A stretch of DNA of 64,000 nucleotides, taken from positions 124,001 through 188,000 of the forward strand of contig NZ_JADPJI010000004.1 of NCBI RefSeq assembly GCF_023073355.1, given 5' to 3'. This DNA is from Bradyrhizobium sp. 199. GTDB lineage: Bacteria > Pseudomonadota > Alphaproteobacteria > Rhizobiales > Xanthobacteraceae. Under the pieces are notes generated by a model, which had not been told where the DNA came from, ran no database searches, and worked only from the letters and a program-made list of their open reading frames with translations. Of this stretch, positions 1 through 64,000 are shown piece by piece; positions within the stretch are counted from its first letter, which is position 1, and every line of letters begins with the position of its first letter. A program made the translations under genes and the position numbers.

Positions 1-2484
1 CGCTTCGGCCTTCCGCTGGGTGGATTGCGCGATCCTGGAGGCGTGCATGGGCCGGCTGAAATAATAGCCCTGCGCCTCCGCACAGGCTTCTTCGCGCAGA
101 ATAGCGAGCTGCTCGGCGGTTTCGACGCCTTCGGCGGTCGTCGTCTTGCCGAGGCTGACGGCGAACGTAACCACGGCACGGGCGATTCGACGCGCCTCTT
201 CCCGCTCGCTGGCGAGCTCACTGACGAAGCTGCGGTCGATCTTGACCTTGTCGAACGGAAACTTCTGCAGGAAGCTCAGCGACGAATAGCCCGTACCAAA
301 ATCGTCGAGGGCAATTCGCACGCCGAGCTCGCGCAACCGCCCGAGGGCTGCGAACACCGCTTCGCTATCATGCATGATGACCGTTTCGGTGACTTCGAGC
401 TCGAGCCTTTGCGGATCAATCCCTGAGGTTGCGAGGGCGCCGACAATGATGGAGACGAGCTCCTTGCTCCTGAACTGAGCGGGAGACAGGTTAATTGCGA
501 TCGTCAGATCCGAAGGCCAGTTGGCGGCCTCGGCGCAGGCCGCCCTCAAGACCCATTCGCCGATGGGCAGGATCAGGCCAGTTTCCTCGGCGAGCGGAAT
601 GAACTCACCAGGCAAGACCAGACCGCGCTCGGGGTGATGCCACCGCAACAACACCTCGTAGCCGCAGGTTCGTCCGCTCTCTACCCTCACGAACGGCTGG
701 TAGTGAAGCTCGAATTCACCTCGCGCCAGCCCCTTCCGCATGTCCTTTTCCAGGTTGCGCCGGACGTGCATGAGCTGGTCCAGCTCCGGCTCGAAGAAAC
801 GGATTGCGCCGCGTCCGCCGGCCTTCGCCGCATAGAGGGCGAGATCGGCACTCTTGAGAATGACATCGGAATCGGCGCCATCGCCGGGCGCTATGGCTAT
901 GCCGATGCTGGCTCCCACCGTGACTTGATGGTCGCCGAGATCAAAGGGTTCGCTGAGCGCTGTTTTGATCGTCTCCGCGAGGGCGGCCGCCTCTACGACC
1001 GGATTCGTCGCGTAGTCCACGACGGCGAACTCATCGCCGCCCAACCGGGCAATCAACGTCATTTCCCTGCTGCACTGGCGCAAGCGCATCGCCACCGCGC
1101 GCAACAGCGAATCGCCCGCCGGATGTCCGAGCGTGTCGTTGACCTCCTTGAAGCGGTCGAGATCGAGCATGAGGACCGCCAGATGGAGGTCGCCATTGCG
1201 CGTAATGGAAAAGGCCTGATCCAAACGCGCCCGCAGCAGCATGCGATTCGGCAACTCCGTCAGCGCATCATGCTGCGCCATATAGGCGATCTTGGCCTCG
1301 GACCGGCGTTGCTCCGTGACATCGAGATGGGTTGCTACCCAGCCGCCCCCGGCCAACGGCTGCCTCGTCACGCAGATCAACCGGCCATCGGAGAACTCGT
1401 CGATCCGACTCGAAACCGCATTGACGGGCAGGGCATCGAGCTTCGCGATCAGCCGCTTGGCGGCGATGTCGCTGGGATCGCCCTTGAGCGTGCCGCTGAC
1501 GATGCGATGCCTGATGATGTCGCCATGCGGCGTTCCCGGGCGCAGCAACTCCGGCGGCAGGCGGTACAGATTGGCGTAACGTTCGTTGCATATTACGAGC
1601 CGCTTCTCGGCATCGAACATGCAAAGGCCCTCGACCATATGGTTGATCGCCGTATCCAGCCTCAGCGTCTGCTCCTGCAATTCGTGCTGCGAATCTTCGA
1701 GCTGCTGCCGGGCGTCCGAAAGCTGGCTGATGATCTCCTCGAACTTGGCGGTCCTGCTTGCCAGGCGACGATCGGCCAGCACGCCGATCAGGCTCATGCC
1801 CAGCACGGACAGTGCGACACCGGCGATCGCAAGCGCGAGCACCGCCGGAGACAGCGACAGGGCGCCTGTCGCACGCGTTGGATCCGGCGTGATGTGCACC
1901 GCGCCCATCGCCGTGAAATGATGCGACATGATGGCGAGTGTCAGCAGGACTCCCGCCGCGAGCGTTCCGCGGTAGCTCCGGTACTTGATCGCGACCGCCA
2001 GGGCGGCATAGCCGAAGCACATGCCCAGAATGATCGAGACCAGCACGAGGTCGAGCGACCATGCGACGCGGCCGGGCACTTCAAGTGCCCACATTCCGAG
2101 ATAGTGCATGCTGGCGATGCCGCCGCCGATGATGACGCCGCCTGCCCCCGCCCGCCAACGGCCGGAATCGCCGACCGCAACGCCGAAGCCCCCCGAGGTC
2201 AGAAGCATTGCGATGGCCAGCGAAAGCGCTGTCAACACGATGCCATAGCCGGTCGTAACGCCGGGCTCGTAGGCGAGCATGGCGACGAAATGGGTTGCCC
2301 AGATTCCGTATCCGATGGCGGCACCGGCAATCGCGATCCAGATCAGGCGCGTTCTTGCGCGCACCGCGATGGCACGATGGAAAATACTGACCGCGACCAT
2401 GCTCGCGACGAAGCAGACGAGACCAGCGAGGACGACGAGCCGAAAATCATGCTCGACAGTAAGGCAAGACAAAACGCGAAACAT
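1..2484 (-). CDS. MHYT-PAS-GGDEF-EAL cyclic di-GMP protein, truncated by the window edge
   Basis: The reading frame stays open from an ATG at 2484 to base 1 (828 codons visible), so the C-terminus is missing. The N-terminal ~225 residues form a seven-helix MHYT-type sensor with repeated 'ATHFVAM', 'SMHYLGM' and 'SHHFTAMG' motifs. A PAS domain follows (~265-385), then a GGDEF domain with an intact GGDEF signature near residue 480, then an EAL domain in which the signature reads EVL (~608) with 'DDFGTGYSSL' and 'AEGVET' present. I see no RxxD inhibitory site five residues before GGDEF. Such proteins make or degrade cyclic di-GMP at the inner membrane; which activity dominates cannot be read here. 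A GGAGG ribosome site precedes the ATG. Confidence 0.93.
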   Translation of the reverse strand, partial: MFRVLSCLTVEHDFRLVVLAGLVCFVASMVAVSIFHRAIAVRARTRLIWIAIAGAAIGYGIWATHFVAMLAYEPGVTTGYGIVLTALSLAIAMLLTSGGFGVAVGDSGRWRAGAGGVIIGGGIASMHYLGMWALEVPGRVAWSLDLVLVSIILGMCFGYAALAVAIKYRSYRGTLAAGVLLTLAIMSHHFTAMGAVHITPDPTRATGALSLSPAVLALAIAGVALSVLGMSLIGVLADRRLASRTAKFEEIISQLSDARQQLEDSQHELQEQTLRLDTAINHMVEGLCMFDAEKRLVICNERYANLYRLPPELLRPGTPHGDIIRHRIVSGTLKGDPSDIAAKRLIAKLDALPVNAVSSRIDEFSDGRLICVTRQPLAGGGWVATHLDVTEQRRSEAKIAYMAQHDALTELPNRMLLRARLDQAFSITRNGDLHLAVLMLDLDRFKEVNDTLGHPAGDSLLRAVAMRLRQCSREMTLIARLGGDEFAVVDYATNPVVEAAALAETIKTALSEPFDLGDHQVTVGASIGIAIAPGDGADSDVILKSADLALYAAKAGGRGAIRFFEPELDQLMHVRRNLEKDMRKGLARGEFELHYQPFVRVESGRTCGYEVLLRWHHPERGLVLPGEFIPLAEETGLILPIGEWVLRAACAEAANWPSDLTIAINLSPAQFRSKELVSIIVGALATSGIDPQRLELEVTETVIMHDSEAVFAALGRLRELGVRIALDDFGTGYSSLSFLQKFPFDKVKIDRSFVSELASEREEARRIARAVVTFAVSLGKTTTAEGVETAEQLAILREEACAEAQGYYFSRPMHASRIAQSTQRKAEA

Positions 2485-2510
2485 CCAGGCCTCCCATCGG
2501 CGGCATCGTC

Positions 2511-2529
2511 GATTAGAAACGAGCTAATC
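2511..2529. promoter_or_regulatory. Palindrome upstream of the MHYT/GGDEF/EAL gene
   Basis: GATTAG and CTAATC form perfect 6-base arms with a 7-base spacer, 27 bases before the ATG at 2484. The position fits an operator or promoter element. The sequence does not identify a binding protein. Confidence 0.35.
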
Positions 2530-2664
2530 GCGTTAATTTTGTGCCGTGGCTGATTGGATGCTTATCGATGCATTAAGCGCATCTGCGCAATTTGAAATGT
2601 CCCGACAATCGAGGCGCGACGATGCCGCGCCGTAAGCGCCACAGCCATGATCGGCAACGAAGGT

Positions 2665-3243
2665 CTAGGGGCGATTGCGGATGTGCTTGCGGCCGGTGAG
2701 CATTGCGCGGATGAGATTCTCGCGCTGGAGAATCCCCATCAGCAGCACGCCAAGCACGTGCAGCACGACGAGGACGATGACCGCATCCGACGAATAATGG
2801 TGGGTGTCCTCGACCCACCAGACGCCGAAGAACGTGACGGTCACCGACATCGCGCCCGTGATCGTCGAAACCGCGAGCGAGACCAGCAGCGCCACCAGCA
2901 TCAACGTGCCGGCGGGATTGAGTCCGATATAGCGACCGGTGATGCCGCGGCGCAGATTCCAGAGATAGCCCGGCGCAGCCCGGAGCCTGACCCTGATCAT
3001 ACGGAAGCGCGAATAGCGGCTTCCCCAAAAGCCCCAGGCCAGACGGAAGGCAAGAAGCCCGAGCACCGCATATCCGACGATGCGGTGAAGACGATCATAG
3101 ACGGTGGGCGTGAACCACGCGGCCAGAACGCAGGCCGCGAGAGCCCAGTGCCAGAGGCGCAGCGGGAGATCCCAGACTGCGACCGTCCGCGAAGCGGATC
3201 GATGCGCGGGGGGCCTGTCGGACACCCCGCGCGCTTCTGGCAT
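2665..3243 (-). CDS. Cytochrome b561-type membrane protein
   Basis: A 192-residue protein with four predicted membrane helices. The pattern is that of the bacterial b561 / Ni-Fe hydrogenase cytochrome b family: 'DLPLRLWHWAL' in helix 1, 'RLHRIVGYAVLGLLAFRLAWGFWG' spanning helix 2, and 'HHYSSDAVIVLVVLHVLGVLLM' near the end, which supply the haem-ligand histidines. The family moves electrons within the inner membrane. The ATG at 3243 is preferred to an in-frame TTG 12 bases upstream. It lies downstream of the PepSY-type gene at 3304-3582 on the same strand, a common pairing, and is probably cotranscribed with it. The physiological donor and acceptor are unknown. Confidence 0.85.
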   Translation of the reverse strand: MPEARGVSDRPPAHRSASRTVAVWDLPLRLWHWALAACVLAAWFTPTVYDRLHRIVGYAVLGLLAFRLAWGFWGSRYSRFRMIRVRLRAAPGYLWNLRRGITGRYIGLNPAGTLMLVALLVSLAVSTITGAMSVTVTFFGVWWVEDTHHYSSDAVIVLVVLHVLGVLLMGILQRENLIRAMLTGRKHIRNRP

Positions 3244-3303
3244 CGCATCAAGCAAAGGCCATCCTCAAGTCCTGCTTTGCGCAGATCTCGTCGCGCTCGC
3301 GAC

Positions 3304-3582
3304 TTACTTGGCGACCGTCTTCTTCAGGCTCAGATCTTCCGGGCTGTAGAACAGCTCGTAAAGCTTGCCTTCCTTGACGCCGTAGACCTCGTAGCACGAG
3401 CCTTCGATCTTGGAGCGCCGCACTTCATAGCCGAGCGCCTTGGCCTTGGCTTCCGCCTCGCTGGCCGGTTTCCACGACGCCTTGTCAAGCTTGGTGCAAT
3501 CCTTGAATCCGTCGGCCATGGCCGCCGACCCCATGCCCATCCCGACCGTCAGTGCAATGGCAACAACTCGAATGACCTTCAC
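3304..3582 (-). CDS. Small periplasmic PepSY-type protein
   Basis: A 92-residue protein with a signal peptide ('VIRVVAIALTVGMGMGSAAMADG', cleavage probably near residue 24). The compact remainder has the PepSY-like ending 'CYEVYGVKEGKLYELFYSPEDL' and two cysteines. The start is GTG, supported by an AGGAGG ribosome site about 9 bases upstream. It is the first gene of a two-gene unit with the b561 cytochrome. Proteins of this type are often found beside b-type cytochromes, but their exact role is not settled. The call rests on size, export signal, fold-like motif and neighbour. Confidence 0.75.
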   Translation of the reverse strand: MKVIRVVAIALTVGMGMGSAAMADGFKDCTKLDKASWKPASEAEAKAKALGYEVRRSKIEGSCYEVYGVKEGKLYELFYSPEDLSLKKTVAK

Positions 3583-3908
3583 GAACGTCTCCTCCTCTGT
3601 CGTGCGCGCTACGCGACCCGCGAAGCGGGACTGAAGGAAGCAAAGGTGATGGTGAAGTCAATCCGGTACGAGGCCATTTGGATTTAGAGTTGTTCTAACG
3701 GCCGCCAAAAGATCAGTGCTCGCCGCATTCAGCGGGCACGCGCAGGGTCGCTGCGGCCTTACGCCTCACGGGTCGGATGGATTGCTAACCGCGGGGTCGA
3801 GCGCATTCATCTTGTCGGGGCGGTTCAGACGAACATGGCGGCGCCATCGTCGATGGTGCGATGAACACGATCGATCAGCGTCCGCCTCCTTGGATTGCAT
3901 CGGCAGGT
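3583..3908. other. Intergenic stretch without a convincing gene
   Basis: This 326-base gap lies between the start of the PepSY gene and the end of the minus-strand membrane protein. Short open frames exist on both strands but have no recognisable protein features. It carries the ICE-like palindrome described separately and must hold the promoter of the PepSY/cytochrome unit. Confidence 0.6.
3683..3699. promoter_or_regulatory. Candidate iron-control element (ICE-like box)
   Basis: TTTAGAG-TTG-TTCTAAC is an imperfect palindrome that matches 12 of 14 fixed positions of the ICE motif bound by Irr-type regulators in Rhizobiales (TTTAGAA-N3-TTCTAAA, from memory). It lies about 101 bases upstream of the PepSY gene start, a plausible operator position. 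Irr binding is an inference from similarity. A Fur/Irr regulator is not encoded nearby. Confidence 0.45.
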
Positions 3909-4259
3909 TCAGTATCCTGCGGCCGCGAGCGCGATCACGGCGGTGAGGGCCTTCCAGCCAAAGCCGCGTCCGCGCGACCACCATGCGTTGGCGATGGCGG
4001 CAAAGCCGTAGACGGCGATGATCGTCGCCACGATCCAGTGCCGCGCGCTGTCCGATCCCAACATGGGCGCCGCAAGCAGGAGCACGCCGCCGCCGATCCA
4101 GGCCACCGTGCCGGCCTGCCAGACCAGCCGGATCAGCATGCGCAGGCGTTCCGGGGTGATGGTCGCTTTGGCGAACACCTTGGTTTCGCCCAGCACGCCA
4201 TGGATCAGGGCAACCACGATTCCGGCGACGCCGGCACATTGCAGCAGCAGATCACGCAT
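3909..4259 (-). CDS. Small four-helix inner-membrane protein, divergent from a TetR regulator
   Basis: A 116-residue hydrophobic protein with four predicted helices and no recognised catalytic motif. The start is placed at the ATG at 4259 rather than 4280, because an AAGGAGGCGAGG ribosome site sits inside the longer reading frame just before 4259. It is transcribed away from the TetR-family gene, and the two share a spacer with two similar palindromes, so it is probably the regulated target. The function is unknown. Confidence 0.8.
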   Translation of the reverse strand: MRDLLLQCAGVAGIVVALIHGVLGETKVFAKATITPERLRMLIRLVWQAGTVAWIGGGVLLLAAPMLGSDSARHWIVATIIAVYGFAAIANAWWSRGRGFGWKALTAVIALAAAGY

Positions 4260-4282
4260 CGCAGACCTCGCCTCCTTCATCT

Positions 4283-4296
4283 ATACAGTACTGTAT
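4283..4296. promoter_or_regulatory. Palindromic operator candidate 1 (ATACAGTACTGTAT)
   Basis: A perfect 14-base palindrome, 24 bases upstream of the membrane-protein start. It shares the ATACA..TGTAT outline with the second palindrome at 4326-4339; their centres are 43 bases apart, about four helical turns. This arrangement suggests paired binding sites for the divergent TetR protein. Confidence 0.65.
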
Positions 4297-4325
4297 GGAG
4301 ATAGGCGCTGGCCTGCCGCCTGTCA

Positions 4326-4339
4326 ATACACTAGTGTAT
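4326..4339. promoter_or_regulatory. Palindromic operator candidate 2 (ATACACTAGTGTAT)
   Basis: A perfect 14-base palindrome, 24 bases upstream of the TetR-family start at 4363. It differs from operator candidate 1 only in the symmetric central positions. Both divergent genes therefore have one such site at the same distance from their start codons. Confidence 0.65.
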
Positions 4340-4362
4340 GGTCAGGCCCATGGGAACGCGAC

Positions 4363-4893
4363 ATGACCGAACAGCTTTCCGCCGACGATTGGATCAGGGA
4401 AGGTCTGAAGGCGCTCGCCAAAAGCGGCTTCACGTCGCTCAAGGCCGATCCGCTGGCAAAGACCATGGGCGTGTCGCGTGGCAGCTTCTATTGGCATTTC
4501 GCCGATCTCGGTGCGTTCCACGCAGCCGTGCTGAAGCGCTGGCGCGAGATCGCAGCGGAGCAGATCATCGCCGACGTCGAAGCCGCCAGCGATGAGCCAC
4601 TGAAGGCGCTGCTGCGCAGGTCGTTCGGCGCGCGGCTCGATCTCGAGCGCGCGGTGCGCAATTGGGCGGCCTTCGATGCGATTGCGCAAGGGGCCGTACG
4701 CGCAATCGATCGCCGCAGGCTCGACTATATCGAGGGGCTGCTGGACAAGCGCGGACTTGCCCCGGCAACGGCGCAGGCCAGGGCACAGATCCTGTACTGG
4801 ACATTTCTCGGCTTCGCCCTGTCAGCCGCGCCCCTGCCGGCCGCACGGCTCCAGGCGCTGCTCGACGAGGTCCTAACAATGGTCTCCGCATAA
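4363..4893 (+). CDS. TetR/AcrR-family transcriptional regulator
   Basis: A 176-residue protein. The N-terminal helix-turn-helix is clear: 'GLKALAKSGFTSLKADPLAKTMGVSRGSFYWHFADLGAFHAAVL', where 'SRGSFYWHF' is the hallmark recognition helix. The C-terminal helical domain would bind an unknown ligand. The ATG at 4363 is chosen because the domain begins directly after it; the frame extends upstream but through the operator region. It probably represses itself and the divergent membrane-protein gene through the two palindromes between them. Confidence 0.93.
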   Translation: MTEQLSADDWIREGLKALAKSGFTSLKADPLAKTMGVSRGSFYWHFADLGAFHAAVLKRWREIAAEQIIADVEAASDEPLKALLRRSFGARLDLERAVRNWAAFDAIAQGAVRAIDRRRLDYIEGLLDKRGLAPATAQARAQILYWTFLGFALSAAPLPAARLQALLDEVLTMVSA

Positions 4894-4902
4894 ATTCATA
4901 TT

Positions 4903-4953
4903 CTGACGCGCTTTCTTGACGCGAACCGGTTCCTACTTGGCAGGAAAACGCGT
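4903..4953. repeat. Intergenic repeat, family A copy 1
   Basis: The block beginning GACGCGCTTTCTTGACGCGA and ending GGAAAACGCG closely matches the block at 9149-9200. Both lie just after a stop codon. The family has an internal inverted repeat and is of a type widespread in Bradyrhizobium intergenic DNA. Confidence 0.7.
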
Positions 4954-5016
4954 TGGCACCCGTGATGGGCGGGCCCGAATTTCTGTGCTAGAGGCAACCG
5001 ATTGCCGGAGACTCCC

Positions 5017-5214
5017 ATGAACCCGCCCACCGACCGTCCCGAAGCCAGCGTCGATCCCAAATTGCTGGAGATTCTTGTCTGCCCGCTGACCAAGGGACCG
5101 CTGGAGTTCGATGCTGCAAAGCAGGAACTGATCTCGCGCAGCGCCAAGCTCGCTTATCCCATCCGTGACGGCATTCCGATCATGCTGCCGGAAGAGGCGC
5201 GGAAGATCGACTGA
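5017..5214 (+). CDS. Trm112/UPF0434 family small protein
   Basis: A 65-residue protein with the family core '[16 protein letters not shown]' followed by '[21 protein letters not shown]', which is nearly diagnostic. Only one cysteine remains of the zinc-binding pattern seen in other Trm112 members. Trm112 proteins in general act as partners of methyltransferases; the bacterial role is uncertain. The ATG at 5017 has a GGAG site 6 bases upstream. An in-frame TTG at 5002 is less likely. Confidence 0.9.
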
Positions 5215-5323
5215 ATATCTTGCGACGGCTGCGCCGCAACGCCCCGGTGTCATCCCGGCGAAGGCGGGTAGGGTGCCTAGCTTGCGACTTCGCCGCGCCC
5301 GGGGACGACAGGAGAAATTGCCG

Positions 5324-6544
5324 CTACAACGCCTCGCCCTTCAATAGCCGCGGCACCTCGCCCGTGAGCCCGGCGGCCTGGCGGATGAAGAGGTTCTTCA
5401 GCGGCGGGGCACGGTCGACGAGGCCGAGGCCAATGTCGCGGACGGTGCGCAGCAGCGTCGACTGGTTCGAGAACAGAAAGTTCAGCGAGTTGGTGGCAAC
5501 ACCCATCGCCATGGTGTCGAAGCGGCGCCAGCGCTGGTAGCGTTCGAGCACGTCGGTCCCGCCGATATCCATGCCGAGCCGTGCGGCATCGACGACGACT
5601 TCCGCCAGCGCCGCGACATCCTTCAGGCCCATGTTGAGGCCTTGGCCCGCAATGGGGTGGATGACATGGGCGGCATCACCAACCAGCGCGAGGCGGGTGG
5701 CAATAAACGAGCGCGCGACGAAATAGGACAGCGGAAAGGCGCGCGGCTTGTCGAGCGCCTTCACCTCGCCGAGATGCAGGCCAAACCGCTGCTCGAGCTC
5801 GGCGTGAAATGCCTCGTCGCCGAGCGCAACGATGCGCGCGGCCTCGGCGCGGCGCTCGGTCCACACCAGAGACGAGCGTCTGCCCGAGAGCGGCAGGATC
5901 GCGAACGGGCCTGCGGGAAGAAAATGTTCTTCGGCGCGGCCCTCGTGATCGCGCTCATGGCCGACCGTGACGACGATGCCGGACTGGTCATACTCCCAGC
6001 CATGGGTCGCGATGCCGGCGCGCTCGCGCAATTTTGACCGCGCGCCGTCGGCGGCGACGAGCAGGCTGGCGGCGATGACGCTGCCATCGCCTAGTGTCAC
6101 GTCGATCCCCTCCGCGCGCGCATCATAGGATGCCACCGTGGTGGCGCGGAGGTCGATGCCCTCGGCTTCGGCGCGCGCCACCAGCGTATCGATCAGGCGG
6201 CGGTTCTCGATCATATGCGCAAAGGGCTCGCCCGGCGCGACATCGCCGGCAAAGTTGAGGAATACCGGACGGGTGGCGTCCTCCAGCTTGGAATCGGTGA
6301 CGACCATGTCGAGGATCGGCTGCGCCTCGCTCCTGACGTCCTCCCAGGCGCCGATCGCCTCGAACAGGCGGCGGCAGGCGGCCACGATCGCGGTGGCCCG
6401 GGGGTCGCGGCTCGGCCGCGTGCCGAGCGCGGGATCGGCGACGATGACGGGAATCTCGGGCCCGAGCCCCTGTCGCAGCGCCAGCGCCAGCGCCAGCCCT
6501 GCAAACGCGCCGCCGCCAATGACAATGCTACCCTGTACCGACAT
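5324..6544 (-). CDS. UbiH/UbiF/COQ6-family FAD-dependent hydroxylase
   Basis: A 406-residue flavoprotein monooxygenase. It has an N-terminal dinucleotide-binding motif 'IVIGGGAFAGLALALAL', a central 'VAADGARSKLRE' (the DG motif) and a C-terminal FAD motif 'LVGDAAHVIHPIAGQGLNMG', in the order and spacing of ubiquinone-biosynthesis hydroxylases. These add hydroxyl groups to the quinone ring. Which ring position is modified cannot be decided from sequence alone; UbiF, UbiH and UbiL types look alike. The ATG at 6544 is preferred over a TTG at 6562. Confidence 0.9.
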   Translation of the reverse strand: MSVQGSIVIGGGAFAGLALALALRQGLGPEIPVIVADPALGTRPSRDPRATAIVAACRRLFEAIGAWEDVRSEAQPILDMVVTDSKLEDATRPVFLNFAGDVAPGEPFAHMIENRRLIDTLVARAEAEGIDLRATTVASYDARAEGIDVTLGDGSVIAASLLVAADGARSKLRERAGIATHGWEYDQSGIVVTVGHERDHEGRAEEHFLPAGPFAILPLSGRRSSLVWTERRAEAARIVALGDEAFHAELEQRFGLHLGEVKALDKPRAFPLSYFVARSFIATRLALVGDAAHVIHPIAGQGLNMGLKDVAALAEVVVDAARLGMDIGGTDVLERYQRWRRFDTMAMGVATNSLNFLFSNQSTLLRTVRDIGLGLVDRAPPLKNLFIRQAAGLTGEVPRLLKGEAL

Positions 6545-6634
6545 ACCCAAATTCCCGGTCAAATCCTGGTCTTGCTAGCAGACTTGAGGTGGGCGAAACA
6601 GTGCGGTGAAACAAGGGCGGGATGGCCTCATTCG

Positions 6635-6725
6635 GTCATTCCGGGGCGAGCGCGAGCGCGAGCCCGGAATCCAGAGGTCGTCAGCTCGAGATTCCGGGTT
6701 CGCACTCCGTGCGCCCCGGAATGAC
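6635..6725. repeat. Inverted-repeat element with 14-base perfect arms
   Basis: GTCATTCCGGGGCG at 6635-6648 and its exact reverse complement at 6712-6725 enclose a second inverted pair built around CCCGGAAT and ATTCCGGG. A related partial copy lies at 30596-30658. It separates the divergent ubiH-type and tesB genes and covers an in-frame ATG at 6721, which argues against that ATG as the tesB start. Confidence 0.75.
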
Positions 6726-6747
6726 GAGGCATTTTGAAAGCACCACC

Positions 6748-7611
6748 ATGTCCAAAAGCCTGATCGACCTCATCTCGATCCTCGACCTCGAACAGCTCGA
6801 GGTGAATTTGTTTCGCGGCAACAGCCCGAAGACGAGCTGGCAGCGAGTCTTTGGAGGCCAGGTGATCGGGCAGGCGATGGTGGCGGCCTGCCGCACCGTC
6901 GAGGGACGACTGCCGCATTCGCTGCATTGCTATTTTGTCTTGCCGGGCGATCCGCAGATCCCGATCATCTACCAAGTCGAGCGCTTGCGCGACGGCAAGA
7001 GCTACTCGACGCGCCGCGTCACCGCGATCCAGCACGGCAATGCGATCTTCTCGATCATGGTGTCGTTCCATGCCGACGAGGAGAGCGCATTCGACCATCA
7101 GGACAGGATGCCTGATGTGCCGCCGCCGGAAAAACTCACCGCGGAGGAGGTGGCGAAGCAGCCGATGTTCCGGGAGATGCCGGACTTCATCCGCCGCTAC
7201 TATGAATCCGATCGCCCGATCGAGCTGCGCCCGGTCGAACTCGGCCGCTATTTCGGCCAGAAGATCGACGACGGCCGCATCCATGTCTGGATCAAGACCG
7301 CGGCGACGCTGCCGGACGATCCTGCGCTGCACATGTGCGCGCTCGCCTACGCCTCGGACTTCTCGCTGCTGGATGCGATCATGGCGCGCTATGGCCGCAC
7401 GCTGTTCGACAAGCGCATGATGCCCGCGAGCCTCGACCACGCGATGTGGTTTCACCGCCCCTTCCGCGCCGACGAATGGCTGCTCTACGCGCAGGATTCG
7501 CCGAGCGCGCGAGGTGGCCGCGGCCTCACCCGCGGCTCGATCTTCAAGCCTGATGGCACGCTGGTCGCCTCCGTCGCGCAGGAAGGTTCTGTGCGCGAGC
7601 GGAGGGGATAG
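6748..7611 (+). CDS. tesB: Acyl-CoA thioesterase II
   Basis: A 287-residue protein, the usual TesB length, built of two hotdog domains. Characteristic stretches are 'RVFGGQVIGQAMVAA' in the first domain and 'LDHAMWFHRPFRADEWLLYAQDSPSARGGRGL' with 'GSIFKPDGTLVASVAQEG' in the second. The catalytic Asp lies in the C-terminal part of the family ('MPASLDHAMWF'). It hydrolyses acyl-CoA to free fatty acid and CoA in the cytoplasm. The ATG at 6748 is chosen because upstream codons lie in a repeat element. Confidence 0.93.
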   Translation: MSKSLIDLISILDLEQLEVNLFRGNSPKTSWQRVFGGQVIGQAMVAACRTVEGRLPHSLHCYFVLPGDPQIPIIYQVERLRDGKSYSTRRVTAIQHGNAIFSIMVSFHADEESAFDHQDRMPDVPPPEKLTAEEVAKQPMFREMPDFIRRYYESDRPIELRPVELGRYFGQKIDDGRIHVWIKTAATLPDDPALHMCALAYASDFSLLDAIMARYGRTLFDKRMMPASLDHAMWFHRPFRADEWLLYAQDSPSARGGRGLTRGSIFKPDGTLVASVAQEGSVRERRG

Positions 7612-7651
7612 TCACCTCGAACGCGCGGCTTCGCATTCGAGGCTTTCCGGA

Positions 7652-8563
7652 TCATGCGCCAAGGGACCCGCGCGGAGCCAGCACGGTCTCCGATGCGAAC
7701 CAGTTCATGATCCAGCGATACACCCACGGGATCGGGATGATCAGGCTGCACAGGATCGCGGCGACGATGCCGCGCCAGAGGATGCCGAGACCACTGCCCT
7801 TGAAGACGATCTCGCGCCGCGTGCCTTCGATGCTGCGGCAGAACCAGCGCAGCTGTGCCGCCGCGACCCAGGCCCAACCGATGATGGTGATGATGGAAAT
7901 CGCGAACAGCAGATTCCAGCCGATATGGGCCCAGATCGACCCCGTGAAGCTCAAGCCCAGCGGCTGCCCGTTGGAGGCAAGGTTCGCGACCATCCATTTG
8001 ATCAGGAGCCAATAGAGAACGAGCTGCACGATAAAAAGCAGATTGCTCACGATCTGGCTGCCGATGAAGCCGATCGCGATCGCCAGAACGATGAAGCCGA
8101 AAAACCACGGCACCAGCGTCATCGCATTGCCGGTGAAGCTGAGATTGGGGCGTCCGGGGACCTTTACGCAGGACACGATCCATTTCGTGTACCAGACGAA
8201 CAGCCACGGCACCGGGATGACGAAGCACGAGCCGATCAGCAGCACGAGCGTGCGCCAGGTGAACTCGAGGATGCCGAAATCGACGGCCAGTGATCCTCCG
8301 CCGCCGCCACCGCCACCATAACCGCCGGCGCCGCCATAGCCGCTTCCGCCCATCATCGGCGGGCCGCCCGCCGGCATCATCGGCGGCGCGCCGCCGCCCC
8401 CGACCAGGCCGGGGATTTCGGCGGCCTTCTGCCAGCCGGCCATGCCCTCGGTCCACACCAGCGTATCCGGGCGCACGACGCCCTGGGCGACGAGGTCACG
8501 GAATTGCCCCTCCGGAAAGGGCCCCTGCTGCTTGCCCTCGGATGCGTAGAACCAACTCGCCAT
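7652..8563 (-). CDS. GYF-domain (DUF4339) polytopic membrane protein
   Basis: A 303-residue protein. It starts with a GYF_2/DUF4339 module ('ASWFYASEGKQQGPFPEGQFRDLVAQGVVRPDTLVWTEGMAGWQKA', residues 2-50), then a flexible Gly/Pro/Met-rich linker with a glycine run (~55-95), then about six membrane helices resembling DUF898-type proteins. The start at 8563 follows a GAGGGGG site. GYF modules bind proline-rich peptides or act as adaptors; here the ligand and role are unknown. It is convergent with tesB. Confidence 0.85.
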   Translation of the reverse strand: MASWFYASEGKQQGPFPEGQFRDLVAQGVVRPDTLVWTEGMAGWQKAAEIPGLVGGGGAPPMMPAGGPPMMGGSGYGGAGGYGGGGGGGGSLAVDFGILEFTWRTLVLLIGSCFVIPVPWLFVWYTKWIVSCVKVPGRPNLSFTGNAMTLVPWFFGFIVLAIAIGFIGSQIVSNLLFIVQLVLYWLLIKWMVANLASNGQPLGLSFTGSIWAHIGWNLLFAISIITIIGWAWVAAAQLRWFCRSIEGTRREIVFKGSGLGILWRGIVAAILCSLIIPIPWVYRWIMNWFASETVLAPRGSLGA

Positions 8564-8802
8564 GTACCGTCCCCCTCGAACATTACTTATGTACCGGCCC
8601 GGATACTTGGGTTCATCGCATCCATGCCAAAAATGCATTGTGAAGGATGAACGGCTGCCCTGTACAGAGGCGGCCATTCACATGGCCAAACGTTTTTCCG
8701 CTTCAACCTGCAACTTTTTTATGCCATTTGCCCGGAAAGATGCCAGATTGACGCAGCGCCGGGGACATACGGCGCGGCGCATCCCGGGGAATAGGCCTGA
8801 CC

Positions 8803-9141
8803 ATGAAACTCGTCGTCGCGATCATCAAACCCTTCAAGCTCGACGAGGTCCGCCAGGCCCTGACGGCGATCGGCGTCCACGGCATGACTGTGACCGAGGT
8901 GAAGGGTTATGGCCGCCAGAAGGGCCACACCGAGATCTATCGCGGCGCCGAATATGTCGTGAACTTCCTGCCCAAGCTGCGCATCGAGATCGCGGTCGCC
9001 TCGGATATCGCCGACAGGGCCGTAAGTGTGATCACCGCCTCCGCGCGCACCGGGCAGATCGGCGACGGCAAGATCTTCGTCACGCCGATCGACCACGCGC
9101 TGCGCATCCGCACCGGCGAAACCGACAGCGACGCGCTCTAG
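8803..9141 (+). CDS. glnK: PII nitrogen regulatory protein GlnK (first copy)
   Basis: A 112-residue PII protein, full family length. The T-loop is intact with the uridylylation site Tyr51 in 'EIYRGAEY', and the C-terminal signature '[20 protein letters not shown]' is present. PII trimers sense 2-oxoglutarate, ATP/ADP and glutamine and block AmtB channels when nitrogen is plentiful. It is followed after 138 bases by an ammonium transporter gene, the classical glnK-amtB arrangement, and a second such pair lies at 12.4-14.2 kb. Confidence 0.96.
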
Positions 9142-9148
9142 ATTTTGT

Positions 9149-9200
9149 TGACGCGTTTTCTTGACGCGAGCCGGTATCCACTTCGCTCGGAAACGCTCTG
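9149..9200. repeat. Intergenic repeat, family A copy 2
   Basis: It matches the block at 4903-4953 almost base for base over its first 25 positions, starting GACGCGTTTTCTTGACGCGA. It sits between glnK and amtB of the first module and widens the usual short gap. Confidence 0.7.
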
Positions 9201-9279
9201 ACCAGATAAATTCTTCGTCGATCGCACCGGGCAACGAAGCCATAGCGTGCGACGTCAATTCTATGCTGGGGGAAATGAG

Positions 9280-10578
9280 ATGGCGGGATTGTTGCGCCGC
9301 GCGGCGTGTATCGCTGCGCCGATAGGGTTTGCGTCGATCACATCGTCAGCGCACGCCGCAGGCTCCGAGATCAACTCCGCCGACACCGCATGGATGATCG
9401 TCGCCACCGCGCTGGTGCTGATGATGACGATGCCGGGCCTCGCGCTGTTCTATTCCGGCATGGTGCGCAAGAAGAACGTGCTCGCCACCATGGCGCAGAG
9501 CCTCGCGGCGGTGACGCTGATCTCCATTCTCTGGGTCGCGTTCGGCTATTCGCTCTGCTTCGTCGGCGACGGCCCGTGGATCGGCACGCTCGACCGCTGG
9601 TTTCTCGCCGGCATGACCATGGACAGCGTCAATCCGGCGGCGAAGACCATCCCGGAAGCGCTGTTCATGCTGTACCAGATGACGTTCGCCATCATCACGG
9701 TGGCGCTGGTCGCAGGCGCCGTCGCCGACCGGATGCGGTTCTCCGCCTATCTCCTGTTCTCCGTCGCCTGGTTCATCTTCGTCTACATTCCGCTGGCGCA
9801 TTGGGTCTGGGGCGGCGGCTTCCTCGCCAGCATGGGCGTGCTGGATTTCGCCGGCGGCCTCGTGGTGCATCTGTCGGCCGGCAGCGCCGGCCTCGTTGCC
9901 GCGAAGGTGATGGGGCGCCGTCACGGCTACGGCAGCGAAAATCTCTCGCCGTTCGATCTGTCGCTCGCGGTGATGGGCACCGGCCTGTTGTGGGTCGGCT
10001 GGTTCGGCTTCAACGGCGGCTCGGCGGGCGCCGCCAATTCACGCGCGGTATTGGCGATCATCGCCACCCATCTTGCCGCCTGCGCCGGCGCCTTGACCTG
10101 GGGCGCGATCGAATGGTCGACGCGGCGCAAGCCCTCCGTGCTCGGCATGATCTCCGGCGCGGTGGCCGGTCTCGGCACCATCACGCCGGCCTCCGGATTC
10201 GTGGCGCCCTGGCACGGCATCGTCATCGGCATCATCGCCGGTGCTGTCTGCTATTGGGCCTGCACCTGGCTGAAGCACCGCTTCAACTATGACGATTCGC
10301 TCGACGTGTTCGGCGTCCACGGCATCGGCGGCCTGACCGGGACCCTGCTCGCCGGCGTGTTCGCAACCAGCGCCATCGGCGGCACCGCCGGCCTGTTCGA
10401 GGGCCATCCGCAGCAGTTGCTGATCCAGTTCTATGGCGTCGCCGTCACCTTCGTCTGGTCGGCGGGCGTGAGCTTCGTCCTGCTCAAGCTGGTCGGGCTG
10501 TTCGTGCCCTTGCGCGTATCCCGCGAGCACGAGCTCGAGGGGCTCGATATTTCGCAACACGGCGAAGCCTTGCAATAA
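9280..10578 (+). CDS. amtB: Ammonium transporter (first copy)
   Basis: A 432-residue Amt/Rh channel with a cleavable signal sequence ('CIAAPIGFASITSSAHAAGSE') and eleven expected helices. The twin histidines of the pore occur in 'GGLVVHLSAGSAG' and 'FGVHGIGG', and the family motif 'WVGWFGFNGGS' is present. It is shorter than the second copy because it lacks a charged insertion before the first pore histidine. The ATG at 9280 follows a GGGGGAAA site and is preferred to a GTG at 9247. It imports ammonium, gated by the neighbouring GlnK. Confidence 0.95.
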   Translation: MAGLLRRAACIAAPIGFASITSSAHAAGSEINSADTAWMIVATALVLMMTMPGLALFYSGMVRKKNVLATMAQSLAAVTLISILWVAFGYSLCFVGDGPWIGTLDRWFLAGMTMDSVNPAAKTIPEALFMLYQMTFAIITVALVAGAVADRMRFSAYLLFSVAWFIFVYIPLAHWVWGGGFLASMGVLDFAGGLVVHLSAGSAGLVAAKVMGRRHGYGSENLSPFDLSLAVMGTGLLWVGWFGFNGGSAGAANSRAVLAIIATHLAACAGALTWGAIEWSTRRKPSVLGMISGAVAGLGTITPASGFVAPWHGIVIGIIAGAVCYWACTWLKHRFNYDDSLDVFGVHGIGGLTGTLLAGVFATSAIGGTAGLFEGHPQQLLIQFYGVAVTFVWSAGVSFVLLKLVGLFVPLRVSREHELEGLDISQHGEALQ

Positions 10579-10603
10579 GAGCCGGGCAGCAGGGGCTTGC
10601 GCA

Positions 10604-10627
10604 ACACATAAGTGTATGCTTATGTGT
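10604..10627. promoter_or_regulatory. Palindromic operator candidate for the ArsR-type gene
   Basis: ACACATAAG and CTTATGTGT are perfect 9-base arms around a 6-base spacer, ending 4 bases before the ATG at 10632. ArsR-family repressors typically bind imperfect palindromes of this size over their own promoters. Confidence 0.7.
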
Positions 10628-10631
10628 CGCC

Positions 10632-10946
10632 ATGATCGAAGCCCACATCTTCAAGGCGCTGGCCGACCCGACCCGTCGAAAGGTCTTTGAGAAGCTCGCT
10701 GGCGGCAGCCTGAATGCCAGCGCGTTGCGCGACGGGTTGGAGATCAGCCAGCCGGCGATGTCGCAGCATCTTTCGGTGCTGCGCGCAGCAGGCCTCGTGC
10801 GCGAGCAGCGGCAAGGCCGCTTTGTGAACTACGAAGTCGATCCGGACGGAATCGCCGCCATCGGAACCTGGCTTGCGCGCTACCGCGCCTACTGGCCGAA
10901 GCGCATGGAAGCCCTCGCTGACCTCCTGAAGGACATGGATCAATAA
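10632..10946 (+). CDS. ArsR-family transcriptional regulator
   Basis: A 104-residue winged-helix protein. It has the ArsR/SmtB core 'FKALADPTRRKVFEKLAGG' and recognition helix 'ISQPAMSQHLSVLRAAGLVREQRQGRFVNYEVD'. No metal-binding cysteine box is visible, so it belongs to the group paired with SRPBCC proteins rather than to the metal sensors. The following gene at 10990 encodes such a protein. A perfect palindrome immediately upstream suggests autoregulation. Confidence 0.93.
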   Translation: MIEAHIFKALADPTRRKVFEKLAGGSLNASALRDGLEISQPAMSQHLSVLRAAGLVREQRQGRFVNYEVDPDGIAAIGTWLARYRAYWPKRMEALADLLKDMDQ

Positions 10947-10993
10947 AACCTGGATCAATAAAGACCTGGATCAATAAGGACAGGGATCAATGA
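10930..10993 (+). repeat. Four-unit tandem repeat linking the arsR-type stop to the next start codon
   Basis: The decamer GGATCAATAA occurs at 10937, 10952 and 10968, and a variant GGATCAATGA at 10984, giving periods of 15, 16 and 16 bases. The first unit holds the TAA stop of the ArsR-type gene and the last holds the ATG of the SRPBCC gene. The AAGGA before the last unit serves as its ribosome site. Confidence 0.85.
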
Positions 10994-11346
10994 GCGACGC
11001 CGTGACGCCTGATCGCCCCGATGCGAAGCTGGTGCTCGAATTCGATTTCGACGCACCGCCGGCAAAAGTCTGGCGCGCCGTGACGATTCCTGAATTGCGC
11101 GAGCGCTGGCTGCCGGATTGCGACCTTGCGGGCGCCGAGCCTGAAACATCGATCCCAGGCGAAGAGGTGCGTTACCGGCTTCGCGATTCCGAACCGCCCT
11201 ATCGCGAGAGCCATGTCATCTTCCGGATCGAGCCGAATGAGGACGGCGGCACGCGTTTTCGCATCATCCAGCAAGCCTGCGACGATGATGCGAAGCTGCC
11301 GCAGCCGGCCAACAGCAATTGCTGCCTGATGCGCCTCGCCGCCTAA
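10990..11346 (+). CDS. SRPBCC / AHSA1-like protein
   Basis: A 118-residue protein with the START/Bet v1-like opening 'LVLEFDFDAPPAKVWRAVTIPELRERWLPD' and the strand pattern 'RYRLRDSEPPYRESHVIFRIEP...GGTRFRIIQQ'. The family binds hydrophobic ligands or assists Hsp90-like chaperones. It is shorter than the usual 140-160 residues, ending with 'NCCLMRLAA'. It is translationally close to the ArsR-type gene, a common two-gene module. Confidence 0.85.
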   Translation: MSDAVTPDRPDAKLVLEFDFDAPPAKVWRAVTIPELRERWLPDCDLAGAEPETSIPGEEVRYRLRDSEPPYRESHVIFRIEPNEDGGTRFRIIQQACDDDAKLPQPANSNCCLMRLAA

Positions 11347-11388
11347 CACCGACAAGACTTTCATCATCTGCAAACATGGAGGTCGCCG

Positions 11389-11991
11389 ATGCGCGACATG
11401 CTTCAGCTCGTCCCTATGGTCGTCGAACAATCTGCCCGTGGCGAGCGGTCGTTCGACATTTACTCGCGGCTCCTGCGCGAGCGCATCATCTTCCTCAACG
11501 GCGAGGTCAACGACGCGATGTCCGGATTGGTCTGCGCGCAACTGCTGTTCCTGGAAGCGGAGAATCCGAACAGGCCGATCAATCTCTACATCAACTCCTA
11601 TGGCGGCGTGGTCACCTCTGGCCTTGCGATGTACGACACCATGCAGTTCATCAAGGCGCCCGTTCATACGCTATGCATGGGCACCGCGCGCTCCATGGGT
11701 TCGTTCCTGCTGATGGCCGGCGAACCCGGCCACCGCGCGGCGCTGCCAAATACGAGCCTTCACGTGCATCAGCCGCTCGGCGGCTTTCAGGGCCAGGCCT
11801 CCGACATCCTCATCCATGCCAACGAGATGCAGGAAACCAAGCGGCGCATTACCCGGCTCTACGCGCAACATTGCGGGCGCTCCGAGGCGGAGGTGGAACG
11901 GACCCTGGACCGCGACCACTTCATGACTGCGCAGCAGGGGGTCGAATGGGGATTGATCGACAGGGTCTTCGCAGGGCGCGACGCGGCCTGA
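11389..11991 (+). CDS. clpP: ClpP-family protease subunit, without neighbouring ATPase
   Basis: A 200-residue serine peptidase. The triad is visible: Ser102 in '[12 protein letters not shown]', His127 in '[10 protein letters not shown]' and Asp176 in '[11 protein letters not shown]'. The serine segment reads TARSMG where the housekeeping enzyme usually reads QAASMG, which points to an accessory paralogue. The main copy normally sits beside clpX; no clpX, tig or lon is in this window. ClpP chambers degrade proteins delivered by ClpA/ClpX in the cytoplasm. The start at 11389 follows a GGAGG site. Confidence 0.93.
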
Positions 11992-12408
11992 TGGCCTTCA
12001 GCCGTCCGGCCGGGCCTCGCCCCGCTCAAGCTGGGCCCCGGCCGGCGCGCATCTCGTGAGCACAAGCGCGACGGATCCGCTCTTTCGCGGCTTGGCGGCG
12101 CTCTTTCCCTAATAAGATACCTTTCGCCTGCCCGACGTATGAGCAACATTGTGTCGGCAGCCTGTCGTGCTCGCGTTTTAAGCAGGCATGACCACGTTTT
12201 GGGCGCGACGGAATAGCGCACCGCACCGCAATAGGCGCCCGGCGCGAAAACCCCCGTCTTCATAGTCCGTTAGGCAACGCGCCCGATCTGGCACGGCATT
12301 TGATTCTAGGGGTCCTGGCTGTGCCCGCGTAGTGAACTTTCTCCCTCGTGGCGAACCAGTCGAGAACGCCCGGCCATGTCCGGACCGGGCCAAGCGGGGA
12401 TAGGACCC
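11992..12408. other. Intergenic region with hairpin and promoter of the second glnK
   Basis: No gene is seen in this 417-base stretch. Shortly after the clpP stop, CCGGCCGGG and CCCCGGCCGG (about 12006-12045) can pair as a strong GC hairpin without a T-run, so it is at best a weak terminator. The downstream half holds the sigma-54-like element at 12289 and the leader of the second glnK. Confidence 0.6.
12289..12304 (+). promoter_or_regulatory. Candidate sigma-54 promoter of glnK2-amtB2
   Basis: TGGCACG-GCAT-TTGAT compares with the consensus TGGCACG-N4-TTGCA. The -24 half is perfect; the -12 half carries GA in place of the normally essential GC. It is 105 bases upstream of a glnK, a gene usually under NtrC/sigma-54 control. 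The -12 mismatch keeps this tentative. Confidence 0.5.
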
Positions 12409-12747
12409 ATGAAAATTGTTATGGCGATTATCAAGCCATTCAAACTGGAAGAAGTCCGTGACGCCCTGACCGCCATCGGCGTTCACGGTCTCACGGTGAC
12501 GGAAGTCAAGGGATATGGCCGCCAGAAGGGCCACACGGAGATCTACCGCGGCGCCGAATATGCTGTGAGCTTCCTGCCCAAGATCAAGATCGAGGTCGCT
12601 GTCGCCTCCGACCAGGTCGACAAGGCCATCGACGCCATCACGACTGCCGCCAAGACCGGACAGATCGGCGACGGCAAGATCTTCGTCATCAACCTCGACC
12701 ACGCGGTGCGCATCCGCACCGGCGAGGCCGATGCCGCGGCCCTCTGA
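12409..12747 (+). CDS. glnK: PII nitrogen regulatory protein GlnK (second copy)
   Basis: A 112-residue PII protein, very similar to the copy at 8803, with Tyr51 in 'EIYRGAEY' and 'GDGKIFVINLDHAVRIRTGE' near the end. The start at 12409 is set by alignment with the first copy and an AGGA site. It is followed after 37 bases by amtB, so the two are almost certainly one operon. It senses nitrogen status and plugs the AmtB2 channel. Confidence 0.96.
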   Translation: MKIVMAIIKPFKLEEVRDALTAIGVHGLTVTEVKGYGRQKGHTEIYRGAEYAVSFLPKIKIEVAVASDQVDKAIDAITTAAKTGQIGDGKIFVINLDHAVRIRTGEADAAAL

Positions 12748-12784
12748 TTTCGCGCTCAACCTTATCCAATCAGGAGTGAATAAT

Positions 12785-14233
12785 ATGACGTTCAAGCGTC
12801 CCTATGGCGCGGGATTGGCGGCTCTCGCAGTCGGCCTGTTCGCTGCGACCGCAGCCTGCGCCGAGCCAACGGTCAACAAGGGAGACAACGCCTGGATGCT
12901 GACATCGACAGTGCTGGTGCTGTTGATGACGATCCCGGGCCTCGCGCTGTTCTACGGCGGTCTCGTCCGTTCCAAGAACATGCTCTCCGTCCTGATGCAG
13001 GTGTTCTACACCGTCTGCGTCGTCACCGTGATCTGGGCCGTGTACGGCTACAGCCTCACCTTCACCGGCGGCTCCGACTTCATCGGCGGCTTCTCCAAGG
13101 CCTTCATGATGGGCGTCACCACCGATACCAAGGCCGCGACCTTCTCGGTCGACTCCAACATCTCGGAGCTCATCTATGTCTGCTTCCAGATGACCTTCGC
13201 GGCGATCACGCCCGCGCTCATCGTCGGCGCCTTTGCCGAACGCATGAAGTTCGCGGCGATCGCGCTGTTCGTCCCGCTCTGGGTCACGCTGATCTATTTC
13301 CCGATCGCGCACATGGTCTGGTACTGGCAGGGTCCGGACCTGATCCAGGACGCAGCCAAGGCGATTGCTGCTGCCACTGACGCGGCGGCGAAGACCGCGG
13401 CCGAGGCGAAGCTCGCCGAGATCAAGGCCGACGCCGGCTGGATCTTCAAGAAGGACGCGATCGACTTCGCTGGCGGCACCGTCGTGCACATCAACGCCGG
13501 CATCGCTGGCCTCGTCGGCGCTCTCCTGATCGGCAAGCGCGTCGGTTACGGCAAGGAGCTGATGGCTCCGCACTCGCTGACCCTGTCGATGATCGGCGCC
13601 TCGCTGCTCTGGGTCGGCTGGTTCGGCTTCAACGCCGGCTCCAATCTGGAAGCCAATGGCGGCGCCGCGCTTGCCATGACCAACTCCTTCGTCGCCACCG
13701 CAGCCGCTGCGCTGTCCTGGATGTTCGCGGAGTGGATCATCAAGGGCCATCCGTCCGTGCTCGGCGTCATCTCCGGCGCTGTCGCGGGCCTCGTGGCCGT
13801 CACCCCTGCGGCCGGCTACTCCGGCGTGATGGGCGCGATCGTCCTCGGCCTGGTCGTCGGCGTGGTCTGCCTGTTCTTCTGCACCGTCGTGAAGAACGCG
13901 CTGGGCTACGACGACAGCCTCGATGTGTTCGGCGTGCACTGCATCGGCGGCATCGTCGGCGCTCTCGGCACCGGCATCCTCGTCAACCCGGCTCTGGGTG
14001 GCACCGGCGTCATGGACTACGCCGCGATCCCGCCGAAGCCCGGCGACTACGACTTCGCGGCTCAGATGATCGCTCAACTCTGGGGCGTCTGCACCACGCT
14101 GGTGTGGTCGGGCGTCGGCTCGGCGATCCTCTACAAGGTCGTCGACGTGATCGTTGGTCTGCGCACCAATGTCGAGAGCGAGCGTGAAGGCCTCGACATC
14201 ACCGAGCACACCGAGCGCGCCTACAACATGTAA
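12785..14233 (+). CDS. amtB: Ammonium transporter (second copy)
   Basis: A 482-residue Amt channel with a signal sequence ending near 'AATAACAEP'. Pore histidines lie in 'GGTVVHINAGIAG' and 'FGVHCIGG', and 'WVGWFGFNAGS' is present. Relative to the first copy it has an Ala/Lys-rich insertion ('DAAKAIAAATDAAAKTAAE' and following) before the first pore histidine, and a longer loop near the C-terminus. The ATG at 12785 follows an AGGAG site. It is followed by a strong terminator. Confidence 0.96.
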   Translation: MTFKRPYGAGLAALAVGLFAATAACAEPTVNKGDNAWMLTSTVLVLLMTIPGLALFYGGLVRSKNMLSVLMQVFYTVCVVTVIWAVYGYSLTFTGGSDFIGGFSKAFMMGVTTDTKAATFSVDSNISELIYVCFQMTFAAITPALIVGAFAERMKFAAIALFVPLWVTLIYFPIAHMVWYWQGPDLIQDAAKAIAAATDAAAKTAAEAKLAEIKADAGWIFKKDAIDFAGGTVVHINAGIAGLVGALLIGKRVGYGKELMAPHSLTLSMIGASLLWVGWFGFNAGSNLEANGGAALAMTNSFVATAAAALSWMFAEWIIKGHPSVLGVISGAVAGLVAVTPAAGYSGVMGAIVLGLVVGVVCLFFCTVVKNALGYDDSLDVFGVHCIGGIVGALGTGILVNPALGGTGVMDYAAIPPKPGDYDFAAQMIAQLWGVCTTLVWSGVGSAILYKVVDVIVGLRTNVESEREGLDITEHTERAYNM

Positions 14234-14316
14234 GTCTCCTCCCGGGGCGCGGTCTCCCCGGAGATCGCGCCCAGAACTACGGTTCGGCACATACCCGGCA
14301 ATGCCCTGACCGTTGA

Positions 14317-14352
14317 GGGGCTTCAGCGCAAGCTGGAGCCCCTTTCTTTTTT
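14317..14352 (+). terminator. Rho-independent terminator of glnK2-amtB2
   Basis: GGGGCTTCAGC and GCTGGAGCCCC form an 11-base stem with one G-T pair and a GCAA loop, followed directly by TTTCTTTTTT. Confidence 0.92.
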
Positions 14353-14449
14353 GCGGGACGCTCTTTTTGATGTCGCACCGAAGAAAAGGATTGCCATTCC
14401 ACGTCGCCGGCGCAGAAATATCGACAAGAAACATGATCGGGAGGTCGTC

Positions 14450-14854
14450 ATGCGTTTGGAAGGTGGGTGTTATTGCGGCGAAGTGCGTTACAAAGCCGAG
14501 GGCGATCCGATGATGCAGGCCCAGTGTCATTGCCGCGAGTGCCAGTACATCTCCGGCGGCGCGCCCAATACCTTCATCGCGATGCCGGCGGCCGGCTTCA
14601 ATTACACCAAGGGGCAACCCAAGCAGTTCACGCGCAAGGATCTCGAACGCGCCGTCACACGCGAATTCTGCGCCGAGTGCGGCACCCATCTGGTGACCAA
14701 GGCTCCGGGACTGCCGGCGGCGATCCTGAAAGTCGGCACGCTGGACGACCCAAAACAGTTCCATCCGCAGATGGCGATCTACACTTGCGACGTCCAGGAA
14801 TTTCACACGATCCCGGCGGGCATGAAGACATTCGAGAAGCTGCCGGGGCGCTAG
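14450..14854 (+). CDS. GFA-family (glutathione-dependent formaldehyde-activating-like) zinc protein
   Basis: A 134-residue CENP-V/GFA domain protein with the complete cysteine set: 'GGCYCGEVRY', 'AQCHCRECQYISGG' and 'EFCAECGTHL'. These bind zinc in the Gfa fold. Members of the family bind glutathione adducts, but most have no assigned substrate. The start at 14450 has a GGGAGG site. It stands alone downstream of the amtB terminator. Confidence 0.9.
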   Translation: MRLEGGCYCGEVRYKAEGDPMMQAQCHCRECQYISGGAPNTFIAMPAAGFNYTKGQPKQFTRKDLERAVTREFCAECGTHLVTKAPGLPAAILKVGTLDDPKQFHPQMAIYTCDVQEFHTIPAGMKTFEKLPGR

Positions 14855-15077
14855 GCGCGCGCCCCTTCGAAACTCGTCATGCCCGGCTTGTCCCAGCTAT
14901 GATGGGGGCCAGACCTGCACGCATCCCGTTGTTATCCGGCCTCAATATTCCTGCTCTGGACGGAGGCGGCGGTCGATGGTTAATCGCGTCTTAACCTCGC
15001 CCTATCTATGGTGAACTGAACCGCTTCCCGCCGGCGCTCCCATGCGACCGGCAGTTCCAAGAGTGCTGGCGCCCAGA

Positions 15078-16292
15078 ATGGCTATGACCGCTTCATCCCG
15101 CGCGCCGCAGGCCGGTGGAAGCTCCGATTCCGAACGCTCGCCCTTCGTACGGCTGAACGAGTTGCTGGCGCCGCATCAGCCCGGCAAGCCCTTGATTTCG
15201 CTCGCCGTCGGCGAGCCCCAGCATCCCGTGCCTGATTTCGTCGGCCCGGTGCTGGCCAAGCACATCGCCGATTTCGGCCGCTATCCGATGAACCAGGGGA
15301 CCGAGCCGTTCCGTCAGGCAGCGAGCACCTGGCTGTCGTCACGATTCAAGCTGCCGCGGCCGCTCGACCCGAAAAGCGAGATTCTCGTCCTCAATGGCAG
15401 CCGCGAGGGGCTGTTCCTCGCCGCGATCGCAGCAAAGCGCTATGTCGGCCCGCGTCCCGGCAAGCCCGCGATCCTGATGCCGAACCCGTTCTATCCGGTC
15501 TATGGCGCTGGCGCTCTCGCTGCGGCCTGCGAGCCGGTCCATCTGCCGACCACCGTCGAAAACGGCTTTCTGCCTGATCTCGACGCCATCGACGAGGCGA
15601 CGCTGGCGCGCACCGTGGCGTTCTATCTGGCCTCGCCTGCCAATCCGCAGGGCTCGGTCGCCTCGCACGATTACTTCACGCGCCTGAAGGGCCTCGCCGA
15701 TCGCTACGGCTTCATGATCCTCAGCGACGAGTGCTATTCGGAGATCTACACCCGCGAAGCTCCAGGCAGCGCGCTCGAATGCGCGGGCGCGAATTTCACC
15801 CGTGTGGCCGCGTTCCAGTCGCTGTCGAAGCGCTCGAACCTGCCGGGCCTGCGCGTCGGGTTCGCCGCGGGCGACAAGACATTCATCGGGATGTTCCTGG
15901 AGCTGCGCAACATCGCTGCTCCCCAGGTGCCGGTGCCGCTCCAGCACGTCGCGACCTTTGCCTATGGCGACGAAGCGCATGTCGAGGAGAACCGCAGGCT
16001 TTACCGGATCAAGTTCGATCTCGCCGACCAGATCATCGGCAATCGCTACGGCTATCGCCGGCCCGACGCCGGCTTCTGCGTCTGGCTCAACACGTCCGCG
16101 CTCGGCGACGATGTGTCGGTGTGTCTGAAACTGTTCACGGAAGCAGGCGTGCGCGTGGTGCCCGGCAGCTTTTTGGCGCGGCAGCAGCCTGACGGATTCA
16201 ATCCCGGCGCGGGCTACATTCGCCTCGCGCTGGTGCAGGATGGCGAGACCACGGCGCAGGCGCTGCACCGCCTGGTCGAGACTCTGGGTTAG
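15078..16292 (+). CDS. dapC: PLP-dependent aminotransferase, succinyldiaminopimelate aminotransferase-like
   Basis: A fold-type I aminotransferase of 404 residues. It has '[15 protein letters not shown]' at the N-terminus, '[12 protein letters not shown]', '[21 protein letters not shown]', and the PLP lysine in '[21 protein letters not shown]' (~251). The '[10 protein letters not shown]' and 'DECYSEIY' stretches are typical of the DapC branch, which makes N-succinyl-L,L-diaminopimelate for lysine and cell-wall synthesis. The exact substrate is inferred. ATG codons at 15042, 15078 and 15084 are all possible starts. The gene lies 8 bases before ftsK. Confidence 0.82.
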
Positions 16293-16300
16293 GCGGGCCC

Positions 16301-18772
16301 ATGAGCATGTCGGCAATCGAACGTGTCATTCCACTGGTCGGCCATCTGCCGCCATCGATTCGCGAGGGTCTGGCGCGGCGCATGCGCGAGCTCACCGGCC
16401 TTGGCCTGATCGCACTGTCCGGTGTCGCCTCGGCCGCGCTGATGACGTGGTCGGTGCAGGACCCCAGCCTCAGCCACGCCACCTCGCGGCCGATCCGCAA
16501 CATCATCGGCTATGCCGGCGCGATTGGCGCCGACCTTGCGATGCAGATTCTCGGGCTCGGCGCCATCATGCTGGTCCTGACCGTCGCGGTCTGGGGCTGG
16601 CGTATGATGACGCATCGTCCGTTCGACCGCGAAGCGCTGCGGCTAGGCTCCTGGATTCTCTGCACGGTGATTGCGGCGGGATTCGTCAGCTGCTGGCCGC
16701 ATGGCGGCGCATGGCCGCTGCCGACCGGCCTCGGCGGTGTGGTCGGCGACGCCCTGGTGCGCGCGCCCGCGGTGATTTTCGGACCGGCCGGCACCATCTA
16801 TCGCATCGTGCTGGGCACGATCCTGTTCGCCGCGCTGGCGGCGACCTTCCTGATCGCCTGCGGTCTTGGCGCCCGCGAGCACGACGACGAGCTCGCGGAT
16901 ATCGAGGATGACGACAAGCCGCTCGATGAAGGCGAGGAGAGCGATCGCGGTTCGGTGTCGCTGGGCTGGCTATTCCACGCTCTGATGAGCACCAAGGCAC
17001 GGCTGATCTGGCTGTTCGGTGCCGCATATCGCTCGCTGGTGTCGAGCGGACCGAAGACCAAGGCCGTGGCGTTCAGCCGCCAGGAACCGAATCTCGGCGG
17101 TGGCCGCGCCGCGCCTTCGATCTCGCCGCAGCCCGAAGACGAGGACGACGGCGACCAGCACGAAGACGAGGATGACGAGGAGGAAGAGGAGCCCGCTGCG
17201 CGCGCCCCGCGCAAGAAGGCAGCCCCGAAGACCCCTGCCCGGAAATCCTCCGACAAGTTCGACCTTCCTTCAGTCTCCATGCTGGCCGCGCCGAAGGCCG
17301 GCGACCGCCAGCCGCTCAGCAAGGCCGAGCTGGAAACCAATTCGCGCTCGCTGGAAGGCGTGCTGCAGGATTTCGGCGTGCGCGGCGAGATCGTGAAGTC
17401 CAACCCCGGCCCGGTCGTCACGCTTTACGAGCTGGAGCCGGCGCCCGGCATCAAGTCATCGCGCGTGATTGGCCTCGCCGACGACATCGCCCGGTCGATG
17501 AGCGCGCTGTCCGCGCGTGTCGCCGTCGTGCCCGGCCGCAACGCCATCGGCATCGAGCTGCCGAACGCGCATCGCGAAAAGGTCTATCTGCGCGAATTGC
17601 TGATTGCAAAAGAGGCGACCGATACGGTTGCAAAACTGCCGCTCTGCCTCGGCAAGACCATCGGCGGCGATCCCGTGATCATCGACCTCGCGCGCACGCC
17701 GCACATGCTGATCGCCGGCACCACCGGCTCCGGCAAATCGGTCGCGATCAACACCATGATTCTCAGCCTGGTCTACCGGCTGCGTCCGGACCAGTGCCGG
17801 CTGATCATGGTCGACCCGAAGATGCTCGAACTCTCCGTCTATGACGGCATTCCCCATCTGCTCACGCCCGTCGTCACTGACCCGAAGAAGGCAGTCGTCG
17901 CGCTGAAATGGGCCGTGCGCGAGATGGAAGAGCGCTACAAGAACATGGCCAAGCTCGGTGTGCGCAACATCGACGGCTACAACACGCGTCTGCTCGAATT
18001 GAAGGCCAAGGGCGAAGAGCCGACGCGTACGGTGCATACCGGATTCGACAAGGAGACCGGCAAGGCGATCTACGAGGAAGAGAAGCTCTCGCTCGATCCG
18101 CTGCCCTACATCGTCATCATCGTCGACGAAATGGCCGACCTGATGATGGTCGCAGGCAAGGACATCGAAGGCGCGGTACAGCGCCTCGCGCAGATGGCGC
18201 GCGCCGCCGGCCTGCACGTGATCCTAGCGACGCAGCGTCCATCGGTCGACGTCATCACCGGCACCATCAAGGCGAACTTCCCGACCCGCATCGCCTTCCA
18301 GGTCACCTCGAAGATCGACAGCCGTACCATTTTGGGCGAGATGGGCGCCGAGCAGCTGCTCGGCCAGGGCGACATGCTCTACATGGCCGGCGGCGGCCGC
18401 ATCAGCCGCGTGCACGGACCTTTTGCTTCCGACGAGGAAGTCGAGAAGGTGGTGCGTCACCTCAAGACGCAGGGCCAACCGGAATATCTCGAAGCGGTCA
18501 CCGCCGAAGAGCCGGCCGAGGATGAGGACGGCGCCGTGTTCGACGCCACCGGCATGGGCGGGGACGGCGGCGGCGATCTGTTCCAGCAAGCCGTTGCGAT
18601 CGTCAAACGCGACCGCAAGGCCTCGACCAGCTACATCCAGCGCCGCCTGCAAATCGGTTACAACCGCGCCGCATCGCTGATGGAGCGCATGGAACTGGAA
18701 GGCATCGTCGGACCCGCCAACCACGCCGGCAAGCGCGAGATTCTGGTCGAGGAAGAAGACAGCCATATGTGA
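16301..18772 (+). CDS. ftsK: DNA translocase FtsK
   Basis: An 823-residue, full-length FtsK/SpoIIIE protein. Four N-terminal membrane helices (to ~200) anchor it at the division site. A charged linker includes a dense Asp/Glu run (~285-300) followed by Lys/Ala-rich sequence. The motor has Walker A '[10 protein letters not shown]' (~475) and Walker B '[12 protein letters not shown]' (~606), with '[24 protein letters not shown]'. The C-terminal gamma winged helix ('[22 protein letters not shown]') reads the polar KOPS sequences. It pumps the terminus region through the septum and activates XerCD. Confidence 0.98.
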
Positions 18773-18867
18773 GGCGAGCCGCCTCAAGCCATCATTGCGC
18801 GCAAAAACGTTATCTGCTTTTGGCCGAAATCACGCTAAAAGGGCGCCCAGCCATACAGGACGACGCG

Positions 18868-19683
18868 TTGATCAGACATCCGGACATTCGATTCGCTGCC
18901 ACCATCGCTGCGCGAAGCGCGCGCGTGGCCGGCGTGCTGCTCGTCACTGCCGCGATGGTGACCGCGACATCGTTCGCGCAGACCGTGCCGGTACCGAAGC
19001 CCGCGCCGAAGGGCCGTGACGGTGCTCAATCCGGAGGCGGTGGGCCCGCTGTCACCGGCGCGACGCAGGCGCCGCCGAATCCGGTGATCCCGGATCCGCG
19101 CCGCAACGTGCCGAGCAGCATCTTCCAGACCTTCGATGCCAACCAGAAGGCCCAGGCGGCCAAGGTCAGCGCCTATCTGTCCTCGCTGCAGACGCTGGTC
19201 GGAAATTTCGTCCAGGTCGGCCCCGACGGCAGCAAGACCCAAGGCGATTTCTACATCCAGAAGCCGGGCAAGGTCCGCTTCGAATATGACGCGCCGAGCC
19301 CGATCGCCATCGTCGCCGACGGGTCCTCGCTGGTGGTGCGCGACCGCAAGCTCGCGACGCAGGACGTCTACCCGCTGTCGCAGACGCCGCTGCGCTTCCT
19401 GCTGTCCGACCGCATCGACCTGATGAGGGACACCAACGTCGTCAATGTCTCCGCCGACGACGTCTTCGTCAGCGTCACTATCGAGGAGAAGCAGGCGCTG
19501 GTCGGCACCAGCCGCCTGCTGTTGATGTTCGGCGCCAAGGACGGCCAGCTTAAGCAGTGGACTGTCACCGATCCGCAGGGCTACGACACCACGATCGCGG
19601 TCTACAATCTGGATACGAGCAAGAAGCTCGATCCCGGCATGTTCAAGATCGACTTCACCAATTACGGCCCGGCGCCGGGTTAA
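18868..19683 (+). CDS. lolA: LolA-family outer-membrane lipoprotein carrier
   Basis: A protein of about 271 residues with a signal peptide ('ARVAGVLLVTAAMVTATSFAQ') and a Pro/Gly-rich spacer. The LolA beta fold follows: 'LSSLQTLVGNFVQVGPDGSKTQGDFYIQKPGKVRFEYDAPSPIAIVADGSSLVVRDRK', then 'TSRLLLMFGAKDGQLKQWTVTDPQGYDTTIAVYNL'. It carries lipoproteins across the periplasm from LolCDE to LolB. A TTG at 18868 with an AGGA site is taken as start, because the ATG at 18769 would put an unlikely charged segment before the signal peptide. It is downstream of ftsK, a frequent neighbour. Confidence 0.9.
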   Translation: MIRHPDIRFAATIAARSARVAGVLLVTAAMVTATSFAQTVPVPKPAPKGRDGAQSGGGGPAVTGATQAPPNPVIPDPRRNVPSSIFQTFDANQKAQAAKVSAYLSSLQTLVGNFVQVGPDGSKTQGDFYIQKPGKVRFEYDAPSPIAIVADGSSLVVRDRKLATQDVYPLSQTPLRFLLSDRIDLMRDTNVVNVSADDVFVSVTIEEKQALVGTSRLLLMFGAKDGQLKQWTVTDPQGYDTTIAVYNLDTSKKLDPGMFKIDFTNYGPAPG

Positions 19684-19695
19684 ACGCTCCGCTGC

Positions 19696-19862
19696 CGTAG
19701 GATGGGCAAAGGCGCACTTGCGCCGTGCGCACCATCTTTCCTTTCGCGATCGGCACGTGCGCACGCCTCGCTTTGCCGACCCGGCGAGAGCACGACCACC
19801 TCTTCACATCTCGCAACCGAAAAGACGTGGGCACGGCGCTTTGCGCCTTTGCCCACCCTACG
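19696..19862. repeat. Composite inverted-repeat element between lolA and xthA
   Basis: CGTAGGATGGGCAAAGGCGC and following bases at 19696-19735 reappear inverted at 19827-19862 with about 90% identity. Each arm is itself a hairpin (GGCGC..GCGCC). About 90 bases lie between the arms. This type of element is frequent in Bradyrhizobium intergenic DNA. Confidence 0.8.
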
Positions 19863-19886
19863 AGAGCTTGCTAAGACGCATTCCTC

Positions 19887-20702
19887 ATGCGTTTTTCCCT
19901 GACAACCTGGAACATCAATTCGGTGCGGCTGCGCATCGATCTGGTCGCGAAATTCCTCAAGAGCGCGCGGCCGGACGTGCTGTGCCTGCAGGAAACCAAG
20001 TGTATCGACGATGCCTTTCCGCTGAAGCGCTTCAAGCGGCTCGGCTACGAGCACGTCGCGCTGAACGGGCAGAAGGGCTATCACGGCGTCGCCATCGTCT
20101 CGAAGATCCCGTTCGAATCGAAGGATATCCGCACCTTCTGCGACAAGGTGGATTCGCGGCACGTCTCTGTGTCGTTCGGCGAGAAGGCCAATATCGCAAA
20201 GCCGCTGGTGCTGCATAATTTCTACGTGCCCGCCGGCGGCGACATTCCCGATCCCGCGCTGAACGAAAAGTTCGAGCACAAGCTTCGTTTCCTCGACGAG
20301 ATGAAGGCCTGCGAGCCGCTGCATCCGCGCGGGGATGACAGGCACATCCTGGTCGGCGATCTCAATGTCGCCCCGCACGAGAACGACGTGTGGTCGCACA
20401 AGCAGCTTCTGAAGGTGGTTTCGCATACGCCCGTCGAAACCGAGAAGCTGCAGGCCGCGCTCGAAGCCGGCGAATGGGTTGATGTCGCACGCGACCGCAT
20501 TCCGATGTCCGAGAAGGTTTACACGTGGTGGAGTTACCGCTCCGCCGACTGGACCGTCGGCGATCGGGGCCGCAGGCTCGACCACATCTGGGTCTCGCGC
20601 GCGCTGAAGGATGCGGTCAGTGATTTCAAGATTCTGCGCGACGCGCGGAGTTGGGAGCGACCGTCGGACCACGTGCCTGTCACGGTGACGCTGGAGGTGT
20701 AA
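19887..20702 (+). CDS. xthA: Exodeoxyribonuclease III
   Basis: A 271-residue member of the Exo/endo/phosphatase family. The active-site segments are intact: 'TTWNINSVR', 'CLQETKCID' (metal-binding Glu), 'LVGDLNVAPHENDVW', and 'RRLDHIWVS' with 'SDHVPVTV' (catalytic His). It cuts at abasic sites and removes nucleotides from 3' ends in base-excision repair. The length and start agree with the family. Confidence 0.96.
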   Translation: MRFSLTTWNINSVRLRIDLVAKFLKSARPDVLCLQETKCIDDAFPLKRFKRLGYEHVALNGQKGYHGVAIVSKIPFESKDIRTFCDKVDSRHVSVSFGEKANIAKPLVLHNFYVPAGGDIPDPALNEKFEHKLRFLDEMKACEPLHPRGDDRHILVGDLNVAPHENDVWSHKQLLKVVSHTPVETEKLQAALEAGEWVDVARDRIPMSEKVYTWWSYRSADWTVGDRGRRLDHIWVSRALKDAVSDFKILRDARSWERPSDHVPVTVTLEV

Positions 20703-20760
20703 ACCCTCGCCGTCATTCCGGTTCGCGACGCGCCCCGCAATAACGAGCGGAAAGACCGAC

Positions 20761-21204
20761 CTACGACGTCAGCTTCGCCCCCGCCATCAATATGTCGCTC
20801 GCAATCTGGCTGGAGCGCACCGCGAATTCATCACGGAGACGAACCGCCGCGGCAGGGTCGCTTTCGAGCACGCGCTGGAACAGGCTGCGGGCGATGCGGA
20901 TGACGGAGGAGTGCTCCAGCGCGGTTGCGCTCGACGGCCGCTTCATCGGCACCACCAAAGCGAGCTCGCCGATCAACGCGCCGGGGCCGGCGATCATTTC
21001 AGCGCCGGCACCGTCGTCGACCCGGAAGGCGCCGCGTTGGACCACGAAGCCGGCATCGGCGTCGTCGCCGAGATTGAAAAGGGTGTCGCCGCGGACGAAG
21101 TCACGCTGCTCGGAGCCGATCGCCAGCATGCGCAACGAGGCGTCTCCCAACAGGCGCAGTGTCGGGACTCGCTCAAGAAGCGCTACGTCGTCGTCGATTG
21201 ACAT
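20761..21204 (-). CDS. Cyclic-nucleotide-binding domain protein without a DNA-binding domain
   Basis: A 147-residue protein that is a single CAP_ED/cNMP domain: 'FVRGDTLFNLGDDADAGFVVQRGAFRV', then the binding cassette 'GPGALIGELALVVPMKRPSSATALEHSSVIRI'. The phosphate-binding Arg is represented by the 'KRPSSATA' segment. No helix-turn-helix or other effector domain follows, so it may act as a sensor partner. It starts 58 bases downstream of the response-regulator stop on the same strand. Confidence 0.85.
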   Translation of the reverse strand: MSIDDDVALLERVPTLRLLGDASLRMLAIGSEQRDFVRGDTLFNLGDDADAGFVVQRGAFRVDDGAGAEMIAGPGALIGELALVVPMKRPSSATALEHSSVIRIARSLFQRVLESDPAAAVRLRDEFAVRSSQIASDILMAGAKLTS

Positions 21205-21219
21205 TCAGATCCGAGGCTC

Positions 21220-21254
21220 AAGGGCATGCGATCTAAAACGATTCGCACGCCCTT
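21220..21254. other. Hairpin between response regulator and cNMP-domain gene
   Basis: AAGGGCATGCGA and TCGCACGCCCTT pair over 12 bases with one mismatch around an 11-base loop. It lies just after the response-regulator stop and just before the next start. No T-run follows on either strand, so it may be an attenuator or processing site rather than a full terminator. Confidence 0.5.
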
Positions 21255-21262
21255 CAAGCGTA

Positions 21263-21949
21263 TCACGGCACCAGCTTGTAGCCACCGGCTTCCGTGACCA
21301 GGATTTCCGGGTTGGCCGCGTCCTTCTCGATCTTCTGCCGGAGGCGGTAGATGTGGGTTTCCAGCGTATGGGTGGTCACGCCGGAATTATAGCCCCAGAC
21401 CTCCTGGAGCAGGGTCTCGCGCGAGACGGGCATCTGGCCGGCGCGGTAGAGGAAGCGGAGGATGGCGGTTTCCTTCTCCGTCAGCCGCACCTTGCGCGCG
21501 TTGGCGGCGGTGAGCATCTTGGAGCCGGGTCGGAAGGAGTAGGGGCCGACCGAGAACACCGCGTCCTCGCTGGCCTCGTGCTGGCGGAGCTGGGCGCGGA
21601 TGCGGGCCAGCAGGACGGCGAAGCGGAAAGGCTTTGCCACATAGTCGTTGGCGCCGGATTCCAGCCCCAAAATCGTGTCGGAATCGGTGTCGTGTCCGGT
21701 CAGCATGATGATCGGGGCCTTGAAGCCCCCCTTGCGCAACGAGCGGACCACTTCGCGGCCGTCGGTATCGGGCAGGCCGACATCCATCAGGACGAGATCG
21801 GGGGCATTGGCCTTGGCGGCGCTCGCGCCCTTGGCGCCGGTATCGACGGCGGAGGCTTCGAACTCTTCGTGTAGCGATAATTGCTCCACCAACGTGTCGC
21901 GAAGATCGGTATCGTCATCCACGATCAGGATCTTGCGGGCATTGGCCAT
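21263..21949 (-). CDS. OmpR-family response regulator, CenR-like
   Basis: A 228-residue protein. The receiver domain has 'IVDDDTD', phospho-acceptor Asp56 in 'LVLMDVGLPD', Thr84 in 'IMLTGHD' and Lys106 in 'VAKPF'. A winged-helix output follows ('KVRLTEKETAILRFLYRAGQMPVSRETLLQEVWGYN' and 'THTLETHIYRLRQKIE'). The whole sequence resembles CenR, an essential envelope regulator of Alphaproteobacteria, but the assignment is by memory of that family. No histidine kinase gene is adjacent. A downstream cNMP-domain gene may be cotranscribed. Confidence 0.93.
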   Translation of the reverse strand: MANARKILIVDDDTDLRDTLVEQLSLHEEFEASAVDTGAKGASAAKANAPDLVLMDVGLPDTDGREVVRSLRKGGFKAPIIMLTGHDTDSDTILGLESGANDYVAKPFRFAVLLARIRAQLRQHEASEDAVFSVGPYSFRPGSKMLTAANARKVRLTEKETAILRFLYRAGQMPVSRETLLQEVWGYNSGVTTHTLETHIYRLRQKIEKDAANPEILVTEAGGYKLVP

Positions 21950-22187
21950 AGGGGGTCATCCTTTTGGGGGTCCGACTCGGCGCGCATCCATGCTGCACCC
22001 AGCCGTGAGGGAAGTTTAGGGGGGTCGCTGTTGTTATTGTTATTCGTGTTGAAGTAGTGGGCGGTCAACGATTCACAAGCCAGAACCACTCTAACCCAGA
22101 ATAGCAGGGCGCTTTGATGAATGTCCTGTAATGAATTCGAGATCGCATTTTCACATGAAAAACAAAGCAGCTTCAGGTGGTTACACC

Positions 22188-22724
22188 ATGAATCGAAGCG
22201 CCAGACCGCTCTCCGCGATCCGGGTTAAGCCTGCCGCCGGGAATCCGCGCAGGGGTTGGCTGATGGCGGGATCGCTGACCATACCGGTTGCGCTGGGGCG
22301 GGGCGGCATCCTGGCCAACAAGCGCGAGGGCGACGGCGGCACGCCGAGGGGCCGCTTCCGTCCCAGGCGGTTGTGGTGGCGGGGCGATCGGCACAGTCGG
22401 CCGCAGAGCTTCCTGCCGGCCCGGATCATCACCGGAGCGGACGCCTGGTGCGAGGATCCCAGCGACCGCCATTACAATCAGGGAATCCGGCTCGCCGAGG
22501 GGCAGGGCGGTGACCGGCTCAAGCGCACCGACCATCTCTATGACTTCATCATCGAAATCGACCACAACACGAGACCACGAATTGCCGGCCGTGGCAGCGC
22601 GGTTTTTTTGCACCTGGCCCGCGACAATTTCGGTCCGACCGCGGGCTGCGTCTCCATGACGAAATCGGCGATGCTGCAATTGCTGCGACGGCTTGGACCA
22701 AGAACAAGAATCATCATCGGGTAA
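22188..22724 (+). CDS. L,D-transpeptidase (YkuD) family protein
   Basis: A 178-residue cytoplasmic-looking protein. The catalytic motif is intact: 'VFLHLARDNFGPTAGCVSM' (HxnTxGC, nucleophile Cys). 'LGRGGILANKREGDGGTPRGRF' is the substrate-side strand typical of the 'YkuD-like' group in Rhizobiales. YkuD enzymes form 3-3 cross-links or attach proteins to peptidoglycan. No clear signal peptide is visible, which is unusual. The ATG at 22188 with AGGTGG is chosen over upstream ATGs. The next gene begins 6 bases after its stop. Confidence 0.88.
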   Translation: MNRSARPLSAIRVKPAAGNPRRGWLMAGSLTIPVALGRGGILANKREGDGGTPRGRFRPRRLWWRGDRHSRPQSFLPARIITGADAWCEDPSDRHYNQGIRLAEGQGGDRLKRTDHLYDFIIEIDHNTRPRIAGRGSAVFLHLARDNFGPTAGCVSMTKSAMLQLLRRLGPRTRIIIG

Positions 22725-22730
22725 GGGCAT

Positions 22731-23516
22731 ATGCTCGACAAGGATCAGACCACCGCCGCATCGCGCATTCTTTTTCGGCATTGGCGCGACGGCACCAAGG
22801 TTGGCGCACTGGAGGCACACTTGCGGCCACAGAGCCGCACGGAGGGCTATGCCGTCCAGGCCGGACTCGAAACGCTGTCGCGTGGAAAATTGTTCGGCTG
22901 GAAGATCGCGGCCACCAGCGTATCAGGACAGACGCACATCAACGTCAGCGGACCGCTGGCCGGCCGCATCATGAGCGACACCGTGATCGCCGATGGCGGC
23001 ACCGCGTCGATGAAGGGCAACGAGATGCGCGTCGGCGAGCCGGAATTCGCCTTCCGGATGGGACGCGATCTGCCGCCGCGCGCGGCGCCGTACACGGTTG
23101 ACGAGGTTCTGGCGGCCGTCGAGAGCTTCCATCCCGCGATCGAGATTCCCGATTCGCGCTTTACCGATTTCACCAGCGCCGGCGAGGCGCAGCTTATCGC
23201 CGACAATGCCTGCGCGCATCTGTTCGTGCTGGGCGCGGCGACGACTGCGGACTGGCGGGCGATGGATCTCGTCGAGGAGCGGCCAGCGATCACGCTGCGC
23301 GGCCAGCGCTATGTCGGCCACGGCAAGAACGTGCTCGGCGATCCCTGCGCCGCGCTCGCCTGGCTTGCCAACGAGCTGCGCGGACTCGGCATCACCTTGC
23401 GGGCAGGGGAGGTGGTGACAACAGGCACGTGCCATCCGCCGCTGCCAATCCAGGCCGGCGATCATTTTGCGGTGGATTTTGGGGTGCTGGGGAAGGTGTC
23501 GGTGGGGTTCGTGTAG
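22731..23516 (+). CDS. 2-keto-4-pentenoate hydratase / fumarylacetoacetate-hydrolase family protein
   Basis: A 261-residue protein of the MhpD-type FAH superfamily. Segments 'YAVQAGLETLSRGKLFGWKIAATS', 'GEPEFAFRMGRDLPPR', 'EVLAAVESFHPAIEIPDSRF' (metal-binding acidic residues) and 'EVVTTGTCHPPLPIQAGDHFAVDFGVLGKVSV' match the family. Members hydrate 2-keto-4-pentenoate-type acids in aromatic catabolism or decarboxylate oxaloacetate-like acids. No catabolic cluster surrounds it, so the substrate is unknown. Confidence 0.88.
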   Translation: MLDKDQTTAASRILFRHWRDGTKVGALEAHLRPQSRTEGYAVQAGLETLSRGKLFGWKIAATSVSGQTHINVSGPLAGRIMSDTVIADGGTASMKGNEMRVGEPEFAFRMGRDLPPRAAPYTVDEVLAAVESFHPAIEIPDSRFTDFTSAGEAQLIADNACAHLFVLGAATTADWRAMDLVEERPAITLRGQRYVGHGKNVLGDPCAALAWLANELRGLGITLRAGEVVTTGTCHPPLPIQAGDHFAVDFGVLGKVSVGFV

Positions 23517-23530
23517 GGCGGCACACACCG

Positions 23531-23554
23531 CGCTTCGTTGCGCTCGCAATGACG
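23531..23554. repeat. Partial copy of the CGTCATTGCGAG repeat
   Basis: GCTTCGTTGCGCTCGCAATGACG matches the right arm of the complete inverted repeat at 31743-31829. It lies between the convergent hydratase and yggS genes. Confidence 0.6.
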
Positions 23555-23596
23555 AAATAGAGAGCTCGCACGTCTCCCTATCCTCGCCAACGGCAA

Positions 23597-24286
23597 TCAC
23601 CTGTGCCCGAAAATCGCACTCCCCACGCGCACATGGGTCGCACCTAACATGATCGCGGTGGCAAAATCCGCGCTCATGCCCATCGAAAGATTCGTCAATC
23701 CATTGCGCGCGGCGATCTTGGCGGTCAGCGCGAAATGCGCCGCCGGCGGCTCGTCGACCGGCGGGATGCACATCAACCCGGAAATCGTCAGCCCATAGGT
23801 GTCGCGGCAGCTGGCGAGGAACGCGTCGGCCTCGCCGGGCGGGACGCCGGCCTTTTGCGGCTCCTCGCCCGTGTTGATCTGGACGAAGAGCTGCGGGTGC
23901 TTGTTCTGGGATTCGATTTCCTTGGCTAACGCTTGGCAAATGCTCGGACGGTCGACCGAATGGATGGCATCGAACAGCGCCACCGCCTCTTTCGCCTTGT
24001 TGGATTGCAACGGGCCGATCAGATGCAGCGCTATACCGGAGTAAACAGACGTTAAGGCGGGCCACTTGCTTTTGGCCTCCTGCACCCGATTCTCGCCGAA
24101 TACGCGCTGCCCGGCGTCGATGATCGGGGTAATCGCATCGGCTCCGAAAGTCTTGGACACCGCGATCAGCGTCACGGAGGCGCGATCGCGCCGCGCATCC
24201 TTGCAGGCGCGGGCGATTTCGGCTTCGACCGCGGCGAGCGCGTTTGGTGAAGGGCCGGTTACCGGCGCGGCATTGGCTTCTGTCAT
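23597..24286 (-). CDS. YggS-type pyridoxal-phosphate homeostasis protein
   Basis: A 229-residue PLP-binding protein. The PLP lysine is in 'TLIAVSKTFGADAI', followed by 'FGENRVQEAKSKWPAL', 'LHLIGPLQSNKAKEAV', 'FVQINTGEEPQKAGVPP' and 'LSMGMSADFATAIMLGATHVRVGSAIFG'. This is the alanine-racemase-like barrel without racemase activity that buffers PLP. The start and length are standard. Confidence 0.96.
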   Translation of the reverse strand: MTEANAAPVTGPSPNALAAVEAEIARACKDARRDRASVTLIAVSKTFGADAITPIIDAGQRVFGENRVQEAKSKWPALTSVYSGIALHLIGPLQSNKAKEAVALFDAIHSVDRPSICQALAKEIESQNKHPQLFVQINTGEEPQKAGVPPGEADAFLASCRDTYGLTISGLMCIPPVDEPPAAHFALTAKIAARNGLTNLSMGMSADFATAIMLGATHVRVGSAIFGHR

Positions 24287-24395
24287 GACGTCGTTTGGTT
24301 GTGCTCTTAACCGGAGGTAAGTCCAATTTTACCGAGTTCAAGCAAGAGTTTTTGAACCCTTCGCTTTACCTTGGCCCACGGGGTGGGTAGCGAAA

Positions 24396-26093
24396 ATGGC
24401 AAGTATCAGTCTCAACCGCAAACGAGCGAAACTCAAGCAGGTTCTCGGAATCCGGGCGCGGCTCGCGTTGCTCGCGGTGATTCTGGTGGCGCCCTTGATG
24501 CTCGAGCGAATCCGTTCGCTCGAAGACACCCGCGCCCGCCAGATCGCGCAGGCCACGGTTGAGTTCAACACCATCGCAAGGCACAGCGCCGCTGCGCAGC
24601 GCGAAGTGATTTCGTCAGTCGAGACCATCCTGAAGTCGGAAGCCTTCATCCGCGCCTCCGCCGGCGGCGTCAGCAAGAGCTGCGACGTGCTGCGCGCGAG
24701 TCTGCCGTCGAACCTGCCCTGGATCCGCACGCTTTTGATCGCCGGCCAGGACGGACGCATTCAATGCGCCACCAACAACATGTATGTTGGCCTTGACCTG
24801 AGCGACCGGCCCTACTTCCAGCAGGCACAGGAAACCGGCCGCTTCGTACTGAGCGACTTCATCATGTCGCGGCCGGTGCCAACGCCGACCGTAATGGCGG
24901 TTTATCCGGTATCCGCCTTCAGCGGCGTGTCCGATGCCGTCGTGCTCGCCACGGTCAATCTCGACTGGATGTCGAAGGTGATGAGCAATCTGGGCGGCCG
25001 TGCCGGCATCACTGCCGTGCTGGTCGACAGCGCGGGCACCGTGCTGGCCGCCCCTGCCGATCAGCACAGCGCGGTCGGCCGACCCCTCGACAATTTGCCG
25101 CTGATGTCCGCGATCGCCGATCGCGCGCTGCGGTCCGACCAGGATGAGGGCTCGCTGTCTTTCCTCGCCGCCGACGGCTCCCGCCGCGCGGTCAGCTACA
25201 TCCGCATCGCGGGCACCAATGCCCGCCTGATCGCCAGCATCGACGAAGACAAGGTGTCCGAGGCGGTCAGCCGCGACATTCGCACGGCCTATCTTCAGCT
25301 CGCTTTCGTGGTCGTGTTCGTCCTGCTCGGCGCGCTGATCGCGGCCGAAAAGCTCGTCATCAAGCCGGTCGAGATGCTCGCCGACATGGCCAAACGTCTC
25401 GGCGAGGGCGACCTCTCGGCCCGCGCGGCGCGCAATCGCCTGCCGGCCGAATTCGTGCCGCTGGCCCGCGCGTTCAACGCGATGGCCGCGCAGCTGAGCC
25501 AGCGCGAGCGCGAGCTGATCGCGAGCAACGACCGCCTGACGGTGATGGCCTCGATCGACATGCTCTCAGGGCTTGCCAACCGGCGTGGCTTCCAGAGCCG
25601 GCTCGACTTCGAATGGATGCGCGCGCAGCAATATGGCAGCGACCTCGCGCTGCTGATGATCGACGTCGATCATTTCAAGCTGTTCAACGACACCTATGGC
25701 CATCTCGAAGGCGATTCCTGCCTGACCAGGCTCGGCGAATCCCTGTCCGGCATTGCCGCCGACAACATGGGCTTCGCGGCGCGCTATGGCGGCGAGGAAT
25801 TCTGCCTGTTGCTGCCGAACACCGACGTGACGTGCGCGGTCGAAATCGGCGAGCAGGTGCGCGCGGCCGTGCTGAAACTCTGTCTGCCGCACATCACGTC
25901 AGCCCATATGATCGTCACGGTCTCGATCGGCGTTGCCGCCACGAAGCCCAACGAGAGCTTGCGTCCGGGCGACCTGATCGAGGCCGCCGACGCTGCGCTC
26001 TACACCGCAAAACACCGCGGCCGCAACAACGTCGTCGAGCACGGCATCATGGTGGTCGACCACGGCGCGGCCGCGATCGCGATGGCGGGCTAA
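24396..26093 (+). CDS. Membrane diguanylate cyclase with periplasmic Cache-type sensor
   Basis: A 565-residue protein. A membrane helix (~22-40) is followed by a large periplasmic Cache-like domain ('VGLDLSDRPYFQQAQETGRFVLSDFIMSRPVPTPTVMAVYPV'), a second helix (~298-318), a HAMP segment ('KPVEMLADMAKRLGEGDLSARA'), and a GGDEF domain with GGEEF (~465). No RxxD inhibitory site precedes it. It should make cyclic di-GMP in response to an extracellular small ligand. Its stop overlaps that of the convergent cyclase at 26090. Confidence 0.95.
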   Translation: MASISLNRKRAKLKQVLGIRARLALLAVILVAPLMLERIRSLEDTRARQIAQATVEFNTIARHSAAAQREVISSVETILKSEAFIRASAGGVSKSCDVLRASLPSNLPWIRTLLIAGQDGRIQCATNNMYVGLDLSDRPYFQQAQETGRFVLSDFIMSRPVPTPTVMAVYPVSAFSGVSDAVVLATVNLDWMSKVMSNLGGRAGITAVLVDSAGTVLAAPADQHSAVGRPLDNLPLMSAIADRALRSDQDEGSLSFLAADGSRRAVSYIRIAGTNARLIASIDEDKVSEAVSRDIRTAYLQLAFVVVFVLLGALIAAEKLVIKPVEMLADMAKRLGEGDLSARAARNRLPAEFVPLARAFNAMAAQLSQRERELIASNDRLTVMASIDMLSGLANRRGFQSRLDFEWMRAQQYGSDLALLMIDVDHFKLFNDTYGHLEGDSCLTRLGESLSGIAADNMGFAARYGGEEFCLLLPNTDVTCAVEIGEQVRAAVLKLCLPHITSAHMIVTVSIGVAATKPNESLRPGDLIEAADAALYTAKHRGRNNVVEHGIMVVDHGAAAIAMAG

Positions 26094-27142
26094 ACCGCCG
26101 CGATCTCCCGGTCGAGCTCCGTCTCGGCAATCACCCGATTGCGGCCGTTTCTTTTTGCCAGATAGAGCGCGCGGTCGCAGCGTTCGACCAGCTCGTTCAT
26201 GGTCTCTCCCGGCTGAAACTGCGCAGCTCCAATCGAGACCGTGATGGAGGGAAGCGTCTCGCCGGTCGAACGACGGGTAATCTGACACTCGGCGATGGCG
26301 CGGCGGACGCGCTCGGCGATCACCGTCGCTGCGGAAAGATCGGCACCGGGCAACACGGCGATCAATTCCTCGCCGCCATAGCGCGCCGGCAAATCGACCT
26401 CGCGGACCTTGTCGCGCAGGACCTGCGCCATCAGGCGCAAGACCTGGTCGCCGACGCCATGCCCGAAATTGTCGTTGAATTTCTTGAAGTGATCGATGTC
26501 CAGCATCAGGAGGCTGAGCGGCTCGCCTTTTTCCATGGCGGTGATCTGGGCCTTGCGGAAGAACTCCTCCAGCGCACGGCGGTTGGGCAAGCCGGTGAGC
26601 GTGTCGGTCATGGCGCGCTCTTCGGACTTGCTCAGGTTTTCCCGGATCGCCTCGAGTTCTCGCGTCTTGTCCGCGAAGCTTGCCTCGAGCTTGGTTGCGC
26701 GACCGGCGGCCTTGGCCAGCTCGCTCATCAACTGCTTCACGAGCAACTTCGGATCGGAGCCGGCCTGTCCCTGGTCGGCAACATCATGGATCGCCCGCAT
26801 CTGCGCGTGGTTGTCGGCAATGGCGGTTGCGAGAAAGATCTGAGCTGCGTCCATCACCGAGTGCAGCTGCCGGGAGGCCAAGGAGGCCGCCGAGCCGTCG
26901 GGCGCGGCGACATAGGTCGAAAACAGATCCCGGTTTACGGTCGCGTCGAACTTGCGCTTGTTGCCGATGAGAATATCGATGGCGCGTTGCAGATCGCTCG
27001 GCACGCCCATCGAATAGACGAACCAGACGTTGAAATTATCCGGCGTGGCGGGCACGTGCTGCGCCGCCATGCACTGAACGGCTTTCTGCGCGACGGATGC
27101 TGCGTAGTCATAATCTAGTTCGTCGAAAGCGGCAGCGATCAT
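26090..27142 (-). CDS. Soluble diguanylate cyclase with GGEEL signature
   Basis: A 350-residue protein without membrane helices. The N-terminal ~165 residues are helical and unassigned. A short coiled coil ('ASFADKTRELEAIRENLSKSEERA') leads into a GGDEF domain with signature GGEEL (~256) preceded by a proper RxxD inhibitory site ('REVDLPARY'). It should make cyclic di-GMP with product feedback. The ATG at 27142 begins the conserved part; upstream codons look non-coding. It is convergent with the membrane cyclase, and the stop codons overlap. Confidence 0.92.
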   Translation of the reverse strand: MIAAAFDELDYDYAASVAQKAVQCMAAQHVPATPDNFNVWFVYSMGVPSDLQRAIDILIGNKRKFDATVNRDLFSTYVAAPDGSAASLASRQLHSVMDAAQIFLATAIADNHAQMRAIHDVADQGQAGSDPKLLVKQLMSELAKAAGRATKLEASFADKTRELEAIRENLSKSEERAMTDTLTGLPNRRALEEFFRKAQITAMEKGEPLSLLMLDIDHFKKFNDNFGHGVGDQVLRLMAQVLRDKVREVDLPARYGGEELIAVLPGADLSAATVIAERVRRAIAECQITRRSTGETLPSITVSIGAAQFQPGETMNELVERCDRALYLAKRNGRNRVIAETELDREIAAV

Positions 27143-27351
27143 GGCGCAAGGTCCCGGCCTCAGATTCTGCCAGCTTGGCCCCGCGGCCTTAACAGCTGTT
27201 GAACTTGGGCCTCCTCCGTAGTGGACCGGAGCCCAGACGCGTGACCAAGGGGATTCTATCGGTTTTCGGCAACCCATTGACCCGTTACGGACTTTTATGG
27301 CCTAGTCCGCCGTCTTGAGCCGGCCGAACCCACGAAAACCCCAACGATTCC

Positions 27352-30003
27352 ATGACCTCCGAACGCTACAACGCCCGCGACGCCGAACCGCGCTGGCAAC
27401 GCCTCTGGGACCAGCAGGCGATCTTCGTCTCCAAGAACGACGATTCGCGGCCGAAATACTATGTGCTCGAGATGTTCCCCTACCCGTCCGGGCGCATCCA
27501 TATCGGCCATGTCCGGAATTATACGCTCGGCGACGTACTGGCCCGCTTCATGCGCGCCAAGGGATTCAACGTGCTGCACCCGATGGGCTGGGACGCCTTC
27601 GGCCTGCCAGCCGAGAATGCCGCGATCGAACGCAAGGTCGCGCCGAAGGCCTGGACCTACGACAACATCGCCGCGATGAAGAAGCAGCTCCGCTCGATCG
27701 GGCTGTCGCTGGATTGGTCGCGCGAATTCGCGACCTGCGATCCCAGCTACTACAAGCATCAGCAGAAGATGTTCCTGGACATGCTCGCCGCCGGCCTCGC
27801 CGAGCGCGAAAAGCGCAAGCTCAACTGGGATCCGGTCGACATGACCGTGCTCGCCAACGAGCAGGTCATCGACGGCCGCGGCTGGCGCTCCGGTGCGATC
27901 GTCGAGCAGCGCGAGATGAGCCAATGGGTCTTCAAGATCACGAAGTACTCGCAGGAGCTGCTGTCCGCGCTTGATGGGCTCGATCGCTGGCCGGACAAGG
28001 TGCGGCTGATGCAGCGCAACTGGATCGGTCGCTCGGAAGGCCTGTTGGTCCGCTTCGCGCTGGATGCCAAGACGTTGCCCGAAGGTGCGACTCCTGCCGG
28101 CGAGAGCGAGCTGAAGATCTTCACGACGCGCCCGGACACGCTGTTCGGCGCGAAGTTCATGGCGATCTCGGCGGATCATCCACTGGCGCAGGCCGCCGCC
28201 GCAAAGAACCCGAAACTCGCGGACTTCATCGCGGACATCAAGAAGATCGGCACCGCGCAGTCGATCATTGACACCGCGGAGAAGCAGGGTTTCGACACCG
28301 GCATCCGCGCGGTGCATCCGTTCGACCCGAGCTGGAAGCTGCCGGTCTATGTCGCCAATTTCGTGCTGATGGAATACGGCACCGGCGCGATCTTCGGCTG
28401 TCCCGCGCACGACCAGCGCGACCTCGACTTCGTCAACAAGTACAATCTCGGCAACACACCCGTGGTGTGCCCCGAGGGCCAAGACCCGAAGACATTCGTG
28501 ATCACCGATACCGCCTATGACGGTGACGGCCGCATGATCAATTCGCGTTTCCTCGACGGCATGACGATCGATCAGGCCAAGGACGAAGTCGCAAAACGCC
28601 TGGAGGCCGAGCTGCGCGGCAACGCGCCGGTCGGCGAGCGGCAGGTGAACTTCCGCCTGCGCGACTGGGGCATTTCGCGCCAGCGCTATTGGGGCTGCCC
28701 GATCCCGGTCATTCATTGTCCGAAGTGCGATGTGGTCCCGGTGCCGGACGCCGACCTGCCGGTGGTGCTGCCGGAGGATGTGAGCTTCGACAAGCCTGGC
28801 AACGCGCTGGATCATCATCCGACGTGGAAGCACGTCACCTGCCCAAAATGTGGGGCTAACGCGCAACGCGAAACCGATACCATGGACACCTTCGTGGATT
28901 CGTCCTGGTATTTTGCGCGCTTCACCGATCCCTGGAACGAGAACGCGCCGACGACGCCCGCTGTGGCCAACCGGATGCTGCCGGTCGACCAGTATATCGG
29001 GGGCGTCGAGCACGCGATCCTGCACCTGCTCTACAGCCGCTTCTTCACCCGGGCGATGAAGGCGACCGGGCACATCGCGCTGGACGAGCCGTTCGCCGGC
29101 ATGTTCACGCAAGGCATGGTGGTGCACGAGACCTACCAGAAGGCCGACGGCACCTATGTGCAGCCGGCCGAGGTCAAGGTCGAGGTCGGCGGCAACGGAC
29201 GCCGCGCCACGCTGCTCACATCAGGCGAAGACATCCAGATCGGCCCGATCGAGAAGATGTCGAAGTCGAAGAAGAACACGGTCGACCCCGACGACATCAT
29301 CGAGACCTACGGCGCCGACGTCGCCCGCTGGTTCATGCTGTCGGACTCCCCGCCCGACCGCGACGTGATCTGGAGCGACGAGCGCGTTCAGGGCGCCTCG
29401 CGCTTCATGCAGCGGCTGTGGCGGCTGGTGAACGATTCCGTCGAATTCGGCAAGGGCGCGTCGGCGGCCCGGCCGGCCAGCTTCGGCCCCGACGCCACCG
29501 CCTTGCGCAAGGCCGCCCATGGTGCGCTGGACAAGGTCACTACCGGGATCGAGCGGCTGCACTTCAACGTCTGCCTCGCCCATATCCGCGAGTTCGCCAA
29601 TACCTTCTCGGAAATCCTGCAGCGTCCCGGCCAGTCCCCCGCGAACCCGGCTCCAGACTTGGCGTGGGCGATCCGGGAAGCCGGCCAGATCCTGGTCCAG
29701 CTGTTCTCCCCGATGATGCCTCACCTCGCAGAGGAGTGCTGGCAGGTTCTGGGCCAGAGCGGGCTGGCTTCCGAGGCCAATTGGCCCCAAATCGAACGCG
29801 ATTTGCTGGTTGAAGACAGCGTGACCCTGGTGGTCCAGGTCAACGGCAAGAAGCGGGGTGAAGTCACAGTTGCAACAGCGGCCCAGAATCCGGAAATCGA
29901 GGCTGCCGTTTTGGCCCTCGATGCGGTAAAGCTGGCCCTGGACGGCAAGCCCGTCCGCAAGGTGATCATCGTCCCCAAGAGGATCGTAAATGTTGTCGGC
30001 TAG
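27352..30003 (+). CDS. leuS: Leucyl-tRNA synthetase
   Basis: An 883-residue class Ia synthetase. The HIGH motif is in '[19 protein letters not shown]' (~42-60) and KMSKS in '[18 protein letters not shown]' (~635). The editing domain is present between them ('[18 protein letters not shown]', '[20 protein letters not shown]'). It charges tRNA-Leu and removes mischarged amino acids. The C-terminus overlaps the lptE start by 14 bases, so leuS-lptE-holA is a likely operon. Confidence 0.98.
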
Positions 30004-30541
30004 GATCCGCATCGCAGCCCGCTTGCTGGCGGTCGCCGCCTTGGCCGCGCTGACGGCCGGCTGTTTCCAGCCGATGTATGCCGAACGGAGCGACGGCACC
30101 CCGGGGCTGCGCGAGAAGCTGATGGGCATCGAGCTGCCCCCGATCAGCAAGCCCAATGCCTCCCGCGAGGCCCGCGTCGGCGTCGAAATCCGCAACGCGC
30201 TGGCTTTCAAGCTTTACGGCAGCGCGACGGGCATGCCGCCGACCCACAAGCTGGAGATCCGCTTCACCACAAGCCGTTCCTCCCTGATCGTCAGCGCCAC
30301 GACGGGACTGCCGACGAGCGAAAATCTCGGTGTCGACGCCCAGTACAATCTGGTCGAGGTCACGACCGGCAGGTCCGTCATGACCGGCTCGACCTTCTCG
30401 CGCGTGTCCTATGACATGCCGGGATCCTATCAACGCTTCTCGCGCAGCCGCGCCGTGCGCGATGCCGAGGATCGCGCCGCCAGCGAGATCGCCGAGAACA
30501 TCACGACCCGGCTCGCCTCGTTCTTCACCGCGGGCACGTAA
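29990..30541 (+). CDS. lptE: LPS-assembly lipoprotein LptE
   Basis: A 183-residue lipoprotein with signal and lipobox '[17 protein letters not shown]' (acylated Cys near 25). The body has the LptE-like beta pattern '[18 protein letters not shown]...[31 protein letters not shown]'. With LptD it inserts lipopolysaccharide in the outer membrane. It overlaps the end of leuS and precedes holA, the conserved alphaproteobacterial order leuS-lptE-holA. Confidence 0.92.
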
Positions 30542-30595
30542 GTCACTCCAGTCGGGGCGCGCGAGCGTGAACTATGGTGTGCAATTGCGCACCTG

Positions 30596-30658
30596 AGAAT
30601 CCGGAGATTGTGGATCGAGATTCCGGTTCGGCGCTTCGAGCCGCCTCGAAATGACGCC
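30596..30658. repeat. Partial inverted-repeat copy between lptE and holA
   Basis: The core GAGATTCCGGTTCGGCGCTTCG..CGAAATGACG matches the right half of the element at 6635-6725. It lies within the leuS-lptE-holA unit and spaces lptE from holA by 128 bases. Confidence 0.55.
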
Positions 30659-30669
30659 GTCGGGACAAC

Positions 30670-31698
30670 ATGGTCGCGCTACGCGGAAAAGAGATCGACG
30701 CTTTCCTTGCCCGTCCCGATGCGGGCCGTCCGATCATCCTGCTCTACGGCCCTGACGCCGGCCTCGTGCGCGAGCGCGCGGATGCGCTGATCGCCTCTGC
30801 CGTCGACGATCCCAACGATCCCTTTTCACTGGTCAAGCTTGATGGCGACGAGCTCTCCGCCGAGCCGTCGCGCCTCGTCGACGAAGCCATGACCGTACCG
30901 CTCTTCGGTGGCCGCCGCGCGATCCGCATCCGGGCCGGCTCGCGCAGCTTTGCCAGCGGCGTCGACACGCTCGCAGAGATGAGCGTGAAGGATTGCCGCA
31001 TCGTGATCGAGGCTGGCGAGCTGCGCCCCGAATCGCCGTTGCGCAAAGCCTGCGAGAAGGCCAAGGCCGCTGTCGCGATCGGCTGCTATCCCGACACCGA
31101 GCGCGATCTCGCCAAGCTGATGGAAGACGAGCTCCGTATCGCCAATTTGCGCATCGCGCAGGAGGCCCGCGCGGCGCTGATGTCGTTCCTCGGCGGCGAT
31201 CGCCAGGCCTCGCGCAACGAGCTGCGCAAGCTCACGCTCTACGCGCATGGCAAAGGCGAGATTACGCTGGACGACGTGATGTCCGTGGTCGCCGATGCCT
31301 CCGAGCTGAAGCTCGACCCGATCGTCGACGGCGCCTTCGCCGGGCGGCCCGACATCGTCGAGACCGAATTCGCCAAGGCCATGATCGCCGGCACCTATCC
31401 CGGCGTGATCATCTCGGCGGCGCAGCGCCAGGCGGCGTGGCTGCACAAATCGGCGCTCGCAATCGCCGACGGCACGCCAGCCTCCGCCGTGCTCGACAGC
31501 GGCTATCCGCGCCTGCACTTTTCGCGAAAGCCGGCGGTCGAAACCGCATTGCGCAATTTCAGCGTGGCGCGGCTCGCCGCCATCATCGAGCAGCTGGCGA
31601 CCGCTGCGCTCGACACCCGCAAGCAGTCTACCCTCGCCGCCGCCATCGCCCAACGCACGCTGATGGCGATCGCCGCGAATGCGAAGCGGCGGGGATAG
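30670..31698 (+). CDS. holA: DNA polymerase III delta subunit
   Basis: A 342-residue HolA. Motifs: 'PIILLYGPDAGLVRERADALI' (AAA+-like without a working P-loop), 'LFGGRRAIRIRAGSR', 'CRIVIEAGELRPESPLRKACEK' and 'ELRKLTLYAHGKGEITLDDVMSVVAD'. It opens the beta clamp in the clamp loader. The length is standard for Rhizobiales. Confidence 0.95.
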   Translation: MVALRGKEIDAFLARPDAGRPIILLYGPDAGLVRERADALIASAVDDPNDPFSLVKLDGDELSAEPSRLVDEAMTVPLFGGRRAIRIRAGSRSFASGVDTLAEMSVKDCRIVIEAGELRPESPLRKACEKAKAAVAIGCYPDTERDLAKLMEDELRIANLRIAQEARAALMSFLGGDRQASRNELRKLTLYAHGKGEITLDDVMSVVADASELKLDPIVDGAFAGRPDIVETEFAKAMIAGTYPGVIISAAQRQAAWLHKSALAIADGTPASAVLDSGYPRLHFSRKPAVETALRNFSVARLAAIIEQLATAALDTRKQSTLAAAIAQRTLMAIAANAKRRG

Positions 31699-31742
31699 GC
31701 CCGACTCTCTCCACGTCATTGCGAGCGAGTTCTCTCTCCCCT

Positions 31743-31829
31743 CGTCATTGCGAGGAGCGCAAGCGACGAAGCAATCCAGAATCTCTCCGCGGAAAGATTC
31801 TGGATTGCTTCGCTGCGCTCGCAATGACG
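31743..31829. repeat. Large near-perfect inverted repeat between holA and parB
   Basis: CGTCATTGCGAGGAGCGCAA and about 20 further bases pair with the reverse complement ending at 31829, around a 10-base centre at about 31784-31793. A partial third copy of the end begins at 31713. It lies between two convergent genes and could stop transcription from both sides. Confidence 0.85.
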
Positions 31830-31878
31830 TGTGGATTGACATGAGGTCCCGGCTTTCGCCAGGACGACGCGAGGGCGG

Positions 31879-32766
31879 CTACAGCGCGCCCTTGGCCAGC
31901 CGCTTCATCACCTCGTCGAGCTGATCGAGGTTGCGATAGTTGATCTGGACCGAGCCGCCGGGATCGCGGTGATTGACCGTGACGTTGAGGCCGAGCGCGT
32001 CGCTGACGCGCTTTTCGAGATCGACCGTGTCGGGGTCCTTTTCCTTAGCCCCGGTCGCGCGCGCCTTCTGCGGCTTGCGCTCCGGCACCCCCTCTTCATG
32101 CGCGAGCGCTTCAGTCTGGCGGACATTAAGGCCCTCCTCGACGATGCGCTTGGCGGCTGCGAGCGGATCCGGCACGCCGATCAGTGCGCGGGCGTGGCCG
32201 GCCGTCAGCTGGCCGGTCGCAATGAAGGCCTGCACCTCAGCGGGCAGTTTCGTCAGCCGCATCATGTTTGCGACGTGGCTGCGGCTCTTGCCGACGACCT
32301 TGGCAATGTCGTCCTGGCTACGTTTGAATTCGTTGGCGAGCGCGTGATAACCCTGCGCTTCTTCCATCGGGTTGAGATCTTCGCGCTGCACGTTCTCGAC
32401 GATCGCGAACTCCAGCGCATCGCTGTCGCTGATGTCGACCGGCACGATTGGCACTTCGTGCAGGCCGGCCATCTGCGAGGCGCGCCAGCGCCGCTCGCCG
32501 GCAATGATCTCAAAGCGATCCTGTGCGCCCTTCACCGGACGCACCACGATCGGCTGGATCACGCCGTGCTGTTTGATTGACTCGCTGAGCTCCTTCAGCT
32601 CGGCGTCCGGAAATGTACGGCGCGGATTGCGCGGATTGGCCTTGATGAATTCGATCGGCACCTTGCGCTGCGCGCGCGGACGGTCGACGTGCTGGGCTTC
32701 GCCGCCGACGTCGCCGATCAGACTTGCAAGACCCCGGCCCAGTCGCGAACGCGCTTCATCGGCCAT
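31879..32766 (-). CDS. parB: Chromosome-partitioning protein ParB
   Basis: A 295-residue ParB/Spo0J. The CTP-binding N-domain has 'FEIIAGERRWRASQMAGL' (GERR box) and 'IVENVQREDLNPMEEAQGYHAL'. The helix-turn-helix is 'SQDDIAKVVGKSRSHVANMMRLTKLP', and the C-terminal dimer domain ends 'VQINYRNLDQLDEVMKRLAKG'. It loads at parS, slides as a clamp and recruits ParA. The ATG at 32766 has a GGGAG site inside the longer frame. parS sites lie 1.5-4 kb upstream. Confidence 0.98.
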   Translation of the reverse strand: MADEARSRLGRGLASLIGDVGGEAQHVDRPRAQRKVPIEFIKANPRNPRRTFPDAELKELSESIKQHGVIQPIVVRPVKGAQDRFEIIAGERRWRASQMAGLHEVPIVPVDISDSDALEFAIVENVQREDLNPMEEAQGYHALANEFKRSQDDIAKVVGKSRSHVANMMRLTKLPAEVQAFIATGQLTAGHARALIGVPDPLAAAKRIVEEGLNVRQTEALAHEEGVPERKPQKARATGAKEKDPDTVDLEKRVSDALGLNVTVNHRDPGGSVQINYRNLDQLDEVMKRLAKGAL

Positions 32767-32837
32767 CGCCAGCTCCCTTGGATTCACTGTGCAGCACTCC
32801 AGAACTGAATTGTCGTAACTTCAGGATCAACGTCGCC

Positions 32838-33716
32838 TCAATGCGCCGTGCGCAGCTCGCGCTCCCGCTGAATCACTTCCGTGGCGAGCCGTAAGTAGGC
32901 TTCGCTGCCGACGCATTTGAGATCGTAGACCAGCACCGGCTTGCCGTAGGACGGAGCTTCCGAGATGCGCACGTTGCGCGGGATCATGGTCTTGTAGACC
33001 TTCTCGCCCATGAACTGACGGACGTCGGCGACGACCTGGTTCGAGAGGTTGTTGCGCGAGTCGAACATCGTCAGCACGATGCCGTGAATCGACAGGTTCG
33101 GATTGAGCGTCGAGCGCACCTGCTCCACCGTCTGCAGCAATTGCGACAGACCTTCGAGCGCGAAGAACTCGCACTGTAGCGGCACCAGGATCGCATCGGA
33201 TGCCGCCATCGCGTTCACCGTGAGCAGGTTGAGCGAGGGCGGGCAGTCGATCAGCACATAGGTGTAGTCGGCGTCCGGCGAGACGTTGTTGTTGAGCGCG
33301 CCGATGGCATCGCGCAGCTTGAAGGCGCGGCCGGGTGTGGTGCCGAGCTCGAGCTCGAGGCCGGAGAGGTCCATGGTCGAGGGCGCGATGTGCAGCCGGG
33401 GCACCGCGGTCGAGACCACCGCTTCGCGCAAGGCGGCTTCCCCAATCAGCACGTCATAGGTCGAGCAGGAGCGGTTGCGACGGTCGATGCCGAGGCCGGT
33501 CGAGGCGTTGCCCTGCGGATCGAGATCGACGATCAGGACACGCTCGCCGATGGCAGCGAGCGCCGTGCCGAGGTTGATCGCAGTGGTTGTTTTTCCCACA
33601 CCGCCCTTCTGATTCGCCAGCGCCAGGATACGTGGGTGGCCGTGCGGGACCTCGCTGGTCGATTCTTGGGCCGGTTCTTGGGTCTTCTCCTGCTGCGGCT
33701 CGTCAATCACGGTCAT
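32838..33716 (-). CDS. parA: Chromosome-partitioning ATPase ParA
   Basis: A 292-residue Walker-type ATPase. The deviant Walker A 'NQKGGVGKTTTAINLG' (~34-49), 'VLIVDLDPQGNASTGLG' (A') and 'YVLIDCPPSLNLLTVNAM' (Walker B) are all intact. The first ~30 residues are Glu/Gln-rich and poorly ordered. ParA-ATP gradients on the nucleoid pull ParB-parS complexes. The gene order rsmG-parA-parB is conserved in bacteria. Confidence 0.98.
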   Translation of the reverse strand: MTVIDEPQQEKTQEPAQESTSEVPHGHPRILALANQKGGVGKTTTAINLGTALAAIGERVLIVDLDPQGNASTGLGIDRRNRSCSTYDVLIGEAALREAVVSTAVPRLHIAPSTMDLSGLELELGTTPGRAFKLRDAIGALNNNVSPDADYTYVLIDCPPSLNLLTVNAMAASDAILVPLQCEFFALEGLSQLLQTVEQVRSTLNPNLSIHGIVLTMFDSRNNLSNQVVADVRQFMGEKVYKTMIPRNVRISEAPSYGKPVLVYDLKCVGSEAYLRLATEVIQRERELRTAH

Positions 33717-33743
33717 CGAATTTCCCCACTCACCCTGAGCGCC

Positions 33744-34514
33744 TCAGCTGCGCCGTTCGGCGCCATCGAGCTCCACGATCCAGCCGTCACCGGTGCGGCT
33801 CTGGTGCAGCTGAGGCTTGATATTCCAATATTTAGCGGCTTCGGTCAATTCAGCCTCTACATCTTGACCCTTTGGAAACAGCGCCTTTGCGCCGTGGCGC
33901 ATCAGCGGCTCCGCAAAGCCGATGAGTTGATGTAGCGGAGCCAGCGCACGGGCGGTGACGCAATCGACAGGGCCGGTGATTCTATCCACATTATCCCCGA
34001 TCTCAGCGAGATGTACGATTCCCGGCGATGTGGTGACGCGAATCGCTTCGCGCAGAAACGCCGCCTTCTTGGCAATCCGCTCGACGAGATGGACGCTCGC
34101 GCCCGGCGTCCCGGCCATGGCGCAGGCCAGCACGACCCCGGGGAAGCCGCCCCCGCTGCCGAGATCGGCCCAGCGTTTGGCGGACGGCGCAAGATCGGCG
34201 AGTTGAAGCGAGTCGGCAATGTGCCGGGTCCAGAGCTGCGGCAGAGTCGAGAGCGCGACCAGATTGGTCTTGGCCTGCCACTCCCGCAGCAGCGCGATGT
34301 AGCGGTCGAGCCGGGCTTCCGTTTCACGTGAAACGGGCGCGAGCCGCAGCGCCTCGCGCTTGTCGGCGGCGATGATGGAATCGAGCGCCGGATCGTTGGC
34401 GCTGGCCTTGTCGAACTTGGGTCTGGCTGGCGCCGGTTCAGCTCGAGCTGCGCCTTCGCCTGTTCCTTGTCCCCGCGATAGCCGCCTATCGCCGCCTGGT
34501 CCGCGCTGTTTCAC
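33744..34514 (-). CDS. rsmG: 16S rRNA (guanine527-N7)-methyltransferase RsmG
   Basis: A 256-residue methyltransferase with the SAM motif 'RWADLGSGGGFPGVVLACAMAG' and 'VHLVERIAKKAAFLREAIR'. The only usable start is GTG at 34514, ten bases after the mnmG stop and inside a parS sequence. This yields an N-terminal Arg/Gly/Ala-rich extension of about 45 residues before the conserved domain. It methylates G527 of 16S rRNA. It lies in the same frame as mnmG just after the TAG stop. Confidence 0.92.
   Translation of the reverse strand: MKQRGPGGDRRLSRGQGTGEGAARAEPAPARPKFDKASANDPALDSIIAADKREALRLAPVSRETEARLDRYIALLREWQAKTNLVALSTLPQLWTRHIADSLQLADLAPSAKRWADLGSGGGFPGVVLACAMAGTPGASVHLVERIAKKAAFLREAIRVTTSPGIVHLAEIGDNVDRITGPVDCVTARALAPLHQLIGFAEPLMRHGAKALFPKGQDVEAELTEAAKYWNIKPQLHQSRTGDGWIVELDGAERRS
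34320..34335. promoter_or_regulatory. parS site inside rsmG
   Basis: CGTTTCACGTGAAACG contains the full 14-base parS core GTTTCACGTGAAAC. It is read as 'VSRET' in the RsmG protein. Confidence 0.9.
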
Positions 34515-34522
34515 GTGAAACG
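34507..34522. promoter_or_regulatory. parS site over the rsmG start codon
   Basis: TGTTTCACGTGAAACG is a 15/16 match to the parS consensus. On the minus strand its central GTG is the rsmG start codon, so ParB binding here could influence rsmG expression. Confidence 0.92.
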
Positions 34523-34523
34523 C

Positions 34524-36404
34524 CTATGCGATTGCCTTGGAGATCTTCCGTGCCTCGCGCCGGAGATAGGCCGCGAGGATACCCAGCGCAGCCGGCGTCA
34601 TGCCGTCGATCCGGCCAGCCTGGCCGACCGTGAACGGCCGCGCCTTCTCCAGCTTGGCTCGCACCTCATTGGAGAGGCCGGGGACGAGGCTGTAATCGAC
34701 CTCAGACAGCACCATCCCCTCGTCGCGCCGGAAGGCCTCGACGTCGGCACTCTGGCGCTCAAGGTAGACGTCGTATTTGGCATCGATCTCAAGGTGGGAC
34801 GCAATGACGGGATCGATGCGCGCCAGCTCGGGCCAGATCGCTCGAACCTGGCTCAAGCCGATCTCCGGATACGCCATCAGTTCGAAGGCCGACCGGCGCT
34901 GGCCGTCCCGATTCAGGGACAGTCCGTGCTTGATCGCCTCGTTGGGCGTGATCGTGAGCGACTTCGACAGCGCCCTGGCCGCATTCAGGGCATCCATCTT
35001 GGCGCGATGATGCTGGGTCCGGGCATTGCCGACGCAACCGAGCGCAATCCCCTTCTCGGTCAGACGCTGATCCGCATTGTCTGCCCGCAGCGTGAGCCGA
35101 TACTCGGCCCGCGACGTGAACATCCGGTAGGGCTCGCTGATCCCGCGGGTGACGAGGTCGTCGATCATCACGCCGAGATAGCCGTCGGCCCGATCGAACA
35201 CCGTCAGCGCCGCGCCGCTGGCGGAGAGCGCGGCGTTGAGACCGGCCACGATGCCCTGCCCGGCGGCTTCCTCGTATCCGGTGGTGCCGTTGATCTGCCC
35301 GGCCAGGAACAGACCGCGCAGACGCCTGGTCTGCAGGGTCGGATCAAGTTCGCGGGGATCGATATGGTCGTACTCGATCGCATAGCCCGGACGGACCATC
35401 TTGACCCGTTCCAGGCCAGGAATGCTGGCGAGGATCGCGAGCTGAACCTCCTCAGGGAGCGAAGTCGAGATACCGTTAGGATAGACCGTGCTGTCGTCGA
35501 GCCCTTCCGGCTCCAGGAAGATCTGGTGACCGTCGCGATCGCCAAAGCGGACGATCTTGTCCTCGATGGACGGGCAATAGCGCGGTCCGGAGCTCTTGAT
35601 CTGGCCGGAGTACATCGGAGAGCGATGCACATTGGCGCGGATCACCTCGTGGGTGGCGGACGTGGTCCGGGTGATGCCGCACTGGATCTGCGGAGTCGTG
35701 ATCCGCTCGGTCATGACCGAGAATGGCTCCGGCGGCTCGTCTCCGGGCTGCATCTCGACCGCGGACCAGTCGATCGTGGTGCCATCCAGACGCGGCGGAG
35801 TGCCGGTCTTGAGCCGCCCAAGGGTGAAGCCGGCACGCTCAAAGGAGGCGGAAAGACCCATCGCGGGGGCCTCACCGACGCGGCCGGCGGGCCAATTCTT
35901 CTCGCCAAGATGAATGAGACCGCGCAGAAAGGTGCCGGTGGTGACGACCACAGCCCCTGCCCGAAGCTCACGGCCGTTCGCCAGGCGTAGGCCCGTAACC
36001 CGGCCCTCGACCACGATCAGCTCGTCGGCCTCGCCTTCGATCACGGAAAGACCGCCGGTCTCCCGGATCGCGGCCTGCATGGCAGCGGCATAGAGTTTTC
36101 GGTCGGCCTGAGCCCGAGGACCGCGAACTGCGGGACCCTTGCGGCGATTGAGGACACGAAACTGGATGCCGCCGGCATCGCCCACACGGCCCATTAGACC
36201 ATCGAGCGCATCGACTTCCCGGACCAGATGACCCTTGCCCAGTCCGCCAATGGCAGGATTGCAGGACATCGCGCCGACGGTGGCGAAACGGTGCGTCACC
36301 AGAGCGGTCGTTGCGCCCATCCGGGCAGCAGCAGCCGCGGCTTCACAGCCCGCGTGGCCGCCGCCAATCACGATGACGTCGAAGCTCTCTCGCTCTGTTC
36401 GCAT
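34524..36404 (-). CDS. mnmG: tRNA uridine-5-carboxymethylaminomethyl synthesis protein MnmG (GidA)
   Basis: A 626-residue FAD protein with '[31 protein letters not shown]' at the start, '[26 protein letters not shown]', '[19 protein letters not shown]' and the C-terminal helical domain ending '[21 protein letters not shown]'. It works with MnmE to modify U34 of certain tRNAs. The ATG at 36404 begins the conserved domain; the frame continues upstream to 36536 but through a parS site, and that part is not conserved in kind. Confidence 0.97.
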
Positions 36405-36453
36405 GGGGCGGACTTCTAACTCAGAGGCAGAAAAGCGGAAAGCGGAAACTGGG

Positions 36454-36469
36454 CGTTTCACGTGAAACC
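36454..36469. promoter_or_regulatory. parS site
   Basis: CGTTTCACGTGAAACC carries the full 14-base core, 50 bases upstream of the mnmG start. Confidence 0.92.
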
Positions 36470-36547
36470 AAGGTGGCTCCCGCGCCCCCGAATGTCGCTT
36501 TCGCGAAAACAACCCCATGCACAGTAGCAAAGGCATGAGAGCCTTGC

Positions 36548-36563
36548 TGTTTCACGTGAAACA
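36548..36563. promoter_or_regulatory. parS site, perfect consensus
   Basis: TGTTTCACGTGAAACA is the exact 16-base parS consensus known from many bacteria. Confidence 0.97.
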
Positions 36564-36648
36564 AATGCAGCAAGTGGACTGTCTTATCCCGCTATCGACG
36601 ATCACCGTTCGCTTGTTCCGGGGCAATAAAGCGGATGTTTCCAGCGGC

Positions 36649-36664
36649 CTTTTCACGTGAAGCT
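36649..36664. promoter_or_regulatory. Degenerate parS-like site
   Basis: TTTTCACGTGAAGC at 36650-36663 matches 12 of the 14 core positions. It abuts the next parS directly, so it may be a duplicated, decayed site or a weak second binding site. Confidence 0.6.
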
Positions 36665-36680
36665 CGTTTCACGTGAAACA
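36665..36680. promoter_or_regulatory. parS site
   Basis: CGTTTCACGTGAAACA matches 15 of 16 consensus bases. It lies 42 bases downstream of the mnmE stop codon. Confidence 0.93.
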
Positions 36681-36722
36681 GAAACAATGGAACAAGCACT
36701 GTTCTACAATCAAGAACTAGCA

Positions 36723-38081
36723 CTACTTTCCGATGCAGAACTTCTGGAAAATGGCCCCAAGGACGTCCTCGACGTCCACCCGGCCCAATAGCCGACCCAA
36801 GGCATAAGCGGCAGCACGCAGCTCCTCGGCCGCCAGCTCCTCGCCCAGTTCTACAAGCTCAAGACTCCGGCGCAAGCTGCCGGACGCCTGGCGCAGGAGA
36901 TCGCGCTGGCGGGTCCGGGTCACCAACGCCCCCTCGCCGGTTCCGAAGAACTCCGCGGCAAATTTCACCAAGGCATTGACCAGGTCCGGAATGCCGTCAC
37001 CCCGGCTCGCCGAGATCCCGAATTCACCCTGCGGCCCCACCGGTCCGACCTCACCGAGATCGATCTTGTTGCGGACGATCCAGACCGAGCCACCGGATAG
37101 GTCGCTCCCGGCGCCGGACGTCGATGGCGACCGGATCGAGTTCAGGTCGACGGCCTGTCCACCCTCCACCAGCCACAACACGAGGTCAGCGCTTCCAGCC
37201 CGCGCCCGCGCACGCCGCACGCCCTCCTGTTCGACGGGATCGTCGGTCTCGCGAATGCCGGCGGTGTCGATCACAGTGACCGGATAGCCGTCGAGATCGA
37301 GCTGCACCTCGATCACGTCACGTGTGGTGCCGGCGTACGGCGAGACGATCGCAACCTCGCGACGCGCCAGTTGATTGATCAGCGTCGACTTGCCGACGTT
37401 CGGCTCACCAGCGATCGCGACCACGAGACCGTCGCGCAAGCGTTCGGCTTGTCCCTGTGCCGCAAGCACTTCTGCGATTTCGTCGTGCAGGGCTTTGATC
37501 GCTTTCACCGCCGGGGCCATCAGCTCCGCCGGCACGTCACCCTCATCGGAGAAATCGATGCCGGCCTCGATCAGCGCAGACGCCTCGATAATCCGCTCGC
37601 GCCAGTCGCGCGCGCGATCACCGAGCAGACCCTGCAACTGCCGCAGCGCCTGCCGCCGCTGCCGGTCGGTGTCGGCGTGAATGAGATCGTCGAGACCCTC
37701 GGCTTCGGTAAGGTCGAGCTTGCCGTTCTCGAATGCCCGCCGCGTGAATTCACCGGGTTCGGCCGTTCGCGTATTTGGAATAACCGAAATAGAGGCCAGG
37801 AGTGCCGCCAGCACCGCGCGGCCGCCATGGACGTGAAATTCGGCGACATCCTCGCCGGTCGCGCTGGCCGGCCCGGGAAACCAGAGCACGACCGCATCGT
37901 CGATCGGCTGGCCTGCTTGATCCCGGAGCAGCCGGCGACCGGCCTGCCGCGGCGCCGGCAACTTGCCCGCCAAGCTCGTCAGCGCTTGGCCGGCCTGCGA
38001 TCCCGACACGCGGACCACGGCGATCGCGCTCGGCGCCCGGCCGGACGACAATGCAAAGATGGTCTGGTCTCGCGGATGCAT
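36723..38081 (-). CDS. mnmE: tRNA modification GTPase MnmE (TrmE)
   Basis: A 452-residue protein. The N-terminal folate-binding domain starts '[23 protein letters not shown]'. The G domain has '[19 protein letters not shown]' (~226), '[14 protein letters not shown]', '[10 protein letters not shown]' and 'NKID'. The C-terminus is '[11 protein letters not shown]' with the essential Cys. It partners MnmG in tRNA wobble-uridine modification. Confidence 0.98.
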
Positions 38082-38402
38082 GGCCTATTTGTCCGGCTAC
38101 CGGCGAAAAGGCAAATGTCCGTTCGGGATGGCAAGAACGCACGGCTTGCTGCGCTGAATGCTGCAGCAAACCAGCATGTTGCGACGCAATATTACCTCAG
38201 AATTTTGCTGCGCTTTTCCCAATGCCAACCCACAAAGGGTACCGGCGTTTCAGAGATCATGCTTTAAAATCAGCAGCTTAGTCAAATGAGCGTGCCAGCA
38301 TAACCCGGCTTGCATGCTGCACATTCCTTGCAACAAGGCCGCACAACGAAAAGGGCGCCCGAAGGCGCCCTCTGAACTTGTGCAGTCTATGCTGCAGCGC
38401 AC
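38082..38402. other. Intergenic region: mnmE promoter side and rho terminator
   Basis: This 321-base gap holds no gene that I can support. The mnmE end of it is AT-richer and likely carries the mnmE promoter. The rho end holds the minus-strand terminator at 38348-38371. Confidence 0.6.
38348..38371 (-). terminator. Terminator downstream of rho
   Basis: AGGGCGCC and GGCGCCCT form an 8-base perfect stem with a four-base loop. On the minus strand, the direction of rho, it is followed by TTTTCGTT. Confidence 0.8.
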
Positions 38403-39668
38403 TCAGGTGTTCATGGAGTCGAAGAACTCGGAATTGCTCTTGGTCGAGCGCAGCTTGTCGAGCAGGAAGTCGATCGCGTCCATCGTCCCCATCGGATTGA
38501 GGATGCGGCGGAGCACGTACATCTTCTTGAGCACCTGGGGATCGGTGATGAGCTCTTCCTTGCGGGTGCCCGAGCGCGAAATGTCGATCGCCGGGAAAGT
38601 GCGCTTGTCCGAGACCTTGCGGTCCAGAATCAGTTCCGAGTTACCGGTGCCCTTGAACTCTTCGAAGATGACTTCGTCCATGCGGCTGCCGGTATCGACC
38701 AGCGCGGTCGCGATGATGGTCAGCGAGCCGCCCTCCTCGATGTTGCGGGCGGCACCGAAGAAACGTTTGGGGCGCTGCAGCGCGTTGGCGTCGACACCGC
38801 CGGTCAGCACCTTGCCGGACGACGGCACGACCGTGTTGTAGGCGCGGCCAAGGCGCGTGATCGAATCGAGCAGGATCACGACGTCGCGGCCATGCTCGAC
38901 CAGGCGCTTTGCTTTTTCGATCACCATCTCGGCGACCTGAACGTGACGCACCGCGGGCTCGTCGAAGGTCGACGACACGACCTCGCCCTTCACCGAGCGC
39001 TGCATGTCCGTGACTTCTTCCGGACGTTCGTCGATCAGCAGCACGATCAGATAGCACTCGGGATGATTATGCGTGATCGAGTGCGCGATGTTCTGCATCA
39101 ACACGGTCTTGCCCGTGCGCGGCGGCGCGACGATCAGCGCGCGCTGGCCCTTGCCGATGGGCGCGACGATGTCGATCACCCTTGCAGAAAGGTCTTTCCG
39201 CGTCGGGTCGTCGATTTCCATGCGGAAACGCTGATTCGGAAACAGCGGCGTGAGGTTGTCGAAATTGACCTTGTGCTTGGCCTTTTCCGGATCCTCGAAA
39301 TTGAGCGTGTTGACTTTCAGCAGCGCGAAATAACGCTCGCCCTCTTTCGGGCTGCGGATATGGCCTTCGATGGTGTCGCCGGTGCGCAGGCCGAAACGGC
39401 GGATCTGCGACGGCGAGACGTAGATATCATCCGGGCCGGGCAGATAATTCGCATCAGGCGAGCGGAGGAAGCCGAATCCGTCGGAGAGCACTTCGACGAC
39501 GCCCTGGCCGACAATGTCGGTCTCGGCGAGTGCGAGCTGCTTGAGGATGGCAAACAGCAGCTCCTGCTTGCGCATCGTGCTGGCGTTCTCGACCCCATTC
39601 TCCTCCGCAAACGAGACGAGCTCGGCCGGCGTTTTGGACTTGAGGTCTTCGAGTTTAATTTCCCGCAT
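38403..39668 (-). CDS. rho: Transcription termination factor Rho
   Basis: A 421-residue protein. The N-terminal domain starts '[25 protein letters not shown]', then the RNA-binding OB fold ('[35 protein letters not shown]'). The ATPase has '[17 protein letters not shown]' (~180) and '[18 protein letters not shown]' followed by the Q/R-loop region '[21 protein letters not shown]'. It unwinds RNA from stalled RNA polymerase. The ATG at 39668 is set by family alignment; the frame extends 53 codons upstream. Confidence 0.98.
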
Positions 39669-39916
39669 TGGGGTGGTCCTGTGGGGTAACCTTGGGAGGG
39701 GGTGCGAGGAGGCTCTGAAATGCGGACGTGAGAAGGTAAGGTCCGCAGGTCTGGCAAGGTTAAGCGCCGGTGAGGCTTCAAACCTGATGCGGTGTCCGGC
39801 CTCTGGAAAGCTCAGACACAACCACATCCGCCTGCGTTGGGTGGGATATTGCCAATATAGAAAATCGCTTCCCGCTCCGCAAGCCGAAGCGCTGAGCTAA
39901 TCGTCGGGCGCCTTGC

Positions 39917-40351
39917 CTAGAACGGCTTCACGATCACCATGATGACAATAAAAATCATGAGGACGGTCGGTACCTCATTGATAATCCGATAGAATTTCTG
40001 AGACCGCGGGCGCCGGTCGGCAGCGAAATCCTTCAGCCAGCGGGAAAAAAAGCCGTGGACCGCCGACATCGCCAGGACCAGTGCCAGTTTTACGTGCAGC
40101 CAGCCGAACGAGAACCAGTGGCCGGACCAGGCCAGATACAGCCCGGCGAGCCAGGTGACGATCATGGCAGGGTTGATGATCGCCTTGAAGAGCCGGCGTT
40201 CCATCACCTTGAACGTTTCCGACTGCTTCGAGCCGATCTCGGCGTCGGAATGATAGACGAACAGCCGCGGCAGATAGAGCATGCCCGCCATCCAGGAGAT
40301 GACGGCGATCACATGCAGCGCCTTGATCCAGAGATAGACGTCTTCGAACAT
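39917..40351 (-). CDS. hemJ: Protoporphyrinogen oxidase HemJ
   Basis: A 144-residue inner-membrane protein with four helices. It has the HemJ signature 'YLWIKALHVIAVISWMAGMLYLPRLFVYH' (conserved His13) and 'GWLHVKLALVLAMSAVHG'. It oxidises protoporphyrinogen IX to protoporphyrin IX in haem synthesis. It lies upstream of rho on the same strand, and in this region many Alphaproteobacteria keep hem genes. Its start borders the putative origin. Confidence 0.93.
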   Translation of the reverse strand: MFEDVYLWIKALHVIAVISWMAGMLYLPRLFVYHSDAEIGSKQSETFKVMERRLFKAIINPAMIVTWLAGLYLAWSGHWFSFGWLHVKLALVLAMSAVHGFFSRWLKDFAADRRPRSQKFYRIINEVPTVLMIFIVIMVIVKPF

Positions 40352-40809
40352 TTTCGCGGCCCGGGTTTCTGTCCAGCGAAAGGAACTGGGGATAGTAAGA
40401 ACTCGTTAAGGTCTTACCGTGCACACATATCCGTCCGAAGCGCCTTCCTCAAACCTAGAATCTTAGATTCTTAAGGTTTGAGTCTATGTGACCGTGGATT
40501 GGACTCATGAAATTCTGTCCGCGAGTTCACGCGCGCTTGTTCACACCCATCAACATATCCCCGATCGCCCTTGGCGCCTTGCGATAAGTCGGCCAGCTTC
40601 AAAGGCTTGCGCCTTTTTGTCGGCAGCTTATCAAAGGGGTTGTCCGCGCAATCCCGTTTCCATCGCGGCCTGCCGGCGAACTTGTTCAGATGGGCAGCGG
40701 TGTGAAGAAAATTGGCACTTGTCCCGCCCCTGGTGTCGCGCAACCCTTTCCGAGGGGTTAAGCTCCACAGAAATCCACAATTCACACCGCCTTCATACAA
40801 AGAGTTTTT
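40352..40809. other. Candidate chromosomal replication origin (oriC)
   Basis: A 458-base gene-free gap between hemJ (minus) and the PPSR gene (plus). Caulobacter's origin lies directly upstream of its PPSR gene (CC_0001), and the genes on the PPSR side follow the same order here. The gap contains a 35-base palindrome, four GANTC sites in 49 bases, and DnaA-box-like 9-mers matching 7 of 9 positions at 40537 (TTGTTCACA), 40701 (minus strand, TTCTTCACA) and 40771 (AAATCCACA). There is no perfect TTATCCACA. Weak boxes are known for Caulobacter-type origins. The parAB genes and parS sites are 4-8 kb away. Confidence 0.6.
40448..40482. promoter_or_regulatory. 35-base palindrome with CcrM (GANTC) sites in the candidate origin
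   Basis: The outer arms CTCAAACCT / AGGTTTGAG and inner arms AGAATC / GATTCT give 15 paired bases each side, with a TTA centre and a 2-base bulge. GAATC (40458) and GATTC (40466) sit symmetrically in the arms; GAGTC (40480) and GACTC (40502) follow. Confidence 0.75.
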
Positions 40810-41649
40810 GTGCCAACCTCGAACAATTATTTCCATCTGCACCTCGTCTCCGACTCCACCGGTGAGACGCTGATCACCGTGGCACGGGCGGTTGCGGCCC
40901 AATACGCCAACGTGACGCCGGTCGAGCACGTCTATCCGCTGGTGCGCAGCCAGAAGCAGCTCGATCGGGTGCTCGACGAGATCGAGGAAGCGCCCGGGAT
41001 CGTGCTGTTCACGCTGCTCGAGAAGGATCTGGTCGCTAGGCTCGAGGACAAGTGCAAGGGGATCAACGTTCCGAGCCTGTCGATCATCGGTCCGGTGATG
41101 CAGCTATTCGAAGCCTATCTCGGGGCTGCGACCACGGGCCGCGTCGGCGCTCAGCACGTGCTCAACGCGGAATATTTCAAGCGCATCGACGCGCTGAACT
41201 ACACGATGATCCACGACGACGGCCAGCACGTCGAAGGTCTCGACGATGCCGACGTCGTCCTGGTCGGCGTGTCCCGCACCTCGAAAACGCCGACGTCGAT
41301 TTATCTCGCCAATCGCGGCATCCGCACCGCCAACGTGCCCTTGGTTCCCGGCATTCCGGTGCCCTCGCAATTGGAGACGCTGACGCGGCCGCTGGTCGTC
41401 AGCCTGCACGCGACGCCGGAACGCCTGATCCAGATCCGCCAGAACCGCCTGCTTTCGATGGGAAGCGACTCGGGCAACGACACCTATACCGATAGGCAGT
41501 CGGTCACTGAGGAGGTCGCGTTTGCGCGCAAGCTCAGCGCCAAGCATGATTGGCCGCTACTGGACGTCACGCGTCGCTCGATCGAGGAAACCGCCGCGGC
41601 GATCATGAAGCTTTACAGCGATCGCCAGCGCAACCGGCCTTCGGGATAG
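40810..41649 (+). CDS. Pyruvate,phosphate dikinase / PEP synthase regulatory protein (PPSR, DUF299)
   Basis: A 279-residue protein. The N-terminal '[23 protein letters not shown]' and the nucleotide loop '[21 protein letters not shown]' (~152-172) are diagnostic. The family is a combined kinase and phosphorylase that switches PEP synthase or pyruvate,phosphate dikinase by ADP-dependent phosphorylation. The start is GTG at 40810. It is the first gene to the right of the putative origin, as in Caulobacter. Confidence 0.96.
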
Positions 41650-41657
41650 CTTTCGCG

Positions 41658-42266
41658 ATGGGTCTATGGCTCGGCACATCTCCGTTGATCCTGGCCTCGC
41701 AGAGCAGCGCGCGAAAACTGCTGCTGGCAAATGCCGGGCTCGAGTTCAAAGCGATCACGGCCGATATTGATGAGCGCGCCATTCAGGCTGCGTCGAAGCT
41801 TTCGGACCCGCGCGAGATCGGCCTGCTACTGGCCGGCGAAAAAGCCAAAGCTGTCTCGGCGCATCATCCTGGCAGCTACGTCATCGGCGCCGATCAGACC
41901 CTGGCTCTTGGCAGCCGTCTCTTCAACAAGCCAGCAGGCCGTCCGCAGGCCTTGGCGCAATTGCGCGACCTCGCCGGCAAATGCCACGAGCTGAATTCCG
42001 CGGTGGCCGTGGCGCATGACGGCACGATCGTGTTCGAAGACGTCTCGATCGCCCGCATGACCATGCGAGAGATGACCGAGGACGAGCTTGCAGCCTATCT
42101 GGATGCTGCCGGCAACGCCGTCACCACCAGCGTCGGCGCCTATCAGCTTGAAAGCCTCGGCATCCATCTGTTCGAGCGCATTGAAGGCGACCATTTCACC
42201 ATTCTTGGCTTGCCGCTGCTGCCACTGCTTGCGTTCCTGCGACGCGAGCGGCTAGTTGCCGTGTAA
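41658..42266 (+). CDS. maf: Maf-family nucleotide pyrophosphatase
   Basis: A 202-residue protein with '[21 protein letters not shown]' at the N-terminus, '[18 protein letters not shown]' (catalytic Asp) and '[34 protein letters not shown]'. Maf proteins hydrolyse non-canonical or modified nucleoside triphosphates and can inhibit septation. It begins 8 bases after PPSR. Confidence 0.95.
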
Positions 42267-42289
42267 ATGGTGGAGATGGCTGTAGGCTG

Positions 42290-42889
42290 ATGCGGATCCT
42301 GGGACTGACCGGCTCGATCGGGATGGGAAAATCCACCACCGCGAAACTGTTCGCGGAGGCCGGTGTGCCCGTCTACGACGCCGATGCCGCCGTGCATCAG
42401 CTCTATGAAGGTGAAGCCGCCCCGGCGATCGAGGCCGCCTTTCCCGGCACCACTGTGAATGGCAAGGTCGATCGTCCCAAACTGTCGGCGCGCGTCGTGC
42501 ACGATCCCGCCGCCATCAAGCAGCTCGAGCAGATCGTCCATCCGATGCTCGGCGCCTCCCGGCAAAAGTTCTTCGCCGAGGCGGAAGCGGCCAAAGCGCC
42601 GGTCGTGGTTCTCGATATCCCGCTGCTGTTCGAGACCGGCGGCGAGAAACGGGTGGACGCCGTGGTCGTGGTCTCGACCTCGGCGGAACTCCAGCGTGAG
42701 CGGGTGCTGGCGCGCGGCACCATGGACGAAGCAAAGCTCGACGCGATCATCGCCAAGCAGACGCCCGATGCGGAAAAGCGCCGGCGCGCCGATTTCGTGG
42801 TGGATACGTCACACGGACTCGAGCCGGTGCGCGCGCAAATCAAGCACATCCTGGCCGAGGTCGTTAAGATGCCGCAACGGCGAGCCTGA
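42290..42889 (+). CDS. coaE: Dephospho-CoA kinase
   Basis: A 199-residue P-loop kinase: '[37 protein letters not shown]' (P-loop at 8-16), '[24 protein letters not shown]' and '[16 protein letters not shown]'. It performs the last step of CoA synthesis. It follows maf after 23 bases; the aroE that separates them in Caulobacter is absent here. Confidence 0.97.
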
Positions 42890-42944
42890 TTCGCCGCCTC
42901 ACACGGCCCCCACGACACTGATCTCAAGCCACCAATCTCAAGAC

Positions 42945-43661
42945 ATGCGCGAAATCGTTCTCGACACCGAAACCACTGGCCTCGATCCGCTTCGCGGCGA
43001 TCGCCTGGTCGAAATCGGCTGTGTCGAGATGCTCAACCGCATGCCGACGGGGCAGAGCTTCCATGTGTACATCAATCCCGAGAGGGACATGCCGGCGGAA
43101 GCGTTTGCAGTGCATGGGCTGTCGGCCGAATTTCTGGCGACGAAGCCTCTGTTCCACGAGGTCGTTGACGAGTTCCTGGAATTCATCGGCGATGCGCCGC
43201 TGGTGATCCACAACGCTTCGTTCGACGTCGGCTTCATCAATGCCGAGCTCGATCGCATCAAGCGTGCGGCGATCCCGCGCGAGCGGCTGGTCGATACGCT
43301 GCTGTTGGCGCGTCGCAAGCATCCCGGAGTGTCCAACCGGCTGGACGATCTTTGCTCGCGCTATGCGATCGACAATTCACGCCGCACCAAGCACGGCGCG
43401 CTGCTCGACGCCGAGCTGCTGGCCGAGGTCTATGTCGATCTGGTCGGGGCGCGGCAGTCACAGCTGCTGCTGGCGTCGGACACTCAGGAGATACGCGTCA
43501 ATGCGGCTGGCGATGCGCCGCGGCGGCAGCGCCTGGTGCCGCTTGCGCCGCGGACTTCGGACGCCGAGCGTGAGGCCCATCGGGCCTTCATTGCGACGCT
43601 CGGTGACAAGGCGATCTGGAACGAGTATCTCGTCGCTCCAGCAGCCCCTCCAGCTGGTTAG
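42945..43661 (+). CDS. dnaQ: DNA polymerase III epsilon subunit (proofreading exonuclease)
   Basis: A 238-residue DEDDh exonuclease. Asp7 and Glu9 in 'LDTETTGLDPLRGDRLVEIGCVE', Asp in 'LVIHNASFDVGFINAELDRI', and the His/Asp of 'KHGALLDAELLAEVYVDL' complete the site. The C-terminal ~60 residues bind DnaE. The ATG at 42945 begins the domain. Confidence 0.97.
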   Translation: MREIVLDTETTGLDPLRGDRLVEIGCVEMLNRMPTGQSFHVYINPERDMPAEAFAVHGLSAEFLATKPLFHEVVDEFLEFIGDAPLVIHNASFDVGFINAELDRIKRAAIPRERLVDTLLLARRKHPGVSNRLDDLCSRYAIDNSRRTKHGALLDAELLAEVYVDLVGARQSQLLLASDTQEIRVNAAGDAPRRQRLVPLAPRTSDAEREAHRAFIATLGDKAIWNEYLVAPAAPPAG

Positions 43662-43677
43662 GCCAGATTTAGAGGCT

Positions 43678-44166
43678 TCAGGCTTGGCCGGTCTGGCCAC
43701 CCTGAGCGGCCATTTGCCGCTCCATGTTCTGGCGATAGAGACCAACGAAGTCGACCGGATCCAGCATCAGGGGCGGGAACCCGCCGTCGCGCACTGCGGT
43801 TGCGATGATCTCGCGGGCGAACGGGAACAGCAGGCGCGGGCACTCGATCATCACCAGCGGGTGCAGATTGTCCTTCGGCACGTTGGCGATTCGGAACACG
43901 CCGGCATAGGCGAGCTCAAACGAGAACATGATCTTACCGGCGGTCTCGGCCTTGCCCTCGACCGACAGCGTCACCTCGAACTCCTGTTCGCTGAGATTGT
44001 TCGCGCTGACATTAATCTGAATGTTGATCTGGGGCGGCTGGCTCTGCTGCTGCAGCGAGCCAGGCGCGTTCGGATTTTCGAACGACAGGTCCTTGGTATA
44101 TTGCGCCAGCACGTTGAGCTGGGGAGCCTGGGCCGCCTCGGGAGGGGTGCCGTTACCATTGGTCAT
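43678..44166 (-). CDS. secB: Protein-export chaperone SecB
   Basis: A 162-residue SecB with '[22 protein letters not shown]', '[31 protein letters not shown]', and the C-terminal '[39 protein letters not shown]'. It keeps presecretory proteins unfolded for SecA. It faces dnaQ convergently, as in other Rhizobiales. Confidence 0.98.
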
Positions 44167-44575
44167 GAAAGTCTCTCCTTACCCGATCGGGGCTGAATTT
44201 CGCGGCGGTTGGCTAACATAGGGCCGCCTCATTCCACAAGGACGAACGGTCCCGGAGGGGGATTCGGGCCGCGCCCGCCACCGTGACGCTCACCCCCTTT
44301 TCCGCCAAGTTGCGCCTTAAACGATTGAAGATGCGCGATTTCCGGGCAGGATCGGGTTTCCCCTTAAGCATAAAACGCGCTACACTCGGCGCTGTGCCAA
44401 AAGGCGCCATTGGCCGGGCAAGATTTCGTGCCTACATCCCACGGACCTGACGCGGACCTAAAATGGCGATGTAGACTTGCCGTTCCCGTATGGAACGGTC
44501 TACTGGCCGGATTGATTTTCCCGGCGACGACCCCAAAGCGAAGACCCAGAGCAAAGACCAGAAAGCGAATACGAC
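44167..44575. other. Intergenic region between divergent secB and timA
   Basis: No gene is supported in this 409-base gap. An fxsA-type gene, often found here in Rhizobiales as I recall, is not present. The region contains promoters for both flanking genes and a strong hairpin at 44471-44503. Confidence 0.6.
44471..44503 (+). promoter_or_regulatory. Hairpin in the leader region of the Tim44-like gene
   Basis: CCGTTCC (44480-44486) and GGAACGG (44492-44498) are perfect 7-base arms around CGTAT; outer GTAGA and TCTAC extend the stem with a 4-base bulge. It lies 73 bases before the GTG start. It could be an operator or an RNA structure. Confidence 0.5.
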
Positions 44576-45283
44576 GTGGACATCTACACCATTATCTTCC
44601 TGGCGCTGGCGGTCTTCATCTTTCTGCGGCTGCGCAGCGTGCTCGGGCAGCGAACTGGAAACGAGCGGCCGCCGTTCGATCGGACCGCCGCCCGCAATGC
44701 GTTGGGGGGTGCCCAGGACAACAACGTCGTGACCATGCCAGGCAAGGTGATCGACCAGGCCCCGCTGGCGCCGACGGCCGAGCCGACCCCGCCCTCCGAC
44801 CGCTGGAAGGGCCTGACCGAGCCGGGTACCGTGCTGGCGCAGGGCCTGGATGCCATCGTCGAGAAGGATTCCACGTTCGATCCGCGTCATTTCGTCTCGG
44901 GCGCCCGCGGCGCCTACGAGATGATCGTGCTGGCCTTTGCCAATGGCGACCGCCGCGCGCTGCGCGACCTGTTGTCGTCGGAGGTCTATGACAGCTTCGA
45001 CGCCGCCATCAAGGAGCGCGAGAAGAACGAGCAGAAGACCGAGACCCGCTTCGTCTCGATCGACAAGGCCGAGCTCGTCGGCGCCGAGCTGCGCGACCGT
45101 ACCGCCCAGCTCACGATCCGTTTCGTCTCGCAGATGATCTCGGCAACCCGAGACAAGGCCGGCAACATCGTCGACGGCAGCGCCGATACGGTCGCCGACA
45201 TCACCGACATCTGGACTTTCGCCCGCGACATCACCTCTCGCGATCCGAACTGGAAGCTGGTTGGCACCGGAAGCGCGAATTAA
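44576..45283 (+). CDS. timA: Tim44/TimA-family membrane-anchored protein
   Basis: A 235-residue protein. One N-terminal helix ('IYTIIFLALAVFIFLRLRSVLG') is followed by a Pro-rich linker and a Tim44-like domain ('GARGAYEMIVLAFANGDRRALRDLLSSEVYDSFDAAIKERE' through 'DITDIWTFARDITSRDPNWKLVGT'). It is related to the mitochondrial import motor subunit; the bacterial role is uncertain. The start is GTG at 44576. The end overlaps the mltA start. Confidence 0.9.
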   Translation: MDIYTIIFLALAVFIFLRLRSVLGQRTGNERPPFDRTAARNALGGAQDNNVVTMPGKVIDQAPLAPTAEPTPPSDRWKGLTEPGTVLAQGLDAIVEKDSTFDPRHFVSGARGAYEMIVLAFANGDRRALRDLLSSEVYDSFDAAIKEREKNEQKTETRFVSIDKAELVGAELRDRTAQLTIRFVSQMISATRDKAGNIVDGSADTVADITDIWTFARDITSRDPNWKLVGTGSAN

Positions 45284-46814
45284 GGTCTTTCTGAAGACCA
45301 GCGCGACCGCGCTTTGCGCAGGCGTCGTCGTGCTGTCGTCGTTTTCGCTCGGCGCCGAAGCGGCGCGGCGCCACTATCGAAGCCACCACCACCATCATCC
45401 TCCGCAACTGCCTGCCGCTCCGCCGCGGGCCTTGCCCTATCCGCAACTGCCGCTGCCGTTCGAAATATCAGGCGCGCAATATCTGCCACTGGCCTGGGCG
45501 GACATGAAAGGCTGGGGCGATGACAATCATCTCGCCGCCTACAAAACGTTCCGCGCCAGCTGCCGGCCGATCAATGCGCAGACCGGCGCGGCCGAGGCGA
45601 AGGGCGAATCAAAAGCAATTGGCGGCTCGCTGAGCGAACCTTGCCGGCTCGCCAAATCGCTCGAGCTCACCGACGATGCCAAGGCAAAGACCTTCTTCGA
45701 GGAGAACTTTTCGCCGCTGCGGATCTCGCGTCTCGGCGAGCCCGACGGCTTCGTCACCGGCTATTATGAGCCGGTGCTGGAGGGATCGCGAACCCAGACC
45801 GATGTCTACAACGTTCCGGTCTACCGCCGTCCCTCGAATCTGTTCGTGCGCGGCTACAAGCAGGACTCGGTCAGCCTGCCCAACAAGGGGCCGGTCTATC
45901 GCAAGATCGGCCGGCGCAAGCTGGTGCCGTATTACGATCGCGGCGAGATCGAGGATGGCAAGATCGCCGGCCGCGGGCTGGAGATCGCCTGGCTGAAGGA
46001 TCCGACCGATCTGCTGTTCGCGCAGATCCAGGGCTCGGCGCGGATCAAGTTCGACGACGGCAGCTCGGTCCGGCTGAACTACGACGCCTATAACGGCTAT
46101 CCCTATACGGCTGTCGGTCGCATCCTGATCGAGCGCGGCATCATCCCGAAAGAGGAGATGTCGATGCAGAAGATCAGGGAATGGATGACGCAAAACCCTG
46201 ATGGCGCCAAGGAGCTGCGCCGCGCGAACCGCGCCTACATCTTCTTCCGCGAGGTCAACCTCTCCGACAAGGACGAGGCGGTGGGTGCGCAAGGCATTCC
46301 GCTGACCGCGGGGCGCTCCATTGCCGTCGACAAATCGCTGCATGTCTACGGCACGCCGTTCTTCATCGAGGGCGAGCTTCCGATCGATTCGGAGCGCTCC
46401 AAGACACCGTTCCACCGGCTGATGATCGCGCAGGACACCGGCTCGGCCATCATCGGTCCCGCGCGCGCCGATCTGTTTTTCGGCGCTGGCCAGGAAGCGG
46501 GCCGCGTCTCCGGGCGGCTGCGCCATCCCATGCACTTCGTGATGCTGGTGCCGAAGGGCCTCGATCCCACGGCGCGCGGCGCCCGGCTGCCGGTGCCCGA
46601 TCCGCGCCCTTCGGAGAAGATCGCAAAGCTGTTTCCGCAAACCGATCCGGGCAAAGCAACGGCGAAGCCTGCTGCCGCCACAGGTCCTGCCGAAACCAAG
46701 ACCGACACCGTCGCCATCGCCGGTCCGGTCCCGCTGCCCGCGCCGCGTCCCGTGATCGAGCCTGCGTCCGAACCGCAGCGGCCGGCGAAGAAACGTCCCC
46801 ATCGGCAGCAATGA
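45261..46814 (+). CDS. mltA: Membrane-bound lytic murein transglycosylase A
   Basis: A 517-residue protein with a signal peptide and then a His-rich/Pro-rich patch. The MltA barrel has 'GFVTGYYEPVLEGS', 'YYDRGEIEDGKIAGRGLEIAWLKDPTDLLFAQIQGSARIKFDDGS', and the 3D domain 'HRLMIAQDTGSAIIGPARADLFFGAG' with catalytic Asp. The Pro/Ala/Lys-rich C-terminus is long. It cleaves peptidoglycan to 1,6-anhydro ends. A TTG at 45261 inside timA is the likely start. The end overlaps the Smr gene by ATGA. Confidence 0.93.
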   Translation: MAPEARIKVFLKTSATALCAGVVVLSSFSLGAEAARRHYRSHHHHHPPQLPAAPPRALPYPQLPLPFEISGAQYLPLAWADMKGWGDDNHLAAYKTFRASCRPINAQTGAAEAKGESKAIGGSLSEPCRLAKSLELTDDAKAKTFFEENFSPLRISRLGEPDGFVTGYYEPVLEGSRTQTDVYNVPVYRRPSNLFVRGYKQDSVSLPNKGPVYRKIGRRKLVPYYDRGEIEDGKIAGRGLEIAWLKDPTDLLFAQIQGSARIKFDDGSSVRLNYDAYNGYPYTAVGRILIERGIIPKEEMSMQKIREWMTQNPDGAKELRRANRAYIFFREVNLSDKDEAVGAQGIPLTAGRSIAVDKSLHVYGTPFFIEGELPIDSERSKTPFHRLMIAQDTGSAIIGPARADLFFGAGQEAGRVSGRLRHPMHFVMLVPKGLDPTARGARLPVPDPRPSEKIAKLFPQTDPGKATAKPAAATGPAETKTDTVAIAGPVPLPAPRPVIEPASEPQRPAKKRPHRQQ

Positions 46815-47401
46815 AGCGATCGTCCCGTCCGCCCGTGCTGGAGCCTCGTCCCTCGCCGCGCCGCCGCGCCTTGAGCGAGGAGGAGCGCGAGCTGTGGCAG
46901 ATCGTTGCCAAACAGGTCAAGCCGCTGCGGAAGCACCGCACGGCGAAGGCGCATGCTCCGCCGCGCGCCGAGCCTTCACCTGCCGCACCGGTCGCGCGGC
47001 CTGCGTCATCGCCCCGCCCGATTGCCGCAGCGCCGGCACCGCGCGCCGCAAAACCATCCGTCCCGCCTTTGGCGCCGCTGGGCAAGCGCGAGCGGACAAA
47101 ACTGTCGCGCGGCCGCAGCGAGATCGAGGCGCGGCTCGATCTGCACGGCATGACCCAGACGCGCGCCCATCGAGCGCTGACCGGCTTCCTGCACCGCGCC
47201 CATCACGACGGCCTGACCTTCGTGCTCGTCATCACCGGCAAGGGCCGTAGCGGCGGCGAAAGCGGCGTGCTGCGGCGTCAGGTGCCGGAATGGCTGAGCC
47301 TGCCGGAATTCCGCGCCTTCGTCGTGGGGTTTGAAGAGGCCGGTATCGGCCATGGCGGCGCGGGCGCGCTTTACGTGCGGATTCGTCGGGCGAAGTTTTA
47401 A
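46811..47401 (+). CDS. Smr-domain (MutS2 C-terminal-like) endonuclease-type protein
   Basis: A 196-residue protein. A basic, Pro/Ala-rich N-terminal ~95 residues precedes a Smr domain: 'IEARLDLHGMTQTRAHRALTGFLHRAHHDGLTFVLVITGKGRSGGESGVLRRQVPEWLS' (LDLHG and GKG motifs). Smr domains nick DNA or cut RNA. It overlaps mltA by 4 bases, so it is translationally coupled in the timA-mltA-smr unit. Confidence 0.93.
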   Translation: MKRSSRPPVLEPRPSPRRRALSEEERELWQIVAKQVKPLRKHRTAKAHAPPRAEPSPAAPVARPASSPRPIAAAPAPRAAKPSVPPLAPLGKRERTKLSRGRSEIEARLDLHGMTQTRAHRALTGFLHRAHHDGLTFVLVITGKGRSGGESGVLRRQVPEWLSLPEFRAFVVGFEEAGIGHGGAGALYVRIRRAKF

Positions 47402-47417
47402 CGCGGGCTCGCTGTAA

Positions 47418-47541
47418 CCTCTCCCGCTTGCGGAAGAGATCGTCGCGCGCAAGCGCGGCGGGTGAGGGTTTTCTCCGCTTGGAGATTGTCCCGTTGCGGA
47501 GACACCCTCTCCCAGCCCTCTCCCGCAAGCGGGCGAGGGGG
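47418..47541. repeat. Hairpin-ended repeat, family B copy 1
   Basis: Both ends are hairpins of the CCTCTCCCGC-TTGC-GGGAGAGG type. The interior contains GGGTGAGGG and CCCTCTCCC blocks. The reverse complement of 50697-50814 aligns over nearly its full length. It lies between the convergent Smr and membrane-protein genes. Confidence 0.85.
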
Positions 47542-47549
47542 CGCACCGC

Positions 47550-48674
47550 CTAAAACGGCCGGATGATTCCGACGCGCGGGATCAGCGCGATGATCAAGCC
47601 GAAGATATTGGTGTTCTGATCCTCCGCCGGAACCGGCGCCGTCTCGCGCGCAGCCGGCAGCATCTTCACCGCATGCAGGATCAGGAACATGCACACCGCC
47701 CAGTTCGAGATCCAGCGGGAATAGTCGAACACCATCGCGAACATCACGACATAGGCGAGGCTGATCCCGATCAGCGCCGCGATCACCAGGCGGCGGTGCG
47801 TCTCGCTTGCGAGCGCGCCGATCAGCTCCGCAAAAAAGCGCCACAGCGGAATGTGCAGCCAGACCAGCAGCGCGAACACGGGCACGCCGAGGATGTTGTG
47901 CGGCAGGCGGCCCCAGGTGTCCGAAACCTCCTTCGCGAGCGGCTGGTACCAGATGTAGGCGAATTGCAGCAGGTCGGTTCGCGCGGGATCGGCCATCCGG
48001 CTCTTCAGATACGCGACGAAATCCGCTTCCGGGATCGGCATCGTTCCCAGGAATTGCGCGGCAAAGAACAGCACCGCGACGATGAGCAAGGCGAGGATGC
48101 CGAAGATGACGTTGCTGCGATCGAGCCCGCAAGCGAGATAGTGCCTGACCACGACGATGGTGACGATCGTCGGCACATACATCAGCAGATGAATGTGGTG
48201 GATCAGCACGAGGATGATCGAGAACAGCGCAGCCGTCGCCACGAAAAGCAATGAGCCCGCTGGCATCAGCAGCAGGACGAGCGCCAGCGCACAGCCATAG
48301 ATGTCGAAATGGCCGAGCGTGTGCATGAAGTTCTTCAGGAAGAACGGCGAACCCGCCATGAAGACGAACAGCGGCAGCGTTTGCGCGGTGAAGCCGAAGG
48401 TCTTCTGGAACAGTCTTGCATAGAGGGCCGATGTCACCAGCCACGTCGCGCCGCCGAGCGCGAACACCGACCATACCGGCACCTTGTCCGTGAACAGCGC
48501 GACGATCGCGCCGATCAGTGCGCGCTTGATGAAGCCGAAATGATAGTCGACCAGGAGATGGATATAGGGGACGTAAGGCGGCAGCTCGATCTTGTGGACG
48601 AACACGCCAATGATGACAGCCGCGTTGACCGCGAGCAGGAGACGCCAGGGATTTTGCAGGATGCGTACGGTCAC
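47550..48674 (-). CDS. Polytopic inner-membrane protein of unknown function
   Basis: A 374-residue protein with roughly ten predicted helices, such as 'LLLAVNAAVIIGVFV', 'LFVATAALFSIILVLIHHIHLLMYVPTIVTIVVV' and 'IFGILALLIVAVLFFAAQFLGT'. The topology resembles integral-membrane proteins of polysaccharide synthesis, but no catalytic motif identifies it. The start is GTG at 48674. The stop is 9 bases from a repeat element. It starts 28 bases after the hslU stop on the same strand and may be cotranscribed with hslU. Confidence 0.8.
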   Translation of the reverse strand: MTVRILQNPWRLLLAVNAAVIIGVFVHKIELPPYVPYIHLLVDYHFGFIKRALIGAIVALFTDKVPVWSVFALGGATWLVTSALYARLFQKTFGFTAQTLPLFVFMAGSPFFLKNFMHTLGHFDIYGCALALVLLLMPAGSLLFVATAALFSIILVLIHHIHLLMYVPTIVTIVVVRHYLACGLDRSNVIFGILALLIVAVLFFAAQFLGTMPIPEADFVAYLKSRMADPARTDLLQFAYIWYQPLAKEVSDTWGRLPHNILGVPVFALLVWLHIPLWRFFAELIGALASETHRRLVIAALIGISLAYVVMFAMVFDYSRWISNWAVCMFLILHAVKMLPAARETAPVPAEDQNTNIFGLIIALIPRVGIIRPF

Positions 48675-48702
48675 GCCGCATCAATAGCGTGACCGCCCGA
48701 AA

Positions 48703-50007
48703 TCACAAAATAAACCGGCTCAAATCCGCATTCTTGGCGAGGTCGCCAACGTGCTTCTGCACGAAATCCGCATCGACCCGGACGGTCTCGCCGCTGCGGT
48801 CGGGGGCGGTGAAGGAGATCTCGTCCAGCACCCGCTCCATCACGGTCTGCAGCCGCCGCGCGCCGATGTTCTCGACCGTCGAGTTCACGGCGACCGCGAC
48901 ATCGGCGAGCGCGTCGATGGCGCTGTCGGTGATGTCGAGCGTCACGCCCTCGGTCTGCATCAAGGCGACATATTGCTTGATCAGCGAGGCCTCGGGCTCG
49001 GTCAGGATGCGGCGCATGTCATTGCGGGTCAGCGCCTGCAATTCGACGCGGATGGGCAAGCGACCCTGCAATTCCGGCAACAGGTCTGACGGCTTTGCGA
49101 CGTGGAAGGCGCCGGAGGCGATGAACAGGATGTGGTCGGTCTTGACCGCGCCGTGCTTGGTGGAGACCGTGGTGCCTTCGATCAAGGGCAGGAGATCGCG
49201 CTGCACCCCCTCGCGCGAGACATCGCCGCCGACGCGGCCGTCACGCGCGCAGATCTTGTCGATCTCGTCGAGAAACACGATGCCGTTGTTCTCGACCGCG
49301 CTGATCGCCTCCAGCGTCAGCTGATCGGTGTCCAGCAGCTTGTCGGACTCTTCGTTGACGAGGATCTCGTGCGAGCCTTCCACGGTCAGCCGCCGCGTCT
49401 TGCTGCGGCCGCCGAGCTTGCCGAAAATGTCGCCGATCGAGATCGCGCCCATCTGCGCGCCCGGCATGCCGGGGATTTCGAACATCGGCATGCCGCTACC
49501 GGACGACTGCGTCTCGACCTCGATTTCCTTGTCGTTGAGCTCGCCGGCGCGCAGCTTCTTGCGGAAGGATTCGCGCGTCGCGGGACTGGCATTGGCGCCG
49601 ACCAGCGCGTCGAGCACGCGCTCCTCGGCGGCGAGCTGCGCGCGAGCGTGCACGTCCTTGCGCTTCTTCTCGCGGACCTGGGCGATCGCGACCTCGACGA
49701 GATCGCGCACGATCTGCTCGACATCGCGGCCGACATAGCCGACCTCGGTGAATTTGGTCGCTTCCACCTTCAGGAAGGGCGCATTCGCAAGTTTCGCCAG
49801 TCGCCGCGCGATCTCTGTTTTGCCGACGCCGGTGGGCCCGATCATCAGAATGTTCTTCGGCAACACCTCTTCGCGCAGGGAGCCTTCGAGCTGCTGCCGC
49901 CGCCAGCGGTTGCGCAGCGCGATCGACACGGCGCGCTTGGCATCGGCCTGGCCGACGATGAAACGATCGAGTTCGGAAACGATTTCACGGGGAGAGAAGT
50001 CTGTCAT
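48703..50007 (-). CDS. hslU: ATP-dependent protease ATPase subunit HslU
   Basis: A 434-residue AAA+ protein. '[34 protein letters not shown]' is the standard start, with Walker A '[18 protein letters not shown]' and Walker B '[11 protein letters not shown]'. The intermediate domain lies between them. The C-terminus ends 'ADLSRFIL', the tail that docks into HslV. It unfolds proteins for HslV. Confidence 0.98.
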
Positions 50008-50060
50008 GGGACCTTAGCTAGGGTCAGTTGCGGGCCGGGACAAGCCGGTTTTTTCGACCG

Positions 50061-50678
50061 TCAGATGATCGGCGGGCCGGATTGCCATTGCTTCACGACC
50101 TCGACCGGATGGATCAGCATCAGGATATTGAGTGTCAGATTGTCGCGAATGTGCAGCGCCAGCATGATTTCGAAGGCGATCCCGAGCAGGACGGTCGCGG
50201 ACACGGGCAGCACACGCGCAGCGAGGAACCCCAGCACCATGGCCAGATTGTCGGAGACCGAATTGACGATGCTGTCGCCGAAATAATCCAGCGAGATCGT
50301 GCCGGCGCGGTAGCGCTCGATGATGAACGGCGAGTTCTCGACGATCTCCCAGGCGCCCTCGATCAGCATGGCGACGATCAGCCGTGCCGGCCACGACAGA
50401 GTCAGCAACGGCAGCCGCGCGAACAGCAGCCAGGTCAGGCCATAGAACAGGAAGCCGTGCAGGATGTGCGAGAAGGTGTACCAGTCGGCAATGTGCTGGG
50501 AATTCTCCGAGCTGTTGACCACGCCATGCCAGAGTTTGACATAGCCGCAGGTGCAGATCGGCACCCGCCCCATCGCAAGCAGGATGGAGGCCTGCAGCGC
50601 CAGCAGCAACAGCGCGATGCCGACCCAGTAGGCTGGAGGGATCGCTGTCGTGGCTTTTTTAACGGGCGCGAGCGTCAT
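50061..50678 (-). CDS. DUF2585 family membrane protein
   Basis: A 205-residue protein with about five helices and the family motifs '[44 protein letters not shown]' and '[37 protein letters not shown]'. This family is restricted mainly to Rhizobiales and its role is unknown. It lies between hslV and hslU on the same strand and separates two genes whose products work together. Confidence 0.92.
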
Positions 50679-50696
50679 GCCAAGGCGGCGCTGCGC

Positions 50697-50814
50697 TCCC
50701 TGGCCCGCTTGCGGGAGAGGGTTGGGGAGAGGGTATCTCCGCTAGCAAGAACCCCCAAGAGGCGAGAGCCCTCACCCGGCGCTACGCGCCGACCTCTCCC
50801 GCAAGCGGGAGAGG
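50697..50814. repeat. Hairpin-ended repeat, family B copy 2 (inverted)
   Basis: The reverse complement aligns with 47418-47541: terminal CCTCTCCCGCTTGCGGGAGAGG-type hairpins and shared CCCTCACCCGGCGC/GCGCCGGGTGAGGG. It sits between hslV and the DUF2585 gene. Confidence 0.85.
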
Positions 50815-50859
50815 TTAGACCGAGCCCGGAGCTGCGCTGTTCATCCACAGATGGATCCT

Positions 50860-51420
50860 CTACCCCGTCGCCAGGCTCTCGACGGTCAAATTCCGGTTGG
50901 TGTAGACGCAGATGTCGGCGGCGATGTCGAGGGAGCGGCGGACGATGGTCTCGGCGTCCTTGTCGGTATCGAGCAGGGCCCGTGCCGCCGCCAGTGCGTA
51001 ATTGCCGCCGGAGCCGATCGCCATCACCCCGGCCTCGGGCTCCAGCACGTCGCCGGTGCCTGTCAGCACCAGGGAGACGTCCTTGTCGGCCACGATCATC
51101 ATGGCCTCCAGCCGCCGCAAATAGCGGTCGGTGCGCCAGTCCTTGGCCAACTCCACTGCGGCCCGGGTCAGCTGCCCCGGATATTGCTCGAGTTTGGCTT
51201 CCAGCCGCTCAAACAGGGTGAAGGCGTCGGCGGTCGCGCCAGCAAAGCCGCCGATCACGTCGCCCTTGCCCAGCTTTCGGACCTTCTTGGCGTTGGACTT
51301 GATCACGGTCTGGCCGATCGAGACCTGGCCGTCGCCGCCGACCACCACCTTGCCGGCCTTGCGAACCGTCAAAATCGTGGTGCCGTGCCAGCCCGGCGAG
51401 CTGCTTTGGGAATCCTGCAT
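50860..51420 (-). CDS. hslV: ATP-dependent protease peptidase subunit HslV
   Basis: A 186-residue proteasome-like peptidase. Cleavage before Thr14 in '[25 protein letters not shown]' would expose the catalytic threonine. '[36 protein letters not shown]' is the usual C-terminus. The 13-residue propeptide is typical of Alphaproteobacteria. It forms the HslUV protease with the gene at 48703. Confidence 0.98.
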
Positions 51421-51614
51421 GAAGTACCTCGTTGTCCGCCTGATTTAGGCGGTCAGGGCGAAGGGGACAACTGGCGCACAACGGCCGTTCCGGGCCGAAT
51501 TTCACTCACCATAGGCAGAAGTAGAGGTCCCGCCGGCCGTTCCCGCAGTAGCGAAGGGGGCATTTGGCTGTTAATAGACTGGCGTTTCAGGCCAAACCCC
51601 AGCGAAAGCCTTCA

Positions 51615-52208
51615 ATGCGCACCGCGACGATCAAGCGCAAGACCAAGGAAACCGACATCGAGGTCACCGTGAACCTCGATGGCACCGGCGTGTCCAATAT
51701 CGCGACCGGCGTCGGCTTTTTCGACCATATGCTCGATCTCCTCGCCCGCCATTCCCGCATTGACCTCACGGTCAAGGCGGTGGGCGATCTGCACATTGAT
51801 TATCACCATACCACCGAAGACACCGGCATCGCGCTCGGCCAGGCGGTCAGGCAGGCGCTCGGCAACATGGCGGGCATCACCCGCTATGCCGGCGTGCACA
51901 TGCCCATGGACGAGACGCTGTCGCGCGTGGTCATCGACATCTCGGGCCGTCCGTTCCTGGTGTTCAAGGCCGACTTCCCCCGCGACAAGATCGGTGAGTT
52001 CGACACCGAGCTGGTGCGCGAGTGGTTCCAGGCCTTCGCCATCAACGCCGGCGTGACTCTCCACGTCGAGACCCTATATGGCGATAACAGCCACCACATC
52101 GCCGAGTCCTGCTTCAAGGGTCTGGCGCGGGCGCTGCGCACGGCGGTAGCGATCGATCCGAAAGCGGCGGGCGAGATCCCGTCCACCAAAGGCTCGCTCG
52201 GCGGCTGA
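51615..52208 (+). CDS. hisB: Imidazoleglycerol-phosphate dehydratase
   Basis: A 197-residue HisB dehydratase with paired metal motifs '[20 protein letters not shown]' with '[16 protein letters not shown]' and '[24 protein letters not shown]'. It converts imidazoleglycerol phosphate to imidazoleacetol phosphate. The ATG at 51615 fits the family. It is the first gene of the his operon and is divergent from hslV. Confidence 0.98.
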
Positions 52209-52273
52209 CGTCTTTCGGCCCGCGGCGCGCGCCGCTTGCGGTATCACTGAATTCCTAGGAACGGGGCATCACC

Positions 52274-52804
52274 ATGCCTGTCTACACAGTTCATGCTCCC
52301 TCACCTGCCGGAGCCGATCTGCGCGCGACCGACAAGTTCGTGTTCGTGCGCGACGGTTTTCATTTCTGGGCGATGATCTTCGGTCCGTTCTGGCTGCTGT
52401 GGCATCGGCTATGGCTGGTACTGATCGGCTCTCTGATTTTCCTCGCCGCGTTCAACGCGGGGCTGTCGAGCCTCGGTGTCGGACGCTCTTCGATCTTCTT
52501 CGCCGATCTCATCGTCGCGCTGCTGACGGGTCTTGAGGCCTCCAGCCTGCGTCGCTGGACGCTGTCGCGCGGCAAATGGCGGCAGCTCGACGTGGTCGTT
52601 GCCGACGACGAGGACACTGCCGAGCGGCGCTTCTTCGAGCGCTGGAGCCAGAAGCAGCACGGTATTGTCAACGATCAATGGGCTGTCGATCGCGGCGGCC
52701 CGCCGCCGACCCGGAGTGTGCCGGGTCAGCAATTTTCGAACCCGCCGCCGATTCCGGCCGGCGGCATCATTGGATTGTTTCCAGAGCCGGGAGGGTCAAG
52801 ATGA
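52274..52804 (+). CDS. DUF2628 membrane protein in the his operon
   Basis: A 176-residue protein. '[33 protein letters not shown]' at the N-terminus is the DUF2628 pattern, followed by two or three helices and a soluble tail ending in a Pro/Gly-rich stretch. No function is known. It overlaps hisH by ATGA, so it is translationally coupled to histidine genes. Confidence 0.92.
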
Positions 52805-53451
52805 GCGTCGCCATCATCGATTACGGTTCCGGCAACCTGCATTCCGCCGCCAAGGCGTTCGAGCGCGCCGCGCGCAGCCTGGAGAACCCGCAGAAGGTCT
52901 TCGTCACCAGCGATCCGGACCAGGCCTATGAAGCCGATCGTCTGGTGCTGCCGGGCGTCGGCGCCTTCGCCGATTGCCGGCGCGGGCTGGATGCCGTCAA
53001 CGGTATGGTCGAGGCGATCACCGAGGCGGTGCGCGTCAAGGCGCGGCCCTTTTTCGGCATCTGCGTCGGCATGCAATTGATGGCGAGCCGCGGCAAGGAG
53101 CATGTCATCACCGAAGGCTTGAACTGGATCGGCGGGGACGTCGAGAAGATCACGCCACGCGATGAAAGCCTGAAGATCCCACACATGGGCTGGAATACGC
53201 TCGAGGTGCTCAGGGAGCATCCGGTGCTGGACAAGCTGCCGCTCGGCCCCAAGGGCCAGCACGCCTATTTCGTGCACTCCTATCACCTCAACCCCGCCAA
53301 CGAGGCGGACGTGCTCGCGCGCGCCGATTACGGCGGGCCCGTAACCGCGATCGTCGGCAAGGACACCGCGATCGGCACGCAGTTTCACCCCGAGAAGAGC
53401 CAGCGTTTCGGCCTGGCCCTGATCTCGAACTTCTTGCGATGGAAACCGTGA
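52801..53451 (+). CDS. hisH: Imidazole glycerol phosphate synthase glutaminase subunit HisH
   Basis: A 216-residue class I glutamine amidotransferase. The nucleophile Cys is in '[15 protein letters not shown]' (~88), and His/Glu in '[15 protein letters not shown]'. It gives ammonia to HisF. The start is the ATG at 52801, overlapping DUF2628. Confidence 0.98.
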
Positions 53452-53469
53452 TGGCCGCCTCTCTTGTTA

Positions 53470-53581
53470 CCTCCCCCCTTGTGGGGGAGGTCGAATGCGA
53501 AGCATTCGGGAGGGGGGTAAGCCCCAACGGCGGTGCCCGCGCCTACCCCTCTCCCCAACCCTCCCCCACAAGGGGGGAGGG
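53470..53581. repeat. Hairpin-ended repeat related to family B, inside the his operon
   Basis: CCTCCCCCTTGTGGGGGAGG-type hairpins at both ends enclose GGAGGGGGGTAAGCCCC and CTCTCCCCAACCC. The layout equals family B with a T/A instead of G/C in the hairpin loop. It lies between hisH and hisA and widens that gap to 166 bases. Confidence 0.8.
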
Positions 53582-53617
53582 AGCGGACCGTGCGCGCGGA
53601 AAGGGCGCTGCCAACAC

Positions 53618-54361
53618 ATGATTCTCTTTCCCGCGATCGACCTCAAGAATGGCCAATGCGTGCGCCTCGAGCAAGGCGACATGGCGCGCGCGACCGTGTT
53701 CAACCTCAATCCCGCAGCGCAGGCGCAGAGCTTTGCCGGGCAGGGTTTTGAGTATCTCCACGTCGTCGACCTCGACGGGGCATTTGCCGGCAAGCCGGTG
53801 AATGCCGAGGCTGTCGAGGCGATGCTGAAGACGATCAAGATCCCGGTGCAGCTCGGCGGCGGCATTCGCGATCTCAAAACCGTCGAAGCCTGGCTCGCCA
53901 AGGGCATCACCCGCGTCATCATCGGCACCGCCGCGGTGCGCGATCCGGAGTTGGTGAAGGCGGCCGCGAAGAAGTTTCCCGGCCGTGTCGCGGTCGGGCT
54001 CGATGCGCGTGACGGCAAGGTCGCGGTCGAAGGCTGGGCCGAGACCTCGCAGGTGACGGTGCTCGAGATCGCGCAGCGTTTCGAGGACGCCGGCGTCGCC
54101 GCCATCATCTTCACCGATATCGCGCGCGACGGCCTGCTCAAGGGCCTGAACCTGGATGCGACCATTGCTCTGGCCAACGCCATCTCGATTCCCGTGATCG
54201 CCTCCGGAGGCCTCGCCTCGATCGAGGACGTCAAGGCGATGCTGACGCCACGGGCATCGCGGCTCGCCGGCGCGATTGCGGGCCGTGCGCTCTACGACGG
54301 CCGGCTCGATCCTGCGGCCGCCCTCACTCTGATCCGCAGCGCACGCGCGCCTGGGAGCTGA
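53618..54361 (+). CDS. hisA: ProFAR isomerase HisA
   Basis: A 247-residue (beta-alpha)8 barrel. Asp8 in '[14 protein letters not shown]' and the second Asp in '[16 protein letters not shown]' form the catalytic pair. '[16 protein letters not shown]' binds phosphate. It isomerises ProFAR to PRFAR. The ATG at 53618 is fixed by the family start. Confidence 0.98.
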
Positions 54362-54364
54362 CAC

Positions 54365-55141
54365 ATGTTCAAGGTGCGCGTGATCCCCTGCCTCGACGTC
54401 AAGGACGGCCGCGTCGTCAAGGGCGTCAACTTCGTCGATCTCAGGGATGCCGGCGACCCCGTCGAAGCCGCGATCGCTTATGACGCGGCCGGCGCCGACG
54501 AGCTCACGTTTCTCGACATCACCGCCACCCATGAGAACCGCGGCATCATGCTGGACGTCGTCCGCCGCACGGCGGAAGCCTGCTTCATGCCTGTCACCGT
54601 CGGCGGCGGCGTGCGTGAGGTCAACGATATCAAGACGCTGCTGCGCGCCGGCGCCGACAAGGTCTCGATCAACAGCGCGGCGGTGTCGCGGCGCGAGTTC
54701 GTCAAGGAAGCCGCCGAAAAATTCGGCGAACAGTGCGTCGTGGTCGCGATCGATGCCAAGCGGGTCAAGCGCGCCGGTGGCGGAGAGCGCTGGGAGATAT
54801 TCACCCATGGCGGCCGCAACTCGACCGGCATCGACGCCATCGAATATGCCCAGGAGGTGGTCTCGCTCGGCGCCGGTGAAATCCTGCTCACCTCGATGGA
54901 TCGCGACGGCACCAGGCAAGGTTTTGACATCCCGCTGACCCGGGCGATCGCCGACAGCATTCCCGTTCCCGTGATCGCCTCGGGCGGTGTCGGCAATCTC
55001 GACCACCTCGTCGACGGCATTCGCGACGGCCACGCGACGGCGGTGCTGGCCGCCTCGATCTTCCATTTCGGGGAATTCACCATTCGCGAAGCCAAGGAGC
55101 ACATGGCCCGGCGCGGACTGGCGATGCGCCTCGATGCCTGA
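54365..55141 (+). CDS. hisF: Imidazole glycerol phosphate synthase cyclase subunit HisF
   Basis: A 258-residue barrel with Asp11 in '[18 protein letters not shown]' and the second Asp in '[16 protein letters not shown]'. It uses HisH-derived ammonia to form imidazole glycerol phosphate and AICAR. It begins 3 bases after hisA. Confidence 0.98.
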
Positions 55142-55231
55142 CGACTCCCGTTCGCAAAAGTGCTACATGAGGCGGCGGGGAATGGCCTCCGTGGCCAAGT
55201 CTGTTGCCAATCGTGTTTCCGAGTAATTCCG

Positions 55232-55558
55232 ATGCCGCGTTTCACGATCCACGATCTGGCCGAGACCATCGACGCCCGCGCGGCGGCCGGCGGCGAAGCG
55301 TCCTATACCCGCAAGCTCCTCGACAAGGGCGCCGAGCATTGCGCCAAGAAGTTCGGTGAGGAAGCAGTCGAAACCGTAATCGCAGCAGTCGAAAACGATC
55401 GCGCGCATCTGGTCGCCGAGAGCGCGGACCTGCTCTATCATTTCCTTGTGTTGCTCAAGGCACGCGGCGTAAAGCTGGAAGAGGTCGAGGCGACGCTCGA
55501 GAAGCGAACCACGATGTCGGGCTTGGAAGAGAAGGCGTCGCGCAAGGGCGGCAACTAG
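55232..55558 (+). CDS. hisE: Phosphoribosyl-ATP pyrophosphatase
   Basis: A 108-residue MazG-like enzyme: '[57 protein letters not shown]' carries the EExxE..ExxD metal pattern. It hydrolyses PR-ATP to PR-AMP. The start at 55232 is 90 bases after hisF. Confidence 0.97.
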
Positions 55559-55578
55559 CCGAGTGGAGAGGTCGCGTC

Positions 55579-56535
55579 ATGGATATCCGCGCACCCGAGC
55601 AGCAGTACAATCCGTACCGCATCTATACGCGCGAGGAGTGGGCGCGTCTGCGCGACGATACGCCGATGACGCTGGAGCCTGGTGAGTTCGACCGGTTGCG
55701 CTCGCTGCACGATCGCCTCGATCTCAAGGAAGTCGAGGACATCTATCTTCCGTTGTCGCGTCTGCTCTCCATCTATGTCGACGCGATGCAGCGCCTGTAT
55801 TACGCCGAGCGCCAATTCCTCGACATCCGCGACCGCAAGGTGCCCTACATCATCGGCGTCGCCGGCTCGGTGGCGGTCGGGAAATCCACCACGGCTCGCG
55901 TGCTTCAGGCGCTGCTGGCGCGCTGGTCGCCCCGGCCGAAGGTCGAACTGATCACGACCGACGGATTTCTCTATCCCAACGCGGTGCTCGAGCGGCAGGG
56001 CATCATGCAGAAGAAGGGCTTCCCGGAGAGCTACGACCTGCCGCTGCTGCTCAGCTTCCTTTCCGACATCAAATCCGGCCGCCGCCACGTGCGCGCCCCG
56101 GTCTATTCGCATCTGACCTACGACATCGTGCCGAGCCAGTGGGCCGAGATCGACCAGCCCGACATCCTGATCGTCGAGGGCGTCAACGTGCTGCAAACTG
56201 GCAAGCTGCCGCGCGACGGCAAGGCGGTGCCCGTCGTCTCCGACTTCTTCGATTTCTCGGTTTATATCGACGCCGACGAAGCGGCGCTGCGGCAATGGTA
56301 CATCAAGCGCTTCCTGGCGCTGCGTGACACCGCGTTCACGAATCCAAAATCCTACTTCAACCGCTACGCGCTGCTGTCGGACGAGGAAGCTACCGCCACG
56401 GCGATCGCGATCTGGGAGCGCACCAACCTTGCCAATCTCGAGGACAACATTCTGCCGACCCGCCCCCGCGCGACGCTGATTCTGAAGAAGGGCGCCGACC
56501 ACACGGTGGAGAGCGTGGCGCTCAGGCGGCTGTAA
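55579..56535 (+). CDS. coaA: Type I pantothenate kinase
   Basis: A 318-residue kinase: P-loop '[21 protein letters not shown]' (~93), '[30 protein letters not shown]' and '[14 protein letters not shown]'. It phosphorylates pantothenate in CoA synthesis. It follows hisE by 20 bases and is probably in the same transcript; coaE, a later CoA gene, is 13 kb away. Confidence 0.98.
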
Positions 56536-56612
56536 TCCCGCGCTCGGCGCGGTCCGTCGTTTAATTTCAGACTGAGTGTCTTTTGTTGCTGACCAACAAA
56601 GGGTATTCCGTT

Positions 56613-56879
56613 ATGGCCTTCGATAACGTGAGAGGCCCCATGGTTGACCGTCTCAGAAGTGCCGCTGAGCACCTCGAAGCACCGATCTGTCCCGACTGCC
56701 GCATCGAAATGAAGTGGTTTCGCTCTGAACTGCTCGCGGACGAGCCGATCCCGGTCATCGCGCATCTCTTCGTTTGCCCGCATTGCAAGCGCGCAGCCAA
56801 GGCAGACACCATCTTCAAGGGAACCCAGGTGCCGCCCGAAAAGCTTTCTGCGCCGCGCTTTCTCGCTTACGCCCCCTGA
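56613..56879 (+). CDS. Small zinc-ribbon-like protein
   Basis: An 88-residue protein with two CxxC pairs (Cys26/Cys29 'CPDC', Cys55/Cys58 'CPHC') spaced as a zinc ribbon. The intervening sequence 'RIEMKWFRSELLADEPIPVIAHLFV' alternates strands. No family is recognised. An AAGGG site lies before the ATG at 56613; a TTG at 56583 and an ATG at 56640 are alternatives. Confidence 0.75.
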   Translation: MAFDNVRGPMVDRLRSAAEHLEAPICPDCRIEMKWFRSELLADEPIPVIAHLFVCPHCKRAAKADTIFKGTQVPPEKLSAPRFLAYAP

Positions 56880-57009
56880 GGGGCCGCTCCCGCAAGCCAT
56901 AATCCCTCGCTGATCTAGGCGCAGGTATAATCGTACGCTGGCAGGGAACAATGTCGGCTGAAGGGCCGTTGGGCTGGTCAGCCATCCCGCGAGTACCTTC
57001 AGGACAAAA

Positions 57010-58980
57010 ATGAGCCAAACGCCACTCGACGAGATCGGGGACGGCCGCCGCCTTGAATTGCTCGTCAACGCGATCGTCGATTACGCCATCTTCATGCTCG
57101 ACATCGACGGCACGGTGAGAAGCTGGAACGCGGGCGCGGAGCGTCTCAAGGGATATCTCGCCAGCGAGATCGTCGGCAAATCGTTTTCAGTGTTCTACAC
57201 GCCCGAGGACCGCGCTGCAGATTCGCCCGGGAAGGCGCTGGCGACGGCACGTGAGACCGGACGCTTCAATTCCGAAGGATGGCGCGTCCGCAAGGATGGC
57301 AGCCGGTTTTGGGCGCTCGTCGTGCTCGATGCCATCAAGGACGAGCAGGGTCGGTTGATCGGTTTCGCCAAGGTGACGCGTGACATCACCGAACGTCAGC
57401 AGGCCCATCTCGATCTGTTGGAGAGCGAGCGACGCTACCGCCGATTGATCGAAGCCGTCATCGACTATGCCATCTTCCAGCTCGACCCCGAGGGTAACGT
57501 GGCGAGCTGGAATCCCGGCGCCGAGCGCATCAAGGGCTACGCACCGAATGAGATCATCGGGCGCCACTTCAGCCAGTTCTATACGCCCGAGGATCTCGAA
57601 ATCGGAGTCCCGAAACGCGCGCTGGCGGAAGCTGCCGAGCACGGCCGCTTCGAGGCTGAAGGCTGGCGCATGCGCAAGGATGGGTCGCGCTTCTGGGCCT
57701 CGGTCGTCATCGATCGGATCGTCGACGAGGCAGGCCACATCATCGGCTTTGCAAAGGTCACCCGCGATCTGACCGAGCGCAAGCGTGCGCAGGACGAGCT
57801 CAAGCAGGTCCAGGAGCAGCTGCTTGCGTCTCAGAAGCTCGAAGCCGTCGGGCAGCTCAGTGGTGGCATTGCGCACGATTTCAACAATCTGCTGATGATC
57901 GTGCTCGGGAATATCGAAACCGCCGAGCGCAATGCCCGCCAATTGGCCGGCAGCGGCAATCTGCAGCGCTCTTTATCGCATGCCAAGCGTGGCGCTCAGA
58001 GAGCCGCGGCGCTCACCAGCCGTCTTCTTGCCTTTTCTCGCCGGCAGGCGCTCGATCCCAAACCGATCAACGTCAACAACTTCCTCAATGGCGTGCAGGA
58101 ATTTCTCCAGCGCACACTGGGCGAGCGCATTGAGGTCGAGACCGTCGGCAGCGCTGGTGTCTGGCAAATCGAGGCCGATACCAATCATCTCGAATCGGCG
58201 ATCATTAATCTTGCGATCAACGCCCGCGATGCCATGCCGGAAGGCGGCAAGCTCACGGTCGAGGCCGTGAACGTCGCAGCTGACGATGATTATAGCCGGC
58301 TCAATCCCGAGCTGTCTCCCGGCCAGTACGTCGTCATCTGCGTGACCGATACCGGAAGCGGAATGACCGCGGACGTCGTCGATCACGCCTTCGAGCCCTT
58401 CTTTACGACCAAGGAGCCGGGCCAGGGGACCGGGCTCGGACTCAGTCAGGTCTACGGCTTCGTCAAGCAGTCCGGCGGGCACGTGAAGATCTATAGCGAG
58501 GTAGGCCAGGGCACGAGCATCAAGATGTATTTCCCGCGCTATCACGGCACGCTCCAGCCGGCCGTGAGCGAGCCGGACGATGTCTTGCCTGAAGGAGAAA
58601 AGGTCGAGACCATTCTCGTTGTCGAAGATGATTCCGACCTCAGGGCTTACGTGGCCAATGTGCTGCGTGATCTGAACTACCGGGTCGTTTCTGCCCCGAA
58701 TGCCCAGGGCGCGCTGACGATCCTGCTCCAAGAGGAGTCCAAGGTGAACCTGCTGCTCACCGATGTCGTCATGCCCGGAATCAATGGGCGCGAACTCGGC
58801 AGACGGGCGCAGCAGATCCGGCCGGGATTGAAGGTCCTCTACATGACCGGCTATTCGAGGAATGCCGTGGTCCATCAGGGACGGCTCGATGAAGGCGTCG
58901 ACCTGCTCGAAAAGCCGATTTCCCAAGCAAAGCTGGCGCTGCGCGTGCGCGAGGTGCTGGACCGACCCCGCAAGGAGTGA
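57010..58980 (+). CDS. PAS-PAS hybrid histidine kinase
   Basis: A 656-residue soluble kinase. Two very similar PAS-PAC units ('AIVDYAIFMLDIDGTVRSWNAGAERLKGY' and 'AVIDYAIFQLDPEGNVASWNPGAERIKGY') come first. A coiled linker, an NtrB-type dimerisation domain with His in 'LSGGIAHDFNNLLMIV', an ATPase domain ('INLAINARDAMPEGG', 'GTGLGLSQVYGFV') and a receiver with Asp in 'LLLTDVVMPGINGREL' follow. The signal is unknown; no response regulator gene is adjacent. Confidence 0.95.
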   Translation: MSQTPLDEIGDGRRLELLVNAIVDYAIFMLDIDGTVRSWNAGAERLKGYLASEIVGKSFSVFYTPEDRAADSPGKALATARETGRFNSEGWRVRKDGSRFWALVVLDAIKDEQGRLIGFAKVTRDITERQQAHLDLLESERRYRRLIEAVIDYAIFQLDPEGNVASWNPGAERIKGYAPNEIIGRHFSQFYTPEDLEIGVPKRALAEAAEHGRFEAEGWRMRKDGSRFWASVVIDRIVDEAGHIIGFAKVTRDLTERKRAQDELKQVQEQLLASQKLEAVGQLSGGIAHDFNNLLMIVLGNIETAERNARQLAGSGNLQRSLSHAKRGAQRAAALTSRLLAFSRRQALDPKPINVNNFLNGVQEFLQRTLGERIEVETVGSAGVWQIEADTNHLESAIINLAINARDAMPEGGKLTVEAVNVAADDDYSRLNPELSPGQYVVICVTDTGSGMTADVVDHAFEPFFTTKEPGQGTGLGLSQVYGFVKQSGGHVKIYSEVGQGTSIKMYFPRYHGTLQPAVSEPDDVLPEGEKVETILVVEDDSDLRAYVANVLRDLNYRVVSAPNAQGALTILLQEESKVNLLLTDVVMPGINGRELGRRAQQIRPGLKVLYMTGYSRNAVVHQGRLDEGVDLLEKPISQAKLALRVREVLDRPRKE

Positions 58981-59009
58981 GGGTCATTCCCGGACGTCCC
59001 GCCGCGCTT

Positions 59010-59112
59010 AAAGCATGATCCGGAAAAGTGCGCAGCGGTTTTCCGAAAAGATCGTGCTCAAACAACAACCTAAAGCGCGATGGCGATTCATCCTAATCGC
59101 ATCGCGCTTTAG
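59010..59112. repeat. Composite intergenic repeat with two inverted pairs
   Basis: The first half (GCATGATCCGGAAAA..TTTTCCGAAAAGATCGTGC) and second half (CTAAAGCGCGATGGCGATT..AATCGCATCGCGCTTTAG, 59070-59112) are each inverted repeats. A related first half appears at 63345-63440. The element enters the coding region of the downstream minus-strand gene. Confidence 0.85.
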
Positions 59113-60142
59113 AGGTCACGAAGATGCGCCAAGCCGTCAGAAACATTGCGGCGACGAGTGGGCCGATGACGAAGCCGTTCGCTCCGAGAGCCGCAAGGCC
59201 GCCCAGGGTGGCAAGCAGCACGACATAACTCGGCATTTGGATCGACTGGCCGACCAGGATGGGGCGGAGAAAATTGTCGGAAAGACCGATCACGAAGGTG
59301 CCGAAAGCGAGCAGGATGATCCCCTTCGTGACCGAGCCGGACACAAGCAGGTAGATGGCGGCCGGAGCCCAGACCAGGGCGGAGCCGAGCACGGGCAGAA
59401 GCGAGAGCAGCGCCATGATGGCGCCTGCCAGCAGCGGCGCAGTCAGGCCGAGCAGCCAGAAGATCACCCCGCCCAGCGCTCCCTGGAGCAGGGCAACCAG
59501 GATGATCCCCTTGATCGTCCCGCGAACCGCCAGGGTGAACGTGTCAAGAATCTCGGCGGTGTGGCTCGCCCGCAGCGGCAACGCGTCGCGAATGCGTAGG
59601 TTCAGCTCGTCACCGTCGCGCAGGAAAAAGAACAGCAGGTACAGCATCACGAGCAGGCTCGCGACGAACTCCAGCGTCAGCTGACCGATGTTGATCGCAT
59701 GTCCGGCGAGCTGCTGGCCGGCGGGGACAACCAGACTGGACAGGCGCTCCTTCAGCGCCGACAGATCGATGCCGACCAGGCGATCCGAGAGCGACGCAGC
59801 CCAGCCCGGCAGCGCGGCTTTCAGCTGCTGCAGGGGATGCGCCAGATTGATCTCCCCGGACTGAACGCGCTGATACAGCTCGCCTCCCTGGTCGACGAGC
59901 GAAGCGATGACGACCCCGACCGGAATCAGGACCATGACGACGACGACGATGACGGTGGAAAGTGCGGCAAGGTTGCGCCATGCCGGGAACGCTGCCACGC
60001 AATGTCGGTAGAGCGGCGCGAAGATGATCGCCAGCAGCGTGGCCCACAACAGGGCACCGGAGAATGGCCAAAGCAGCCAGCCGAACGCGACGGAGATCAC
60101 GCCAAGCCAGACGAGGAATGAGCGGTCTTCCGATGTTCTCAC
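59093..60142 (-). CDS. AI-2E family transporter (permease)
   Basis: A 349-residue inner-membrane protein with about eight helices and the family end 'LRPILVGQSIQMPSYVVLLATLGGLAALGANGFVIGPLVAAMFLTAWRIF'. The family includes the AI-2 exporter TqsA and many proteins of unknown substrate. The start is GTG at 60142. The last six codons (SKARCD) and the stop lie within the intergenic repeat at 59070-59112, so the tail is not ancestral. Confidence 0.93.
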   Translation of the reverse strand: MRTSEDRSFLVWLGVISVAFGWLLWPFSGALLWATLLAIIFAPLYRHCVAAFPAWRNLAALSTVIVVVVMVLIPVGVVIASLVDQGGELYQRVQSGEINLAHPLQQLKAALPGWAASLSDRLVGIDLSALKERLSSLVVPAGQQLAGHAINIGQLTLEFVASLLVMLYLLFFFLRDGDELNLRIRDALPLRASHTAEILDTFTLAVRGTIKGIILVALLQGALGGVIFWLLGLTAPLLAGAIMALLSLLPVLGSALVWAPAAIYLLVSGSVTKGIILLAFGTFVIGLSDNFLRPILVGQSIQMPSYVVLLATLGGLAALGANGFVIGPLVAAMFLTAWRIFVTSKARCD

Positions 60143-60252
60143 GTGTCGCCGGCCCTCCAGTCGCTCTCTCGGGACGTTGGTATCACAGGTGCGTGGCGGA
60201 GCGGCAAGTCACGCCCCGCCCCCGTCACCGTCGCCACGTTGCCTACGGACTT

Positions 60253-60882
60253 TCACTTGCCGGTGTTCGCAGCCCAATCCGCAATCTTGATGCGTCCCGC
60301 AAAGCTGGCGGGGCCGGAGCTGCCGGCCTTGTAGACGAAGGCTTCGCCTTCCTGCACGTCGCCGGCCTCCTTTCCGAAGGCGTCGGCGATGTTGGTCTTG
60401 TGGGTGACCAGGAAGGTGTTGGTGCCTGCTTTCGGCGGCGCGTCGACGAGCTGACGCACGGCCTGGCCGGCCTTTGCATTGGCGCCCGTTGGGTTTGCCA
60501 TTCCCGATGCGCTGGCGTTGCTGCTGTCCGTCAACGCGTCAACCGGCCTGACCTCGCGGCCGGAGATCAGCTTGCCGGCCTCGATCGCGCGGTTGAGCCG
60601 GCTGGTGTAGACGTCGCCGATCGGGATCGTGAGTTCCTTGACGGCGGCCCCGATCTGCCGCGCCATATCCCTGCCCTTCTCGCTGAGCTGACGCTGGGCG
60701 CTCATGTCGTCGAACTTGAAGGGGTAAACGTCCTTTTGGCTGTCGTCGGTGGCCGTGTGCCGGAAGATCAGGACAAAGCCGCCTTGCTTGAGCGAGGCGA
60801 TGAGCTCCGGCGTATCGGCTGCGGCGGGGCGGAACATTCCAGCGAGAAAAACAACGAGTGCGAGGCGGCAAAGCACGTTCAT
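60253..60882 (-). CDS. Periplasmic histidine-phosphatase-like protein
   Basis: A 209-residue protein with a signal peptide ('LALVVFLAGMFRPAAA'). A phosphoglycerate-mutase-like core follows: 'FVLIFRHTATDD' in place of the usual RHG, 'QLSEKGRDMARQIG', 'VYTSRLNRAIEAGKLI' and the second His in 'FLVTHKTNIADAFG'. It may remove phosphate from exported substrates. The substrate is unknown. The ATG at 60882 has an AAGGA site and is chosen over TTG at 60888. Confidence 0.85.
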   Translation of the reverse strand: MNVLCRLALVVFLAGMFRPAAADTPELIASLKQGGFVLIFRHTATDDSQKDVYPFKFDDMSAQRQLSEKGRDMARQIGAAVKELTIPIGDVYTSRLNRAIEAGKLISGREVRPVDALTDSSNASASGMANPTGANAKAGQAVRQLVDAPPKAGTNTFLVTHKTNIADAFGKEAGDVQEGEAFVYKAGSSGPASFAGRIKIADWAANTGK

Positions 60883-60988
60883 GCGCAAAGTCCTTCATTG
60901 CAAAACGCCCCCAAGCATGGTGACGCCCGACGCGGTCGATTTCAATTATCGATTTCCTGCCGGATGAAGGTTCCCGCGAAGTTCCGGA

Positions 60989-63214
60989 TCAGACGGCCAG
61001 CCGCCGTGACGCCGCCAGGGCAGCCAGCGCCTCTTCGAGCTTCTCCCGGTCGAGCGGCTTGATCAGAAATCCGTTCATGCCTGCCTCGAAGCAGGCATAG
61101 CGATCCTCCACGAGCGTATTGGCGGTGAGCGCGAGGATCGGCGTGTGGTGGCCGCCGGTCGCGGCCTCATGCGCGCGGATCCGCTTCGTCGCTTCGATGC
61201 CGTCGAGCTGCGGCATCTGGATATCCATCAGCACGAGATCATAGGGCGTGCCGGCCGAGGACGCGGCGAGCCAGGATTCCAGCGCGGCCTCGCCGTGGAC
61301 GGCGATGACAACGCGATGGCCGAGTTTCGTCAGCAGCGAGCGCATCAACAGCGCGTTGATCTCGTTGTCCTCGGCAACGAGGATAGACAGGCCCTTTGCA
61401 GGTTTCGCGCCGGTGGCTTCAGCCGGCGGTTCCGGCGCAATATCGGGTGAAGCGACCTCCGGCGTCAGCGCGAGGCGCGCGGCGAGCGAGGCTGCCCGCA
61501 GGGGCTTCACCAGAAAACCGGTGAAGGCCGGCGACAGCTTTTCATGGCGCGAGCTCGACGTCAGCAGCACGAGGCGCTGTGGCGCATGCGGGCGAGCCAT
61601 TTCACCCAGACGGTCGGCCACGGCAGGGCCGATCGCGCGATCAATCAGCACGGCGTGCCATGAGCGTTCGGGCAGCAGCGCTTCGGCGACCGCCGCGTCC
61701 GCGACCATGCAGGTCTGGCCACCCCAACGTTCCAGACGGCGCGCGATCAGGGACGCCTCGATGCCGTGGGCGACGAGCAGCATCGACTTGCCGGCGAGGT
61801 CGGGGCTCGGAAAAGCCGTCTGTCCCGCGCCGGCTTGCGACGGCGGAAGCGGCACCGCGATCTCGAAAGTCGAGCCTTTGCCCGGCTCGCTCGTGAGCGT
61901 GATCCGGCCGCCCATGCGCCTGGCGATGCGTTCGCTGATGGCGAGGCCAAGCCCGGTGCCGCCATAGGTTCGGGCGACGCGCTCGTCGGCCTGCTCGAAC
62001 TCGCGGAAGATGCGTTGCTGTGCTTCCGGAGCAATGCCGATGCCGGTGTCGCGGACCAGGAAGCTGATCTCGTTCGGCCAGATGCCGGGTTCGACGATCA
62101 GCGCGACGCCGCCGTTGCTTGTGAATTTGATGGCATTGCCGGCGAGATTGAGCAGCACCTGGCGCAGCCGCGCGGCATCGCCGACGACTTCGAGCGGCAG
62201 GCGCTCGTCGACATAGGCCGCGATCTCGAGCTGCTTTGACTGCGCGCGCGGCGCGAGCAGTTCGGTGATCTCCTCGACCAGGGTCGAGAGCGCGAACGGG
62301 CGTTGCTCCAGGTCGAGCTTGCCGGCCTCGATCTTGGAATAGTCGAGCAGCTCCTCGATCAGCGCCATCAGGGCTTCGCCCGACGTCTTCACCGCTCTGG
62401 CGTAGGTGGTCTGCTCCGGCGTCAGGGTGGTGTCGAGCAACAGGCCGCCCATGCCGATGATGCCGTTCAGCGGCGTGCGGATCTCGTGCGAGGCCATCGC
62501 GAGAAAGCGCGACTTGGCGCGGTTGGCGGCGTCGGCCTGGTCACGCGCATCGGACAGCGCGCGTTCGGTCTCGGTGCGATCGGTGACGTCGCGGCCCACG
62601 CTCTGCAATTCGGCGGGTTGCCCGGCATCGAGGCGGACGTAGCCCTCCCGCCAGGCAATCCAGCGCGCGCCGAGCGGGGTTGCGATCTTCTGGTCGTGGA
62701 TGCGCGTGCCGTTGCTCTCTCGCGCGCTGTCGCCCTGCTCCAGCACGTCGAAGTCGAAACGCGTGCCGACCAGCGCGCTGCGCAGCTGTCCGGCGAGGGC
62801 GCAATAGGCCTCGTTGGCAAAGGTGATGCGGCCGCTTGTGTCGCGCAGCACGATGAGGTCGCCCTGCTGTTCGAACAGGCTGCGGGCGCGTTCTTCCGCT
62901 TCCTTCAGCTCCCAATTGCGGTCGATCAGCGCCTCGTTATGGGCGGCGAGCGTCCGCAGCCGCTTGTTGACGAAGCGCAGGCGCATGCTCAGCGTCGCAA
63001 GGCCGAGGCAGGCGAGCGCGAACAGGAAGCTGGCGCCGATCGCAAACGCGTGGGGATCGTAGCCGGAATTCTCGGACCGGCTGCCGGTCACGAAACCATA
63101 GGCGCCGCCGAAGGTCGCCGAGAAGATCATGAAAGAGCGGATCGCAAAGGCAATTCGGGGGTGCTGTCGCCTGAAGCGGCGCATGCGCACCTTGATCCGG
63201 AACGTCCGACCCAT
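60989..63214 (-). CDS. Membrane hybrid histidine kinase with two receiver-type modules
   Basis: A 741-residue protein. Two N-terminal helices are followed by a PAS domain ('DLIVLRDTSGRITFANEAYCALAG'), a HisKA domain with 'FLAMASHEIRTPLNGIIGMGG', and an ATPase ('LLNLAGNAIKFT', 'GGTGLGLAISERIARRMGG'). A degenerate receiver-like domain then starts 'KSMLLVAHG' and lacks the acidic pair, with Asp in 'AVLIDRA'. A complete receiver follows ('SILVAEDNEINALL', 'LVLMDIQMPQLDG'). No Hpt domain is present, so a phosphotransfer partner must be elsewhere. Confidence 0.94.
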   Translation of the reverse strand: MGRTFRIKVRMRRFRRQHPRIAFAIRSFMIFSATFGGAYGFVTGSRSENSGYDPHAFAIGASFLFALACLGLATLSMRLRFVNKRLRTLAAHNEALIDRNWELKEAEERARSLFEQQGDLIVLRDTSGRITFANEAYCALAGQLRSALVGTRFDFDVLEQGDSARESNGTRIHDQKIATPLGARWIAWREGYVRLDAGQPAELQSVGRDVTDRTETERALSDARDQADAANRAKSRFLAMASHEIRTPLNGIIGMGGLLLDTTLTPEQTTYARAVKTSGEALMALIEELLDYSKIEAGKLDLEQRPFALSTLVEEITELLAPRAQSKQLEIAAYVDERLPLEVVGDAARLRQVLLNLAGNAIKFTSNGGVALIVEPGIWPNEISFLVRDTGIGIAPEAQQRIFREFEQADERVARTYGGTGLGLAISERIARRMGGRITLTSEPGKGSTFEIAVPLPPSQAGAGQTAFPSPDLAGKSMLLVAHGIEASLIARRLERWGGQTCMVADAAVAEALLPERSWHAVLIDRAIGPAVADRLGEMARPHAPQRLVLLTSSSRHEKLSPAFTGFLVKPLRAASLAARLALTPEVASPDIAPEPPAEATGAKPAKGLSILVAEDNEINALLMRSLLTKLGHRVVIAVHGEAALESWLAASSAGTPYDLVLMDIQMPQLDGIEATKRIRAHEAATGGHHTPILALTANTLVEDRYACFEAGMNGFLIKPLDREKLEEALAALAASRRLAV

Positions 63215-63344
63215 CGTCACCGACCCCGACTCTTTTTCGAAATCCTGCCACCGCCGGCTGTGACGATGTCGCGCCGACCTTGCGAACAGCTTGAGACTTT
63301 GGCGCCGCCTCCGAACAGGACTAACGAGGTGTTAACGCCTCAGA

Positions 63345-63440
63345 GCGTGATCCGGACCCGAAGGGCCGCGTTAGCGCAAAGTGTTCGGCGGTTTTCCGTC
63401 GCGACAAACGCGAAAGCGTTTGCGCGGAGATCATGCTCAC
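63345..63440. repeat. Intergenic repeat, variant of the 59010 element
   Basis: GTGATCCGGA..GGTTTTCCG..GAGATCATGCTCA follows the first-half layout of the element at 59010, with additional internal inverted bases AACGCGAAAGCGTT. It lies between two minus-strand genes and overlaps none of their coding bases. Confidence 0.7.
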
Positions 63441-63445
63441 GCAAT

Positions 63446-63919
63446 TTACAGCGAGGCGGCCTGGAGCGGGAGCGGGCGATGACCGCCATGGGCACCGGCG
63501 ATCAGCGCCGCGGCCTCGCGCTGCGAGAACGACTTCGAGCGCACATAGATGCGGTAATCGGCCGGGCCCTCGCTGGAGAGGTAGACCACCGGTCCGCCAT
63601 CGACCGGCTGCGCGGCGATCGAGATCAATCGTGTCGACGGATTGGCATGGCAGGAGTCCGGCTCGGAACCTGGGCCGTCGTCGACCACGGCGAAGTCCGC
63701 AGCGTCAGCATCATCGGTGATCTGAACCCGCACCGTGGCGCGCTCCGGATCCTCGGTGAAGGCGACGTGCACGCCGGCGGTCCAGAACAGCGAGGTCAGC
63801 TCGACCGAGGTGTCGCCGAGCGCGATGCAGGGCTGTGAGACCGATCCGATCTCGGCGCGAGCAAACACCGCTGCCGCCAACAGGGGAACAACCGAGACCA
63901 GGATCTTGAAACGCAACAT
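63446..63919 (-). CDS. Secreted protein of unknown function
   Basis: A 157-residue protein with a signal peptide ('FKILVSVVPLLAAAVFARAE'). The mature part has two cysteines ('QPCIALG', 'PDSCHAN') and an alternating pattern suggesting beta strands. No family is recognised. It ends 5 bases from the repeat at 63345-63440 and lies upstream of the membrane hybrid kinase on the same strand. Confidence 0.75.
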   Translation of the reverse strand: MLRFKILVSVVPLLAAAVFARAEIGSVSQPCIALGDTSVELTSLFWTAGVHVAFTEDPERATVRVQITDDADAADFAVVDDGPGSEPDSCHANPSTRLISIAAQPVDGGPVVYLSSEGPADYRIYVRSKSFSQREAAALIAGAHGGHRPLPLQAASL

Positions 63920-64000
63920 GACACTCTACTCGCGCAGGCCGCTCGGAACTCATCGGGCCTTATGGTTTGTAGAGCGTAAAGGAAACTCGTTACCACCGAG

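Follow-up and report, generated by a model that had tools for sequence, protein, structure and literature searches.

Gene context and identity of the gap

The window analysed here, a stretch of 64 kb (64,000 nucleotides) from Bradyrhizobium sp. 199, contains an intergenic gap of 458 bp between hemJ and the gene for a PPSR kinase/pyrophosphorylase, the latter being the 'RP001/COG1806' flank of the Caulobacter Cori. Further to the left, beyond hemJ, lie rho, mnmE and mnmG, and mnmG is surrounded by a cluster of parS sites. The main features are:

34320-36680, no strand: cluster of five parS sites with at most 2 mismatches (0.01 expected)
39917-40351, minus strand: hemJ (UPF0093, PF03653), left flank of the gap
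40352-40809, no strand: hemJ-PPSR gap, well-supported oriC by its flanks, the parS cluster nearby, a dnaA gene located elsewhere and a polarity change in the relative G005
40810-41649, plus strand: PPSR kinase/pyrophosphorylase (DUF299/COG1806, PF03618), right flank of the gap

When at most one mismatch was allowed, all parS sites of the whole genome were found inside the 34320-36680 cluster, at a distance of 4-6 kb from the gap. In the relative G005 the dnaA gene maps to position 379 and PPSR to 233 kb, hence dnaA lies away from the gap; near PPSR the GC skew of this relative changes from negative to positive and the polarity of GGGNAGGG switches, as judged at coarse resolution from sampled stretches. 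Four DnaA-box-like 9-mers with at most 2 mismatches are present in the gap versus 0.40 per 458-nt tile, all of them weak (at least 2 mismatches), and the corresponding gaps of relatives carry 4.9 such sites on average.

The published layout of the Caulobacter origin is hemE-Cori-COG1806 (PMC1914354). The Bradyrhizobium gap likewise adjoins PPSR/COG1806 and a heme gene, which is hemJ here and hemE (PF01208) in the sister genera, where the core sequence of the gap is unchanged. It shares with Cori of Caulobacter crescentus the COG1806 right flank, an AT-rich region of low stability, a surplus of weak DnaA-box-like sites and several GANTC motifs, and in the sister genera also the hemE left flank. 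It differs in its own left flank, hemJ, in the array of three to four GANTC sites inside the predicted DNA unwinding element (DUE) itself, and in the lack of a perfect CtrA site or an IHF consensus. We found no IHF consensus within 40352-40809 and no perfect CtrA site (TTAA-N7-TTAA) in the gap, where a single CtrA-like sequence with one mismatch is located at 40395; a Caulobacter-style control by CtrA and IHF was thus rejected. Because CtrA sites are reported to be missing from other alphaproteobacterial origins (PMC4468827), their absence and that of IHF sites do not exclude an oriC, and the assignment of the 458-bp gap as the chromosomal origin is well supported by its genomic context.

The genome paper on B. 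diazoefficiens set the origin by a 'DnaA box' match to TGTTTCACG (PMC4840208). As this sequence is a parS half site, that assignment may have hit parS. Among named genomes, almost identical loci belong to Bradyrhizobium. A Bradyrhizobium-like PPSR locus with 94% identity was also found in a record titled Frankia sp. RB7, which is probably mislabelled or contaminated.

Predicted unwinding element and DnaA boxes

Conservation along the gap was compared by column entropy in the sequences of 87 relatives. The features concerned are:

40454-40512, no strand: block with the lowest column entropy among the 87 sequences, hence the best conserved part of the gap; predicted DUE with adjoining box
40493-40501, minus strand: DnaA-box-like CAATCCACG in an R1-like position beside the predicted DUE, 3 mismatches to TTATCCACA with the ATCCAC core intact
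40537-40545, plus strand: DnaA-box-like TTGTTCACA, 2 mismatches, conserved columns
40701-40709, minus strand: DnaA-box-like TTCTTCACA, 2 mismatches, conserved columns
40761-40779, plus strand: DnaA-box-like pair AGCTCCACA / AAATCCACA in the second most conserved block

The least stable 40-mer of the entire 64 kb, calculated from nearest-neighbour energies, starts at 40448. The most conserved block, whose core occurs once in the genome, terminates in CGTGGATTG, which reads CAATCCACG on the minus strand, and the GTG at 40494-40496 within this box is invariant or nearly so in the 87 sequences. The second most conserved block (40759-40780) is made up of the pair of DnaA-like boxes. DUEs are recognised by low stability beside a DnaA box, and because low stability adjoins a DnaA-box-like site here, we read the region 40448-40512 as the DUE of the Bradyrhizobium chromosomal oriC, a prediction which is very probably correct.

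With regard to the basal unwinding system (BUS) model of a DnaA box plus DnaA-trios (PMC8287927) the locus shows a box, a short spacer and a DUE in that order, but differs in that the window has no uninterrupted run of at least three NAN triplets at the permitted spacer distance behind the box. The run found has a length of 1, as in 56 of 67 loci of the genus, and a DnaA-trio reading was rejected on these grounds. In origins of other alphaproteobacterial orders (L132, L156 and L159) an AT-rich stretch is separated from TGTGGATAA-like boxes by DnaA-trio-like runs of the TNG/CAA type, the runs in class relatives such as L132 being of the CAA/CTA type.

GANTC sites and palindrome

A preliminary description of the window had pointed to four GANTC sites in 49 bases and to a 35-base palindrome with 15 paired bases, both of which are present as described. 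Changes per column were counted on a tree with 83 tips, built from about 580 nt of flanking coding sequence; the rows are related, and the counts are to be read as estimates. The features are:

40448-40482, no strand: 35-base palindrome of 15 bp with a 2-nt bulge, clade-restricted (fold z -6.7)
40458-40462, no strand: GANTC site 1, GAATC, intact in 33 of 87 sequences; changes per column 5, 3, 12 (N), 4, 4
40466-40470, no strand: GANTC site 2, GATTC (GAATC in others), intact in 84 of 87; changes 1, 1, 11 (N), 2, 2
40480-40484, no strand: GANTC site 3, GAGTC, intact in 79 of 87; changes 0, 0, 1, 0, 3
40502-40506, no strand: GANTC site 4, GACTC, immediately following the DnaA-box-like site and intact in 65 of the 87 sequences; changes 10, 8, 6, 7, 4

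The four sites lie between 40458 and 40506, and nowhere else in the window do four GANTC fall within 150 bases. The argument from chance density held in part: the cluster exists, but GANTC is depleted in the window as a whole, with 155 sites (1 per 413 bases) versus 349 in dinucleotide shuffles, and when 155 sites are placed at random, four fall within 49 bases somewhere in the 64 kb with p of about 0.03. Clustering is thus only modestly unusual for the window alone and was not used by itself as an argument; it is a hint, and conservation makes the case.

Three GANTC within 49 bases occur at 31 distinct places of the 6.1-Mb genome. One of these groups straddles the start codon of ccrM (L269 654-683, G000:C6:577091-577120; ORF 673-1803). 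Upstream of gcrA (L270 2070-2282; ORF 1477-1989 on the minus strand) five or six GANTC occur within about 300 bases, three of these within 27 bases (G000:C5:404938-404964). The densest group encountered comprises six sites in 61 bases (L276 1491-1551, G000:C1:664290-664350); it is seemingly intergenic, and no obvious cell-cycle gene was recognised beside it. Among the further triple clusters (L273-L292) 16 of 20 appear to be intergenic when genes are guessed from codon bias, with neighbours including CTP synthase, an FlgE/F/G-type flagellar hook protein, a porin and a GGDEF/EAL protein.

When folded as DNA, the palindrome CTCAAACCTAGAATCTTAGATTCTTAAGGTTTGAG forms a hairpin whose stem of 15 bp contains a 2-nt bulge and is closed by a 3-nt loop (-11.3 kcal/mol, z = -6.7). 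The proposal that it is bound by a dimeric initiator-control protein could draw on this strong dyad, on the hairpin (z -4.4) that the B. japonicum group has in its common form and on a right arm that is almost invariant, but it did not survive the comparison of relatives. The left arm varies freely (on average 7.1 changes per column versus 1.2 in the right arm), being perfect in 2 and present with one mismatch in 38 of 80 named loci, a single compensatory double change was found over 9 pairs and 87 sequences, and representative sequences of other clades form no hairpin (z = -0.2). We therefore regard a dimer-bound palindrome as most improbable and reject the palindrome as a conserved element; judged from the sequences compared, it is a lineage-specific by-product. 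The alignment of the orthologous gap thus separates the two parts of the preliminary description, the GANTC sites being retained (site 2 intact in 84 of 87) and the palindrome not.

The gap-wide mean is 12 changes per column on the tree. The N of sites 1 and 2 drifts at close to this rate, with at least 11 changes in the N column of site 2, while GA and TC are retained. On the tree site 4 shows 6 presence changes and was lost repeatedly. The positions of the GANTC sites are kept across Bradyrhizobium and into the sister genera. In an 80-nt zone around the box we counted 3.40 GANTC in the genus versus 0.48 in shuffles; beyond the genus, where the score that locates the box rewards a following GACTC and counts may be inflated by up to one, the values were 2.38 versus 0.47 in the remaining genera of the family, 1.09 versus 0.37 in other families of the order and 0.61 versus 0.30 in other orders of the class. 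The enrichment weakens outside the family even though a RAMA/CcrM-type match is present in almost every genome there (a RAMA domain was found in 73 of the 78 genomes compared); to judge by the class-wide sample, most alphaproteobacteria of other families carry zero to two GANTC in this zone.

Because the changes at site 2 fall on the N (11, versus 1, 1, 2 and 2 at the other positions), we consider it likely that the GANTC sites in the predicted DUE are kept by selection as CcrM sites. A different reader, a protein recognising GAWTC, could impose the same constraint at site 2. Alternatively, the block would be an ordinary DUE, conserved for melting and binding by DnaA, in which the GANTC letters serve as single-strand contacts of DnaA and methylation is irrelevant. 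The equally conserved TTA and GGTTTGAGT letters around the sites, the fixed N of site 3 (GAGTC) and the fact that CcrM loss disturbs initiation neither in Caulobacter nor at ori1 of Agrobacterium fit this explanation; drift restricted to the N at site 2, and likewise at site 1, does not, nor does the finding that sister genera regain GANTC at shifted positions although other letters differ. We consider an ordinary DUE rather unlikely and selection for the CcrM motif the better reading.

GANTC clusters also occur at ccrM and gcrA of the same genome, as triples at the start of the former and upstream of the latter, and most other clusters appear intergenic, so that the sites in the gap could belong to a GcrA/CcrM-regulated promoter of hemJ (or PPSR). 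With such promoters the locus has in common the GANTC cluster and the presence of CcrM and GcrA, but it differs in having no fixed neighbouring gene and in its context of DnaA boxes and low stability. The core persists where hemE takes the place of hemJ on the left, so the sites are not tied to the promoter of one fixed gene; no sigma70-like promoter match was found in the gap, and the strongest conservation of the gap coincides with the lowest stability of the window, beside DnaA boxes. The hemE/hemJ switch and the lack of a sigma70-like match weaken a promoter function, which we hold to be improbable.

Possible role of CcrM methylation in origin opening

The genome encodes GcrA and a CcrM-like protein of 376 aa with a RAMA domain, an orphan adenine methylase whose sites are concentrated in oriC. 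A SeqA-type binder of hemimethylated DNA is absent, with no PF03925 match in the genome (the same profile does match in the E. coli control). In B. diazoefficiens 99.8% of GANTC sites are methylated (PMC4840208). In relatives the timing of CcrM is under cell-cycle control, and in Ensifer GANTC methylation follows a cell-cycle pattern (PMC8725594). About 80% of the cells in a mixed Caulobacter population carry hemimethylated sites near the origin, and initiation is normal in a ccrM deletion (PMC3973325); A. tumefaciens ori1 does not respond to depletion or excess of CcrM (PMC11514494).

The DUE of the E. coli oriC has 13-mer repeats with Dam GATC sites at their head. In the E. coli sequence used, which is present in 5,374 of 5,426 E. 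coli genomes and adjoins mnmG, GATC is found at -57, -41, -26, -13 and +13 of box R1; in Bradyrhizobium GANTC is found at -35, -27, -13 and +9 of the R1-like box. Both origins thus carry methylation motifs in AT-rich repeats and flanking an R1-like box at near-equal offsets, and mnmG is near both. In contrast, E. coli relies on GATC, Dam and SeqA, whereas GANTC and CcrM occur here without SeqA, and the published CcrM tests at other alphaproteobacterial origins were negative. The parallel is best described as an architectural analogy between the two elements.

On the reading that we favour on balance, the element is a DUE with selected GANTC sites whose methylation would modulate opening or binding. 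DnaA on the weak box CAATCCACG (40493-40501) and on boxes further to the right would melt the AT-rich stretch at about 40448-40490, with three to four CcrM sites built into the melted stretch and directly behind the box. Fully methylated before firing, these sites would be hemimethylated after initiation and remain in that state up to the renewed synthesis of CcrM late in the cell cycle. In this way DUE methylation could modulate how easily DnaA opens the element, or which other factors bind, and an origin that has just fired would thereby differ from one ready to fire, as a CcrM counterpart, without SeqA, of the Dam GATC sites in the E. coli oriC. The step from methylation to opening or binding is put forward tentatively. 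Several observations count against a control role: initiation in Caulobacter and at A. tumefaciens ori1 tolerates a lack of CcrM, site 4 was lost repeatedly, site 1 is intact in 33 of the 87 sequences and SeqA is missing.

The idea that origin state is coupled to methylation, raised in the preliminary description, is compatible with these results. Of that description the reading as origin DNA (by context) and the weight given to the GANTC sites hold up, the positions of these sites being kept and CcrM and GcrA being encoded, while the dimer-bound palindrome has to be given up. The long retention of the CcrM sites suggests that methylation may mark or tune origin opening. A stronger version, in which CcrM methylation of GANTC-headed DUE repeats would license or time melting in Bradyrhizobium and its sister genera as a SeqA-independent checkpoint, separate in origin from the Dam sites of the E. 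coli oriC and in the same architectural place, appears doubtful. The negative CcrM tests come from Caulobacter and Agrobacterium; in the sample compared, the GANTC array is densest in the family of Bradyrhizobium.

Whether cell-cycle DNA methylation acts directly on alphaproteobacterial origins is a long-standing question, as GANTC motifs occur in Cori, yet removal of CcrM leaves initiation undisturbed. The presence of several GANTC motifs in Cori is already noted in a passage of PMC3973325, which cites its reference 66. What is added here by sequence comparison is an array of three to four sites inside the predicted DUE, together with its conservation and a putative function. The assigned origin and predicted DUE are supplied for a genus whose published origin rested on a DnaA-box match resembling half a parS site. 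For one large plant-associated family the locus thereby provides an evolutionary argument for selected GANTC sites in the DUE, and it pinpoints the exact bases.
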